From assembly GCA_006384855.1 (NCBI GenBank), contig VCJN01000265.1, positions 1 to 64,000 of the forward strand: DNA of 64,000 nt, given 5' to 3'. Origin of the DNA: Tetraselmis striata (taxonomy: Eukaryota; Chlorophyta; Chlorodendrophyceae; Chlorodendrales; Chlorodendraceae). The translations under genes and the position numbers were made by a program. Every line of letters begins with the position of its first letter. Within the stretch, counting starts at the first letter, position 1. Under the pieces are notes generated by a model. It was not told where the DNA came from. It saw only the letters and a list, made by a program, of their open reading frames with translations, and made no database searches. Shown in pieces: positions 1 through 64,000 of this stretch.

Positions 1-148
1 GCGGCGAAGTTGGTCATATTTCTAAGTTTACAATCACATATGTCAATACAGTGCCTTGTGTCACCCCATCTCATCAGCAAACCGCTGACTGGAAGAGCGC
101 AATGGCCGCAGAACATTGGTATTTGATAACTCTTCGTGATGTGATAGA

Positions 149-612
149 TCTAGATGTTCGGAGAATTCCTAGCTTGCTGTTGGGACAGAGTCTGTGGGAT
201 CAGAATATTGTAATTACAAATGATGAGAAATGTCCCATTATATTCTCATCTGCAGAATGCCCTTGCTAGGGGCATGCTCCATCTGCTCATCTGTCCATTT
301 CTCATGCTTCTTGATCTGGTTCCAATATCTAAAAGGCTATTCAGGTTCAGTCGGACACCTGTCAGAAATCTGGGTGTGTGATGAAGTGTTATATGAGGCA
401 TGTCTTCACATGCCTCACACCTGTCTTGCTCTGCAGGTCCAGTATATATCACTTGATAGTACCAGTACATTCAATCATTTCTGCGCAGTAGCCGTAATTT
501 ATACTGCACTATTACGAATATATTATCATCAGGCTGATTTGCCTATAAGCCAGATGGGGTCACTTACACTTCAGTGGACCAGTTGATCACCTGCTTCCAG
601 TGTTCGTCAACA
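149..612 (-). repeat. 3' LTR of the copia element
   Basis: This 464-bp direct repeat matches 7855-8318 with one difference noticed. In element sense it starts TGTTGACG and ends GAACATCTAGA, so the last six bases lie outside the usual TG...CA boundary. They are present in both copies, and including them gives a perfect target duplication. By eye I count only six CpG dinucleotides. The polyprotein stop codon lies in its first six bases. Confidence 0.93.
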
Positions 613-3600
613 CCCCTCCTCACTGGTTGCAGGTACAATATTGTAGTTCATGATGCGCGAGTTCAAGGCCTCAAACTGCTGGCGGGACGCAAGTGGCTTC
701 GTGAAGGTGTCAGCCAGCATGTCAGCAGTGGGCACATAGTACACCTTGATTTTCTTAGAGCGTTGTGCATCTCGCACGAAGTGAAGTCGGATGTCTAGGT
801 GCTTGGTCCGGGCTGAGGTCACGTCGTTGGTGGCGATTGTAATACATGCCTGGTTGTCCTCTCCGATTGCTGTGGCGCCGTCCTGCCTGAATCCCAGTTC
901 TGATAGCATCTGCCTCAAGAACATTGCCTCCTGCGCTGTGACACAAAGCGCTATATATTCTGCCTCTGCTGTCGAGAGTGCTACCAATGGCTGAAGCTTG
1001 GATAGGTAGCTGACGGCTGCTCCTGCAAGAAAGAATACATAACCGCTGGTCGACTTGCACTGACTGGGATACGTTGTTGGGAAGTTAGCATCGCTGTAAC
1101 CATGAAGACGAAACTCGCATTCTCCTCCGAAAGTCAGTCCCCGGTCATGAGTTCCTTTCAGGTACCGGAGGCAGTGTCGTGCATCTTCCATGTGTGCCTG
1201 AGTTGCTGATGTCATGAATCGGCATAGGCGGCAGACGGCCTCCGCGATGTCAGGACGTGTTGCAACTGCTGCGTACAGCAGTGCTCCAACGAGGCTCCGG
1301 TAGGTGGTGGTGGCGCTGTCATCTAGTGCGGTTGACGCCCTCGGGTCGTTGCCAGTACTTGGGATATGTGCGGGGGTGCAGTCACTCATACCGAAACGCT
1401 CCAGCATGTCGTGGATGTACTTGGACTGATGAATCTTGATCACGCCGGCTGTCAGGTCATGCTCCACCTTCATGCCCAACAGCCATGAGCAGGTGCCCAG
1501 CTCTTTGATGTCAAAGCGCTGTCCGAGTGCCTGCTTGAAGTGGGCGATCCAGGGGCGCGAGTTGCTGACAATGATGATGTCGTCCACGTAGATTGCGATA
1601 ATGCCCAGAATGCCGCCATCGCTGCTCCGGAAGACGTAGGCACCAGGATCGGTCCGCAGTTGTCGACAATGTTGTGATGTCATGTAGTCATTGAGTAGCT
1701 TCTGCCAGTTGTGGGGTGCTTGCTTTAGACCGTACACGGCTTTCCTTAGTCTGCACACCAGCTTCTCGCCATTAGGTCCATACTGCTCAAAGCCGCGGGG
1801 CTGCTCCATGTATATCTCCTCGCTCAGATCCGCGTACAGGAACGCGCAGTCCACATCGGTCTGTTCGATGTGAAGTCGATGGTGGGCGGCAATGGAAAAA
1901 ATGACTCGCAGGGTTGTGAACTTCACGGTGGGTGCGAAGGTGTCGGTGTAGTCGATGCCCTCGACCTGTGAGAACCCCTTAGCTACCACGCGAGCCTTGT
2001 ATCTTGCAGTTGTGCCATCAGAGTTGTGCTTGGTCTTGTACAGCCACTTGGACTTGACAGCCTTGCGTCCACCGGGCAGGACCACCAGCTCCCACGTGCG
2101 CCTTGAGTCCAGCGAGTTGTACTCCTGGTGCATTGCCTCCAGCCACCAGGCAGCCAGAGACGAGTTCATGGCCTCCGTGTAGGTCAGCGGGTCGCCAGGT
2201 GCTTCGCCCGCCAGTAGTACCCATTCACACGGGTCGATGTTGCGGATGAAGTCTTCTTGAACCACAGCTGCGTAGGTGGCCCCTCGTGGTACGGTGCTGC
2301 CATTGGAGGGATCGTATACACCGGGGGCATGTCTGCTGCGCTGCGGCCGGTTCAGGTTTGCAGCGGAGTCGGGGGGTGCGGTTGTCTGAGCTGGGGGCTG
2401 CGGACGGGTGCTGGGAGGTATAGCTGGGGTAGGTGGCTGAGGTGTTGGTCCTTCTGCTGGTGGCGCTGCTGGTGGCTGAGGCGGGGGCGGAGTGCGTACA
2501 CGATGGTGCTCGATAGAGTTGCTGTCGCTGTCGCTGTCGCTGCAGCTGTCGGATTCGCTGACATCGGATGGTATTGTCATGTTGCAGACGCGAGTGGGCT
2601 TCCATGCTGGTGGGAGTTCCACGGAGTGAGTTGATGCCGAGCAGGTAGGGCATATTGCTCGGGGCACAGCCCCTCCTGTCTTGGCGGCTGTGGCCCCTCC
2701 TGACTCTGTAGTCATCCCCTCCTGAGGGGCTGCAGACGGCCATGAATCGGGGTGCTCCAGGGTGCAGGGCGTGGAGCGATCAGTTTCATCGAAGGTGACG
2801 GATCGACTGGCCACAACAGAGCGCGAGGCGGGAAAGTACACAAGCCATGCCGGCGAGTCTGTGCAGTATCCAACGAAGACACCTTGGCGGGCGGAAGGGG
2901 CAGCCTTGTGCCGGGTACTGCGGGGAACGTGCGCATAGGCATCACAGCCAAACACACGGAGATGGCGCAAGTCTGGGATGGCGCCAGTCACGAGGTGAAG
3001 TGGAATTCCATGAACTCCACGGCGGAAGGTGCGGTTATAGATGTAGGCTGCGACCGACATGGCGAACTCCCAGTAGGTGTCTTGGAGGCTGGCGTAGTCC
3101 ATACAGCGAGCCCATTGGCTGAGGGTGCGCCAGGTGCGCTCCATCAGCCCATTCTGGAACTGGCTGTATGGTGCTGCATATGTGCGGCGAATGGTCAGGG
3201 CGTCGCAGGCGGACACATATGCTTGACCGCGGAAGGCTGTATCGTTGTCCAGACGCAATGCTGCGATGGAATGGCCGTAGCTGACCACCATGGTGTTGAA
3301 TGAACGCAGAGTAGCGGTAGCACATTGTCGGGAATTGCAGAAGAACAAGCATACCAGGGATGTCGCGTAGTCGACGTACCCACAGCAGTACGTGTGGCCT
3401 TGCAACGAAGGAGTGCGCAGCTCCCAGAAGTCGCTCCCAACGAGAGAGAATGGCACAGTTGGTTTCTCATGACAGATGCGCGGCATCGGGGCCACAGTGG
3501 ATTTGACGATTGCGCATGACTTGCAGAACGGAAGGCTGGTATGACGCAGGTTGGCATCGGGTCCCCCATTGGTAACTCGGTGCATGGCGCGCTCGTGGAT

Positions 3601-6600
3601 GTGACCGAGGCGCGCATGCCACAACATTTTGTCAGATGGTAATGCGCTGGAGGGTGTTGCGGCGAGGGCTGTGGCAGCTTCCACCGGACTACCGTGACGT
3701 TGACGCCGTCCCTGACGGAGCACGTGACTGTGCAGGATAAATAAGCGCCCGTCATTCTCGATGGGAATCGTTACGGCATCGGAGATCTGCATGGCGCTGC
3801 TGCGCGCTGTCATGACTATCCGAAGAGCTGCATTGGCATCCTGCGCCTGCCTCGCACTGAAGAGACGAAGCACCTCGTCATTGGTGCGGGAAGCGAGATC
3901 AGGCACATGAAGAACGTTGTGAAGGGTGCTGCAGGATGTATCGCCGTTGACGGCTCGCATGCTGATATGGACTGTACCGGTACCCACAGCGTAGGCGCCC
4001 AAGCCGCTGATCCATCGGCGCGGTATGGTCTGATAGTCGGAGTAGTCCTCGTACTGCGCCACCATGTGTGAGGTGGCGCCAGAGTCGAAGATCCATTTGT
4101 GGGGGAAGGTGTGAATGCTAGGAAGAGCGCTCTCGTCCTTGGACGCGGAGGAGATGGCCGCCATCAGCCAGCGCGCCACGTTTGAGTCCACACACGCTCC
4201 AATGATACGTCGACGCATATCGGCGGACACCTCAGGGAAGTCGACAGCGTTGGCATCGAAGCCCATAGAAATGCATTTGATGTCGGTGGGTGCTTCCTCA
4301 TACACGCCATTGTGTAGCAGCATACTGCTGCCCGGGGTGGACCCATGCATCCGGTGCGCGAAACTGCCTTTGCGGGACACAAACTTGCCAAACTTGCTGT
4401 GACGAAGGTGGGCGGGCGCCTGCCACTCCGGTGCGAAGCCACCCTTGGCAATCAAATCGCCCACGGTGGTCGGGCGACGGAGCGAACGATGGTAGTGGGC
4501 CTGCAGGGCGTCCGGGTCGCGCGCGTTGGTCCAGAGTAGGGTGTCGCGGCGGGATGATGATCCGAGCTCGTCTGCTCGGGCCAGGACAGGGTCCCCTAGG
4601 GCCGCGCAAATGGCAGGGAAACGCCCGGCTCCAGCGACATTCTCGATGACGTAGGTAATACCGCTCTGTGCGCGGTTGAGCTGCTTGACGAGACGGCAGA
4701 CGGCATAGAAGGGCTTGGCTCGCTGGTCATGCAGGCCTTGATTCCTCCCAGCTGATGAGAACGGCTGACACGGAGGTGTCGCCACGAGAAGGTCCACACG
4801 CGGAAGTGCGGCAAACATGTCTGTGGTGAGGAGTTGGACGTCATGAGTGGGGAGGCGATCGTAGGCATTGGCGATCGCATCATATGAGATGAGCGCAGTC
4901 CATTTTGCACGGACTCTGTTGAGCTCCAGGATCCCGGCAGCACGCACTGCGGCGTCATTCTCCACGAGTGTGATGGTAGCAATGCAGTGTCCGGCTGCAC
5001 AGAGTCCGTCAATGACGCCAAATGTGGCTCCTGCGCAGAGGATGACAACATGGAGTGGATGGTGGGGCATCAGTGCTGCAGGGTCGGCACGAACGTGGCG
5101 GATGGACGGCAGTGGCGCTGCCTCTCCCAGGAAACAATGCTGTTCAGCGGCCGCCAGAGCAGTCTCCAGTTGGTCGATAGCGTTGGGAGGGGGCGAGGGG
5201 ATGACAACTGGGGTGGTGGCTGCAAAGTGCTTGGTGCCCCCGATGGCAAAGGGGTCGCGCTTTCGAAGGCGACGAGCTGAGCGGCGATTGCGATGACGAC
5301 GTGCACTCTTGGTCATGGAGAGCCTGGCGTTACTGGATGAGACGCCCTCGGGAGCAGCAACATGCTGCGTCGATGGATTTTGAATGGACACGGCATCGCG
5401 GGGCACGAGGCGAAAGGAGTCCACGGCATCGTCCAGATAAATGTTGCGCATGACAGCAGGTGCAGTTGGGGAAGTCCCAGGGAGGCTGGCATTGGGCCAC
5501 GCTGTGAAGGTGCGGGCAGTGGCATGAATGGCGCGGCGGTGAAGTTTTAATGCACGGGTGCTGGGATTGCTGCGTGCGCCCAACGAGGAGGAGCGGCGAC
5601 CGATCGAGACGGCCTTGTCGTCATCAATGCTGTCCGGGGCCAGGTGCGGCATGTTGTCAGAGTCGGGGAAGACGCTGTCAGTCGTGTGCGACTGAGTAGT
5701 GGGTATGCCACAGAGCGAGGCTGTGCTTGCGTGCTGGGAGAAGTCGTTGTCACTGATACTGTTGTCGCTAATAAGCCCAGGAACGCTGTTGTTCTCGCAG
5801 CCAGTGTCGTCAGATACGGGTGACAATGTCAGATCATCAGCAGGAGCGAAGCCACGTGCTGCAAGTGCAGCCGGCGCCCAGTGACGCTGGAAATCCACCA
5901 GCATAGCTTCGTCATCATCGGCGCTGTCGTACCCGAGATCATGATCGCTCAGGCGGCTGCAGTCAGAAGACATGCCACTGCTGGTCGACGCGTTGAAGCG
6001 AGAAGCCGGTACGACGTGCGTCACAGTTGGCATCGGGACTGGTGCCTTACCCAAGCGGTGGGCGGCCGAGTGCAGCCAGTCAGCAGGCCATGGGGTGGGA
6101 TCATTTGTGATGATAGCTCTGCGCATGGCAACGTCGTTGGGCAGGATGGTCGCCTTGCTTGTGCGGGCCACAGTCATGGCCGCAGGGTCGGCTGCGATGA
6201 AGGCTGCAACGTCAGCAATGGCGGCACGCTCCGCAGCTTCCTCCTCAGCGACTGCCGCAACGGCGGCAGCAATAGCTTGCTCTTCAACTGACACAACGGC
6301 GATGGCGTCTCGCATTTCGCGCTCCTCCAGGAGGGTAGGCTCATCGTCTGGGCCAGCGGTGTCATCGGAGAAGGTGAGGGAACCGAACGGGTTGTGAGAG
6401 CTGAGCGGGGGTGGCGGCGCTGCCCTGATCATGGTGCGACGGCTAGTAGGCATCACGGACCAAGCGTCAGTCGGCATGGGTGGGAGCTCAGGTGTGGCGT
6501 TGGCAAGTAGCGCCGTGTGGAACGACAGTGCTCCAAACTCCTTGGCGGGCGGCTCCTCTGAACCAGGTGCAAGCCTTGGGCGGCCTTCTCCTGCTGTCTT

Positions 6601-7491
6601 CCTCTTGTCGGGCTTGGGGCAGTTACGGGCCAAATGTCCGATGGCATTGCAGTTGTAGCAGCGGCGGTTCTGCGAATTGAAGCGCAGTGCACTGCCGCCG
6701 CCTCCAGCGTTGTGCTGGGACTGCATTGCAGCCACCATAGCCTTCAGTTCGTCTACCTCGGACTTGCGGGTTGCAGCCTCGGCCTTCTTCTTCTCAGCTT
6801 CCAGCTCAGTTACGCGGGCTTGGAGGGCAGCGTAGGAAGTCGCCCCAGTTGGCGCAAAGGCAGCAAAGGCAGCGCCAGGTTGCTCCATACTGATGCTGTG
6901 GTCTTGGACAGTCCTGATCTTTGCCTTGGCCAGCTCGAAGGTGGTGACAGTGGGGTCCCCCTTCACCACTGCTCGGATAGTGGCCTCCTCAGTGCGCATG
7001 CCATTGAGCAGGGATACGAGCATGTCATCATCCGAGACAGTCGCACCACAGTCTTTGATGGCAATCTGTAGGTCCTCCAGCCGGGTCATGAAGTCAAGGA
7101 GATTTTCATGAGTACTCTGACCATGATTCAGTGACGCTTTCAGTTGAGCGAGAAGGGTACGTTCATCTGGAAGGTATGAAGCGCGGAGTTCCTGCAAGGC
7201 CTTGAGCGCCGCGCGTCCGCCTGCTGTCTCATTGGCGCGATCAGCGGCCTTGAGCCCGATGCCCTTGGCTTGATTATCTAGCAGTAGGGAAGCCATAAAG
7301 CTGACAGCTTCATTGTGATGCGCGTCATCAACAGTGGTGTCATTGACGCTGAAGATGTTGCGGTACCCAGGAACACCGCGGATGTGGCGCTTCACAGAGA
7401 TGCACCAGATCACGAGGAGGCGAGCATCATTGACCTCCTGAAATTCCAGGTACTTGGCCTCCTTGAGCTTGAGTTTAGCAGGGAGAGACAT
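607..7491 (-). CDS. Copia Gag-DNMT-Pol polyprotein, 2294 aa
   Basis: The frame is uninterrupted. Residues 1-230 are a copia-type gag, with a coiled coil near 220-250 and a CCHC zinc knuckle (C278, C281, H286, C291). A long Ser/Asp/Ala-rich, probably disordered linker spans about 300-800. Residues 805-1115 form a C5-cytosine methyltransferase: AdoMet motif I near 815-826, motif IV PPCQPFSSAG with catalytic C908, motif VI ENV with E950, an SSSRRD stretch at motif VIII, and a motif X-like IIGACVDSNV. Then follow an aspartic protease (DSG, D1136), a GAG pre-integrase HHCC region near 1290, an integrase core (D near 1350, D near 1413, E near 1449), a reverse transcriptase with YVDD at 1968-1971, and RNase H with STAEAEY near 2172. 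The product should assemble into virus-like particles, copy the RNA and integrate the DNA. The methyltransferase could modify element or host DNA; its activity is inferred. ATG at 7491 is the first in frame. Confidence 0.95.
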   Translation of the reverse strand: MSLPAKLKLKEAKYLEFQEVNDARLLVIWCISVKRHIRGVPGYRNIFSVNDTTVDDAHHNEAVSFMASLLLDNQAKGIGLKAADRANETAGGRAALKALQELRASYLPDERTLLAQLKASLNHGQSTHENLLDFMTRLEDLQIAIKDCGATVSDDDMLVSLLNGMRTEEATIRAVVKGDPTVTTFELAKAKIRTVQDHSISMEQPGAAFAAFAPTGATSYAALQARVTELEAEKKKAEAATRKSEVDELKAMVAAMQSQHNAGGGGSALRFNSQNRRCYNCNAIGHLARNCPKPDKRKTAGEGRPRLAPGSEEPPAKEFGALSFHTALLANATPELPPMPTDAWSVMPTSRRTMIRAAPPPPLSSHNPFGSLTFSDDTAGPDDEPTLLEEREMRDAIAVVSVEEQAIAAAVAAVAEEEAAERAAIADVAAFIAADPAAMTVARTSKATILPNDVAMRRAIITNDPTPWPADWLHSAAHRLGKAPVPMPTVTHVVPASRFNASTSSGMSSDCSRLSDHDLGYDSADDDEAMLVDFQRHWAPAALAARGFAPADDLTLSPVSDDTGCENNSVPGLISDNSISDNDFSQHASTASLCGIPTTQSHTTDSVFPDSDNMPHLAPDSIDDDKAVSIGRRSSSLGARSNPSTRALKLHRRAIHATARTFTAWPNASLPGTSPTAPAVMRNIYLDDAVDSFRLVPRDAVSIQNPSTQHVAAPEGVSSSNARLSMTKSARRHRNRRSARRLRKRDPFAIGGTKHFAATTPVVIPSPPPNAIDQLETALAAAEQHCFLGEAAPLPSIRHVRADPAALMPHHPLHVVILCAGATFGVIDGLCAAGHCIATITLVENDAAVRAAGILELNRVRAKWTALISYDAIANAYDRLPTHDVQLLTTDMFAALPRVDLLVATPPCQPFSSAGRNQGLHDQRAKPFYAVCRLVKQLNRAQSGITYVIENVAGAGRFPAICAALGDPVLARADELGSSSRRDTLLWTNARDPDALQAHYHRSLRRPTTVGDLIAKGGFAPEWQAPAHLRHSKFGKFVSRKGSFAHRMHGSTPGSSMLLHNGVYEEAPTDIKCISMGFDANAVDFPEVSADMRRRIIGACVDSNVARWLMAAISSASKDESALPSIHTFPHKWIFDSGATSHMVAQYEDYSDYQTIPRRWISGLGAYAVGTGTVHISMRAVNGDTSCSTLHNVLHVPDLASRTNDEVLRLFSARQAQDANAALRIVMTARSSAMQISDAVTIPIENDGRLFILHSHVLRQGRRQRHGSPVEAATALAATPSSALPSDKMLWHARLGHIHERAMHRVTNGGPDANLRHTSLPFCKSCAIVKSTVAPMPRICHEKPTVPFSLVGSDFWELRTPSLQGHTYCCGYVDYATSLVCLFFCNSRQCATATLRSFNTMVVSYGHSIAALRLDNDTAFRGQAYVSACDALTIRRTYAAPYSQFQNGLMERTWRTLSQWARCMDYASLQDTYWEFAMSVAAYIYNRTFRRGVHGIPLHLVTGAIPDLRHLRVFGCDAYAHVPRSTRHKAAPSARQGVFVGYCTDSPAWLVYFPASRSVVASRSVTFDETDRSTPCTLEHPDSWPSAAPQEGMTTESGGATAAKTGGAVPRAICPTCSASTHSVELPPAWKPTRVCNMTIPSDVSESDSCSDSDSDSNSIEHHRVRTPPPPQPPAAPPAEGPTPQPPTPAIPPSTRPQPPAQTTAPPDSAANLNRPQRSRHAPGVYDPSNGSTVPRGATYAAVVQEDFIRNIDPCEWVLLAGEAPGDPLTYTEAMNSSLAAWWLEAMHQEYNSLDSRRTWELVVLPGGRKAVKSKWLYKTKHNSDGTTARYKARVVAKGFSQVEGIDYTDTFAPTVKFTTLRVIFSIAAHHRLHIEQTDVDCAFLYADLSEEIYMEQPRGFEQYGPNGEKLVCRLRKAVYGLKQAPHNWQKLLNDYMTSQHCRQLRTDPGAYVFRSSDGGILGIIAIYVDDIIIVSNSRPWIAHFKQALGQRFDIKELGTCSWLLGMKVEHDLTAGVIKIHQSKYIHDMLERFGMSDCTPAHIPSTGNDPRASTALDDSATTTYRSLVGALLYAAVATRPDIAEAVCRLCRFMTSATQAHMEDARHCLRYLKGTHDRGLTFGGECEFRLHGYSDANFPTTYPSQCKSTSGYVFFLAGAAVSYLSKLQPLVALSTAEAEYIALCVTAQEAMFLRQMLSELGFRQDGATAIGEDNQACITIATNDVTSARTKHLDIRLHFVRDAQRSKKIKVYYVPTADMLADTFTKPLASRQQFEALNSRIMNYNIVPATSEEGC
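613..623 (-). other. Polypurine tract of the copia element
   Basis: Directly before the 3' LTR the element-sense strand reads gtgaggagggg, a purine-rich tract of the kind that primes plus-strand synthesis. The same bases encode the last residues of the polyprotein (SEEG), so PPT and coding sequence overlap. Confidence 0.7.
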
Positions 7492-7841
7492 GATGCAAGG
7501 GAGTCAGGTACACAGTCGGAGAGACTGACAGGGGGGGCTTTGCCAAAGTTGAGACGATCGGTTGTCACAGCCACAATCATAGAGTGGAGCTGAGTGGGGC
7601 TGAGAAGGGGGCAGAAGAGCTCGGAGCTGGGTTGCCAAGAGAGAGCTGGCTTGGGGTTCGACAAGTCGTTTGAGAGAGGCACACAGTTTCCCCTCCTCAG
7701 CAGCGAAGCTGCTGGCACAAAGTAAGCACAAAGCTGGCACGAAGTAGGCGAGCACACAGCTCCAGGCACACAGGCACACAGGCACACAGGCACGAAGAAC
7801 TGAACAGCAGGCTAGAAGCAGTGGAAGCTTTGAGTCGTGTA

Positions 7842-7854
7842 GCTAGCCATAACC
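7842..7854 (-). other. Primer-binding site, probably for a Met-tRNA fragment
   Basis: Immediately inside the 5' LTR the element-sense strand reads GGTTATGGCTAGC. Its complement contains CCATAACC, the anticodon-loop sequence of initiator Met tRNAs. Drosophila copia primes from the anticodon-side half of this tRNA, so the same half-tRNA mechanism is likely here. The match beyond about eight bases is not established. Confidence 0.55.
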
Positions 7855-8318
7855 TCTAGATGTTCGGAGAATTCCTAGCTTGCTGTTGGGACAGAGTCTG
7901 TGGGATAAGAATATTGTAATTACAAATGATGAGAAATGTCCCATTATATTCTCATCTGCAGAATGCCCTTGCTAGGGGCATGCTCCATCTGCTCATCTGT
8001 CCATTTCTCATGCTTCTTGATCTGGTTCCAATATCTAAAAGGCTATTCAGGTTCAGTCGGACACCTGTCAGAAATCTGGGTGTGTGATGAAGTGTTATAT
8101 GAGGCATGTCTTCACATGCCTCACACCTGTCTTGCTCTGCAGGTCCAGTATATATCACTTGATAGTACCAGTACATTCAATCATTTCTGCGCAGTAGCCG
8201 TAATTTATACTGCACTATTACGAATATATTATCATCAGGCTGATTTGCCTATAAGCCAGATGGGGTCACTTACACTTCAGTGGACCAGTTGATCACCTGC
8301 TTCCAGTGTTCGTCAACA
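7855..8318 (-). repeat. 5' LTR of the copia element
   Basis: Partner of the repeat at 149-612, same length, one substitution seen. It should contain the element promoter and polyadenylation site. A 118-codon frame read from it on the plus strand is also present in the left LTR; I regard it as chance. Confidence 0.93.
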
Positions 8319-8323
8319 ATAGA

Positions 8324-9278
8324 GTGGACCGAAGACAGTCCGCATGTCACATGTCATGCAGTCTTATTTTAGTAGATGCTGTCCAGCAATGAAAGTAGTA
8401 GGTTTTACAGGTGCTTGTGGAATGATCGCATGTGATCACATGATCATCTGCAAAGCACGCGGCGTCAGCATCATTCCTCAGCTCTACTTGCATAACGCTT
8501 GCAGTCTTATTTCGTTGATGGTCACGCTGAGCAGGCGCGTTGATTGTGATGGTTAATATAGATAAATCAATGAAGGGGCACAATCGATGCCCTGCCAACT
8601 TTCTGCCGTCATCATGCATCAGAAATGGCGGGAACATGGCGCCCCCACGCCCCACCGGCATCATGGTTAATATGGGTGAAGTCCAGCAGCCAGGTCATCA
8701 ACTGAACCTAAGGATGAAGAGCTGTTCCTCGTGTGTTTGCGCATCTGCTGGAAATGGAATTTGCAGCGCACCAGCGCAGACAGTCGATGTGCTGGAAGCG
8801 ACTACCCACGAAAAGGCGGATGAAGAATCATTAAAACCGTACTGTTGTACTCGTCTGAATTAAATAAACTTAATTAACCGAAAATATCCGTGATTATGTG
8901 CTGCTGCTTAGTTTAATTTGAAATGTATCCAATAATGGTTGCCGTCGCTCCAGGCCATATTCGGGTAACATCTTCGATCGCGGTTGTCGTGATATATGAT
9001 ACGGAGTCGCCAACCGCGCGTGTCGATGTCCGCCGGCCGCGGCGACACGCCGTGCCGTAGTGGATGCGCACTGCAGCCACTACCGAGCAGCCTCTGGCTC
9101 CGTCCTCGCAGTCGCAGCACGTCACGGCACTTGCAGCAACGTAAAAACAGGACAGGACACGCACGTTCGGGGCGCCAAGAAGAAGACAGCTGCTGCTTCG
9201 CTCGCCAGCCCAGCGCGCCAGCCCGCCGCCCGTCCCGCCATAGCCCGGCCTGCCAGACAGCCGCGACGAGCCGCCGCG
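8324..9278. other. Intergenic DNA upstream of the HAM1-like gene
   Basis: About 950 bases between the retrotransposon and the acetyltransferase start codon. It should hold the promoter of that gene. Two short direct repeats (gcagtcttatt near 8359 and 8501) are visible. I see no gene. Confidence 0.5.
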
Positions 9279-14350
<5,072 letters not shown>

Positions 14351-14408
14351 TGCCGCGCGGGAAGGGCTCCGAAAGTGAGCATAATAATAAAATATAAATA
14401 TAACACCG

Positions 14409-14413
14409 TGTAA
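14409..14413 (+). terminator. TGTAA polyadenylation signal after HAM1-like
   Basis: TGTAA, the usual polyadenylation signal of chlorophyte algae, lies 59 bases beyond the stop codon. Confidence 0.55.
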
Positions 14414-14580
14414 TGCTATGCCTCTGGTGGCGCGTGCCAAAACTAAACTGAGTTTGTGGAAAACTGGGCGGCGATCCGGGGCGAGCACGTGCCGAGAGTG
14501 TGGGAGAGGTGTGTGCGGCTTGCCTGTGTTACATTTATTGGCACCGCTGGCAGCGTGTCGGGAGCTGGCCGGGGAGCTGG

Positions 14581-15804
14581 CTACGTGGCCCCGCCGGCGC
14601 ACTCGATGGTGTACATGCGCGCCATGGAGTTGAAGCCCCGCGCGTCGCCGTTGCGCAGCAGGTTCCCTGGGGGCACGGCGCGTCAGGGCCGTCAGCGGGG
14701 TCTTTCCCCTGCGCGGCCGCAGGTCAGAGGAAGGACAAGAGAAGAAGCAGGGGGCAGGGAGCGCTGTGTTGACAGGAGCAGGGGGGCTCACCGGCGTCGC
14801 AGTTCAGCGGGCTATCCGCCGCTGGCTCAGACATGAGCGCCATAACTGCCTGGCAGACGGACTGCAGCGTCCACGCGGGGCTCCAGGCGTTCTTCAGGAT
14901 GTCCAGGCAGATTTCGCCCGTCTGGGCGTCGCATTGCAGGCGCGCAGGGGGGGGGGGGGGGGGCGGAGAGCATGGGCACCTCAGGTGAGTGAGATTCCAA
15001 AGGAGAGGACAAGTGAAGTTGAAGTCCGCAGCTGAGTGGTGCGCGTGAGGGCAGGGCGTTGAACAGCAAGTATAATGCCGTCCTTTCCAGCGCCACTGCC
15101 AGAGGTGCCCCGTGCACGCAGGGCGGGCGGGCGTTCGCACCTTGAAGTGCACGTTGGGGTGGAAAATCTTGGTGCGGTACCGCGTCTTGGGCGGCACCAG
15201 CGGGTACTGCTCCGGCACGTTGAGCACCAGCTCGAAGGTTCCGCCTTCGTAGGGGGTGTCCTGGGGACCCTGCGCGGCGCGCAGCCGGACTCGCAGTTCA
15301 GCTTTGGGATGAGACTCAACCCCCACGGGCAGGAGGGGGGGAGGGGCTCCAGGGGGATGCTCAGGTATTTACACGAGTGGGATTCCTGGCTTACTTCAAC
15401 CCGGGTTCACAGAGCGCAGCCCTCATCCGAGGTTGAGCTGCTCGCTTGACTTATCGAAAACATGGCATGAACCTTGGTGAGACTTGAAACTTGGTGAGGG
15501 GGGAGCGGAAAGGAGGGCGAGTGGGGTGGGGCGGGGGGGTCGACAGTCCGCACATCCGCACCTGCACTAGCGCTGTCCACACATAAATATTGGACTCGTC
15601 CGGCGTCAGCTGAATCTGCTTCGCGAGCGTAGTCTCGCGCTGCAGCTCCTTGAGCTCCTGATCCCGAGCAGAGGGGGGAGCAGGCACGCATACCACGCGC
15701 GTCAGTGGAGGGCGCGTCGGCGAGCTAAGCATGGGATGAAGAGCACACAGCGCCCTTGGCCTCCCGGTTGGCCGCACCTTGAACAGTCTGGTGCGGGAGG
15801 CCAT
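14581..15804 (-). CDS. PEX4: Peroxin-4, peroxisomal ubiquitin-conjugating E2 enzyme, five exons
   Basis: Exons (minus) 15804-15778, 15657-15562, 15269-15141, 14921-14792 and 14666-14581 join in phase to 155 aa, very close to the plant protein length. The product is an E2 enzyme that monoubiquitinates the import receptor PEX5 at the peroxisome surface so that it can be recycled, normally anchored by PEX22. The start MASRTRLFK, the UBC fold with HPN triad (H78-N80), catalytic C89 in TGEICLDILKNAWSPAW, and the ending (NSMARMYT) follow plant PEX4 closely, and less so other E2 families. Donors are GTGCG or GTGAG. A poly(C) run in gene sense lies just upstream of the exon 4 acceptor and may serve as its pyrimidine tract. 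The gene converges on HAM1-like, with about 230 bases between stop codons. Confidence 0.95.
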
Positions 15805-16819
15805 GCTGCCGAGTTCCCGACAAGGAAACCACGGGTGCTGTGGTGTTCCGACCCGATAGGAGTTGCCAATAGTTGACGGGGAAGACACAATTTCGAGTAG
15901 CAGGGTGAGCAGGAGTTGCTTGAGCATGAACGTGTAAGCTCCTCTACTACGTGTTGTGACGTTCGCATCAGGGAGGAGCGCGTCGTTCGGGAGTCACCGC
16001 GCCAGACACGCCGCGCGACGACGAACCAAAAGCAGATGAGCAGGCCCGAAGCCCCGCGAAGGCCCCGCGCGGTCGGTGCTGACACGAGCACAGAGGGGTC
16101 GGTGTTCCTTGCGCGCGCTCAACAACAGCAGTACCCGGGTACTGGTACCGGTACATTTACGCGGCTTCGTTGTGCTTGCTGATTCATCCGAGTTCACGCG
16201 GGGTCGTTGGGATTCATTCCGTACATTCGCGGCTAATCCTCGTACGAGTGCGGTATGTACGCCAGCAATCCAGCATGCATCATCAAGTTATTCGCGCGCG
16301 CTGTGTCGGCATGCCATGGGTTTCGTTATTTGTTTAAAAAATATACAGGTGAGGGATGGCAGCCAGAGAATGCACTGAAAGCACTATGGTGGGTAAGGAA
16401 AACTGGATTGCTGCCCAAACGGCCGTCGTAGAGACGCTGCAAGGGTTTCACTGGTGCCAGTCCTGTCCCGGGGGCGAAAAAAAAAAAAAAAAAAAGGAAA
16501 AAGTTGTGATACGCGAAACACTCCACCGCCTACCTGGCCATACAGCAGTACATACGTGTTGCGTATTAGCCGTCAAGGTGCGCCGAAAAGCCCCAGCAAA
16601 AGAGCCAGAATAAAGGCGGAAAAAGGTAAATGAAAGCGCGCGGAATTCGTGTGTACCCGAGGCCGGAATCTCGGCGCGCGCCCCAGCGGCAACGCCCCAT
16701 GCCACCATCACCACCAAGACCGCTGGCCAGACACTGGAGTGATCAGAACCCGCAGCCCAGCCTGCCCCGGGCTGTCCCTGCTAACGAACCCGAGCTCCAT
16801 CATCCCAATTAACTTCGGC
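15805..16819. other. Intergenic DNA between divergent PEX4 and RD21-like genes
   Basis: About 1 kb that should hold both promoters. It contains the A-tailed short repeat at 16400-16497. No other feature is recognised. Confidence 0.5.
16400..16497 (+). repeat. A-tailed short retroposed repeat
   Basis: About 80 bases from aactggattgctgcc to gtcccgggggcg, followed by an oligo(A) tail of about 19. The same segment recurs at 59133-59220, and its 3' end at 63158-63200. Shared 3' ends, different 5' ends and an A tail indicate 5'-truncated products of target-primed reverse transcription. Confidence 0.75.
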
Positions 16820-19390
16820 ATGGCACCATCACGCTATGCCACGCTCGCGGTTCTAGCGGCGCTCCTCATGGCCGGCGCCCCCCTGGGGTCGGCCGAACAG
16901 GGCGCGGACGACGGCCGCTACCACAGCCTCGTCAGCCTCGAGAGCGCCCGCCTGGCCCCACTGGAGGCCTTCACCACGTGAGTGTCCCCCCTCCACTACG
17001 CACCACCCACGCTCTTTTTCCCACCTAATCGACCGTCCCACTACCCACTACCTCACCTGTTGTCTTCCTTGCAGTCACTTGGTTATCGTCGGAGTAGAAC
17101 CACGCCGTCCCCTCGCTTTCCTACGACAGCCAGCGTTCCCCCGCGCAACATACCTACACAATTCGCGCACGTCATCACCAATCTACGGGCCCGGAACAGA
17201 CGTTACTGCTCGTCGCCGCGGCCAGATCCCGACCCCGCCGGCAGTGCACACGTCTCGAAACTTTAGACTCGGTCACGAATACCGACTGTTCTCTCCCCTG
17301 GATGCATGCATGTACGTGTAGTCGTGCCACCGGAGCCCGCCCACGTCATCAATGTGTGGGGGGCCGACAGCTTCCGGCTCGCTCAGCACCGCAACCTATA
17401 CCGGTACCGACGCCCGTCCCATACATGTATATCTCGCCGTTGAGGTCTCCTCGCTAGCGGCAGCCAAGGTTTTCGTTGGCCCTGGATTCCTTCTCCCCAA
17501 TTCGCCCGCCCGCCCGCCCGAACCCTTACCCGCGCGGCTTTGCAACCTCCGTCGGGCGCCTGCAGCGACCCGCACGTGCCGCCTCTCCCCGACCGAGCTG
17601 CCTCCCCGGCCGAGCGAACACGTCATCAGCGTCGACTGTCGTTCGGGGGTATGGCTTGAGCATTGTGCCTGCATCTGGCGCCTCACCGTGCTCAGCAACT
17701 CTGTCAGAGTTTGTGGCCTGGCGTGACTGGGCGGTGTGAAGCCATCCACCATTGTTGTGTCCTGTACCCTAATAAAGCCTCGACCTAATCAGAACCTGCC
17801 CCCCTCAGTTAATCAATAGCCGTGTTGAACACAAAGCGGTAAGGTGGCGGATGAGAGGAAATGGTGCTCGCAACCAATGCTCCCATCGCCAATATTTGCT
17901 TTCCTGCTCGCACAAGGCAGCTCACCCCACTCGATCCTGTTTTGCCGCCAACCAGCTGGGTGACCCACCATGCCAAGGAGTACATTCAGGATGCTGCCGA
18001 GTTCGCCCGCCGCTTTGAGATCTTCCAGGACAACCTGGCGTACGTCCTGGAGTACAACGCCGTGCATGCCAGCCACTGGCTGCACCTGAACTCGTTCGCC
18101 GACCTGACCGTGGAGGAGTACCGCGGGTTCTACCTCGGCCTCTCTGTCACGGAGGAGGCGCTGGCGGCGCGCGCCAGCCGCGCCGAGGCACCCTTTGTGC
18201 ACGCCGATGTGGAGGCGGAGGCCACGGTGGACTGGCGCAAGTCGGGCGCCGTCAGCGAGGTGAAGAACCAGGCGCAGTGCGGCTCGTGCTGGGCGTTCTC
18301 CACCACCGGCTCCATCGAGGGCATCAACCAGATCTTCACCGGCAAGATGGTGTCGCTGAGCGAGCAGGAGCTGGTGGACTGCGACCCCAGCGACAACGGC
18401 TGCCAGGGCGGCCTCATGGACAACGCCTTCCAGTACATCATCCGCAACGGCGGCATCGACACCGAGAAGGACTATCCCTACCATGCCACTGCCGGCTCGT
18501 GCAACGGCCCCAAGAAGAACCGCCACATCGTGAGCATCGACAGCTTCGAGGTACCCCTCCCTGCCCTCTGTAATGCCTTCTTTCAGAGCTTCCTCCCTGG
18601 GCTCTCTCTCACATCCCATGCATGGTAGACTGCGATGGCGCCTTGTGCCAGGCTCCGGCAGGCTGCTCACCTGGTTGTCCCCGCTGTGCAGGATGTGCCT
18701 CAGAACAGTGAGGCCGCCCTAATGAAGGCGGTGACCAAGCAGCCGGTGAGCGTGGCCATCCAGGCCGACCAGCGCGCGTTCCAGCTGTACGGCGGCGGCG
18801 TCCTGGATGCCGAGTGCGGCACGCAGCTGGACCACGGCGTGCTGGCCGTCGGCTACGACAGCGGCGAGGGCTACTGGATCGTGAAGAACTCGTGGGGCGA
18901 CTGGTGGGGCGAGAAGGGCTACATCCGCCTGGCGTTTGGCAAGAACGGCGGCGCGGGCCAGTGCGGCATCTGCACCATGGCCAGCTTCCCCATCAAGACC
19001 AAGCCCAACCCGCCCCCGGCGCCGCCAGGCCCCCCGCCCTCGCCCACCCCGGAGCCCCCGGGCCCCAAGAACTGCGACGACCAGGGCATGTTCCAGTGCG
19101 AGCAGGACCAGACGTGCTGCTGCGAGTTTGAGATCAGCGGCTACTGCCTCATGTACGCGTGCTGCCCCTTCCCGGAGGCCACCTGCTGCGACGACCACAA
19201 GAGCTGCTGCCCGGAGGACCACCCCGTGTGCGACACCGCGGCCGGGCAGTGCAAGGCCTCCAGCGCGCCCGGCGCCGACTGGGTGGCGATCGGCGAGAAG
19301 CAGCGCCCCTCGAAGCAGCCCCAGTTTCTGGACCGCGCCCCGCGCAAGTCCCAGATGGGCGGCACCATCCAGGACGTGGTGGTGGCCTGA
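16820..19390 (+). CDS. RD21-like papain-family cysteine protease with granulin domain
   Basis: Exons 16820-16977, 17956-18550 and 18692-19390 join in phase to 483 aa. The product is a secretory/vacuolar cysteine endopeptidase made as a zymogen. Residues 1-24 are a signal peptide (hydrophobic [10 protein letters not shown] core). An I29 inhibitor prodomain follows, with an ERFNIN-like helix near RRFEIFQDN and the ending NSFADLT. The C1A catalytic domain starts near [17 protein letters not shown] holds catalytic C164, LDHGV H299 and KNSWG N317. A Pro-rich linker ([19 protein letters not shown]) leads to a granulin domain with paired Cys at about 379-431, then a roughly 50-residue tail. Catalytic domain, Pro linker and granulin is the plant RD21 arrangement, in which the granulin is removed on maturation. 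Intron 1 (978 bp) is GC-rich without evident genes. TGTAA follows at 19563. Confidence 0.95.
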
Positions 19391-19562
19391 GCCAAGTGCT
19401 GCTCGTCCCAAGGCGGCGGATAGGCACAGCCGATTTGATTCGGATCACGTAGACTACGCCCGGCGGCGCTGCCCGCCCCGCCCGGCTGTATTTCAAAGAA
19501 TGAAAAACTGCGAGCGCCCCATTCGGGGCCGCAAGACTATTGTAATGCAGCGGGATGTGTTT

Positions 19563-19567
19563 TGTAA
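19563..19567 (+). terminator. TGTAA polyadenylation signal after RD21-like
   Basis: A TGTAA motif 173 bases after the stop codon, in the usual range for algal 3' UTRs. Another TGTAA lies about 25 bases upstream, so the exact site is uncertain. Confidence 0.45.
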
Positions 19568-19788
19568 GAGTAATCCGGGTTGCCACCCCCATTCTCCGCT
19601 TGCAGTTTCCAACGTGGGGCCCTTCATAATGGAAGATGTTATGTGTACTTTGCGGATGTAGCTTCTACATGATTCACCCAAGTCCCGCAGGGTCGAATGT
19701 GGATCTTTACTATGATAATGAAGTTGAATGTCTTCCTGTCCGTGGCTGCGCGCTCGTGGCGAGTGTACAGGACGCAACAATCTGAGAG

Positions 19789-20272
19789 ATGAGGGTTCAG
19801 GGTTGGGTGGGGGGAGCCCTGGGCTGGACTGTGACCCAGGGCGTTGAAGGGTTTTAATCTTTTAGGGTTGAATTTCAGGTTGGGACTTTAGGGCTAGGGT
19901 AGTAGGATTAGTGCTTGGGTTTTAGGGTTGTAGGTTGGGACTTATGGGTTCAGGTTTGTTGTTTGGGTTTGGGTAGTGGATACAAATGATCGTGTATCCA
20001 CTGGACAGATATAAGACCATCCCTTAATGATATATGGCGGGCTGACCCATTTCTACGACGGCCTCATAGAATAGATGAGCCTCATACCTCACAGCCCCAT
20101 GCTGCCTCTTGGAGCCCTTCGCTGTACTCTTGTCTGTAATGGACCCCGGGCAGTTTGAACAAGTGCTTTTTCGCAGGCGGGTTCTTATAATCGCGTCACC
20201 CTGAACCCTAATAACCGCGTCACCTAAACCCTAAAAAGGGTCACCCTAAACCCTAAAAACCCTAAAACACAT
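19789..20272. repeat. Degenerate interstitial telomere-like repeats in head-to-head order
   Basis: From 19789 to about 19975 the plus strand is rich in TTTAGGG-like motifs (agggtt, ttttagggttg). From about 20205 to 20272 it carries the complement (ccctaaaccctaaaaaccc). The two blocks face each other across roughly 230 bases without recognisable repeats. The motif matches plant and green-algal telomere sequences, though the repeats are irregular. Confidence 0.7.
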
Positions 20273-20371
20273 GCCATGTGTGGGGGTGGGGGTGTGTGCG
20301 CGCTAGGGACATATCACAAAGACCCATAAACAATGAAAGACAGGGGCTGCCCCGCCATATTACATTCCATA

Positions 20372-20636
20372 GGTACATTCCGTGTTTGCTCGGTTGAGCG
20401 GTCGTCTCGTACGCGAGAGGTCCTGTTATCGACTCCTGACCGATGTATTTTCGGCAATATCGTCCTGGCGTGTCCTGTGTTTACCCACTTGATGCACTAG
20501 CCCTTCGGAGTTCCAATGAGGCAATGGTCTACGGGCTGTGCCAGACCTACGACCTACGGCAATTGGGGCAAGAGGTCAAGTGCTGGGGCGGCTTCGGCCA
20601 ATGTCCCGGGGCGAACTTAACTTGTACCCCGCCATA
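20372..20636 (+). mobile_element. tRNA-derived SINE, family 2, copy a
   Basis: A tRNA-like head (cggttgagcggtcgtctcg, with a weak B box) is followed by the family body: caatatcg...cggcgtgtcc-like, cccttcgg, gaggcaatggtc, ccagacctacgac, gaggtcaagtgctgggg, and the ending gggcgaactt. The same order recurs at 45959-46215 and, in part, at 24584, 46238, 46506 and 54697. Confidence 0.8.
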
Positions 20637-20927
20637 ATACCAAAGACTCGTCCTCAAATCGCTCGTCTCGCTGACACTGAAACATCCGGATTGTGCGCTT
20701 GTCCCCACCGGCAGGTCCGTGCACAGTGAAGCCATAATACAGGGTGCTCTTCTCAGACGCGGGATGGTTTGAGGATTGCCTCTGGCAGCGTTGCAATCAG
20801 GACAGCATCCAGAGTGCAGCGTAAGGTGCCGAGTCGCTACAGCAGGTGGTGCCAGCCAGAGTATGCACACTGCGGTTTGTCCACATCGCAGCGCGCCAGG
20901 ATGCAGCCCCCTCCCCGGAGGTCATGC

Positions 20928-23900
20928 TCACTCTGCGGGCGTCGCGAGCAGAGGAGCGTAGTTGGCAGCCATCCAGGCCTCTACGCGGCGCTGGACCTCC
21001 TCCGGCAGCTGTGAAAACGGCGGGCGCACGTTGCTGGGGTAGCCTGGCACAAGCGCCGCCACGCCGGCCTTGACAATCGGCGGCTGCAACACGAGGGCGG
21101 AGGGGGATCCGCAGGGGGGCAGCAGGAGCATGGATATCAGCACGCTCGAGAGGAGTGGGGAGGGGGGGGGGGGGGGGGGGGGCAGCAGATGAGGAGCACA
21201 CCTCCAGCGGCGTAATCCCCTCCCGGAATTCCGCCCACGCGTCCAGCAGTGCCTGGTACTTGGCCATGCCCTCAGCATCCCCCGCTAGGAAAGCCGCGTG
21301 TATGCGCACAAACGTGGCCGGCACCGCGTTGCCCGCGCCCGTGACGGAGCCGTCCAGCCCGGATCGCAGCACCTCGCTCGCGGCGCGGTCGTTGCCGACA
21401 AACACCTGGAGGTGCGGGCACGCCGCCTTGAGCGCCTTGGACGCCTGTAGGTCGCCGCCAGAGTCCTTGATGCCCACCAGGTTGGCGCACTCGCCGGCCA
21501 GGCGTGCGTACATGTCGGGAGTCACGCTCTGCTGCACGTGCGCTGGAAAGTGGTACAGGAACGCCGGCAGGCGAGTGGCGGACAGGCAGTCGCGCAGGAA
21601 CGCCTCCACGCCGGTCGCCAGCGCCCCCGCAAAGTAAAAGGGCGGCAGGATGAGGACCGCGTCCGCGCGAGGTCGGCCATGAACGCACTCCTCCGTGTGG
21701 CGCAGCAGCTCCTTGACATCTGCCCGCGGCGAGGCATTGGCTCAGGCCCCCGCACCCACATGCCGCCAGTCGGTGTACCGTAAAGCATGCCTCGACGCAT
21801 GGCGGGAGGCGAGCTGCAGTGAGGGTGTGTCGCCTGGTGTGGGAGTGCGGGACCACTCCCACATTGAGGAGAGTGGGGAGACGCAATTTGACGTATATCT
21901 CGTCCACCCAAGCCGGCATCCGCCCAGCGCCCATCAGATCATGCGGTCAGACATACTATTGCATAAGTATGGGCTCCTCATCGTAGTAGGTGAGCCTCGT
22001 ATAAGTAGTCCTCGGGCGCGTCGAGTGATAAAAAGCAGCTATGGCGGCTAGCGCCGGCGACGTCGTTTCTTTCTGAGGAGCTCCTCGCAATTCCCGACCC
22101 AACACACCTCGGACCCCAGCACCACACGTTGAGTCGGTGACACGGAAGGGGAGGACAACGGCAACCTCATCCGGGTCCCGGTCCACATCCCAGGCAGTTC
22201 CCGTGAAGCGCCCCGTCCCTGTGGAGGAGATGAAGTCGTCCACTTCAGAGTGGACCATCCCTCGCTTTCTTGGGAATCTGCTTCGAACCACATACGAAGG
22301 AGCCATGATTCTGTGCCTCCGGCACAAATTTTCCGCCGACACTGCCAACATGTATTGTGGCCATGATATCTGCGGCCCAGACATGACTATGACTCCGTCC
22401 TCCCCCGTTCTAAACAACCCCAGCACTGCAAGCCAGACACACTACGCACGGTCACCCCGGTCAGGGAAAATCCATGGAGGACACGGACTTCGCCGGGGCC
22501 GAGAGTATTCAAATTGCGGAGGCAAGGCTCTCCACCGACCACAATATGGAGGCAGTACACGACGGCGGATTCACATCGTATGAACCGCTCGCGCATGCCC
22601 TGCGCGGGCAATGGCCGGGATGCGAGGTGAACATCATCCCAGTCGTCATGAGCCGCGGTGGCACCCCGCAGGAATTTACGGTCAAGAGCCTGACGCAGCT
22701 CATGCGCCCAGGCCGCTCGAATCCACAAGAACACACCCCAGCGGAGGTCACTGCCCGCCTCACGTGTATGCCTATCCGTGGAGGGCAATGGCTGCACAGG
22801 ATACTCCAGGTAAACAAAATGAAGCGCCGCCTACAAGCCGGCGGCAGGCAGACACAATAACAAACGCATCGGCAAACGCGAAACTCCGGGTTAGATTGGC
22901 ACTCGTGACCGGAACCGCGAAAACACCTCCGCCAAGTCCACGGGAGGGCCGGTGGACGGGGTCGGGGGACGGGTGGGGAAGGGCAAGTACAGCACCAATA
23001 CCTCCAGGAATAGGGACCTGGCCTTCAGAGGGCTGCACGCTAGGTACTATTCACTTAGTGGACCCTATGCGGGTTCGTGCCGCCAGGCCGTAAGACAGGT
23101 GGCCTGTTAAGCATCAAAGACTAAGCGGGAACAAAGTTGTAAGAAACCTCAAAGTTCAAATGACCGGCGGAAACCCGGCAGTGCCCTCCCGGGAATCCGG
23201 CAGAGATTCCTCCAGATTTTTTTCCCGTCAGTGTCCGGTCGAAAATCCGGCAGTGCGCCCCCGGAAATCCGGCAGGGCACGGGCATGCATACTATGCGGC
23301 ACGGAAGGAGGAAGGCTGGAAGCTGCATCCGTAGTCCCTAGGGTCCCCACAGCGGTTGGATAAAACAGGTCCTAGAAGCAACGGGGCTTGGGCAGTTGAG
23401 AGAAGCAAGTCAGCACGTTGTAATTCGATTTCAATTCCGATTTCAAAATCCCAGAGGGGGGACGGTTGTTTGGCGGGCCGCCGCTCACGGTGTACGACGG
23501 CGGCGCACCGCCGCACAAATCGGAATTGAGTAGGTAGACAGAGGTAGAAAAGTATCCGCATATCACGGTGGTGCGCGCACCGCCATGCTCCCCCGATCCG
23601 AGCCCATAGAGAAGATGTGGAATGTAGTTGAGTGAAAAATGAGGGGGCTGAAACTTCAAAGCTTCCCCAGCTTTGATAATTCAGTTCGCCGGCATTGGGC
23701 ATGTTCTCTGTCGAATCATGGACAGTTCTGCGCCTCCATGCCTAGTCATTTAACAAAGGTGAGCACGGTGTCAGGAGGACACATAGAGCGAAACATATAC
23801 GCATAATAGGTGTTGTAGGAAAACAGGACAACAAGAACAGCATGTAAAATGAAACATTGGCACTGGAAAATATACCGCTTGTCTCGTTCCACCACGGGTT

Positions 23901-25438
23901 CCATCTTCAAAGGGACATCGACACAAATCCGCGAGTAGGCTCCGCACCACACATTATTGAGCCGTTTCCTTTGATATTCGGATTCAGCCTTATGCACCCT
24001 CGAACTAGCAGCCCATGCCCTTCGCAGCATGAATAGGACGGCGCGTGCTAGGGACAATTGCGAGTACCCAAGATGTTGGCGAACCCCTACCATGTAAGAC
24101 GGCTCGCCGCGTTGCATCAAACGTACGCAGTGTGTAAGTAACTAGGGTTAGGTCGGCTATCAGTAGGCCCTACTTACACAGTGTGTAGGTCAATGTGGTA
24201 GCTCGCATGCATCACGAGCCCGCCGTGCCCTCATAGCGCGTCGTTGCCGCTTCAATACCTCATAAAATTATTCGGCTGCTCTGGTAGTGTGCCTTGTCGG
24301 CTACTGGCATTTTACGTCGCCCCGGCATCGCACTAAAACTCATTGAAATTACTGATGAAGCACTACGGGCGTCATCAAATAGATAATATAAAATAGATAA
24401 TATAAGATGGTGCCGGTACGAGTCAGGTTACGAGAACCAATCGAGAACCGCCACTCGCAGCCGTCGCGCGCGGCGCCGCATTGCTGGCGCCGCCGCCCGC
24501 CCGCGGCCCAAGGCAAGTCTCGCCTACATCATAAAATAGCAAACGGGATTGTAAAACAGTGGAATAATAACACCACCCAAACCGATCGGGCCCGTCACGT
24601 GTCCCGGGTTTACCTGGTTGATGCTTTAGCGCTTCGGGGGTCGAATGAGGCAACGGTCTCCGGACTATGCCAGACCTACGACCTACTGCAATTGGGGCAA
24701 GAGGTCAAGTGCTGAGGCGGCTTCTGCCGATGACCGGGGGCGAACATTACTTTTACTTTACCACTCAAAATACGACGGTCGCTATACAAAGCAGTAGGCC
24801 TGCTATAGGGTCTTGTACTCGGTGCCTCGGCGGGTCGTCGTCGCTTCACCCTACTACTGGTCCTGTGCGCACGGCGCGGGAATGACTGGATGCGGGTACA
24901 AAGTGCCCCTGTCAAAATGGAACCTGTGATATATTCATATATCTTACCACGGGCCCAGCCACATAGTATCTCCATACCAGGAGTAGATACCTACCTGATG
25001 ATAGTACCCGCAAGCGTAAGGCTGGGCCGCACCTGGCAGCGCGCAGGCGCTGACATGATTGATGAGGGTGCCGGGCCAATGCTCGCGGCAGAACTCCAGC
25101 ACGGCCCTCCGCTCCGCCAGGCTGAGGGAGGGAAACTCGCCTGTCGTGCTGCTCCGCGTGAGAGAGTCTCAGTCTTTTAGGGGCTTCAAAGCAGGTCAGC
25201 ACATTTTCGCACTATCGCCCGGGACAGATATTGTGGCAGGGGTATGCCCGAAGGTCGCGCATACCCACAGCTGAGATTAAGGCAGCTGTCCAGGGCTATA
25301 CCCATTCACGATTATGTGCTTCACTCCTGCAGCCTCCAGGAACCGGAGGTGAGCGCGCAGCGCGGTGAAGTCGATCTCCCGGTCGGCGCGAAACGGCGTC
25401 AGCACTGCGTACAGCGGGCCGGCAATCGGCAGCGCCAT
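20928..25438 (-). CDS. DapA/N-acetylneuraminate lyase superfamily aldolase, four exons
   Basis: Exons (minus) 25438-25302, 25148-25033, 21719-21202 and 21083-20928 join in phase to 308 aa, the normal family length. The family are TIM-barrel class I aldolases acting on pyruvate through a Schiff base. The product starts MALPIAGPLYAVLTPF. GTTGEF (residues 46-51) binds the pyruvate carboxylate, Y140 in LYHFP is the catalytic Tyr, and K169 in VGIKDSGGD is the Schiff-base Lys. YHFP in place of the YNVP usual in dihydrodipicolinate synthase points more to a keto-acid aldolase such as a 2-keto-3-deoxysugar-acid aldolase, so substrate is unassigned. Intron 2 is 3.3 kb and holds LINE and SINE debris. 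In gene sense a poly(C) run of about 20 precedes the last exon. The stretch 25439-26970 upstream has no recognised gene. Confidence 0.88.
22137..22860 (+). pseudogene. LINE-like retrotransposon C-terminal remnant in an intron
   Basis: The frame from 22474 to 22860 encodes about 128 aa including YEPLAHALRGQWPGCEV, NIIPVVMSRGGTP and a following Leu-rich helix. This resembles the region after reverse transcriptase in algal LINE-like proteins, where a phrase of the type V-IIPIVVG-RG recurs. Further coding-like pieces in another frame lie upstream from 22137, suggesting frameshift decay. It sits inside intron 2 of the DapA-like gene in the opposite orientation. No reverse transcriptase core is seen, so the assignment rests on the C-terminal motif only. 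Confidence 0.4.
23161..23285 (+). repeat. Short imperfect repeats of a gaaatccggca motif
   Basis: The block aatccggca or a close variant occurs four times in about 125 bases, separated by dissimilar spacers. It is inside the large intron of the DapA-like gene and has no assigned function. Confidence 0.5.
24584..24763 (+). mobile_element. SINE family 2, copy b, 5'-truncated
   Basis: It lacks the tRNA head and starts at gtgtcccgggtttacc. It retains gaggcaacggtc, ccagacctacgac, gaggtcaagtgctg and the ending cttttactttac. Inside intron 2 of the DapA-like gene, opposite to its transcription. Confidence 0.75.
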
Positions 25439-25809
25439 TAGCCCCGCTCGGGACACCCGCGAGAGCAGGAGATGACCTCGACGACGACGTTCAGGGACGC
25501 AGATCTGGCACAGCAGAAGGTCACGCGGCGCATGCTCGGACAGGGAGGCGGGGCAAGAGCGTCTGACCACGCCGACGACCGCTGCTACGTTCACTCAGCG
25601 TGCATGCTGATGCTCGTAGGGATGACGTGGACTCTCGTCGGCACGACTACGGACACACGGTACAGGCACCAGCGGTACAGGTACCGTGACTATTGGGCCT
25701 ACTTCTACTCTACGTTCGACCGCAGCCGTAAAAAGTCGTACGGGTACCGGTATGAAATTTGTGATTCGTTGCGACCTACTACGAGCGGCAGTCGCTAAAC
25801 ACCGTAAAA

Positions 25810-25862
25810 AGTAAAGTAAAGTTCGCCCGCCCGGGACATCGGCCGAAGCCGCCCCAGGAACA
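25810..25862 (-). mobile_element. SINE family 2, copy g, 3'-end fragment
   Basis: The reverse strand carries only the family ending: ctggggcggcttcgg, gatgtccc, gggcgaactttactttac. It is the only minus-strand copy seen in the window. Confidence 0.6.
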
Positions 25863-27048
25863 CCGTACAGTAAAATCAAACCGATCCGTAATCGTATTGA
25901 ATCGCCGGTATTGGCGGGTGAAGATTTGCGGCCGCAAATATGGCCATATTTGCGGCTGACGAAAATCGCGGTAGGTCCGCCAGACGTAAATCGAAATAGT
26001 ACTTAGCGCTTTACATATATGTCCTGCACAATGTACAAGACAACCGCAAATCTCCACTAGGCGGACGACGCCCGCGGCATCCCCCCCCCTCCCCCCCCCC
26101 CGCCCGGCGGGCACCCCGGCGAGCGCGCGCGCATTAAGGCGCGCTGATAACATCATGCCGGGTCAAAGAGTTTGAACTTTTGAGCTTGATTGAAGACCTT
26201 GTGCCTTCGTCGGTGACACATACAGTCATATTTCCGACTCCCGCTCCTGCCATTACTAACGCATCCTCCCACGATCCTCTTCACACGGGCGCAACGCCCA
26301 CACACATTGCCCGTCGCCATGGCAGCCGACTCGCCCTAAGACAGAAATCCCACCTCGAGGCCGGACAGGCTGGCCGGCTGGACAACTTCCCGGTTAGTGG
26401 TAGACGGGGATCGGTGGGGACGTGATTCGTCGTTGCCGCGGCGGAGATTGATGAGATGTGCAGCCATCGATCAGCTTTGGACAAGACGCACTTGCGTTGC
26501 GGAGAGCCGCGCCGCCGCATGTGCAGATACACATCTGCAATATATTAACGGTTGCTCCCGGGTTCCAAACTGCATCCGTCGCAGCCGTCCGCAGTTGTAA
26601 ACATCACCCGAAATTTGCGATCCGTACACATTTCCCGTACCCACATACATATTTACGACTACGACTGCGGTCGGGCACAAGAAAAGGCTTTAGCGTCGCA
26701 GAGGCCTCGCATCGTCAGAGCAGTTTTATCATAAAAATGTTTAAAAACACTGATATAGAGTTCTTCCACAATAACGTTAAGTACTACCCTTTGGCACCGT
26801 CACCGGGGGCAGCTCGATTATTGCGCTAAAGACTCCCGGCAGCTCCTGGGGGCCCTTCGTCCATAGCGCGGCAGCGCGAAGAGGCGCCACCATAGCTGCA
26901 TATCGCCACACCAAACCCCGCTCCCTATAACAGTAGCCGCCCGCTCCGACGACGCCGCGATCCCGCGGCTTTCATGTCACACTCTGCCTGCTCGACAACT
27001 CGCAGTTGGGGTGCGGTCTACACGCGTGCCACGGAGCTGTGGGCTGCC

Positions 27049-28130
27049 ATGGGGGTGCCGAAGCTACTCAAGCATCTCGGCCTCGCGATTCGAGCCACCA
27101 ATTTCTACGCTATGGCCGACGGCAAGCGGATCGGGGTGGACGCCCACGACCTACAGAGGACTATAGGTTGTGGCCTAACAAAGCAAGGATGACTGGAAGT
27201 CCGACTTCTTGACTTTTTGGGCACGGTGCTGTACTAACTTCCTCGTTGCGTACACCTTGGCGGTGGGCTGCGACTACGACACGAAGGTCCCACAAGTTGG
27301 CCCATGCATAGCGTTGACCGTCTGCAAGAACATATGCCAACAGCTTGGGAGCAGGGGCTTTTCAAACCTCACCTGCCACTTGCCCTCCCTTGCTGGCCAC
27401 TTGAAAGCATTCTCTACAGGTCGGTCAACCCTTTGCTAGCTTTTCCTTGTTGTTGACTGGCTGCCGGTCAGCGGGAACTCCAACGTCCCGGTGTTGACTT
27501 ACATTTCTCTTTGTATTTGGTCGACATGCCTAGATGAGGCGGAACGGGTGCAGAAAGCAACAGATGCGCTCATCGACTTTGAGCATGCTTTGGCCTACAA
27601 CCTTGATACAAAGGCGGTTGAGACCAAGAGTGGTGAGGATGGTGCTGTGGCTGCAGCAAGGTGGGCTTTCCTCGGCCACACGGCACACTCGCTAATACAT
27701 TATACCTTGTTAACTACGACTACCGGCCCGATACATACGGGGTACCCGATATACTGCGGGGGTGCGCGCTGTCTTTTTACTGCTACTATTGTCTTTCTAC
27801 TCGTGCCGTCACATGCGCCCACCCCCTCTTCCGCCGCAAGCACTTTCCCGGTCTCACTGCGGTCGTACATTGTAAAGGTTGGGGCCTTTGACCGCCGGAT
27901 TACATGTCTACAGTGCGGTTATGACGTTACGTAGTGCTAATAAATGCGAAATGCTATAAACCCCGCTATCTGACGACAACGTACCATCCGAGCTGCGCCG
28001 TGCAACACATACCGGCAGACGAGGCGGAGCACAGAGCGTTGGCTTTGACAACCCCCAGTGGTGATGCATGCGAGCTGCCAAAGGTCAACTTGGCTGCCGT
28101 GGCTGCTATGGGTGCGCGGCTAACCTAGGA
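27049..28130 (+). pseudogene. XPG/Rad2-family (EXO1/FEN1-like) nuclease, internally deleted
   Basis: At 27049 a start MGVPKLLKHLGLAIR followed by GKRIGVDAHDL matches the N-domain beginning of Rad2-family 5' nucleases. From 27188 another frame gives DDWKSDFLTFWARCC and then AVGCDYDTKVPQVGP, matching the I-domain metal-binding GCDY and helix-hairpin-helix region. A third segment (27530-27659) has an FEHALAYNL phrase like the region after the I-domain. A fourth (to 28127) is not recognised. About 130 residues with most catalytic acids are missing between the first two parts, so the gene is probably dead, or some exons are undetected. The family cuts flap and 5' ends in DNA repair. Nearby transposon genes suggest it may have been mobile cargo. 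Confidence 0.5.
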
Positions 28131-28139
28131 GACGATGGC

Positions 28140-29040
28140 CGACGGTGCCACACTCCCGCCTTTATTGCCATGGGATGCTTCATTTAAACCCACATTGCCG
28201 GTGAGCTCCATTAGCCGTTGCGGTCTCCCTATGTTAATAAATGATTCACCTGCCTAGAAGGTTTGATTGCATTATGCCCCCCTCTTCCCCCCCCCCCTCC
28301 GCCCCCAAACTAGGTACTCAGAAAGTGGTTATCAACAAGAGCATGCATGAGCTTGATGAGCAGTGCGTCGAGGAAGGAGGTTGTGGCAACTGTCCACGCT
28401 CGCCTTTCCCTCGAAGCAGACATGAGGACGAGGGGCGATAAAAGCCTCCTATGCGACCCGACGGGATGCAGCCTATATAGATAGGCACTTGCTGGAATCT
28501 GCCCCGCACCAACGTTGGCACTTTCCTGGTGAGCAAGGCACGCAAACTACGCTGCCTAGCGAAGGCTGGGTTGTTTACCGGGATGATGTTGCGTCATGGA
28601 ACGGTCGGCTACGACGGCCCTCCGCCTACTTTGGCGCCGGCCATTCTTCGAACCCAGCGGGCGCGCGGGCGGCGGTGGGCCTATGGCAGTGTACCGGGAC
28701 GTCAGGGAGGGCACCGGGGGGGGGGGGGGGGGGGACCTGGCCAAAACTCCCCCGCGTCCCGAACATCATAGTTATGACAGCGCCCACGTGAAGTTCGGCA
28801 TTCATCTCCTGCGCTGCCATGCTTGCTGCTAGGGCACCATCAGACGACACCGAACGCCCATCCCCGCCGCAGGGTGCGGGGCTCGCTAATGCGGGGAGAC
28901 GAGAGCGGCGGAGAGGGCAGCGGGGGAAATAGCGCGGCGGCGACTGTATCGATGCACCCGGCTTGCCCCGCGTTTCGGTATGACCCGGTCCGGCCGGAGC
29001 ATAGGCGTGACGGCCGTAAGGTGCAGCAGCTACCGCTAAA
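28140..29040. other. Intergenic accessory DNA, no gene recognised
   Basis: Contains a poly(G) run near 28718-28733 and short GC-rich frames without family similarity. Confidence 0.4.
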
Positions 29041-29262
29041 CGGATCAACCGCGATGGTGATGGTGAGTGGAAGCGCTCAGAGCATCTTACATTGGGAGCC
29101 GCAAGCCGGGCTCAAGCTGCGGGGGCTGTGGGCAGGAAGAGAGTGAATGCAGAGCGCCCGGCGGGTCGGGGACAGGCACGCGCGCGTAAAGGCGCGCGGG
29201 ACATGTGTCCGGCCGGTGCTAGAGTATCGGCCGGTGCTAGGGTAACAGCCCCGCTCAATATT
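29041..29262 (+). repeat. Dispersed repeat, copy 1
   Basis: About 220 bases starting ggatcaaccgcgatggtgat and ending in a doubled gccggtgctag motif. It matches 30866-31078 with about 85 percent identity by eye. Confidence 0.75.
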
Positions 29263-29679
29263 ACACGGGGTCATCTCCGTCTGACCGCGCTGTGCAATTG
29301 GAACAATGGTCGGAATCTGTCGCTAATACAGTACCGAATAGTAGCAGTAATCAATAGCGTCGTCTACCCTATACAGTACATCCTTGATAGCTTCCAGGCG
29401 ACGCACTCCCGCGTGCACTGCACTCAATGCCGCAGTGTCGCCCCGCTGTGTCGTCTTATCCGCCGGAGCTGGCTGGTGTGATCAGGCCGCGAGGGCGTCA
29501 TCGTCCTGCCCTAGGCGATGCCAGGCAGTGCGTTGCGTAAAATGCTCTCTGGCAGCCTCTCCGCGAGCGGCGGGGCTGCTGAGCACGAGCTGCTGGTAGC
29601 CAACGCAGTCGGGGGAGCACGGGGCGGGCTGCTCGTAGCTGAGATGTTGGCACCCAGTAGTAGCGCGGCGTCGCCGACG

Positions 29680-30460
29680 CTAGCCCCATCGCGCACGCAC
29701 GCCTTCAGGCCAAAGGGCAGATAGCCAACGCAGTCGGGGAGATCCCAGGCAGCTCATACACAGGCTGCTCGCAGCTGGGCTGCTCGTATCCGGGCTGCTC
29801 GTAGGCGGGATGTTGGTCCAGTTGGTGCACTCACCCTCCTTGCGGTCGCCACTGCGCTCACCGATGATGCAACAGCAGTAGCAGTCGCCAGACGCGGCGC
29901 GGAAGTTGGTATTCTCGCACGCCCGGCCGCCGCACTGGCCGGCCTTGTCGGGCCTTGCATGGGGTTGGCCACGAAGATCGGCGCAGTAGGCGCAAGGGTC
30001 GTCGCAGCGGCCGCTAATAGGTTCCGCTATCACGGTGTCGTAGATGCGCGTTCTCGTCAGGCGGCCCGCGAAGAAGTCGCCATGTGGCGTGCTGCTGCCG
30101 TCGTATGAAGCACGAATCACGAAGGACTACACGAAACACAAAGTACTGCACGACGAAGTGGATGCCCGCTACACGGCCCTTCGTCGGCGGCAAGATCGCC
30201 ACGTTTTTGCTTCCAATAAGTGGGACCGGTCTGCATGATGTGATAGGCAGGACCTGGGTAAGTAGGCGCCTGGGCGGTTCGACTGTTGGTCTCGCTGCGA
30301 CGATCTTGGATGGCTGGTAAACGACGCGCTCCGCGCTGAAACGCTCCGCTGTGTTATCGCAGTCCGGGGTCCGGGGATCCGCGCAACAGCTCCACGACGC
30401 CCGTCCGGCGGTCCTTCCAGTAAGCAAAAGCCACTATAGCGGCCTCGTCGGTCGTTTCGC
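29680..30460 (-). pseudogene. Decayed coding remnant, Cys-rich, family unknown
   Basis: The minus strand shows coding-like pieces in different frames. One near 30460-30350 includes AFAYWKDRRTGVVELLRG. Another below 30120 includes TRTRIYDTV and a Cys-rich stretch (CDDPCAYCADL, CYCCC). A phrase resembling the second piece (FTRTRFYDTHI) recurs on the minus strand near 31160-31200, next to the other copy of the dispersed repeat. I infer two decayed copies of one element. The family is not recognised. Confidence 0.25.
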
Positions 30461-30865
30461 CGTCCGCCTCCGGTATTCCTAGTGGAACCAAGACGCGTGC
30501 CGGCCTGGCTCGACGCAAGGTTTGTGTGTGTTCGAATTCTATTTTTGAGGTTTCATTAACATCTAAATCTAATAACTAAGCACAACGGTGTTTGACAAAA
30601 TCCCGGGGACTTGCTTGTTGAGCGCAGCCGCGGAGGCTGGCTCTCTCGGGACGGTAGGCGGAACCTCGATGTGGTGTCGGGAGGGTTGTGCAATGGCCTC
30701 GGCGGCTCAACGTGCATCCCCCGCCCCTTGGGGGCTTGTTTTCGGCGCCCTTGTGGCAGCCGCCTCGTCCGTTTTTCGAACGACTCCGGACGTGCACCGG
30801 GCGCACGGACTTCTCCTTGCACCCCGCTTGCGCCCACGTGACGTATGAGGCCCCATAACCTACAC

Positions 30866-31078
30866 GGATCAACCGCGATGGTGATGGTGAGTGAAAGTGC
30901 TCGGAGCATCGTATAGTGGGAGCAGCGAGCCGGGCTCGAGCTGCTGGGACTGTGGGCAGGAAGAGAGTGAAAGTATAGAGCGCCCGGCCGGCCGGGGATA
31001 GGCACGCGTGCGCAAAGGCGCGCGGGACATGGGCCCAGCCGGTGCTAGGGTATCGGCCGGTGCTAGGGTATCGGACAG
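30866..31078 (+). repeat. Dispersed repeat, copy 2
   Basis: Partner of 29041-29262, same orientation, with the same tandem gccggtgctagggtatcg ending. Confidence 0.75.
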
Positions 31079-31916
31079 GTTCCAACAACCGCAGGGGCGC
31101 CATCACCACCGCATGCGAAAGGCGCGGCGGTGGGCCGGCGCACGCCCATATGTGCGTGTCGTAGAACCGAGTCCTCGTGAAGGGGGCGTCACACGCGCGG
31201 TAGTGGATTCTCTTAGTCACCAGTTCCGGAATCCCCTCGACAGGGGTCCAGCCCTCCTTGCCCTGAGGAAAACGGCCCTTGGAGTTGCGACGCCCCATGG
31301 CAGACCACTACTCGGCGCCGGCGGCTCGCAGCGGCGGAGGTTGCACTGTGAGATTCAGATGTGACGTAAATGTGCCCTACTGGTGACGAACGACGACATA
31401 CGGGGACGATACGGGACGGACGAGGGACGTGGATTTCATACCCAGTAGCGACGACTATCGCGCGCGACCTGTAAAGTACTATATGAATTTCTCGTTTCCA
31501 TAATTTCATCAAATTGATATGCGCACGCGGGCTCGCGTGTCGCCCGCCGACGCGGAGTACCCGGGCTAAGTACAGGCGGCTGCAAGTACTCGCTGCACAT
31601 CGCTGCACATCGCCGCGGTGTGCCGCGATGTGCGGCACGACGGGCGGAGGTGTGGGCGGATGTAGGTGGTACGGTAGGTGGTAGGCGGTAGGTGGTGTTC
31701 GTAGGTGCGCGTTTTAATGCAGCCGCCCTAACTGCTGATGATTGTGTAACGCCCCAGCACGCGCATGAAGTACGGGGTCGCCTCACGGTCACCGCCGCTC
31801 ACCGTTGAATCAAGCGCGGACAGCCGCGCACTCGCATCTGTGTTGCCTGCCGGTGGTGGGTTACATCCACCCCAACTCTCAACCCCCCCCCCCGCCCCCC
31901 GCGCGCGGCAGCAGGC

Positions 31917-34139
31917 ATGCCGGCAAAGGGATGGATAGCGAGTGTGTCGAAGGATGGCGTGTACACATGCAAGCACTGCCACGGCATCGTGACGGGTAGT
32001 AGTGAAAGGACGGCGCGAGAGCGGCACTTCCGGAAATACCCGAACTGTAGCCACTCGTTGAAGCGTGCGGCTAAGTTGCGCCGCAAGGCCGCCTTATCAC
32101 AAGCAGCAGCAGCAGGGGCGGCAGCAGCAGCAGCAGCAACAGCAGCAACAAGCGCGGCAGCAGGAGTAGCTGCAGCCGTCGGAAACGGCCCGCCGGCGCC
32201 GGTCTCGGACGACGGCGGCTCGAAGGTGGACGATGTGATGGGCGTGGGGGAGGACCCCGTTGGCGAAGACGGTATGGACATCGACGCGCCTGCGTGGCCG
32301 CCGGCGGGCGTCGAACCCGCGATGAGGGCGTGATACGGAAAGGCGATCCCGGCGACTTCTACATGAAGGTCATCGCCAAGAAGTTCCGGGGAGTATGGCA
32401 CTACGGCGTGATAACCGGCGTCGTTACCGAGTGGGTGTTGGAGGACTACGGCGGGGCGACCCAGTGGCGCGCTGTTTTCGAGGACGGTGACATTGTGGAC
32501 CTTCTGCGTTCAGAGGTGAGTGGGCCCGGCCTGCGTGCTGGTGGCACCACTCAACTGCGGTTGTATGGAATCACACGCACCCGCCCGGTCGGCGTGGCAG
32601 GTTGTGGAGGCTATGGCGGCTGCCCAGGAGCACCCCCATGTGGATGCGGACGGGGAGGCTCGCTTGGTAACCGTCCATCAAGGCGATGACTTGTCCAGTG
32701 AATCACGCACCTTGCCCGGCGTGCGTTCAACACAACCCGGCTGGCGGAGGCCAAGCAGAACACCGGCTGCCATGGCGTGTGCCATGTGCATGTGGTCCTG
32801 GGCTATGTCAGCATGATCAACCTCTTCCCCCTCGCGCCGTTCCACCTGTTTTTTTTTGGCTTGGGAAGGGACTTCTGGAGGAAATTTGTCACCGTGCAGG
32901 GCCACATTGGATTCCGAGCTATGAAGCAGGAAGACCGGCGCCAGGCTTTAGTCCCGATACCCAGCAACTTTGAACGCGGGTTGCGCCCTTCGTTTGCAGT
33001 GTCCAAGAATCGAAAGGTAACCCCCCCCCCCCCCCCCCCCCGGGCGTGGGCGTGGGCGTGGGCGTGGGCGTGACGGCATTCCCCTCCATGACTGTAGGGT
33101 CAGGCAAGGTGACGGTGCAGTCCGGCTGGGTCATGGAGGACTGCTTGCACCACATGGAAACGTTTTCCATTCTTAACGCCGGTCCGCTGCTCGAGGAGGC
33201 CCGGGTGAAGGCGATCATGACCGAGAAGGAGCTTCGCGTCCCTAGGCGGTGCTTGGGCACATGTACAAGCGCATGCAAGGAGCTGCGTGGTTCGTCACGC
33301 GGTGGGGGTTGCAGAATGTGGTGACGGAGGAGGACGGCCCCGAGCGCAAGGCGCAGGTGGACGCGCTCACTAGGGAGGGGAGGACTCGATACCCCGCGCG
33401 GCGCCAAGGCGCGGCGGCCGGGGCAGCGCGGCGCCAAGGCGCGGCGGCCGGGGCAGCGCGGCGCCAAGGCGCGGCGGCCGGGGCAGCGCGGCGCCAAGGC
33501 GCGGCGGCCGGGGCAGCGCGGCGCCAAGGCGCGGCGGCCGGGGCAGCGCGGCGCCAAGGCGCGGCGGCCGGGGCAGCGCGGCGCCAAGGCGCGGCGGCCG
33601 GGGCAGCGCGGCGCCAAGACAGCGGCGGCCGGGGCAGCGCGGCGCCAAGACAGCGGCGGCCGGGGCAGCGCGGCGCCAAGACAGCGGCGGCCGGGGCAGC
33701 GCGGCGCCAAGACAGCGGCGGCCGGGGCAGCGCGGCGCCAAGACAGCGGCGGCCGGGGCAGCGCGGCGCCAAGACAGCGGCGGCCGGGGCAGCGCGGCGC
33801 CAAGGCGCGGCGGCCGGGGCAGCGCGGCGCCAAGGCGCGGCGGCCGGGGCAGCGCGGCGCCAAGGCGCGGCGGCCGGGGCAGCGCGGCGCCAAGGCGCGG
33901 CGGCCGGGGCAGCGCGGCGCCAAGGCGCGGCGGCCGGGGCAGCGCGGCGCCAAGGCGCGGCGGCCGGGGCAGCGCGGCGCCAAGGCGCGGCGGCCGGGGC
34001 AGCGCGGCGCCAAGACAGCGGCGGCCGGGGCAGCGCGGCGCCAAGACAGCGGCGGCCGGGGCAGCGCGGCGCCAAGACAGCGCATACAGCGGAATCGGCG
34101 GAAAGGGATGCATTACAAGCTGTGGACGGCAGCCGCTGA
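31917..34139 (+). CDS. Candidate KDZ/Tnp2-like transposase gene, probably disrupted
   Basis: Coding-like segments lie in order on the plus strand. Segment 31917-32270 starts MPAKGWIASVSKDGVYTC and has a BED-like finger (CKHC...H...YPNC), then an Ala-rich run. Segment 32327-32515 (YMKVIAKKFRGVWHYGVI) looks like a small beta-barrel. Segment about 32690-33016 includes FHLFFFGLGRDFWRKF, the type of phrase seen in KDZ/Tnp2-like transposases, and ends at a GT donor followed by poly(C). Segment 33098-33250 includes WVMEDCLHHMETFSIL. It continues one frame off at 33249 with HMYKRMQGAAWFVTRW and runs into a minisatellite-coded Ala/Arg tail. Splice sites between segments are plausible, but the shift near 33250 may be a true break. 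Function is inferred; catalytic residues were not identified. Confidence 0.4.
33017..33066 (+). repeat. Poly(C) run and (GGGCGT)n microsatellite in an intron
   Basis: A run of about 22 C follows the putative donor gtaacc and is followed by about five gggcgt units. It lies in the intron separating the two central segments of the transposase-like gene. Confidence 0.85.
33401..34090 (+). repeat. 30/31-bp minisatellite, 23 units in 7-6-7-3 order
   Basis: Type A units (30 bp, starting gcgccaaggcgcggcggccg) begin at 33401 and repeat seven times. Type B units (31 bp, starting gcgccaagacagcggcggcc) begin at 33611 and repeat six times. Seven A units start at 33797 and three B units at 34007, the last incomplete. 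In the plus frame type A codes for the decapeptide QGAAAGAARR. Six 31-mers total 186 bp, so the reading frame is restored after the first B block. Long open frames on the minus strand here are a by-product. Confidence 0.95.
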
Positions 34140-34672
34140 AAACTATGCGGTCATGCCGCAACAACCCCAGCACTGGCTTCTGGATACCTCTGATCTGGCT
34201 GACGGCGGCGGGCTGCGGGATGCAGGGCCGCATGACTGAGGTGGCGGTGCTGGTGAGCCCGCAGAGTCTGCATGCGGCGGAGGCGGCGCAGCCGCATAGG
34301 CACTAGACAATGCTCTGAAGCGAGCCCCAATTGTCTGCCCAGCGCCTGCCCCAATGTAACGCACCAGCTTGGCAGCAATTGGCAGCTCTTTTGCCCCCCC
34401 CCCCTCCACCCCACAGACACACTACCAATACCAGTTTCTCATCCCGGCGGGCAGTTGATGCGTATACCCAGGCTTGTGCGTACGCGGTGCGGGGGGGGGG
34501 GGGGGGGGGGGGGGGAATCACTATAGCTAAGCTAGTGATGTGAGATATGAGTGCAGCAACAGATATTGTGCAAGATATAATACGATGGCATGCAAGCGGG
34601 TCCCCGCTCTTCCACAATCATTGGCCCTGCTCCCTCTTGCCCCGCCCCCGGTGCCCTTTAGCTGCTCTCAGC

Positions 34673-34992
34673 ATCCCGAGTGGGATGGGCGGGGCAGCGG
34701 TTGCTACCGAGTGAGGCGTAGCATCGTTTGCAGTGGCAACGCAGCCTTTCCGGTGTGACGCCGCCTGGATGTAACCCAGCAGTACGCGCAAAGTGCAAGT
34801 GCAAGCTGCTGATGGCGGGGATCCCGCGCGGGGGGGGGGGGGGGGGGGGGGGGGCAGCGGCTGTGGGATAGGCGCGGCAGCGGTTGCTACAGAGTGAGGC
34901 GTCGCATTGTTTGCAGTAGCAACGCAGCCTTTCCGGTTGCATAGTGTGACGCAGCCTGGATGTAACCCAGCAGTACGCGCAAAGTGCAAGTG
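34673..34992 (+). repeat. Tandem duplication of about 110-130 bp around a poly(G) run
   Basis: The segment at 34681-34800 (from gcggttgctac to cgcaaagtgcaagtg) recurs at 34862-34991, offset about 181 bases. A poly(G) run of about 24 lies between the copies. Confidence 0.85.
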
Positions 34993-35034
34993 TTACACGT
35001 CCGTGTGCCCCACCCAATGACATTGCGCCCGACC

Positions 35035-35664
35035 TCACTGACGGCATGTCTCGCTCTCCTTCAGCTCCTGGGCCGTCCGCCGCCTCACCCTGCGCACCCT
35101 ACCAGCCGCGCGTGCCTTCTCGGAAGCCTCACACACGGCGGCGCGAGTCGCGTCGTGGAACGCGTCCCTGACATGGCGGAACTCCGCCCTCTTCGTGGCC
35201 GTGGTCGGGCAGGGGACTGCCCGCTGATGGGTCGCCATGCATGGGTACTTGGGGCCGCACAAAGCCGGGGTGCCGTCGCAGCAACACTCCCAGTCCGTCC
35301 GTTGGCCGCAGTCCACGCATGACGGGCGTCCGGCCAGGACACGCACATGATAGTGCATGTGGCCGCCTCCCGCCACTGCTCGTAGTGCTCCGGTCAACAT
35401 GGCGACGAGCAAGTCGGCATGTCCCGCAGGTGGCTGCGGGGCGGGTGGCGCGAGCGCAGCCTCGCTCGCCTCGACAACCCCCTCAGCCCGATCAGTCGCC
35501 TCGACCACGGCCTCCTCTGCCTCCTGACGCGGCGCACCAGGCGCATCATCGTCGCCTGGCAGGGCGTCCCCCCCCGCAACGGCGCCGTCGGCGGTGGCCG
35601 ACGCCGTCGTGGCGGGGTGTTGTGAGGAGGTGGCCCTAGACATAGGTGGGGCCGGCACCGCCAT
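35035..35664 (-). CDS. Hypothetical protein with piggyBac-type Cys-rich zinc finger, 209 aa
   Basis: The frame starts at the first ATG at 35664 (an open extension upstream lacks one). Residues 1-90 are Ala/Pro/Asp/Glu-rich and probably disordered. Around residues 110-150 a Cys/His cluster reads PSCVDCGQRTDWECCCDG, then LCGPKYPC and a His. That spacing resembles the C-terminal zinc finger of piggyBac transposases (C-x2-C ... C-x2-C ... LC-x-C ... H), but no DDD catalytic core is present. The last 60 residues are charged and helical (KRAEFRHVRDAF). It may be a domesticated or leftover transposon finger. Uncharacterised otherwise. Confidence 0.4.
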   Translation of the reverse strand: MAVPAPPMSRATSSQHPATTASATADGAVAGGDALPGDDDAPGAPRQEAEEAVVEATDRAEGVVEASEAALAPPAPQPPAGHADLLVAMLTGALRAVAGGGHMHYHVRVLAGRPSCVDCGQRTDWECCCDGTPALCGPKYPCMATHQRAVPCPTTATKRAEFRHVRDAFHDATRAAVCEASEKARAAGRVRRVRRRTAQELKESETCRQ

Positions 35665-35766
35665 GTGTTGCTCCACATGCGGTGCGGTTCCTGACGCGAC
35701 AGCTCCGTCGCACCAGTACCGGCGCCGGCACCCCACGCACGCCTGCTGGGCTTACCACCAACCGGC

Positions 35767-36267
35767 ATGTTTCCTTTGGGAGGCGGTTCATCCGCGTCGG
35801 AGGTGAGCGGCGGTGCCTGTGTGGGTGTGGATACTGCCCGGCCATTAGGGCTCCCGCCGCCTGTCGCTCCGCCGACCTACGCCGCGGCGTGTGCTGCGCC
35901 CCGCATAGTCGCCTCGAATATAATATACATGACGCGGGGACGGGGGGGGATTCGTGCGTTTCGTATGTCGGCGGAAAGGCGTGCGAAGCTGCGGCTGGCG
36001 AAGGTGGTGGAAGTAAGCGTGGCGGCGTCGGCGGCGTATTACCGTGCGTGCATGCGTGCGCAACCCCGCGGCAGCAAGCGCCGGACTCGGCGTGTGCCAG
36101 CGGCAGAGCTGCGAAGCCATGGACACGGTACGGGATGCCAAGTCTGGCTAAGCAACTGCCGAGGCTGGCGGCTTAACCCCCATGTCCGGCGGTTGAGGGA
36201 CGGAAAGTGCGTAGAAGTTGATCGGGAAAGCGGGCATATAAGCCTGGCTGTGCTAGGTTCCTATTAA
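35767..36267 (+). CDS. Hypothetical basic protein, 166 aa
   Basis: The frame is open from ATG 35767 to 36267 and divergent from the zinc-finger frame about 100 bases away. The middle is Arg/Lys/Ala-rich (MSAERRAKLRLAKVVEV, PRGSKRRTRRVP). No family is recognised. It could be the second gene of the same mobile element or a chance frame. Confidence 0.22.
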   Translation: MFPLGGGSSASEVSGGACVGVDTARPLGLPPPVAPPTYAAACAAPRIVASNIIYMTRGRGGIRAFRMSAERRAKLRLAKVVEVSVAASAAYYRACMRAQPRGSKRRTRRVPAAELRSHGHGTGCQVWLSNCRGWRLNPHVRRLRDGKCVEVDRESGHISLAVLGSY

Positions 36268-36649
36268 GTAATGACGGTTTGTGCTAAGTAATTCTTAGGG
36301 GTAGACCATGCAGCGCAGGTAGGGGGCGGTATAAATGAGGCCGGGCACATATACTGCTCCACGAAACGACACTGTCGCACGTGTAGTTGAATAGACGCCC
36401 CCCCCCCCCCCCCCCCCCCGCCGGGTCGGCCCGCCGGGTCGGCCCGCCGACCCGCCACGGCATGTAATATTTGTCATGCATCGCTGGGGTATGTGTGAGT
36501 GGATGCCCCGCCGCCACATCCCCCCCCCCCACCCCCCCCCCCCCCCCATTTACACTTGTGCACTCATAAAGTTTGGGCTGGTTTCGGAGCAATACATGTA
36601 CGTATGTATATACATACAATGGAACGTAGGACCTGCGCGGAAAGAGGGG

Positions 36650-37795
36650 GGGCTGGCGGAATGCGTTGGGGGTGCGTAGAGTAGCGTGTTGGTGAGATTC
36701 GGGGTGCATCGGACGCCGGATGCCCATCCACCCAGCGTAAAAGACGCCTACGTAATATTCACACTATATATATTCACACGCAAATGTGTGAAAACCGGAC
36801 ATTCCGTGCCGGATGGGTGGGAATACGGCGTCCGATGCAGCCAAAACCCCAGCAACACGCTATTCTGTGCACCGCCAATGCACTCCGCCAGCACCGCCTC
36901 ATTCTCTGTCGATTTCGAAAACGCCTTCACATTACCCACCGGTAATTGCAATTGCCACCGTGTAATGTTGTCACGATGTGCGCACACAACAACACTTACT
37001 ACCGGTTCCGACGCGGATGGAGGCGAGGCTTGCGGAGTGCGTTGGGGGTGCGTAGAGTAGCGTGCTGCAAATAATTGGGGTGCATCGGACGCCGGATGCC
37101 CACCCACCCGGCGTAAAAGACGCGTAATATTCACACTTTATTAACACACAAATGTGTGAAAACCGGACATTCCGTGCCGGATGGGTGGGAATACGGCGTC
37201 CGATGCAGCCAAAACCCCAGCAACACGCTATTCTGTGCACCGCCAATGCACTCCGCCAGCACCGCCACATTCTCTGTCGATTTCGAAAACGCCTTCACAT
37301 TGTCCACCGCTAATTGCAATTGCCGTGTAATGTTGTCACGATGTGCGCACACAACAACACTTACTACCGGTTCCGACGCGGATGGAGGCGAGGCTTGCGG
37401 AGTGCGTTGGGGGTGCGTAGAGTAGCGTGCTGCAAATAATTGGGGTGCATCGGACGCCGGATGCCCATCCACCCGGCGTAAAAGACGCGTAATATTCACA
37501 CTGCTTTATTAACACACAAATGTGTGAAAACCGGACATTCCGTGCCGGATGGGTGGGAATACGGCGTCCGATGCAGCCAAAACCCCAGCAACACGCTATT
37601 CTGTGCACCGCCAATGCACTCCGCCAGCACCGCCTCATTCTCTGTCGATTTCGAAAACGCCTTCACATTATCCACCGCTAATAATTGCAATTGCCACCGT
37701 TTAATGTTGTCACGATGTGCGCACACAACAACACTTACTACCGGTTCCGACGCGGATGGAGGCGAGGCTTGCGGAGTGCACTTGCGGTGCACAGA
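36650..37795 (+). repeat. Tandem array of a 368-bp repeat, three units
   Basis: The marker aatgtgtgaaaaccgg occurs at 36783, 37151 and 37519, exactly 368 bases apart. Units are nearly identical over their length. Each contains an inverted pair: ccggatgggtgggaatac...cgtccgatgca about 230 bases from tgcatcggacgccggatgcc. Each unit could therefore fold back. Open frames inside are copies of one another and not gene-like. Confidence 0.93.
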
Positions 37796-37892
37796 CTAGC
37801 GGGAGACTAGACCCATTGTCGCTTATTTACAAGCACGGGCGGTGCTGCCAGACCTGATCGTCTACGGCCGATATAATATTCACACTATATTA

Positions 37893-37940
37893 ACATCGGT
37901 GCACACCGCCGCACACCGCCGCACACCGCCGCACACCGCT
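37893..37940 (+). repeat. Short tandem cacaccgccg repeat
   Basis: About four to five 10-bp units (cacaccgccg) directly downstream of the 368-bp array. Confidence 0.85.
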
Positions 37941-38591
37941 GCGCGCGCACATTCGTCGCACACATTATCCCGGATTCACTCGCCGTATCCATTACGCCGT
38001 GCTACTTCAACAATAAACATTGCGAAATTACACCGACACAATGCCGCACCGACTAGCTCTTGACAATACGTGCATATAAATAGTAGTGGCGCGCTGCTCC
38101 TCGCCTCCGATGTGTCGTTGACTGCTGCGGAAGGCGGTCGTCGACTGGGTGTTAGTTTCTCCACCTCGGCCGCCCCCCCCCCCCCCCCCCCCCCGCCCCC
38201 CCCCCCCCCCCCTTCACCGCTCACAGCGCCATGGCCGACCTCGCCCCCCCGGGCAAAAGTGGGCGGCGAGCCTTGTTGTCTCGCGTGTCCGCGCCGCCGG
38301 CATCGAGGAGGACGAGAAAGACATGAGGAAACCCGTGACAAGGTGGGCGCGCAACAAAACACTCCATCCTCCGCATTAGCACGCACCCACTCGTGGCTAA
38401 CTTGTGCCGCGCGCAGGTTCGTCCGGGAGCGCCGTAAGGCCCACCTCAACGCCAAGGCTTCCACAGTGCCAGCGGCGCAACTCGTGGTGGCCGAGGAGGC
38501 CGCATCCTCAGCCGCTTAAAGGCGAAACGATTGTGGCTTGTTGTGGGTGTCTGGGCACAGGGGGCGTCCCGACGCCAAGGTAAGGAAGCTC

Positions 38592-38819
38592 ATGGCGGCG
38601 TCGTCGACGGCACAGCCTCCCGGGGTGGTGAAGACACTGACGGATGACAAGAAGCGGAAGAGGCCAGTGAAGAAACGCCGAGGTAAGAAACTGACGGTCG
38701 CGGAGTCGCAGGCGGAGGCGGAGGCGGAGGCGGAGGCGGAGGCGGAGGCGGAGGCGGAGGCAGCGAGATCGTCGAAGCGGAGGGTCCCCCGGGCACGCAA
38801 GAACAAGAACAAGCAGTAG
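38592..38819 (+). CDS. Small Lys/Glu-rich low-complexity frame, 75 aa
   Basis: ATG at 38592 opens a highly basic frame (KKRKRPVKKRRGKK) followed by an alternating Ala-Glu run coded by a gcggag hexanucleotide repeat (about 38708-38762), and a basic end (KNKNKQ). Poly(C) tracts lie on both sides. Nuclear or nucleolar-like composition is all that can be said. It may be the last exon of a longer gene, since another basic piece (FVRERRKAHLNAK) lies in frame-like fashion at 38415-38518. Confidence 0.25.
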   Translation: MAASSTAQPPGVVKTLTDDKKRKRPVKKRRGKKLTVAESQAEAEAEAEAEAEAEAEAARSSKRRVPRARKNKNKQ

Positions 38820-40545
38820 CCCCCGCCCCCTTTACCCCCCCCCCCCCCCCCCCCCCCCCAGGCGGGAGCGGCTGGCGGCGAGGGGGGGCGGGGGGGGGCG
38901 GGGCGGGCGTGGTCCCCCCGCCCCCCCCCCCCCCCCCCCCCCCGGGCCACATCCCCCGATGGCAGCTGTCGCGAATATTGTAATTCAATCATTCTTCGGC
39001 AAACCGCTGCCTGCCCCCGCCCTCCCCCTCGCGAATATTTATGTAACGTGAGCACTCTTTGGCAAAACATGGCAGCCAAACCGCCCATCTGATGACCTTT
39101 GATCGGACGGCTGGCAGGCCCGATCAGCAGTACTAGTACTGCAAATTCCCCAGTGTTACCAAGTACGTACGGCTGCGATTTGCGCTCCCATGTACTAATA
39201 GTCGTAGTTATCCACAGGACGACTAGGGTTCGTGCCCGGGTACCGGGTACCGGGTACTACATCCCCGGTACCGGCGTAATAAATATATCGCGTACTACCC
39301 GGTACTACACGGACAACCTTGTACCTTGTACGTCAGTGCCATGTACGCTTCACCGGGCTGGTACGACTGCCAGAATGATGACAAAAAGGATTTATCGCCC
39401 GCCGGCAATAACGCCGGATGTACTCGCACGTAACTGGATGGACGTGCCGCCACCAGCAGCAGCCTTCACGGATAAATAATAGTCGCTAGTAGTAGTGCTT
39501 CGTCACCTGTATGTCACATCTGAATCTCACAGTGTTGGTAGGGGCAAGTCACTGGCGCTCATGCTGATTCGATGCATGGTAACGTGTCCGCGCGACTGCA
39601 TCTTAGCCGGCTTGATACCTCCGTATACCGTTGGCCGTTGCGTCGTCACGGAGCTTGTGAGGCGTTAAAGTACAGTGTGGCGAAACCCGGAGCGATTACG
39701 GGTACACGCGCGAGGCGCAATGTGGGTCCAATGTACTTAATTAGGGGATGGCACAACATGCTACCGGTAGCATATTACGGAACGTTGTGAGACATGCACG
39801 TCATTGAGACTACTGAGCCTAGCTAAAGGTGACGTGCAGTCCTCCGCTAGTGCTCGTACCCGTACGGGCCGCAGTACCAACTATTGGATCCGATGCAACG
39901 GTGGTCGTAGATAGACACGGTAGATACGGGGATTACACACCCATTCCCTGGGAAAATTGCGATTACGTGCCATAACGGTATATTTACGAGACAGTCCGGG
40001 AGACTAGTGTCCGCGTGGGCTGCCATGGTTTGAGAAGCGGCTTAGCACTCTATCGGCCTCAAAGTTTCTAATCGAAATGAACCTTTCCTTATTTGGCGGG
40101 ATGTATTGGCGTTTGCGTTTGCGTTCACTGAAGAGTGTTTGCTCTGCCACTCGGTGGTTTCAATTCTGTGCGTCCTCTATTTCGTTCGGCGAAATGTACC
40201 GGTTCGATTGCCCGTCGGGCATGAGACACATATACCGATGTCGTTTTCGCTCCGTGCGATAAATTTGCCACGATTACGTTCGCAAAAAGAAAAGCAAATC
40301 AGTACCACCAAGGGACACGAGTTGTGATCTCTATGATCCCCGGCTCCATTTGTCCTCTTCGGCTGCTGCGGCGACTGATGAATTTGACTCGGCCTATTGG
40401 TAGGCAAGCTCATGTTCGTTCAATCTTTCAAGGCTTTATCGTAAAATTTGTCCGGTCTTCCCCGGGTGAAAATATTCCCAATGGCAAATCTAATAAATTT
40501 GCCTAGTACAATCGGTACTTGTCGCAGTGGATAGGCTCGTCTACT
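38820..40545. other. Intergenic accessory DNA, no gene recognised
   Basis: Contains poly(C) runs at about 38838-38860 and 38924-38943 and a ggtaccgg-rich patch near 39235-39275. Base composition becomes more AT-rich after about 39960. Short open frames show no family similarity. Confidence 0.4.
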
Positions 40546-40866
40546 ATGGGCGTTACCGCTAAGGAGTTCCTAGCTACTTCCGGATCACACTCTTATTGCC
40601 GTAGTGGCGGTGCTGCTGCCGATGCTAATGTTTGGATTGTCCGAGAAGACTGGGGTGAGCAAACGGACTCTGGTAGTGGTTCGTGCCAAGTCACGTATAT
40701 GAATAGTAGCGAGGAGAGACTGATGCTCTATGTATCACGCGCAATCATGCCCGTCTCGGGTTCCACTACTGTTGTGGACCAACGCTCGGTCGTTGCCGAA
40801 ACGCCGACCATACCTGTGCCTTGCGAGGCTTCCGTGCCGGAATATGAACCGGACAAATATATATAG
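40546..40866 (+). CDS. Hypothetical frame of about 107 aa
   Basis: The frame from ATG 40546 encodes a Ser/Thr/Val-rich product ending EYEPDKYI. It is the longest open piece in an AT-richer stretch upstream of the Harbinger transposase remnant. No family recognised. It may be part of that element or a chance frame. Confidence 0.15.
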   Translation: MGVTAKEFLATSGSHSYCRSGGAAADANVWIVREDWGEQTDSGSGSCQVTYMNSSEERLMLYVSRAIMPVSGSTTVVDQRSVVAETPTIPVPCEASVPEYEPDKYI

Positions 40867-40999
40867 TTCCTGAGGTGGACGGCTGCCCAGAATATATTCT
40901 TACTCGGTAACTATGTTCCCGAGCGGGCTACTGAGGATGAGTCTTGATTTTGGCTGATCACTCTAGAATGGCTCCGCCGATCTTGCTTACACTCATCGG

Positions 41000-41568
41000 T
41001 TGCACACTGAGGCTACGTAGTAGTGTTGTCTCAGTTTCTAGCGCCCCTTTGCGGGCGGGCACGGCTCGGAAAACCGAGCGTTTTCAATTGCCGTGAATAT
41101 AGTTGTACGCAGCATGCAGAGCACAAATGGAGACTCGCATTTGAACATGCCAGTTTTTCGTGCCGCAGCCCGCCCCATATCTAATGCGGCGGCTGTCATT
41201 ATGATTGCTCATTCTCTCGCCATGCGTACCGACGCTCTAATTTCCCACGCGCCCTTTCTCTGGAGTTTCATTTGAATTTTGCGTACTGAGGTACCATGTT
41301 TCTGTGATTTGTTTTGTGCCTGGCGGTGGTGCGAGTACAGTGATAAGGATTACTACAGATACATGTAGTTCTGTGATTTCATGCGTTGATCTACTGACTA
41401 ACTGTGCTATTTTTGTGCCTTTTGGTTGAAGTGACACTGCTAGACGACCGCTGGCGTGGAGACGGGATTTATAATTACATTATAGAGGCAACGATTACAC
41501 GCCGGCTTTTCTATTTCCTGTAACGAACCCCCCTGTGCCTACCGACATTTACCGGTTGCACACTGAGG
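41000..41568 (+). repeat. Pair of 20-bp direct repeats
   Basis: cggttgcacactgaggctac occurs near 41000 and again near 41549. The flanks differ. They may mark a small insertion or recombination product upstream of the Harbinger remnant. Confidence 0.5.
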
Positions 41569-41635
41569 CTACCAACTAGTTTTGAACGATGGATCAACTG
41601 CTAAGGATTAACTACAAGGTTGGTACTCCATCCTG

Positions 41636-42238
41636 GTGGTGGCTGTCGTAAACAATTTCTACATGTTTTTGGGCGATGATGTCGGACGCCCCGGCCGCAT
41701 GTCGGACTCGACGGCGTGCCAGTTGTCAAATTTCCACCATCAAATCTCCCTTGACATAGAGAAATGGTTGGGACCTTCTGGCGTCCTCATCAGTGATGGA
41801 GCATTCGGAGAAGCGGACTACATCATCTCGCCTTACCCTGAGGTCAACTTGTCTGCAAAGGAACAATACTTCAATTTATGTTTCTCTTCAACAAGGATGT
41901 ATGTGGAGCAAGTCTTTGGTATGTGGAAGTCTCGTTGGTGAGTATGCATTCGTGAGCAGCAATGCTCCCATGGCATGATGTCCTTAATGACATATGCCAC
42001 CATGATTTTGCACAACGGTTGCATATTCCACAGGTGCACCGGTGATTTCACAACAGACCCTGCAGCCATTGTCACGTTCATGGAGAAACATCCACTGCCA
42101 CGCTGCAAAGCGTGCCAATCTGAGAACGTGATTCATTGTGTGCACAATCAGCCACCATCTCAAGTGGCAAGTGTAAATCCAGACATGTTGAAAAGGCGCG
42201 ACATCATCGTTGATAAACCTGGGTTAATTATGTTCTAG
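41636..42238 (+). pseudogene. PIF/Harbinger transposase (DDE_Tnp_4), decayed
   Basis: The frame from 41636 carries GRPGRMSDSTACQLS, then LISDGAFGEADYIISPYP with the second catalytic Asp, then YFNLCFSSTRMYVEQVFG with the catalytic Glu, and KSRW. This is the standard HARBI1-like order. A stop follows at 41939. Another frame from 41975 continues with YATMILHNGCIF, matching the family phrase ending LHN, and ends RRDIIVDKPG. The region with the first Asp is missing upstream. It is therefore a 5'-truncated, frame-broken copy. Its usual partner, a Myb/SANT-like protein, lies convergently at 42468-43726. Confidence 0.8.
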
Positions 42239-42467
42239 ACAGGATCCAACGCGGTTTGCCCATTGAGACTGCATATGGTTCTCACAACATTGTGAATCGG
42301 TAAATTCGTAATTCAACCCCCTTTCACGAAACAAGAAATATTGTTGCGTATCTAAGCATGATGTCACACCCTCCTCATCACGTGTATGCACACTGTTGGC
42401 CAGTCACCCAATTGCTTGCCAGCCTCATATCCTGGCTAGTCTAGCAATCATCGAATCAGTTGGGTCA

Positions 42468-43726
42468 TTATTTGGGCAAATGCTTGTCCATCTCTTTCTT
42501 TCTTAGCCCTATACCATGTACCATCGCCTCGCGAGCGAGGGCAGCCTGACTCTCAACCATACTGCAAAATGAACCTGCCATCACCTCAACGGCGTGAATG
42601 GAACTCTCCTTCATGGTTTCCATATGTTGTTGTGCGATTTGCTTTATCTCGTTCACCTTCTTAGGCCATCCCCTCTTCTTCTCTGGCTCATCGCCATCGG
42701 CTGCTATTGCTTGGGGAACCCGCCGCTTTAATTTAGCCGCCAACATGCGCGGCCTTAATCTCCATGCAATGGGTTCGTTGGTCTCCGCAAGGTCATTGCC
42801 ACCCCGCTCATCTGCAGCCGCAGCCACAGCCACCGCCTCCTCATGGCCAGCTTCAGGCACCGGATCCTTGTCCAGCTGGTCAGGGCGACGGCGGGCGTTT
42901 ACCAGAGCGCCAACGTTTAAAACGCCACCATGAAGCACGAATCCACCTTCGCCAAGCGGTCCTTCCAACGCTCCGGATTGAAGCAACTCGTCGAAGAATT
43001 GGGGAGCTCTTGCCCTCAGACGGTCCACCGTGTCTCTGCCATTCCCTGAGCTTCCATGGGTTCCGTCGACACGGGCGAGGGCGAGGCGGTGCTTGCGCGC
43101 TGCGCGCAGCATGTTGTCGTATTTGTCACGCATTGGCGTGAGCGCGCGCTGCCCTCGCGCACGAACGTCCACACCTTGTCAATCTTCTCGGTGCGGTTCA
43201 GGATGCGTGCCATCGCTGGGTCGGCGTCATTCACGACCAGAATCAGTAAAGCGCAGTCTGCCTGTGTATAGCGCTCCCCCTCGGCGCTGTCTTTGGGCGG
43301 CTCCTCAGGTTCTGCAACCGTGTCAACCTTCTTGGTCGAGCTGCCACCAATTGCCTTGGTGGCCTTCTTGGTCGATCTGCCACCAGTCGCCTTGGTGGCC
43401 TTCTTGGTAGAGCGCTTGGGAGCGGAAGGACCGGCCTCTCCAGATGGCGGTGCATCTTGCTCGTCGTCGTCCTTCCCCCCCGGCTCGTGGCGTTCTTGGT
43501 CGACGTCGCTTCCTCCGACAAAGTCGACTTGCATGTTGGCGCCAACAGCGCGGAAAGTCTCCAGCCCGTGCTCTTCTTCGGCGTTGGCGCGTTCTTGGCG
43601 CGCTGCCACCGCCGGAACATCACGACCTTTTGAGCCGTTTGCGTGGACATGGATGACTCCCATGACAGCAAGAGCACTCGCCTTCTCTCGCTCGAGCGTG
43701 GCAGCACGAGCCTCATCGGCGGTCAA
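42468..43726 (-). pseudogene. Myb/SANT-like DNA-binding partner of the Harbinger element, frameshifted
   Basis: Two overlapping minus-strand frames form one protein with a shift near 43145-43165. The first (from 43726) has a charged N-terminus, repeated STKKATKA motifs and the start of a Myb/SANT-like domain (RYTQADCALLILVVND, IDKVWTFVREG). The second continues it with ALTPMRDKYDNMLRAARKH, then VDRLRARAPQFFDELL, and a C-terminal part with a basic patch (EPEKKRGWPKK) and a helical tail ending HLPK at 42468. Harbinger elements encode such a protein to recruit the transposase to terminal repeats and the nucleus. The shift indicates inactivation unless it is a short intron. Confidence 0.7.
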
Positions 43727-43789
43727 ATCGTGTCAAATGGTGTTCGGACTGGTGGTCAAATCGCGAGGCTCCAGTAATTTGGACCTCAG

Positions 43790-43811
43790 CGAGTGACCAA
43801 GTCACTCGCGT
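43790..43811. other. Perfect short palindrome
   Basis: gcgagtgac/gtcactcgc arms flank a three-base centre beside the start of the Myb-like frame. It may be part of a terminal repeat of the Harbinger element; the partner end was not found. Confidence 0.4.
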
Positions 43812-44537
43812 TTACTATTTGGTCGTGTACCGGTCGGTACGTCAAAGAGCATAGGATGGACGGCGCACATGCGTCCATCGTTCATCGCACGGCTCACAGA
43901 TGTCGTGTGTAACGAACTCGCCGCCGCCCATGGGTGGCCCACCTGCCTGCGCGCCCCACCCGTGGCACACCCACCACCCGGCCGCCATTACCCGTCCACT
44001 GCGTTTTCGGCCGCCTAGCTACGTCGAGGCGACCGCCCCAACCCGAAAGTCAGTCAACGTTTCTCGCCTAGGGGCTATGGCTAGCGTACAGAAGGAGGAC
44101 CAACTCTTCGCTCTCATCCCAACCGATGACGACGAGGAACATATGGCGGGCGGCGAGCAGTCGGACGCGCCCGCCGTGTGTGCGCCAGTCTGAGCGGCGC
44201 CATGGTGGTAGGTGGGTGCCACAGGTAGGCGGCGCAATGCGATACCGTCAGTGAGTACGGACACAATGCGCACGGGCGGGGCTCCGAGCCGCTACCCACA
44301 GCCTATGGCGCGGTGGGGAGGAGCGGCTACCGTTACGCGCGCGGATGGCGTCACCAGTTGAAATTGCGAGATATGCAAACACGGTCGCTGTTTGGTCAGG
44401 ATAGGATGCATTCCTGCATGCAATTCTCGTCATACGGGCGAAAGTAGGTTTATTTCCAAATGAGTGATTTGGTTAGGATAGGACGGCGGTCAGGTATTTC
44501 TCATCCTAAAAAGGGGGTTACTTCCGCGGGAGCCCGG

Positions 44538-44672
44538 AAAATACCTAAATACTAAAATACTGCTCGCACCGCCTGACGGAATCATAGTCACGACATTTCC
44601 TTATCGCCTTCTGCAGCTAGCTCACGTATAAATAACTAATATAGTCACGGCATTTTAGTATTTTCTGGCGGA
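44538..44672. repeat. Small foldback with aaaatact/agtatttt arms
   Basis: ggaaaatac...actaaaatactgc near 44538-44563 is inverted at 44650-44668 (ttttagtattttctgg). The motif aaaatact or its complement recurs near 44960, 45008, 45578, 45650 and 45678. Confidence 0.4.
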
Positions 44673-45689
44673 TTTGGGCGGGGCGCGGGGGCGACGTTCT
44701 TGTCGAATAGCGCCTCGTCGGCCGCGCCCGCAGCGGGCACTATGTCTTCGCCATCTCCGCCCGCCGCCTCTTTTTCCACGGGCGGGGACGCAGTCATGCT
44801 CGCCACGAGTACGTCGATCAACGGGGGTTGTAGAGGGCCGGGATGGAGGCGGTATGTTTACGTATGGGCAGGAGATCACGTAGCAGCCGCAGCCCGTCGG
44901 ATTCGTGTTGTCAAGCAGCAAGCGCCGCGCCCGCCCGCCCGATAGTATAGGGTACTGTATGCTCAAAATACTCCTCCCGTCATCCTGTGCGCCGAAGCCG
45001 CCGAGAGAGTATTTTAAAAGGTACCCCGGGACGCTAGCTTCTATCGTTCTAAAGTACTATCCAATAGATAGTATGTCGGAAGGAGATTGTCGAAGTGATG
45101 GCAGAGTGGCACTGTCACTGATATGGGGGATGGAGAGTCGGCGAGAGTCGGCGTGCACGCGTCGAATCACGTCGAGTGCCAGCAAGCAAGATGCAAACTG
45201 GGAAGGCAACGGGCTGCTGTGAGCCGTGGGCGATGGACGAAAGGTAGTCGATGTCGCCGTAGTGATGGCTGAGTGGCACTGTCACTGGAGACTTGGAGAA
45301 AGTAGGTGAGTCGGGACCTTGTGGGAAAAGCAGTTGACTGAATTTACAGGAGCCGAGGCTAACAATTCATACCAGCCGGCTAGGTGTCGATTAGGGCAGA
45401 CACCGCTCCATGAAAGAAGGCAATCTGGCAAAGAAGTCTAAGTGCCGTACTCTGGTAGCATCTGGGTGTCGTACATCTTAGGCACATGTACGGCAGTCAG
45501 CACTTCACTGGATAATGCGGATTTCACAGCGAGAAAATGCGGATTCAGGGTACAGGGGTACCCTGGGTCCAACATAGTATTTTCACATGCGGAAGTACGA
45601 GCTAAAAAACTGGTAAAAAGGGATTGCGTCAGGGGAGCCGCGGTACAGTATTTTAGTTCAAAGTGTGAAAACAAAATACTACATAAATA

Positions 45690-45955
45690 CGCTCAGTGGT
45701 AGAGCGAGTGACTACGAGTATGTAAGTCGGCGGCTCGAGACCGGCCGGGCCGTGAGAGCTTAGTCGTCACTGCATACTCGTACCGGTACTGTCTCATCTC
45801 GTAACAAAGACGCAGTGATTCAGTACCGGGGAACGTCACGAATCGAATGAGGACCTGAAAAATGGGCCAACGTGCGGATAGGCGGGCTGGTCCCAGCTCG
45901 CCTAGGCCGTCTGTCCGGATTACGAGTACCTGTACCCGTAATACCGGCAAAACCT
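45690..45955 (+). mobile_element. tRNA-derived SINE, family 1, copy a
   Basis: The head reads tacgctcagtggtagagcg, an A-box-like tRNA start, and ggctcgagacc about 30 bases on resembles a B box. The body contains gtaccggtactgtctc, aacaaagacgcag, gacctgaaaaatgggcca, ggccgtctgtccggattac and ends near taccggcaaaacc. The same order is found at 61930-62222. It directly abuts a family-2 SINE. Confidence 0.8.
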
Positions 45956-45958
45956 TTA

Positions 45959-46215
45959 CAAGGTACATCCCTTGTCCGCTCGATAGAGCGGTCGTCTCGT
46001 ATGCAAGAGACCCGGGTTCGATTCCTGGCTGATGTATTTCGGCAATATCGGCCCGGCGTGTCCCGGGTTTACCCGGTTAATGCATTAGCCCTTCGGGGTT
46101 CGAATGAGGCAATGGTCTATCGGCTATGCCAGACCTACGACTGCAGTTGGCGCACGAGGTCAAGTGCTGGGGCGGCTTCGGCCGATGTCCCGGGGCGAAC
46201 TTTACTTTTACTTTA
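45959..46215 (+). mobile_element. tRNA-derived SINE, family 2, copy c (best preserved)
   Basis: The tRNA-like head gtccgctcgatagagcggtc is followed by a perfect B box ggttcgattcc at 46015-46025. The body has caatatcggcccggcgtgtc, cccttcggggttcgaatgag, ccagacctacgac and gaggtcaagtgctggggcgg. The end is gcgaactttacttttacttta. An internal Pol III promoter in the head would drive transcription. Confidence 0.85.
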
Positions 46216-46237
46216 CATAAATACATAAATAATCCTG

Positions 46238-46496
46238 ATTAATTCTTTGTCCGCTCTGTTGAGTGCGGTGGTCTCATATGTGCGAGGTGTTAGGAAACGA
46301 TTCCCGGTCGATGTGTGTCGGCAATATCGGCCCGGCGTGTCCTGGGTTTGCCCGGTTGATGCATAGCCCTTCGGGGTTGAAATGGGGCAATGGTCTTAAA
46401 AGGCTATCCCAGACCTAAGATTGCAGATGGCGCAAGAGGTCATCACGTGCTCAGACGGCTTCGGCCAATGTCTCCCTCGGGGGGCGGACTTTTTGT
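46238..46496 (+). mobile_element. SINE family 2, copy d, diverged
   Basis: Same order as copy c with more substitutions and small indels (B-box region gattcccggtcgatg, body cggcccggcgtgtcctggg, end gggggcggactttttg). Confidence 0.75.
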
Positions 46497-46505
46497 CCTA
46501 ATTAA

Positions 46506-46600
46506 TAAGGTACATTAATAAGGTACATTCCTTGCCCGCTTGGTTGAGCGATCGTCTCTTACGCGAGAAGTCCCGGGTTCGATTCATGGCTTGGGCGATG
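46506..46600 (+). mobile_element. SINE family 2, copy e, head only
   Basis: aaggtacattccttgcccgc leads into the tRNA-like head with a B box (ggttcgattca). The sequence then leaves the family at gatgtagtttggcggg. The third family-2 copy in a row. Confidence 0.7.
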
Positions 46601-46604
46601 TAGT

Positions 46605-46740
46605 TTGGCGGGAGGGGGCCAAAACGCGAGCAAAAAGGTAATGTATCACGCGCACCGTGTTTTGGCTCTGTTTTTGAGCCCTAATCCGAGCAAAGTGAGC
46701 CAAATCTCGTTATACCGAAAAGGACGAATTTAGGGTTTCG
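46605..46740 (+). repeat. Dispersed segment, inverted relative to 54560-54690
   Basis: ggccaaaacgcgagcaaaaa here is the complement of the sequence at about 54661-54680. ccctaatccgagc and agccaaatct resemble ccctaatcgggc and gatttggct on the far side. Both copies touch a family-2 SINE and bracket the large repeat domain. Confidence 0.6.
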
Positions 46741-46876
46741 TACAATTGCATTAAGTACTGGGATCATGGCGCTGGCACGACCGCGGCTTCTAGATTGTGT
46801 CGTCAACGGTTTTCGCAAGGGGGGGCATCACTCGCCACACCCGTGCCGTGCCCCATAGGCCTCCTACCTTATAGCC

Positions 46877-47450
46877 ATGTCAAATTCGGCGTGGTCCAAT
46901 GGCGAGCATATCGACGGCATGTTTCAGTACATGCAGGTCAATTCTGAGCGTGTGTGGTCGATGTTGCAGCGTCTGGAACCTGCGCTTGGTGCCGATACGG
47001 CACGGGGCTTGCTGACTAGATTTGTCGACCGCTCCTTGGCTGAGGTTCCGGTGCTTCCACGAACTGGTGCGACTCCAACACATGGCAGCGCTGGACAGGA
47101 GGCAAGCGTCGGGCCTAATGACCGGGAGTTCCCAGCACCGGCTGAGGCGTCAAACATTCGAGGGGGGGTGCCCGCAGACCGTGAAGCCCTTGCGTCGCTG
47201 CCAAAGTTTCGGGCGGAAGCTACAACCCCAACCCGTACCGGGACTCGCTTACCGCCTCGCACGCAACCTTCTACCAGCGTCCCGGTCCAATAACACCAAC
47301 CTTCCAAGTCAGGAGGACATGATCATGAGTGGTTAAGGCCGGTTGTAGATGAAAGAGAGTGGGAGTCGTACAAGGCCTTGAAGACTGATATTCTCGACTT
47401 CGGCAAAAAGTGGTGCTACCTCCACCGATCTAGCGCCGCGAAGGTAAGGG
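46877..47450 (+). pseudogene. Hypothetical protein fragment, possibly gag-like
   Basis: A frame from ATG 46877 to 47293 gives 138 aa: an N-terminal helical part (HIDGMFQYMQVNSERVWSML, LGADTARGLLTRFVD), then a Pro/Thr-rich linker. In another frame, 47325-47443 continues with EREWESYKALKTDILDFGKK and then WCYLHRSSAAKV. The repeat array begins directly after it, so the reading ends there. Helix, disordered linker and helical domain would suit a retroelement gag or a tyrosine-recombinase element ORF1, but no diagnostic motif is present. Confidence 0.3.
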
Positions 47451-48960
47451 ATGTTTTAATATATCCATACACGGCGGCACGCCTTACAGTACCCGGATAA
47501 TGCGACATACAGAAGTATTATGCGTGCGCATGGGCTCCACGACAAGAAACTCGTGGACAGGTACACCCCTACAGGTACATCATATTGGCGACGGCGAGCC
47601 CTAGATTGTTGCGCTGCGCCGCAGATTGTTGCCTTCGGCAGGCGGTAAATGCCTACATGGCTGAAACACTTTCCTTGTCCGGGTATTTGTTGCATACTTG
47701 TATGACAAAAGCGCATAGGCTTGACGGGAAAGTACGACTGCTAGCGAGGTGCTCGCCCGAGAACTTCACTTCGGCTTAGTACTATATAAACGCCCTAGAT
47801 TGTTGCGCTGCGCCGCAGATTGTTGCCTTAGGCATATGTTAAATCCATACACGGCTGCAAGCCGTACAGTACCCGGATAATGCGGCATATAGAAATATTA
47901 TGCATGCGCATGGGCTCGACGACAAGAAACTCGTGGATAGTTACACCCCTAGGTTCATCATATTTGCGACGGCGAGCCCTAGATTGTTGCGCTGCGCCGC
48001 AGATTGTTGCCTTCGGCAGGCGGTAAATGCCTACATGGCTGAAACACTTTCCTTGTCCGGGTATTTGTTGCATACTTGTATGACAAAAGCGCATAGGCTT
48101 GACGGGAAAGTACGACTGCTAGCGAGGCGCTCGCCCGAGAACTTCAGTTTGGCTTAGGACTGAACGCCCTAGATTGTTGCGCCCCGCCGCAGATTGTTGC
48201 CTTAGGCATGTTCTAAATCCATACACGGCTGCACGCCTTGGAGTACCCGGATAATGCGGCGTACATAAGTATTATGCATGCACAGGGGCTCGACGACAAG
48301 AAACTCGTGGATAGCCACACCCCCTATCTAGGTACATCATATTCGCGACGGCGAGCCCTAGATTGTTGCGCTGCGCCGCAGATTGTTGCCTTCGGCACGC
48401 GGTAACTGCCTACACGGCTGAAACACCTTCCATGTCTGGGTATTTGTTGCATACTTGTATGACAAAAGTGCAAAGGCTTGACGATAAAGTACGGCTGCTA
48501 GCGAGGTGCTCGCCCGAGAACTTCACTTTGGCTTAGGACTGAACGCCCTAGATTGTTGCGCCCCGCCGCAGATTGTTGCCTTCGGCAGGCGGTAACTGCC
48601 TACACGGCTGAAACACCTTCCATGTATGGGTATTTGTTGCATACTTGTATGACAAAAGTGCAAAGGCTTGACGATAAAGTACGACTGCTAGCGAGGTGCT
48701 CGCCCGAGAACTTCACTTCGGCTTAGTGAAAGCCCTAGATTGTTGCGCCCCGCCGCAGATTGTTGCCTTCGGCACCGGAGATTATTGCCTTCGGCAGGAG
48801 TAAATGCCTACACGGCTGAAACACTTTTCTTGTCCAAGTATTTGTTGCATACTTGTATGACAAAATCCGATTGCTAGCAAGGTGCTCGCCTGAGAACTTC
48901 ACATTGGCTTACGTAAAGCCCCAGATTGTTGCGCCCCGCCGCAGATTGTTGCCCTGTCGC
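47450..48960 (+). repeat. Array of about 375-bp repeats (family A), forward orientation
   Basis: The marker ccatacacggc occurs at 47465, 47845 and 48219 (spacing 380 and 374). Two further half-units follow to about 48960. Each unit holds two copies of a block cagattgttgcct with ctagattgttgcgc nearby, plus ggctgaaacactttccttgt and tgcatacttgtatgacaaaa. Frames that repeat with the unit are not gene-like. Confidence 0.9.
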
Positions 48961-49430
48961 GACGACTCGTCGTATGTTTGCCGGTGCCTGTGGCGTGCAT
49001 ATCTAGCAAGGTAGCGACTACCGGTAGCGACTACTGGTAGCGAGTAGGAATTACTCTCAATCTCCCTTTTATCTCCAGCATACTCACTACAATCTCCGTC
49101 GGGGCGTGATACCGGTACCGGCAGACCAATGCGAGATATGGCTAACACGTCGTCTTAATAATACTACGATACGATTCGCGGCGCCACGGCTGCGCGAGCT
49201 GCGGCGGGCAAGCCGCCGCGCTCGCCCAGCCGTATGCAGTGGCGCAATCCCGCGAAATATCATCAAGCAGTGGCTACGACCGAGGTAATACCTACGGGTA
49301 CCCGTATGTAGCGACTATACCGGGGGCGGCAAGCCGAAAGGAAGTTGGGTGGTGCAATCAGTGGGCAGTTTTTTTCTCTCCAGCCGCCGAGATTGTGCCG
49401 CGCGAGCCCGGTTTGGGCCTTTCCTGCGTG
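48961..49430. repeat. Spacer repeat (family B), reverse orientation
   Basis: Between the family A array and the 310-bp array. The reverse strand of about 49180-49335 carries ggcttgccg...acgggtacccg...gtagccactgcttgatg. The same segment occurs forward at 52122-52180 and, diverged, at 53838-53900. Confidence 0.65.
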
Positions 49431-49732
49431 ACTTGCTTCAAAATAAGAGCGGAGAAGTCGTGTGATACAGAGAGGAGGTCCGCAAAGTCGCGAGTATATA
49501 AGCGCCGCGGGCCGGCACACCAATGGGGAAGAAGTCGTGTGATACAGAAAGCAGGTCCGCAGCGCCGCGGGCCGGCACCATCATGCGTTTTGATGAAGTT
49601 TCTGCGGTCTATGTGGTAGTGTCGCAGTCTTAATGCATATACGGAGCCGAATGACTTACCCGTTCGGCTAGATTGTACATTGCCGACATCGTATATACGA
49701 CAATCTTATCTCCTGGCCGACCATATTCTCAG

Positions 49733-49763
<31 letters not shown>

Positions 49764-51830
49764 ATATATGCTTATACATGGCAAGATTACACGGGCGCGA
49801 CGAGCATGAGGCGCGACTTCCAAACTAAAAGCGGAGGAGTCGTGTGACAGAGAGGGGTGGTGCAATACCACGCGTTTTGGTAAAGATATCCCCGGGGAGG
49901 GGATACTGCGGTTTACAATGTGGAAATGAGTCCCGCAGTCGTAAAGCATACATATGGAGCCGAATACAACATCTGGCATTCGGCTAGATTGTCAGTTGCC
50001 GACCTCACATATACAACAAATATAGCTCCGAGCCTCTGGGGGAGTTGCGCATCCAAGTGCCTACTGCAGCCTCCCTTGAGTCCGACGGCACCGAGCAGCG
50101 TGGGTCTGTGGGACCTTCAGATTTGGCTCATTACTACAAACCGAATTAGGGCAAGAAGTATACCCTAGTCAGGGTTGAACAATCTTGCTCACCGTGCAGA
50201 GTGCGACGCACTTACCATCGCAGTCCAGATACAACTCCATAGCACGTTACGGGAAGCCGGCACCACCAATAAGGGCATCATGCGTTTTAGAGAAAGTTAC
50301 TGCGGGGTCCATGGTAGTGCCGCATTCGCAAAGCACATACGGAGCCGAATCCCACACCGTGCGGCTAGATTTCGAGTTGCCGAGCCCGTATACAGAAATC
50401 TTATATGGCCGACGACCATATTCTCAGCTCTTGACCTGCATATATGCTTGTATATAGCAAGGGAGCACGGCCGACGGCCATGGTGCGTAGCTTACAACAT
50501 AAAAGTGGACGATGACGAGTCGTGTGACAGAGAGGGGATCCGAAAACCCGCAAGTATGAGGGCCGCGGGCCGGCACCGCCAAGGGTATTCGTGCGTTTTA
50601 AATGAAGTTACTGCGGTCTATGTGGTAATGCCGCAGTCGTAAACCACATACGGAGCCGAATACCACACACGTGCGGCTAGACTGCGAGTTGCCGAGCCCG
50701 TACACAACAATCTTCTATGGCCGACGACCAGATTCTCAAATATGCCGACCCCCAAATATGCTTTCATTACACGGCCGGCGGCCATGGTGCGCGGCTTGCA
50801 ACAAAAAGTGGAGGAGTCGTGTGACATAGAGAAGGGGTTCGCCAAGCCGCAAGTGTAAGCGCCGCGGGCCGGCACCACAAAGGGCATCACGCGTTTTTGA
50901 TTTTTTTCACCGGTGTTTGTGGTATGTAGTGTCGCAGTCGCAAAGCACATACTGAGACGAATGACACACCCGTTCGGCTAGATTGCGAGTTGCCGAGCCC
51001 GTATATACAGGAAACTTCCATGGCCGACGACTAAATTCCAAGCAGCCGACCCCCATATATATGCCTGTACATAGCAACATTACAAGGCCGACGGCCGTGA
51101 CGCGGGACTTGCAGAAAAGGCCAAGGACGAGTCGTGTGACACAGAGAGGGGGTTCGCAAAGCCGCAAGTATGAGCGCCGCAGGCCGGCACCACAAAAGGC
51201 ATCATGCGTTTTTGATTTACTCCGGTGTATGTGGTATAGTGTCGCAGTCGCAAAGCACATACGGAGACGAATGACACACCCGTTCGGCTAGATTGCGAGT
51301 TGCCGAGCCCGTATATACAGGAAACTTCCATGGCCGGCGACTAAATTCCAAGCAGCCGACCCCCATATATATGCCTGTACATAGCAACATTACAAGGCCG
51401 ACGGCCGTGACGCGGGACTTGCAGAAAAGGCCAAGGACGAGTCGTGTGACACAGAGAGGGGGTTCGCAAAGCCGCAAGTATGAGCGCCGCAGGCCGGCAC
51501 CACAAAAGGCATCATGCGTTTTTGATTTACTCCGGTGTATATATGTGGTATAGTGTCGCAGTCGCAAAGCACATACGGAGACGAATGACACATACACCCG
51601 TTTGGCTAGAATGTGAGTTGCCGAGCCCGTATACAGCAATCTTCTATGGCCGACGACCAGATTCCAAGCAGCCGACCCTCACATATGCTTTTACACGCGA
51701 GTCTCGCAAATAAAAGCGGAGGAGTCGTGTGATTCTGAGAGGGGGTTCGCAAACCCGCAAGTGTGAGCGCCGCGGGCTGGCACCACAATGGGCATCATGC
51801 GTTTTTGATGTGGGCTTGGCAATAGTATAT
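49430..51830 (+). repeat. Array of about 310-bp repeats (family C)
   Basis: The marker (g)agtcgtgtga occurs near 49453, 49528, 49836, 50517, 50814, 51128, 51438 and 51721. Two neighbouring units (51128 and 51438) are 310 bases apart and nearly identical, while outer ones are more diverged. One position near 50200 has lost the marker. Shared blocks include gcgccgcgggccggcacca, catcatgcgtttt, cggctagattgcgagttgcc and atggccgacgacca. Confidence 0.92.
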
Positions 51831-52114
51831 AGATTGCTAGGCAGATTGCTGACTTTAGGCACGCTGTACTACCCGCCTATATGGCTGCCAATCGTTTAAA
51901 ATGCGGATGTATACGACAAAGAAGGATTCTGAATGAGCATATGCTTGACGATACTATACAGATTGCTAGGCAGTACCGCTAATACCTGATATTTGCTTAC
52001 GGCACGCAATAGATTGCTGTATTTTGGCATCCCGTAACTGCCTAGATGACTGGCAATCTTTGTGCATGCGCATATATATGGCATAGAAAGAATATGAATG
52101 CGCATAGGCTCACA
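51831..52114. repeat. Diverged family A-like units
   Basis: Repeated agattgctaggcag and cctagatgactggcaatctt blocks resemble the agattgttgc and ctacatggctg blocks of family A, with many changes. Confidence 0.45.
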
Positions 52115-52650
52115 GTTTGCTTGCCGTCCCCGGTCGATACGGGTACCTGCGTATTACTCTGGCCGTAGCCACTGCTTGATGGCCGCTCGCGACTACGCCA
52201 CGATTGCATGCGCGAGGTTTTTGCATCTACAAACTTCCCGCCCGCTGCTTACTACAATCTTGGGGGCGCGGTACCAGACTAATGCGAGATTGTTAGTTCT
52301 CTTAACAATTACTACTACACTACGATTGATGGCGCCAAGAGGGAGTGGGTGTAGCGTGCAAATTAACAATTACTACTACGCTACGATTGATGGCGCCACG
52401 AGGGGAGTGGGTTTAGCGTGCAAATACACGGTCTGCAATATGCAGGATGGCTACAATCAGACTCCAATCTCGGGGCGCGGTACCGGGAGATGATTGCTAT
52501 TTGCGATGCTGCCAGTGGTATAACGCTACGATTGAAGGCGCCATGGCTGTATGCACGCGCGCGGGAGTGCCAACCGCTGCTACTCACACAGCCGTGGTGC
52601 CGTCAATCTTAGCATTATACCAAACAACACAAATAGCAAACTGTCGGTAC
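52115..52650 (+). repeat. Spacer repeat (family B), forward orientation
   Basis: Starts with cttgccgtccccggtcgata and includes a roughly 65-bp internal direct duplication around aacaattactactac and gattgatggcgcca (52305-52370 and 52365-52430). Confidence 0.65.
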
Positions 52651-52659
52651 CGCACCCCA

Positions 52660-53440
52660 AAATTAGGCCGTTCCGGCATGCCGTGCCGGAGGCAACAATC
52701 TGCGGCGCAGCGCAGCAATCTAGGGCTCACCGTCGCGAATATGATGTACCTGGGGGTGAAACTATCCACCTATGTCTTGATGTCGAGCCCATGCGCATGC
52801 ATGATACTTCTATATGCCGCATTATCCTGGTACTGTAAGCATTTGTGTATGGATTTCAAAAACATGCCTAAGGAAACAATCTGCGGCGGGGCGCAACAAT
52901 CTGAGGCTTTGCCAAAGTAAAGTTCTCAGGCGAGCACCTCGCTGGCAATCGTACATTCTCGTCAAGCGTGTGCGCTTTTGTCGTGCAGGTTTGCAACAAA
53001 TACCCCGGACAAGGAAAGTGTCTCAGCCAGGTAGGCCGTTCCTGCCTGCCGAAGGCAACAATCTGCGGCAATCTAGGGCTCGCCGTCGCGAATATGATGT
53101 ACCTGGGGGTGTGGCTATCTACCTATGTCGTGTCGCCGAGCCCATACGCATGCATAATACTTCTATATGCCGCATTATCCGGGTACTGTAAGGTTTCGCA
53201 GCCGTGTGCGGATTTAAAACATGCCTGAGGCAACAATCTGCGGCGTGGCGCGCAACAATCTAGGGCTTTCACTAAGCCGAAGTGAAGTTCTCGGGAGAGC
53301 ACCTCGCTAGCAGTCGTACTTTCCCGTCAACCCTATGCGCTTTTGTCATACAAGTATGCAACAAATACCTTAATACCCCAGACAAGGAAAGTGTTTCAGC
53401 CAGGTAGGCAGTTACCGCATGCCTAACGCAACACTCCTTA
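52660..53440 (-). repeat. Family A repeats in reverse orientation, two units
   Basis: The reverse strand carries the family A blocks in order, for example ggcaacaatctgcggcg on the plus strand at about 52690, and ccgcattatccgggtactgt at about 53168. The orientation is opposite to the array at 47450-48960. Confidence 0.85.
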
Positions 53441-53449
53441 CTCGCTACC

Positions 53450-54070
53450 AGTAGTCGCTACCGTAGTCAGATTGTATTACTCGATCGTTCGAGATCCTTA
53501 CTGGCTATTGTAGTCAGATCGTAGGCTACCTGCATATATCATCTCAATTATGCACCCTACACCCGCTCACCTCGTGGCGCCAGCAATCGTGGCGTGGTAT
53601 TACTTGGAATACTAGCAATCTCGCAAGTCTGCCGGTGCCGCGCCCCAAGATTGTAGTGAGTTAGTGACTAGTACCGGGGAGATTGTATAGCAGTCGGTAC
53701 CAGTACCGGTACTGGGCCAACTAGATTTGCGCGCTACCCCCGCCAACAATCGACGAGTCGCGACAGGGCTCGCGCACGATCTAGGCGGCTGAAAGGATTA
53801 AATCTGCCCTGGTCAATGCACACGATTTTCCCTTCGGCTTGCCGTCCCTGGCAGATACGGGTACCCGCGTATATCCCGGCCCTACCCACTGCTAGATAAC
53901 CGCCGGCGACGGCGCCACGGCTGAACGCGCGCGGGATTGCCCGCCACCGTTCACGCACTAGCCTCGGCGCCGTCAACCGTAGCGTAAACCTACTGGCAGC
54001 AACAGCGCAAATAGCAATCTGCCGGTTATGCGCCCCGAGATTGTAGTGAGGTTGCGGTCAGAACGTAGCC
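53450..54070. repeat. Mixed spacer repeats related to family B
   Basis: ccttactcgctaccagtagt at about 53455 is the inverse of the sequence at about 49030. cggcttgccgtccctggcag at 53838 is a forward family B copy. Confidence 0.55.
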
Positions 54071-54559
54071 TACCCGTAGACGTTGCCTCCGCCACGACTG
54101 TCAGCCAGACGGGCGCCGAGCAGTACCCGATATATCCGCATACGGCTCGGCAAGAAACCCAATTAAGGACGGTACAAAGCGGGCGGCTGCCGCCGCACCC
54201 GCCGCAAGGATCGCCACGTCGGTTTGGCTGGCTATGACTATGGTACTGGGGCAGGAGCCGTGCCTTCGGCCTGCGTAGGCCTCCGCCGCCGCCGAGCGTC
54301 TGGGGGGTCCTTCATCGGCCCTGAAATCCGGTGACTTAACCCCCCCAAGCGACATTGAGCAAGGACCGTCGTAGGTACGGCTCGGTCATAAGGGCATCTA
54401 GTGGCCCGCGCTTCACTCCGACGGCTAGCAGGGCTAGCAAGGGTGATTACTGACTGAGAGGCGTGCCGAGGAGTGTGGGTGGGTGCCGAGGGAGAGGTGG
54501 TTGTAGTTCGTTACGGCAGCCGTCGTGCACATCTTCGTGCCCCATATTTCCGCACAATC

Positions 54560-54690
54560 GGCGGTGAAAATAGTACATAGAGGCAGAACAGGAAACCCTA
54601 ATCGGGCAACGTGATTTGGCTCGAAAAACAGCAGCAAAACTAGGACCTCGTGGTACAGTACATTTTTGCTCGCGTTTTGGCCTTTTCTGG
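54560..54690 (-). repeat. Inverted partner of the segment at 46605-46740
   Basis: tttttgctcgcgttttggcc at about 54661-54680 is the complement of the left copy. It is followed directly by a SINE family 2 body, as the left copy is preceded by a SINE family 2 head. Confidence 0.6.
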
Positions 54691-54696
54691 TAGTTT

Positions 54697-54872
54697 GGCA
54701 ATAATATCGGCCCGGCGTGTCCCGGGTTTACCCGATTGATGCCGACGCCCCTCGGGGTTCGAATGAGGCAATGGTATAAGCAGGGCTATGCCAGACCTAC
54801 GACTGCAGTCGGCGCAAGAGGTCAAGTGCTGGGGCAGCTTTGGCCGATGTTCTGGGTCGAAATTTATTGTCA
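54697..54872 (+). mobile_element. SINE family 2, copy f, 5'-truncated
   Basis: Starts at caataatatcggcccggcgt and keeps the body blocks (cctcggggttcgaatgag, ccagacctacgactgcag, gaggtcaagtgctgggg). The tRNA head is missing. Confidence 0.78.
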
Positions 54873-54879
54873 CCTACAT

Positions 54880-56088
54880 GCTCGCTGATTGTGTAAGCGG
54901 CCTAAAAGCGCAAGATTCTAGAAGGACTTCCGGGCGGGGGTATACCGGCATTTTTCGAGAGGTCTCCCGCCGGAACTGAATATCGAGCTGAAGTCGGGAC
55001 TTCTGCCGGAAGTTGCCTAGTGTGCAGGCCCTTCCGCACAACCCCGAAAAATACATGCACATACCCTGTCACCGGCGGACTGCGGGGCAGAACTCAATCC
55101 GAAAATTATTTCATGTTAATATGACCGAGGCTGCGGAGGTAAAAATGTAACATGATTGTAGTGCAAGGTTTCGCCAGGCATCAATTATGTAAACCGAGAA
55201 AAGAAAGGTCAAGCAGGGGCATGCCGAAAAGGGCAAAACCCATATTGCAAAAAATCCGCCGCAGGGCGGGATTGTACACCAGTCCACATAAGTCTTTGCA
55301 CATAGAAATCCGCGCGTATCCTCGCCTCGGTGCCCAAGCCATGGGGCCACGGGGCCGTGGAGCCTTGCAATCCAGTGTATGCAAGCGTCCTACGCTAAGG
55401 AGGCAGCCGTTTCTCCCTGTTATCGCAGTTTTATAATTGTTCTTCGGCAATGGCATTGCTTAGCACATTATGGCTAAAACCACAGAAAAAACGGGCGATG
55501 AATAGGGGGCAACTTGTTGGCGGCGTACCTACCATCCTTCGCATATGCCCGCGCGCTGCCGGTGATGGGTGGACGTATGCATGCGCTGTAAGACCACCGA
55601 GATTGAGCCCAATCCATGCACGCTACCGATGCAATGCATGGTATTTCCATGAGAGTGTGCCAGTAATCCCGTCGTCGTGATGGGCCAATCATCCCACATT
55701 TTTCCAAGCTGCAAGATAAGCGCCGTTGGCCGCGCCTCCCTGGGTGAGAGTAGCACACATTAAGTGCCTTCGATTCCATAGGTGCATGCTTATACCGCCC
55801 GCACCGTAGGCTAAGCCATGCAATGGCGGCAGCAATGTCGCCATTGCTGCACATACATGTATGCGCGCATGTTGTCACACATAACACCCATCATCCAAAG
55901 GGAAAAGCCAAAATGATGACGGGGTCCGCGCGACGTGGAGACCTATCAAAGGGGTCCTCGCGCCTGGGAGCTTGCGTGGAAGGGCACATTACATGCCCCC
56001 ATCATGCGCCCCCATCCACAGTGAGTGGGCTGGCTGGGATACCAGAACAAGGGGGAAGGGGGGGGGGGGGGGGGGAGGTTACTTTGAC
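54880..56088. other. Intergenic DNA, no gene recognised
   Basis: Short frames only, none with family similarity. A poly(G) run lies near 56056-56074. Confidence 0.4.
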
Positions 56089-56213
56089 ATGCCATAAATT
56101 TCGGCGTTTTATCAGATCGGGCTGAAAATTAGTGCGTTGGAAAGCGCAGGTCACGGGCTTTCCATCGCATTAATTTGCAGCCCAATCTGATAAAACTCCG
56201 AAATGTTATGAAT
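56089..56213. repeat. Foldback element with about 55-bp arms
   Basis: The arm at 56089-56144 (with gttttatcagatcgggctg) is inverted at 56158-56213 (cagcccaatctgataaaac). Centre about 13 bases. By eye about 80-85 percent of arm positions pair. This is MITE-like or a large hairpin RNA source. Confidence 0.8.
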
Positions 56214-56859
56214 TAAAACGTGATTGCAACATTACTGCTTCTTACATGGCGAACAGCCAGTTTGCGAATGTCACCTTTAGCTCGCTAGGTGACCATAGAC
56301 TCCAAAACCATGCGCCGCGCGGCATGGGGTAGGTGGCCAAGACATGTATCTCGGCGACCATGGGAGAAAAACACGGTTCTTTATGTCCAAATCTCGGCGT
56401 GCCGTGCGCTCAAACCGTTCATAGCCCGGCCGCCGTGCAACACTTGTTACACTGGTAGTGCCGCATGACATGCGACGCGCGCCACGCGCAACGTCGCATT
56501 GGCCCTAGCACACCATGTGCACGCTCTTTCATGGTTATCTTCGCAATGGCTGCAACGGCGTAGACTATGCGTGGGTTTACCGACTAGAGGTGACCAAACC
56601 CAAATCATACCCATAAAAGCATGCAAAGACTTCTGTGGGCTGCTGTAGGATAAAAAAGAACCACGACATGCTGTGATGGAGACTTCACATCGCATATGAG
56701 ATTGTGTGATTGATGGTACATATGAGTACCTGGCTTCGCTCTACGGATGGCTCGAACCGGAGCGCTACGGATTTCATCGTGGATCATCTACCCATATGCC
56801 CCGTGCGTAGCGAACTGCAAGCACCGCATGCATACCGCTTTGAAGAGTCTGTGGGCATC

Positions 56860-57543
56860 TGTGGCAATTGATGCGGGGGCGGTGCTTGACCGGGACCGTT
56901 CGGGAGCCGGCGACATGACCCTTGAGACGAGTGGGCTGTGCCGAGCGGACCGCTCGCGGCCGTCGGACTTGACGCTGGCGGGGTGGGCCGGGCGGGGGGG
57001 GGGGGGGGGCGTGCGATTACATGATCGACTTCGGCGTGCGTGTCCTCCACGACCTCCACTTGGAGCAACGACCCCCGCTAGTGCACCCCGGGAATCGCGG
57101 CGACCGAGGCGGAGCATGGTAAGTTGGCAGCGGACCGGGCGTCTTCCGCCCCAGTGCAGGGTGTTCACCGGTACTACCCTTTTGTGGTTGAGGACCGCGG
57201 CCGTCTCGGGAAGTCCGCTTTGACGGTGGTCTACATCTTCGCGGTGCTGTTGGCTGTGCGCAACTTCCCTGGCGGTCCTTCCGCTCCGACCTCATGCTTC
57301 CTTCGTGGTCAATCCGTTCAGGCACTTCGGAACTTTGTCGCCAGCCAACCTGCTGAGTTCCGCCGTCACATGTCGCGCACACGGCGGGGGCTGTTGTATG
57401 TAGCGGGTCTCGGCTTGCGTGCATGGTACCCTGGGCGGCATACCATTCTCTCTGCCGGTGTGCAGATGGCCAAGTCTGATGCGTGGGCTCGTGCCCATTC
57501 TGCGTCTTCTCATGTTACTGCTTCCACCTCGCAATCGCTGTAA
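56860..57543 (+). pseudogene. LINE-type retrotransposon 3' part (C-terminal region after reverse transcriptase)
   Basis: A piece near 56930-56990 reads DRSRPSDLTLAGWAG, like the RPxDhhhxxWxG phrase that starts the nuclease-like region of several algal and fungal LINEs. It is broken by a poly(G) run, after which YMIDFGVRVLHDLHLEQRPP continues in a different frame. From 57124 another frame gives HRYYPFVVEDRGRLGKSAL, resembling the FxPFVVETxGRLG phrase of the same proteins. It then runs to a stop at 57541 (SRTRRGLLYVAGLGLR). Reverse transcriptase itself is absent, and frames change at least twice, so this is a 5'-truncated, decayed copy. Confidence 0.5.
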
Positions 57544-57618
57544 AGGACCTTTCTGATTGTCCTTTTTTTTTGGTGATTTCCTGATATCGCCGTTTACTGC
57601 TAGAGCTAATGTAATTAT
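57543..57618 (+). repeat. 3' end of the LINE-like element, repeated inverted at 63836-63905
   Basis: aggacctttctgattgtcct, an oligo(T) run and ggtgatttcctgatat recur on the reverse strand at the window end. aggac/gtcct can form a small stem, as in many retroelement 3' UTRs. Confidence 0.75.
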
Positions 57619-58008
57619 ACTTCAGTAGCTGCCTGTAGTCCACTTCACCAGTCGCGGAAGTCGCGCGCGGCGGTACGAGTAGGCATCGTCTCTACGAGTA
57701 CTCAAAACCAGTACAGGTAATCCTTACCGTACTTCTGTAAACCCTACTGGTACCTACTCCTCTTGCCGATGCAATACTGCGGTGCCTGTACCTGCAGGGC
57801 CTACGACCTATGCTACGACCTCTGGTACTGGGTTTGAGCTCTGGCGGTGGTGTGCGCGCGCATTCTGGCTGGCCCCGCACTGCGCAGGAGGAGAACAGGC
57901 GTATTGCAGGGCAAGCGCGACGAACGCAGACAAACAGACCCAACAGCACGAGGAGCCCACCTGCCCCCTCTAACCGGTTGGGTGGCGGCTAAGGTTCCAG
58001 TTTTTTGA

Positions 58009-59151
58009 ATGGAACAGGCAGACCACCCAGGTCGGACTTGGGCCCGTCGTGGTGACACGCTGCTCGTGCAGCAGAGTATGCCAGAGGACATATTGACCGC
58101 GTACGCGCGGGAAGCGCAGGTGCTTGTCCGTGCAGCCGAGAGGAGCGCGAACCCCGCCAGGCCTGTGCAGGGCGAGGCTCCCAACTCTCCTAGCAAACCG
58201 CCGCTTGTTGGCCAGAAGCGAGATCCGGAAAACGGCTTGCCGGTGGGACAGCCACCTCAGCAGCGTAACTGGCCCTCAGACGATCCCTTCGACACGTGGA
58301 GCAGCAGGGGCTTTCGAGCTCGGCAGGCAACCGGGCGGCGGCCGGGCAGCGAAGCTGCTGTTATGCCGGAATCTGCCCCCGACAGTCTTCGTAGCCGCGA
58401 CGACTATCCCCGCGCCGCCGACGGGCCTGCCCTCCTCAAGACAGGTGCCTCTGCGCTCCGGAGTAGCAAAGAAAGAGCACGATTGCGGTCGCGCCGACTG
58501 GAGTCCCCTTTCGCGCAGGCGCTCTTCGCCGCAGCCGGCGGCAAGGCCAACAGCCACTCGTGCGCCCTATCACCCCACGATCGCCCCCCTCGCCCGACTC
58601 GTAGCCTGGACACGCGCCGCAACAGCGATGGTCAGCGCCAGAAACTCGCGGCGCAGGCTGCGTGGGAGTCCTTGCGGCGGGATGAGGAGTTTGCACGACA
58701 GGTGGCGGCCGCAGCGAGCGGCCGGGCGACGGGCGACCCCGAACAGGACAAGGTGCGCGGCATGCAAGCCCACCAGCACGCCACGGACGACGAGACGTGG
58801 CTCTGGATTGGGCGGCGGCTGAATCTGATTCAGGTTCACTTTATTACATATTTTACGGTAAGACTAGCAAATGCCATATTACTGACGATACTTTGGGCTA
58901 TTTGCCAATACAGGGTATACAGAAATAGTATCCTTTCTCGAGACGAGTGTAGGTACGAGTACCTGTACTCGTATTGCAAAATATGTGCCAACCCGCCCGG
59001 CGCCGGAATTCCGTCCGCCGATTCGTATATGAAATTTAGGTGTAAAATTCTGACACTTGTACCCGGGTACTTTACAGGTACAGCACATATATTCGTATAC
59101 ATCTACAGGTACCTACTACCCAGGGCTTTCCGTAACTGGATTGCTGCCTAA
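58009..59151 (+). CDS. Hypothetical gag-like frame, up to 380 aa
   Basis: The frame from ATG 58009 is open to 59151. The first roughly 270 residues look coding: a helical N-terminus (MPEDILTAYAREAQVLVRAA), a Pro/Arg/Ser-rich disordered middle, and a helical stretch (QAAWESLRRDEEFARQVAAA). After about 58830 the DNA becomes AT-rich and the protein loses coding character (RLNLIQVHFITYF), so the true end, or an intron donor, is probably near there. The architecture fits a gag or ORF1 protein and it lies just after LINE debris. No diagnostic motif was found. Confidence 0.3.
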   Translation: MEQADHPGRTWARRGDTLLVQQSMPEDILTAYAREAQVLVRAAERSANPARPVQGEAPNSPSKPPLVGQKRDPENGLPVGQPPQQRNWPSDDPFDTWSSRGFRARQATGRRPGSEAAVMPESAPDSLRSRDDYPRAADGPALLKTGASALRSSKERARLRSRRLESPFAQALFAAAGGKANSHSCALSPHDRPPRPTRSLDTRRNSDGQRQKLAAQAAWESLRRDEEFARQVAAAASGRATGDPEQDKVRGMQAHQHATDDETWLWIGRRLNLIQVHFITYFTVRLANAILLTILWAICQYRVYRNSILSRDECRYEYLYSYCKICANPPGAGIPSADSYMKFRCKILTLVPGYFTGTAHIFVYIYRYLLPRAFRNWIAA

Positions 59152-59220
59152 ACGGCCGTCTTAGAGACGCTGCAAGGGTTTCACTGGTGCCAGTCCTGTC
59201 CCGGGGGCGGGGAAAAAAAA
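59133..59220 (+). repeat. A-tailed short repeat, second copy
   Basis: Matches 16400-16482 (aactggattgctgcc to gtcccgggggcg), followed by ggggaaaaaaaa. Different 5' flank. Confidence 0.75.
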
Positions 59221-61040
59221 CCTACTACCTGTACTGATGACGGAAGTATCTTGTACTTGTACATGTACTGACGCATCCGCATGTAAAGAACCAATATATC
59301 AGGCGGTACCAGCATACGTAGCGCTGTTTTTTAGATCGGCAAATAAATCCAACTTTAAGTACTCCGTACGCAGTCCTTATAATATATGTGCAAGGAGCAT
59401 CGTCACCCAATTGGCCACACGAGCGCTGGCCATGTTTCCTACCTTTCCTGGCAGAACTTTGCGACAAGCTAACCGTTTGCGAAGCTGTTTGCCGCAGCAT
59501 ACACCCAACTTTAGGGCTTGCTAGGGTGAGCTGGCCAAGCGCTGTCGAGTATCCGGCGCGCGCGAGGGTGGTTGTCCCGAGGCATGGGTGGGTCGCAGAT
59601 GCGCCGGAAGCGATGCAATATTTGCGCGTCCAGCCACACGGGTTCCCATAGACTGCGCGACTATGCCCCAAAACCCGTCCTAGAAGATGGGTAGGCCATG
59701 AGGGCCGTCCTCTTGGGCATTCTCAAGTGCTTGGCGAAGCTATGGCGGTTGCCTAGACTGGGTGGAAGCGGCCGACAACCGGTGGGTAGAGGGACGAGAC
59801 TGATAGCTGCGGCAGGCGGAACCCGCGTGGGGGGAGCCTTTGGGTTATTTTGACCGCACACTCTTGCCGTAGTACAAGCACGCTGGCAGACTGTAGTAGA
59901 AAGCTAGACCCCTTGCTAGGGTGTGCGGCTTGCTCAGGGCCCGCTGTTGCGTGATGCCGCCGCCTGTGCGGCAGTGGCATGTCTGCCACCAGGCGCGGTA
60001 TCGCCCCCAGCAGTGTTTAGTGCAGCATTGATCCCACGTACCAGCAGAGTGATCGCGGCGGACCCCCTCTCAATCAGCCACCAAGTAGACACATCGCGAC
60101 GCTAATTCCCCTCGTCTTCGCACACAGGAGGCCGAAAATAATAATACTCGTGTTGAGCCCCCGCCTCGTGCTTAGAGGGCTGTAGAGGTCCTAGCTGAGC
60201 CCGTGTTCGTGCGTGGCATCCGATGAGGTGGGGTCGACCACCCGGTGGACAGAGGTGCGTGATATCAATAGGTTGCCTGTACAGTGCGGGTGTGGCCAAA
60301 TCCTTGGAGTCGATATTTTCCCCCGGTGCCCAACCATCCCACCTTCGACCGGCTGCTAACCAGCCGTCCGGTGTCCAAATCAGATCGTGCCGATAGTGGC
60401 AGGCAGCGCCAGGGACAGGGTTTCCATATCCGCAGTCACAAGGGGCATCCTGCCAATACTCGGCCAGATCGCGGGGAATTGTCCTTAATATGGCCGAATG
60501 GTCACATTGCTCCTTAATACGCGCGGCTACTTGCCATTGCTGTTGATAATGGACTTGGCAGCATCACGAGTGCCGTAGCAGACCCTGCATAGCAGCGACT
60601 ACATGGAAGGATTAATCCCTGGTTCTGGAGGCTCAGCATGATCCCCAGCAGGACCCCCCTCCCCCCCCCCCCCCCCCTCGGAATCAAGTAATATACATAT
60701 GAAACATTGGTACAAGGAATATTCATACCCGCCTACTCCTCGTACATTCCGCGTACGTGATGTACAGTGTCTTCGGGCGGATGTTTTGTTATTGTGGCTA
60801 ATAACACCAGTATTAATGTACTGGAGTACGTATTTTTATAAATAGGTGCACGTTGCGGCTAATGCTTTACGTGTGGCGATTAGCAGCAGGTGTAGTCGCT
60901 AGCAGCGCGCAGTATCAGTCGCTACTGTTACATCCTTAGCGGCTACTCGTACGCTAGGGGCGGCACAGCACTGGCGGCGGCGCTGCAGTGATGGATACTG
61001 CAGCGCATACGTTTATTTTTGCACTAGTCATCCGTGGCAG
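59221..61040. other. Intergenic DNA, no gene recognised
   Basis: Contains a poly(C) run at about 60656-60677. Frames up to about 150 codons lack recognisable domains. Confidence 0.4.
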
Positions 61041-61243
61041 ATGCAAATCGCCAGTTGCATCCACTTTCAACAACCTTTCAACAACCCCTCCTGCAGTTTC
61101 CCAATCACTAGAGCAATGCTTTATCATGTGAGTGCATTGGCAACCGGTGAGGATGGCAGTTCCGTCCTGCAGACTTCGCGCCCCCGCCGCCGCCCCTATT
61201 ACTGGACAACTGATTTATCGCTCCTGGCTCGCAGGACGCTGTC

Positions 61244-61633
61244 ATGGAGGCGCCCGGCTTGCAGCGCATGAGGGGCAGCAGCCCGCCGTCAGGCTCCAGG
61301 CCGGCGCCACCCCACGCGGAGCAGCAGCCAGCGGACGCGTTTGCCAGGATGCTGCACGGGAACTTGGAGCCCGGCGCGGAGGGGTTCCCGGGAGAGGCCG
61401 CGCTGCGGCGGCGCGTGGCGCAGCTGGAGGCGGTGGTCGCGGCGGACGCGCGGAAGCGCGCGGAGGACGCGGCGGCAATAAAGAGCCTCGAGGCCCGGCT
61501 GCTGGACGCCAAGCGGCAGACCAAGAGCTGGCAGAAGCTGTACGTGGAGCAGACGAGGGTGAACCAGGGCAAGAGCGCCGTCGCGGCGCGCTCGGTGAGC
61601 CTGCTCACGGCCCCGTTTGGTACGGGAACGTAG
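61244..61633 (+). CDS. Coiled-coil protein, N-terminal exon(s), 129 aa
   Basis: ATG 61244 opens a frame with a disordered Pro/Ser/Ala-rich first 40 residues. A predicted coiled coil follows from about 55 to 115 (ALRRRVAQLEAVVAADARKR, SLEARLLDAKRQTKSWQKLY). GC-rich third positions resemble the host genes. A GTGAGC donor at 61595 inside the last codons suggests that the exon ends there and that the stop at 61631 is intronic. A CAG shortly before the ATG could be an acceptor, so the ATG may be internal. No family recognised; downstream exons were not found, and a SINE follows at 61930. Confidence 0.5.
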   Translation: MEAPGLQRMRGSSPPSGSRPAPPHAEQQPADAFARMLHGNLEPGAEGFPGEAALRRRVAQLEAVVAADARKRAEDAAAIKSLEARLLDAKRQTKSWQKLYVEQTRVNQGKSAVAARSVSLLTAPFGTGT

Positions 61634-61929
61634 CCGCCCTGCGGCATGCGGTAGACCGCAACGCTGCCGGGCGTCTCATCGCAGATGATAAGGGGAGGTG
61701 GTGGAGTCCTGCCGACCGCCGACCCGATATGAAGCATGGCGCCCACCCGTGGCTGTAAATACGACTGCATTAATACATCAGAAGGGCGAGAGGGCTTTGT
61801 CATGACAACATAGGCGCCTGTCGTTTTCGGCTGACCACCCCCCTGGACCCTTGCCTGGAACAGTACCCCGTGCCTGTTTGTAAACGTTCCCTGGTCGATC
61901 CGACCATCTGACCCGGGAACTTGTGCTGA

Positions 61930-62222
61930 CTAGGGCGCTCAGTGGTAGAGCGAGTGACTACGAGTATGCAAGTCGGCGGCTCGAGACCGGCCGGGCCGTG
62001 AGAGCTCAGTCGTCACTGTCTGCATATTCGTACCGGTACTGTCTCGTAACAAAGACGCAGGGATTCAGTACCGGGGTACGTCGCGACTTCATGATGACCT
62101 GAAAAATGGGCCAGCGTGCGGATGGGCTGGCGGGTCCAGCTCGCCTGGGCCGTCTGTCCGGATTACGAGTACCAGTACCCCTTATACCGGCAATCCTTTG
62201 TCCCGGGGGCGGGGAAACGAAA
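61930..62222 (+). mobile_element. tRNA-derived SINE, family 1, copy b
   Basis: Matches 45690-45955 from gcgctcagtggtagagcgag through ggctcgagaccggccgg to ggattacgagtacc. It then ends with cctttgtcccgggggcgggg and a short A-rich tail. The ending is that of the A-tailed repeats at 16400 and 59133. Confidence 0.8.
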
Positions 62223-63157
62223 GTACTCCATGCCTGCCGCGCGCGCTCTTGGCGCACCCATTGCATCCACGGAATACGCGCGAAGCATGTACGCCGACAC
62301 CGTCTGCCACAAGATGGCCTGCCGGGACCCGCCCTCCGATCCCTGCTGGATGGGTGGCGCCCCGTGTGGTTTCGGCCCAGTTTGACTGGAGTTGCACCCA
62401 TATCTCCCGCCGTGAGCCCCAACCTAGTCTTTCGGGGACCCTCTCGACCCTGGGGGCCGCTACGCAGGTCAGATTCTCGTCTGTCCCCACCCCCGTGATG
62501 CCCTGCTCTTCATCGCGAGCGTACCGAAACCACGCTCTGGGCCCACGGTACGGGATCGTTAGCATGTTACGTACCCCCCCCCGATATGGGAGAAAATAGT
62601 ATATTTGTCGTTATATGTATTCAAATTCAACACGAATACCACATCGCCTCGACGCTGGAAAATTCAACCCTTTCTTGGACCGTGAGCCCAACGAAATGGT
62701 ACGGTATGCAAGCGCAGGCACGGCAGGCAGTGGAGTGGCCGGGTGACCCTGACAGCCCATACTGTGTTCCAAACGGCTGCGTGCGAATGATGCGTTCGCC
62801 ATGCCCCTCCTCTTACCTGCACCTGCTTCCCCGGGTGTGCGCTAAGAGCCCCTCGGTAAGGCCATCGTTGAAGCCGTCATCCAACCTTGAAACTTCTCAC
62901 AGCTTATTCCTGGGCAGCGCCGCAGGCTTGCTTCTTCACGGCCCACCTCCACGAACCCACATAGGGCGGGCCGGGCCCAGTGCATGTCGTCCTTTGAAGG
63001 CCGACCCACATCCCGTTTGTCGACTCCCTGAGGTTCGACCAGGCGACCGGCCGTGCGGGGTGAACCCCCTCTCCCCCCAAGGGGCACACTAGGCCACAAT
63101 ATGTGCCTGACTGGGCTTATTGGTTAACGAGGCCGCCACGGCTCCACTGCGATGTAC
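62223..63157. other. Intergenic DNA, no gene recognised
   Basis: A frame of 168 codons (62586-63092) is present but has no domain and no host-like composition. I regard it as chance. Confidence 0.4.
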
Positions 63158-63200
63158 TCAGTCCTGTCCCGGGGGCGAAAAAAGAAAAGAAAAAAAACTG
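63158..63200 (+). repeat. A-tailed repeat, 3' end only
   Basis: cagtcctgtcccgggggcg followed by an A-rich tail (aaaaaagaaaagaaaaaaaa). Third copy of the shared 3' end. Confidence 0.65.
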
Positions 63201-63310
63201 CGATTCGTTTCCGTCAACTGGGAGGTTTCCCCCCCGGGGAAAGGGGGGGGGGGAGGGGGGGGTAAAGGACTCGCAGAAGGAACATTAATGTAAAGAAGCA
63301 AAGCGAGTGG

Positions 63311-63737
63311 CTACCGCTCCCGCCCCTCGGGCTCGTCCGCCTTGGCGGTGTCCGGCCGCAGCGAACGCAGCGCGCGCTGCGCGTGCCAGCTGAGCCGGCT
63401 GCATCGTAGCACCAGGAGCGCCGCCACCGCCGCCGCGGTCGCCAGCCCCACAAACCAGCGGCTGGAGACCAGGCCGCCGCCGCCGCTGCGGGTCGGCTTG
63501 GGCAGGAAGCCGGGCTCCACCTGCCGGCCGCTCGCGGCGCTCAGCGCGGCGCTGCTCCCCGTGTGGGAGGCCAAGAAGGAAGCCGAGCGGTCCCGCAGCG
63601 CGCCGACCGGCCGGCTGGCCGTCGCGGAGTGCGGCGGAGCCTGCCAGCCCGCAGAGGCGGAGGTAGACGCCGCTTGGGCGGGCGCGGGCTGTTTCTGCGG
63701 GTACTGCACGAGGGACGCTGTGCCCTCTGCCGGCACC
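63311..63737 (-). CDS. C-terminal exon of a single-pass membrane protein (partial)
   Basis: The minus-strand frame from about 63737 to a stop at 63311 codes for about 141 residues. A CAG acceptor precedes it and no ATG is in frame near the 5' end, so upstream exon(s) lie elsewhere, probably beyond the window edge. The sequence is Ala/Ser/Pro-rich and disordered, with one hydrophobic segment (WFVGLATAAAVAALLVL) followed by Arg-rich residues and a charged tail ending EPEGRER. This fits a tail-anchored or single-pass protein. Codon use is GC-rich like the host genes. No family recognised. Confidence 0.5.
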
Positions 63738-63835
63738 TGATGAGACAATCGGGTGCGGCGGGTGGCGAGGTGAGCCGCAGCCGCGGTGTTGTTATTTCCA
63801 GGATAGGGAAATCAAGTGTGATGGGTTTGGATATA

Positions 63836-63905
63836 TCAACACGAGCTAGCAGCATAAGGCAAGCAATATCAGGAAATCACCAAAAAAGGACAATCAGAAA
63901 GGTCC
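63836..63905 (-). repeat. Inverted copy of the LINE 3' end
   Basis: The reverse strand matches 57543-57618, including the aggacctttctgattgtcct block and a shorter oligo(T) run. It may be the 3' end of another truncated LINE or its SINE partner. Confidence 0.7.
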
Positions 63906-64000
63906 TCATGGGTTTGGATGCTGGGGGAAAAAAGTCCTCGCGAAGCGTAACAGCGCACTACAGCTTAAAACTCGGCAGTTTTGCATATACATATACATAT

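Follow-up and report, generated by a model that had tools for sequence, protein, structure and literature searches.

A copia retrotransposon of the green alga Tetraselmis striata with a DNMT3-like cytosine methyltransferase domain in its Gag-Pol polyprotein

INTRODUCTION

Retrotransposons that encode a cytosine methyltransferase have been reported from dinoflagellates, in LINE and DIRS elements, and from a charophyte, in a Gypsy element (PMC5890265), as the preliminary description of the locus studied here had noted. The discussion of that 2018 paper posed the question of why parasitic elements should carry an enzyme of host silencing, and abundant copia elements of Symbiodinium are described there as lacking a DNMT (PMC5890265). 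KnitGypsy-Dnmt3 of Klebsormidium nitens shares several features with the element described below: it is an LTR element from an alga of the green lineage, its Pol includes a DNMT3-type domain, and it is present in several copies under purifying selection, with Ka/Ks below 0.2 in that case; it differs in being a Gypsy element of a charophyte, with repeats described as DIRS-like, whereas ours is a copia element of a chlorophyte, and its domain was assigned to DNMT3 by phylogeny, whereas ours is DNMT3-like by structure and family profile (PMC5890265). SymbioDIRS-Dnmt3 of Symbiodinium likewise has a DNMT3-type domain in the Pol of a cDNA-making element with many copies, but is a tyrosine-recombinase DIRS element, and its CpG activity has been demonstrated in yeast (PMC5890265).

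One sentence of a 2025 paper places DNMT3 members in 'LTR Copia and DIRS' elements, citing the 2018 paper, whose LTR element is Gypsy (PMC12344493). The sentence gives no species, structure or sequence, and the name Tetraselmis is absent from the main text of that paper; its proteomes were taken from EukProt, also the source of the T. striata proteins considered here, and the element type may be the same (PMC12344493). For the genus itself, DNMT5a has been described in Tetraselmis astigmata, and three Tetraselmis have a DNMT6 transcript (PMC9998398). Our search of titles and abstracts, with preprints and most subscription journals outside its coverage, found neither a copia methyltransferase element nor a Tetraselmis one.

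Here we describe such an element in a stretch of 64,000 nucleotides of T. striata DNA (contig VCJN01000265.1, positions 1 to 64,000; referred to as the window), together with its relatives in the same genome.

RESULTS

Structure of the element

The window contains a complete Ty1/copia LTR retrotransposon of 8,170 bp on the minus strand (149..8318), and the features given below lie on that strand. Its 464-bp LTRs, the 5' LTR at 7855..8318, beginning TGTTGACG, and the 3' LTR at 149..612, are direct repeats with one mismatch, and the target-site duplication ATAGA, to which no strand is assigned, flanks them at 144..148 and 8319..8323. A primer binding site read from the sequence, GGTTATGGCTAGC (7842..7854), adjoins the 5' LTR; it starts GGTTATGG, directly after the LTR, and these first bases are presumably complementary to the anticodon loop of the initiator tRNA, as in half-tRNA priming. 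A polypurine tract, GAGGAGGGG (613..621), adjoins the 3' LTR.

A single gag-pol frame of 2,294 aa (607..7491; ORF list and translation) contains Pfam domains in the order CCHC, DNA_methylase, Pol_BBD, gag_pre-integrs, rve, SH3 and RVT_2. The CCHC zinc knuckle of Gag occupies residues 277–293 (6613..6663; PF00098, 3.2e-6) and is followed by a linker with a basic stretch, KSARRHRNRRSARRLRKRD (residues 728–746; 5254..5310), a possible nuclear-localization or nucleic-acid-binding patch. Downstream of the methyltransferase domain lie the aspartic protease region with Pol_BBD, residues 1133–1201 (3889..4095; PF22936, 1.2e-10; DSGATSH seen by eye), the integrase core, residues 1347–1443 (3163..3453; PF00665, 2.2e-6, 28.3 bits, below the cut-off of 32.6), and the copia-type reverse transcriptase (RT), residues 1798–2045 (1357..2100; PF07727, 1.2e-63). 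LTRs with a target-site duplication, the protease–integrase–RT order with RVT_2, the primer binding site and the polypurine tract are features expected of Ty1/copia, and RVT_2 with the copia domain order sets the element apart from a Gypsy-type Pol.

From these features it reads as a complete, young, recently inserted and structurally intact copia element. The preliminary description had proposed an intact element in a chlorophyte-like genome with the methyltransferase between nucleocapsid and protease, and each part of this holds: the LTRs, target duplication and open frame are as stated above, the domain lies in frame, after the CCHC knuckle and before the protease, and the host is the chlorophyte T. 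striata. Elsewhere in the window, long ORFs on both strands cross poly-C/poly-G tracts at 9458–10378 and are probably not genes; Rfam and ARAGORN scans of the window reported nothing.

The methyltransferase domain

The domain spans residues 805–1115 (4147..5079), in agreement with the approximate placement at 4150..5070 first proposed. PF00145 (DNA_methylase, cut-off 22 bits) matches residues 868–953 of the polyprotein at 2.4e-11 and 44.1 bits, and the 311-aa domain alone at 8.9e-13 and 48.8 bits; a C5-methyltransferase in a copia polyprotein, as claimed from the sequence at the outset, is found in one frame with RVT_2. By alignment, motif IV, TPPCQPFS (4756..4779), holds the presumed catalytic Cys908, motif VI, ENV (4636..4644), holds Glu950, motif VIII is GSSSRRDT (4540..4563) and motif X (IIGACVDSNVARW) is IGACVDSNVARW (4168..4203); motif I is derived as LCAGATFG, inside residues 816–825. 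Cys, Glu, Arg and motif X follow one another as in C5-methyltransferases, so that motifs IV (PPCQ), VI and the X-like end stand as first described. The proposed Arg-rich motif VIII stands in part: the first Arg of RxR, Arg982, is kept, while the second is replaced by Thr984.

An 11-row alignment of copia, LINE and environmental domains shows this Thr in all 10 non-LINE rows, and in the HMMER alignment it (Thr180, domain numbering as in the rest of this paragraph) occupies the position of the second Arg of DNMT3A motif VIII. Invariant columns include Pro102, Cys104, Ser108, Asn147, Val148, Gly173, Ser174, Arg178, Trp183 and Asn185; Glu146 and Thr180 are kept in 10 of 11 rows, and Pro103 and Gln105 in nine. 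Motif IV reads PPCA in family C, PCCE in family D and PDCQ in the metagenomic protein P0017, and the key catalytic residues are retained even in families about 30% identical to the window domain.

A structure model built from 21 sequences reached a pLDDT of 91.2 and a pTM of 0.89, superseding a first model with a pLDDT of 74.8. VIA-align ranked DNMT3A/B/C at the top (27.9, 2.8 Å, 269 residues), with bacterial enzymes at about 23 and DNMT1 at 22.6, and Foldseek agreed that DNMT3 is closest. The family profile matched DNMT3A at 1.1e-8 over motifs III–VIII plus a weak motif X piece, and HaeIII at 1.5e-9 over a shorter stretch. Since a VI–X profile built from two sequences found no match in the PDB, the likeness to DNMT3 rests on the structure and the wider family profile, and we call the predicted fold DNMT3-like, which stops short of a proven DNMT3. 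By profile and motifs the domain appears to be a complete, functional-looking C5-cytosine methyltransferase.

Copies and families in T. striata

EukProt proteins of T. striata (Tetstr1) match the domain at 93–100%, and four EukProt clusters with 22 member sequences give long models with PF00145; one of the proteins, P0001, shows zero differences from the window protein across the regions compared. The published gene models P0001–P0004 treat protease, integrase and RT stretches as introns, probably artefacts.

The 224-Mb assembly (2,903 contigs) was searched with the window domain (132 matches listed; 497 candidates, 127 scored) and with the domains of families E (128 matches) and D (131 matches). 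Merging the three queries and joining hits within 3 kb gave at least 243 distinct methyltransferase loci, a lower bound for which the best candidates were scored, drawn from all rows of the window and E queries and the 43 of 131 D-query rows assigned to family D, and counting decayed or partial copies, the 39 rows of group G type and perhaps some assembly duplicates. The family of the window element, A, comprises 28 loci at 76% identity or more among the matches listed, and in 15 of these the domain runs stop-free from residue 1 or 2 to 311. The domain occurs in other copies of the family, so that it is not due to a local assembly join; such a join, or chance, was rejected on these 15 loci and on the catalytic residues kept at about 30% identity.

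At least five copia families carry the domain, at 30–52% identity to the window in the other four and with an unchanged position in every element examined. Besides that of the window, four elements were read whole: B (L069, at C2518), C (L067, at C1711), D (L068, at C193) and E (L070, at C427), with domain identities of 52, 45, 35 and 30%, matched LTRs of 516, 394, 319 and 482 bp and 0, 0, 4 and 0 LTR mismatches, respectively. By eye, 5-bp target duplications are readable at all four, that of D requiring an LTR six bases beyond the matched stretch, and primer-binding-site-like sequences are similar in B, C and D and diverged in E. Pfam marking is less complete in these elements: PF00145 scores 18.5 bits in L067, below the cut-off of 22; CCHC falls short of its cut-off in L067 and L069, and in L068 and L070 it was seen by eye where Pfam marks none; L068 also lacks an rve mark and L070 a Pol_BBD mark; and the pol frame of L069 is broken, its RT lying in a second frame outside the Pfam scan. 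The one copy of group G that was read (L073, C427:321800–329800) is E-like and flanked by LTRs but shortened to about 4.7 kb, and its methyltransferase has decayed, with PPCQ and ENV gone; 39 rows of the family E query stop at query residue 206–208, at 59–72% identity.

Relatives with and without the domain

An abundant T. striata copia family with many frames of 1,561 aa, its RT 50–51% identical to that of the window, has no methyltransferase in the one copy read (L071). This is otherwise an ordinary copia element sharing the order Gag, CCHC (by eye), protease, integrase and RT with the window element, at about 50% RT identity, from which it differs in its 1,561-aa frame and the absence of the methyltransferase. 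The 150 RT loci listed divide into 58 at 58% identity or more and 92 at 50–51%; a methyltransferase match lies within 0.5–5.5 kb of 52 of the former and none of the latter, the test having used window-query matches, a list which may partly account for the six misses. RTs of families D and E, that of D being about 40% identical to A, are absent among these 150.

A cytosine methyltransferase domain is also found in a LINE (L072, C2687:15500–24500), in which an open stretch of 2,565 aa, truncated where the extracted sequence ends, carries RVT_1, PCIF1_WW (8.3e-15), PF00145 (1e-8) and RNase H in one frame. The methyltransferase lies between RT and RNase H and groups with the copia-type domains in both tree and alignment. 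SymbioLINE-Dnmt of Symbiodinium is likewise a LINE with a cytosine methyltransferase, but there the enzyme is mostly a separate upstream ORF of an orphan methyltransferase lineage, whereas L072 has its domain inside the frame and a PCIF1-like domain (PMC5890265). PF00145 rows similar to that of L072 (profile 49–116, 39 bits) occur at C653, C2172 and C596.

In a tree of integrase plus RT (seven rows, one long outgroup), A and B group at 97/96, with C at 100/100, and D with E at 99/98; the domain-less family joins A–C at 84/89, a node that was not starred, and integrase alone leaves it unplaced. The 17-row methyltransferase tree separates copia, environmental and LINE rows from four bacterial-type rows at 100/100, places D, E, the LINE and four of five environmental rows together at 96/92, with D, E and the LINE at 85/82, and gives no resolved order among A, B, C and P0017. 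The two trees are mutually compatible. The domain was probably present before the five copia families split; we favour one old capture followed by loss in the L071 line, with two gains, or an exchange of the domain between elements, as less probable histories behind these trees. The proposal that the window element represents another capture or a new lineage holds for the copia case, and has to be widened to five families and a related LINE domain.

Outside T. striata, the metagenomic protein P0008 is 46% identical in the domain and 35% in the protease, and P0013 has CCHC plus PF00145; these, P0015–P0017 and others show that such elements exist in other sources. Beyond Tetraselmis and the copia-like metagenomic rows, protein matches carry prokaryote-type methyltransferase names or none, the best covered being P0009 (29% identity, 70% of the domain). 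No close relative was found in prokaryote genome contigs (46 stretches fitted a pattern, none confirmed by tblastn) or viral contigs (4 and 2 loci, 26–35% identity), and phage records gave weak matches (527 at E up to 0.1, all below 60% identity and none over more than 80% of the query). Among the T. striata genome matches, in which host DNMT genes were not exon-assembled, no close host gene was recognized. Six near full-length PF00145 matches (L007–L012; 1–320/324, E 5.5e-40 or better) lie in 325-aa frames outside long polyproteins. Small 'plasmids' of Kitasatospora/Streptomyces (L074, NZ_CP115454.1; NZ_CP115302.1) encode a copia-like integrase–RT and are perhaps plant DNA contamination.

Selection and CpG signal

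Stop-free family A copies were compared for the domain (17 copies) and for the 1,500 bases upstream (15) and downstream (12). Pooled dN/dS over pairs with dS above 0.03, which are non-independent, was 0.233 for the domain (pair range 0.169–0.645), 0.733 upstream (0.364–1.017) and 0.289 downstream (0.168–0.353); in 11 loci open in all three parts, at dS above 0.02, the values were 0.209, 0.676 and 0.304. The domain is under purifying selection, at a dN/dS of 0.21–0.23 compared with 0.68–0.73 in the neighbouring linker. An in-frame domain, several copies and purifying selection, as expected of retrotransposon-encoded methyltransferases of the kind described in PMC5890265, are all present here.

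Across 20 family A loci, all domain-bearing copies, C-to-T differences affect 3.7% of CG, 2.1% of CHG and 1.6% of CHH sites, and C-to-A/G differences 1.5, 2.2 and 1.3%, with no CG excess; the median CG/non-CG ratio of C-to-T differences is 2.21 (range 0.97–3.56). Observed/expected CpG in the LTRs is 0.28 in A, 0.16 in B, 0.37 in C, 0.81 in D and 0.83 in E, and 1.02 for the domain-less family, from one short L071 stretch extending past the matched repeat. Within the window element, the CpG-poor LTRs (0.28) stand against a methyltransferase part near 1.0. The CpG-enriched C/T differences fit copies that would be methylated; they do not by themselves identify the methylating enzyme.

DISCUSSION

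Our working hypothesis, to which we give about an even chance, is that this is an intact copia element whose Gag-Pol includes a functional-looking DNMT3-like methyltransferase that would act on the element's own new cDNA, so that copies arrive pre-marked. The polyprotein would be packaged into virus-like particles and then cut by its own protease, and the methyltransferase, kept beside RT and integrase, would methylate cytosines in the new cDNA, most likely at CpG, before or at integration. New copies arriving methylated may be taken for resident silent DNA and not for foreign or damaged DNA, which would limit harm to the host and let copies accumulate. Both effects suggested in the preliminary description, that the domain hides new copies from host silencing or recruits it, are compatible with the sequences.

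A number of observations speak against cDNA methylation. When the LINE and Gypsy domains were assayed in yeast, no methylation was seen, a result that the authors of the study regarded as inconclusive (PMC5890265). Motif VIII is without its second Arg, motif IV is variable (PPCA, PCCE, PDCQ), single pairs reach a dN/dS of 0.645 in the domain, CpG decay could be produced by host enzymes, and LTR CpG depletion is weak in families D and E. A large copia family thrives domain-less, with no nearby match at any of its 92 listed RT loci. Furthermore, LINEs make no free cDNA in particles, yet one has a related domain; methylation of particle cDNA therefore cannot be the domain's only use.

An alternative is a target in RNA, either genomic RNA or the tRNA primer, which the enzyme would stabilize or mask, a role that we consider unlikely. 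The LINE pairs the related methyltransferase with PCIF1_WW, the named member of whose family is, according to published abstracts, a cap-RNA methyltransferase; around motif IV the best sequence matches include HaeIII, HhaI and DNMT2, the last a tRNA methyltransferase; motif VIII has lost its second Arg; and RNA methylation was raised by the authors of the 2018 study for their LINE enzyme (PMC5890265). The predicted fold is nevertheless nearest to DNA-bound DNMT3A/B, and C/T differences focused on CpG would be unexpected from RNA methylation alone. The selection on the domain and the CpG decay of the copies would also suit a role in chromatin after integration, with the domain recruiting or countering host silencing, for instance through methylation of rival elements or of integration sites, and the long linker with its basic patch immediately before the domain may point the same way; the site inside Gag-Pol, with no separate frame, argues against a free nuclear enzyme, and we think this role improbable.

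The missing second Arg of motif VIII, together with the motif IV variants of families C and D, could mean that catalysis has been lost and that the domain now serves Gag-Pol structurally or by binding nucleic acid. We think this improbable as well: the Cys is present in every one of the 11 aligned rows and the Glu in all but one, dN/dS is low, and the catalytic site has decayed in the sole copy read of the deletion-bearing group G. Nothing was found in favour of a passenger, whether a functionless captured gene fragment or an assembly join, and the dN/dS of 0.21–0.23, the 243 or more distinct loci and the five elements of five families, each with LTRs and 5-bp target duplications, make it scarcely credible.

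More broadly, and somewhat more tentatively than for cDNA methylation itself, we suggest that retrotransposons have a methyltransferase lineage of their own. It would long have been a core domain throughout a copia clade, would have disappeared from one sister family and would have moved between the copia and LINE classes; in the LINE it accompanies a PCIF1-like RNA-methyltransferase domain. Elements could use such a mobile toolkit to modify their own nucleic acids without relying on any host DNMT. In T. striata, hundreds of loci and at least five domain-bearing families stand beside an abundant related family that lacks the domain and a LINE whose enzyme is related, a comparison that nature has set up. 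Young families of both kinds share one genome, and self-methylation is thereby testable through 5mC at new insertions.
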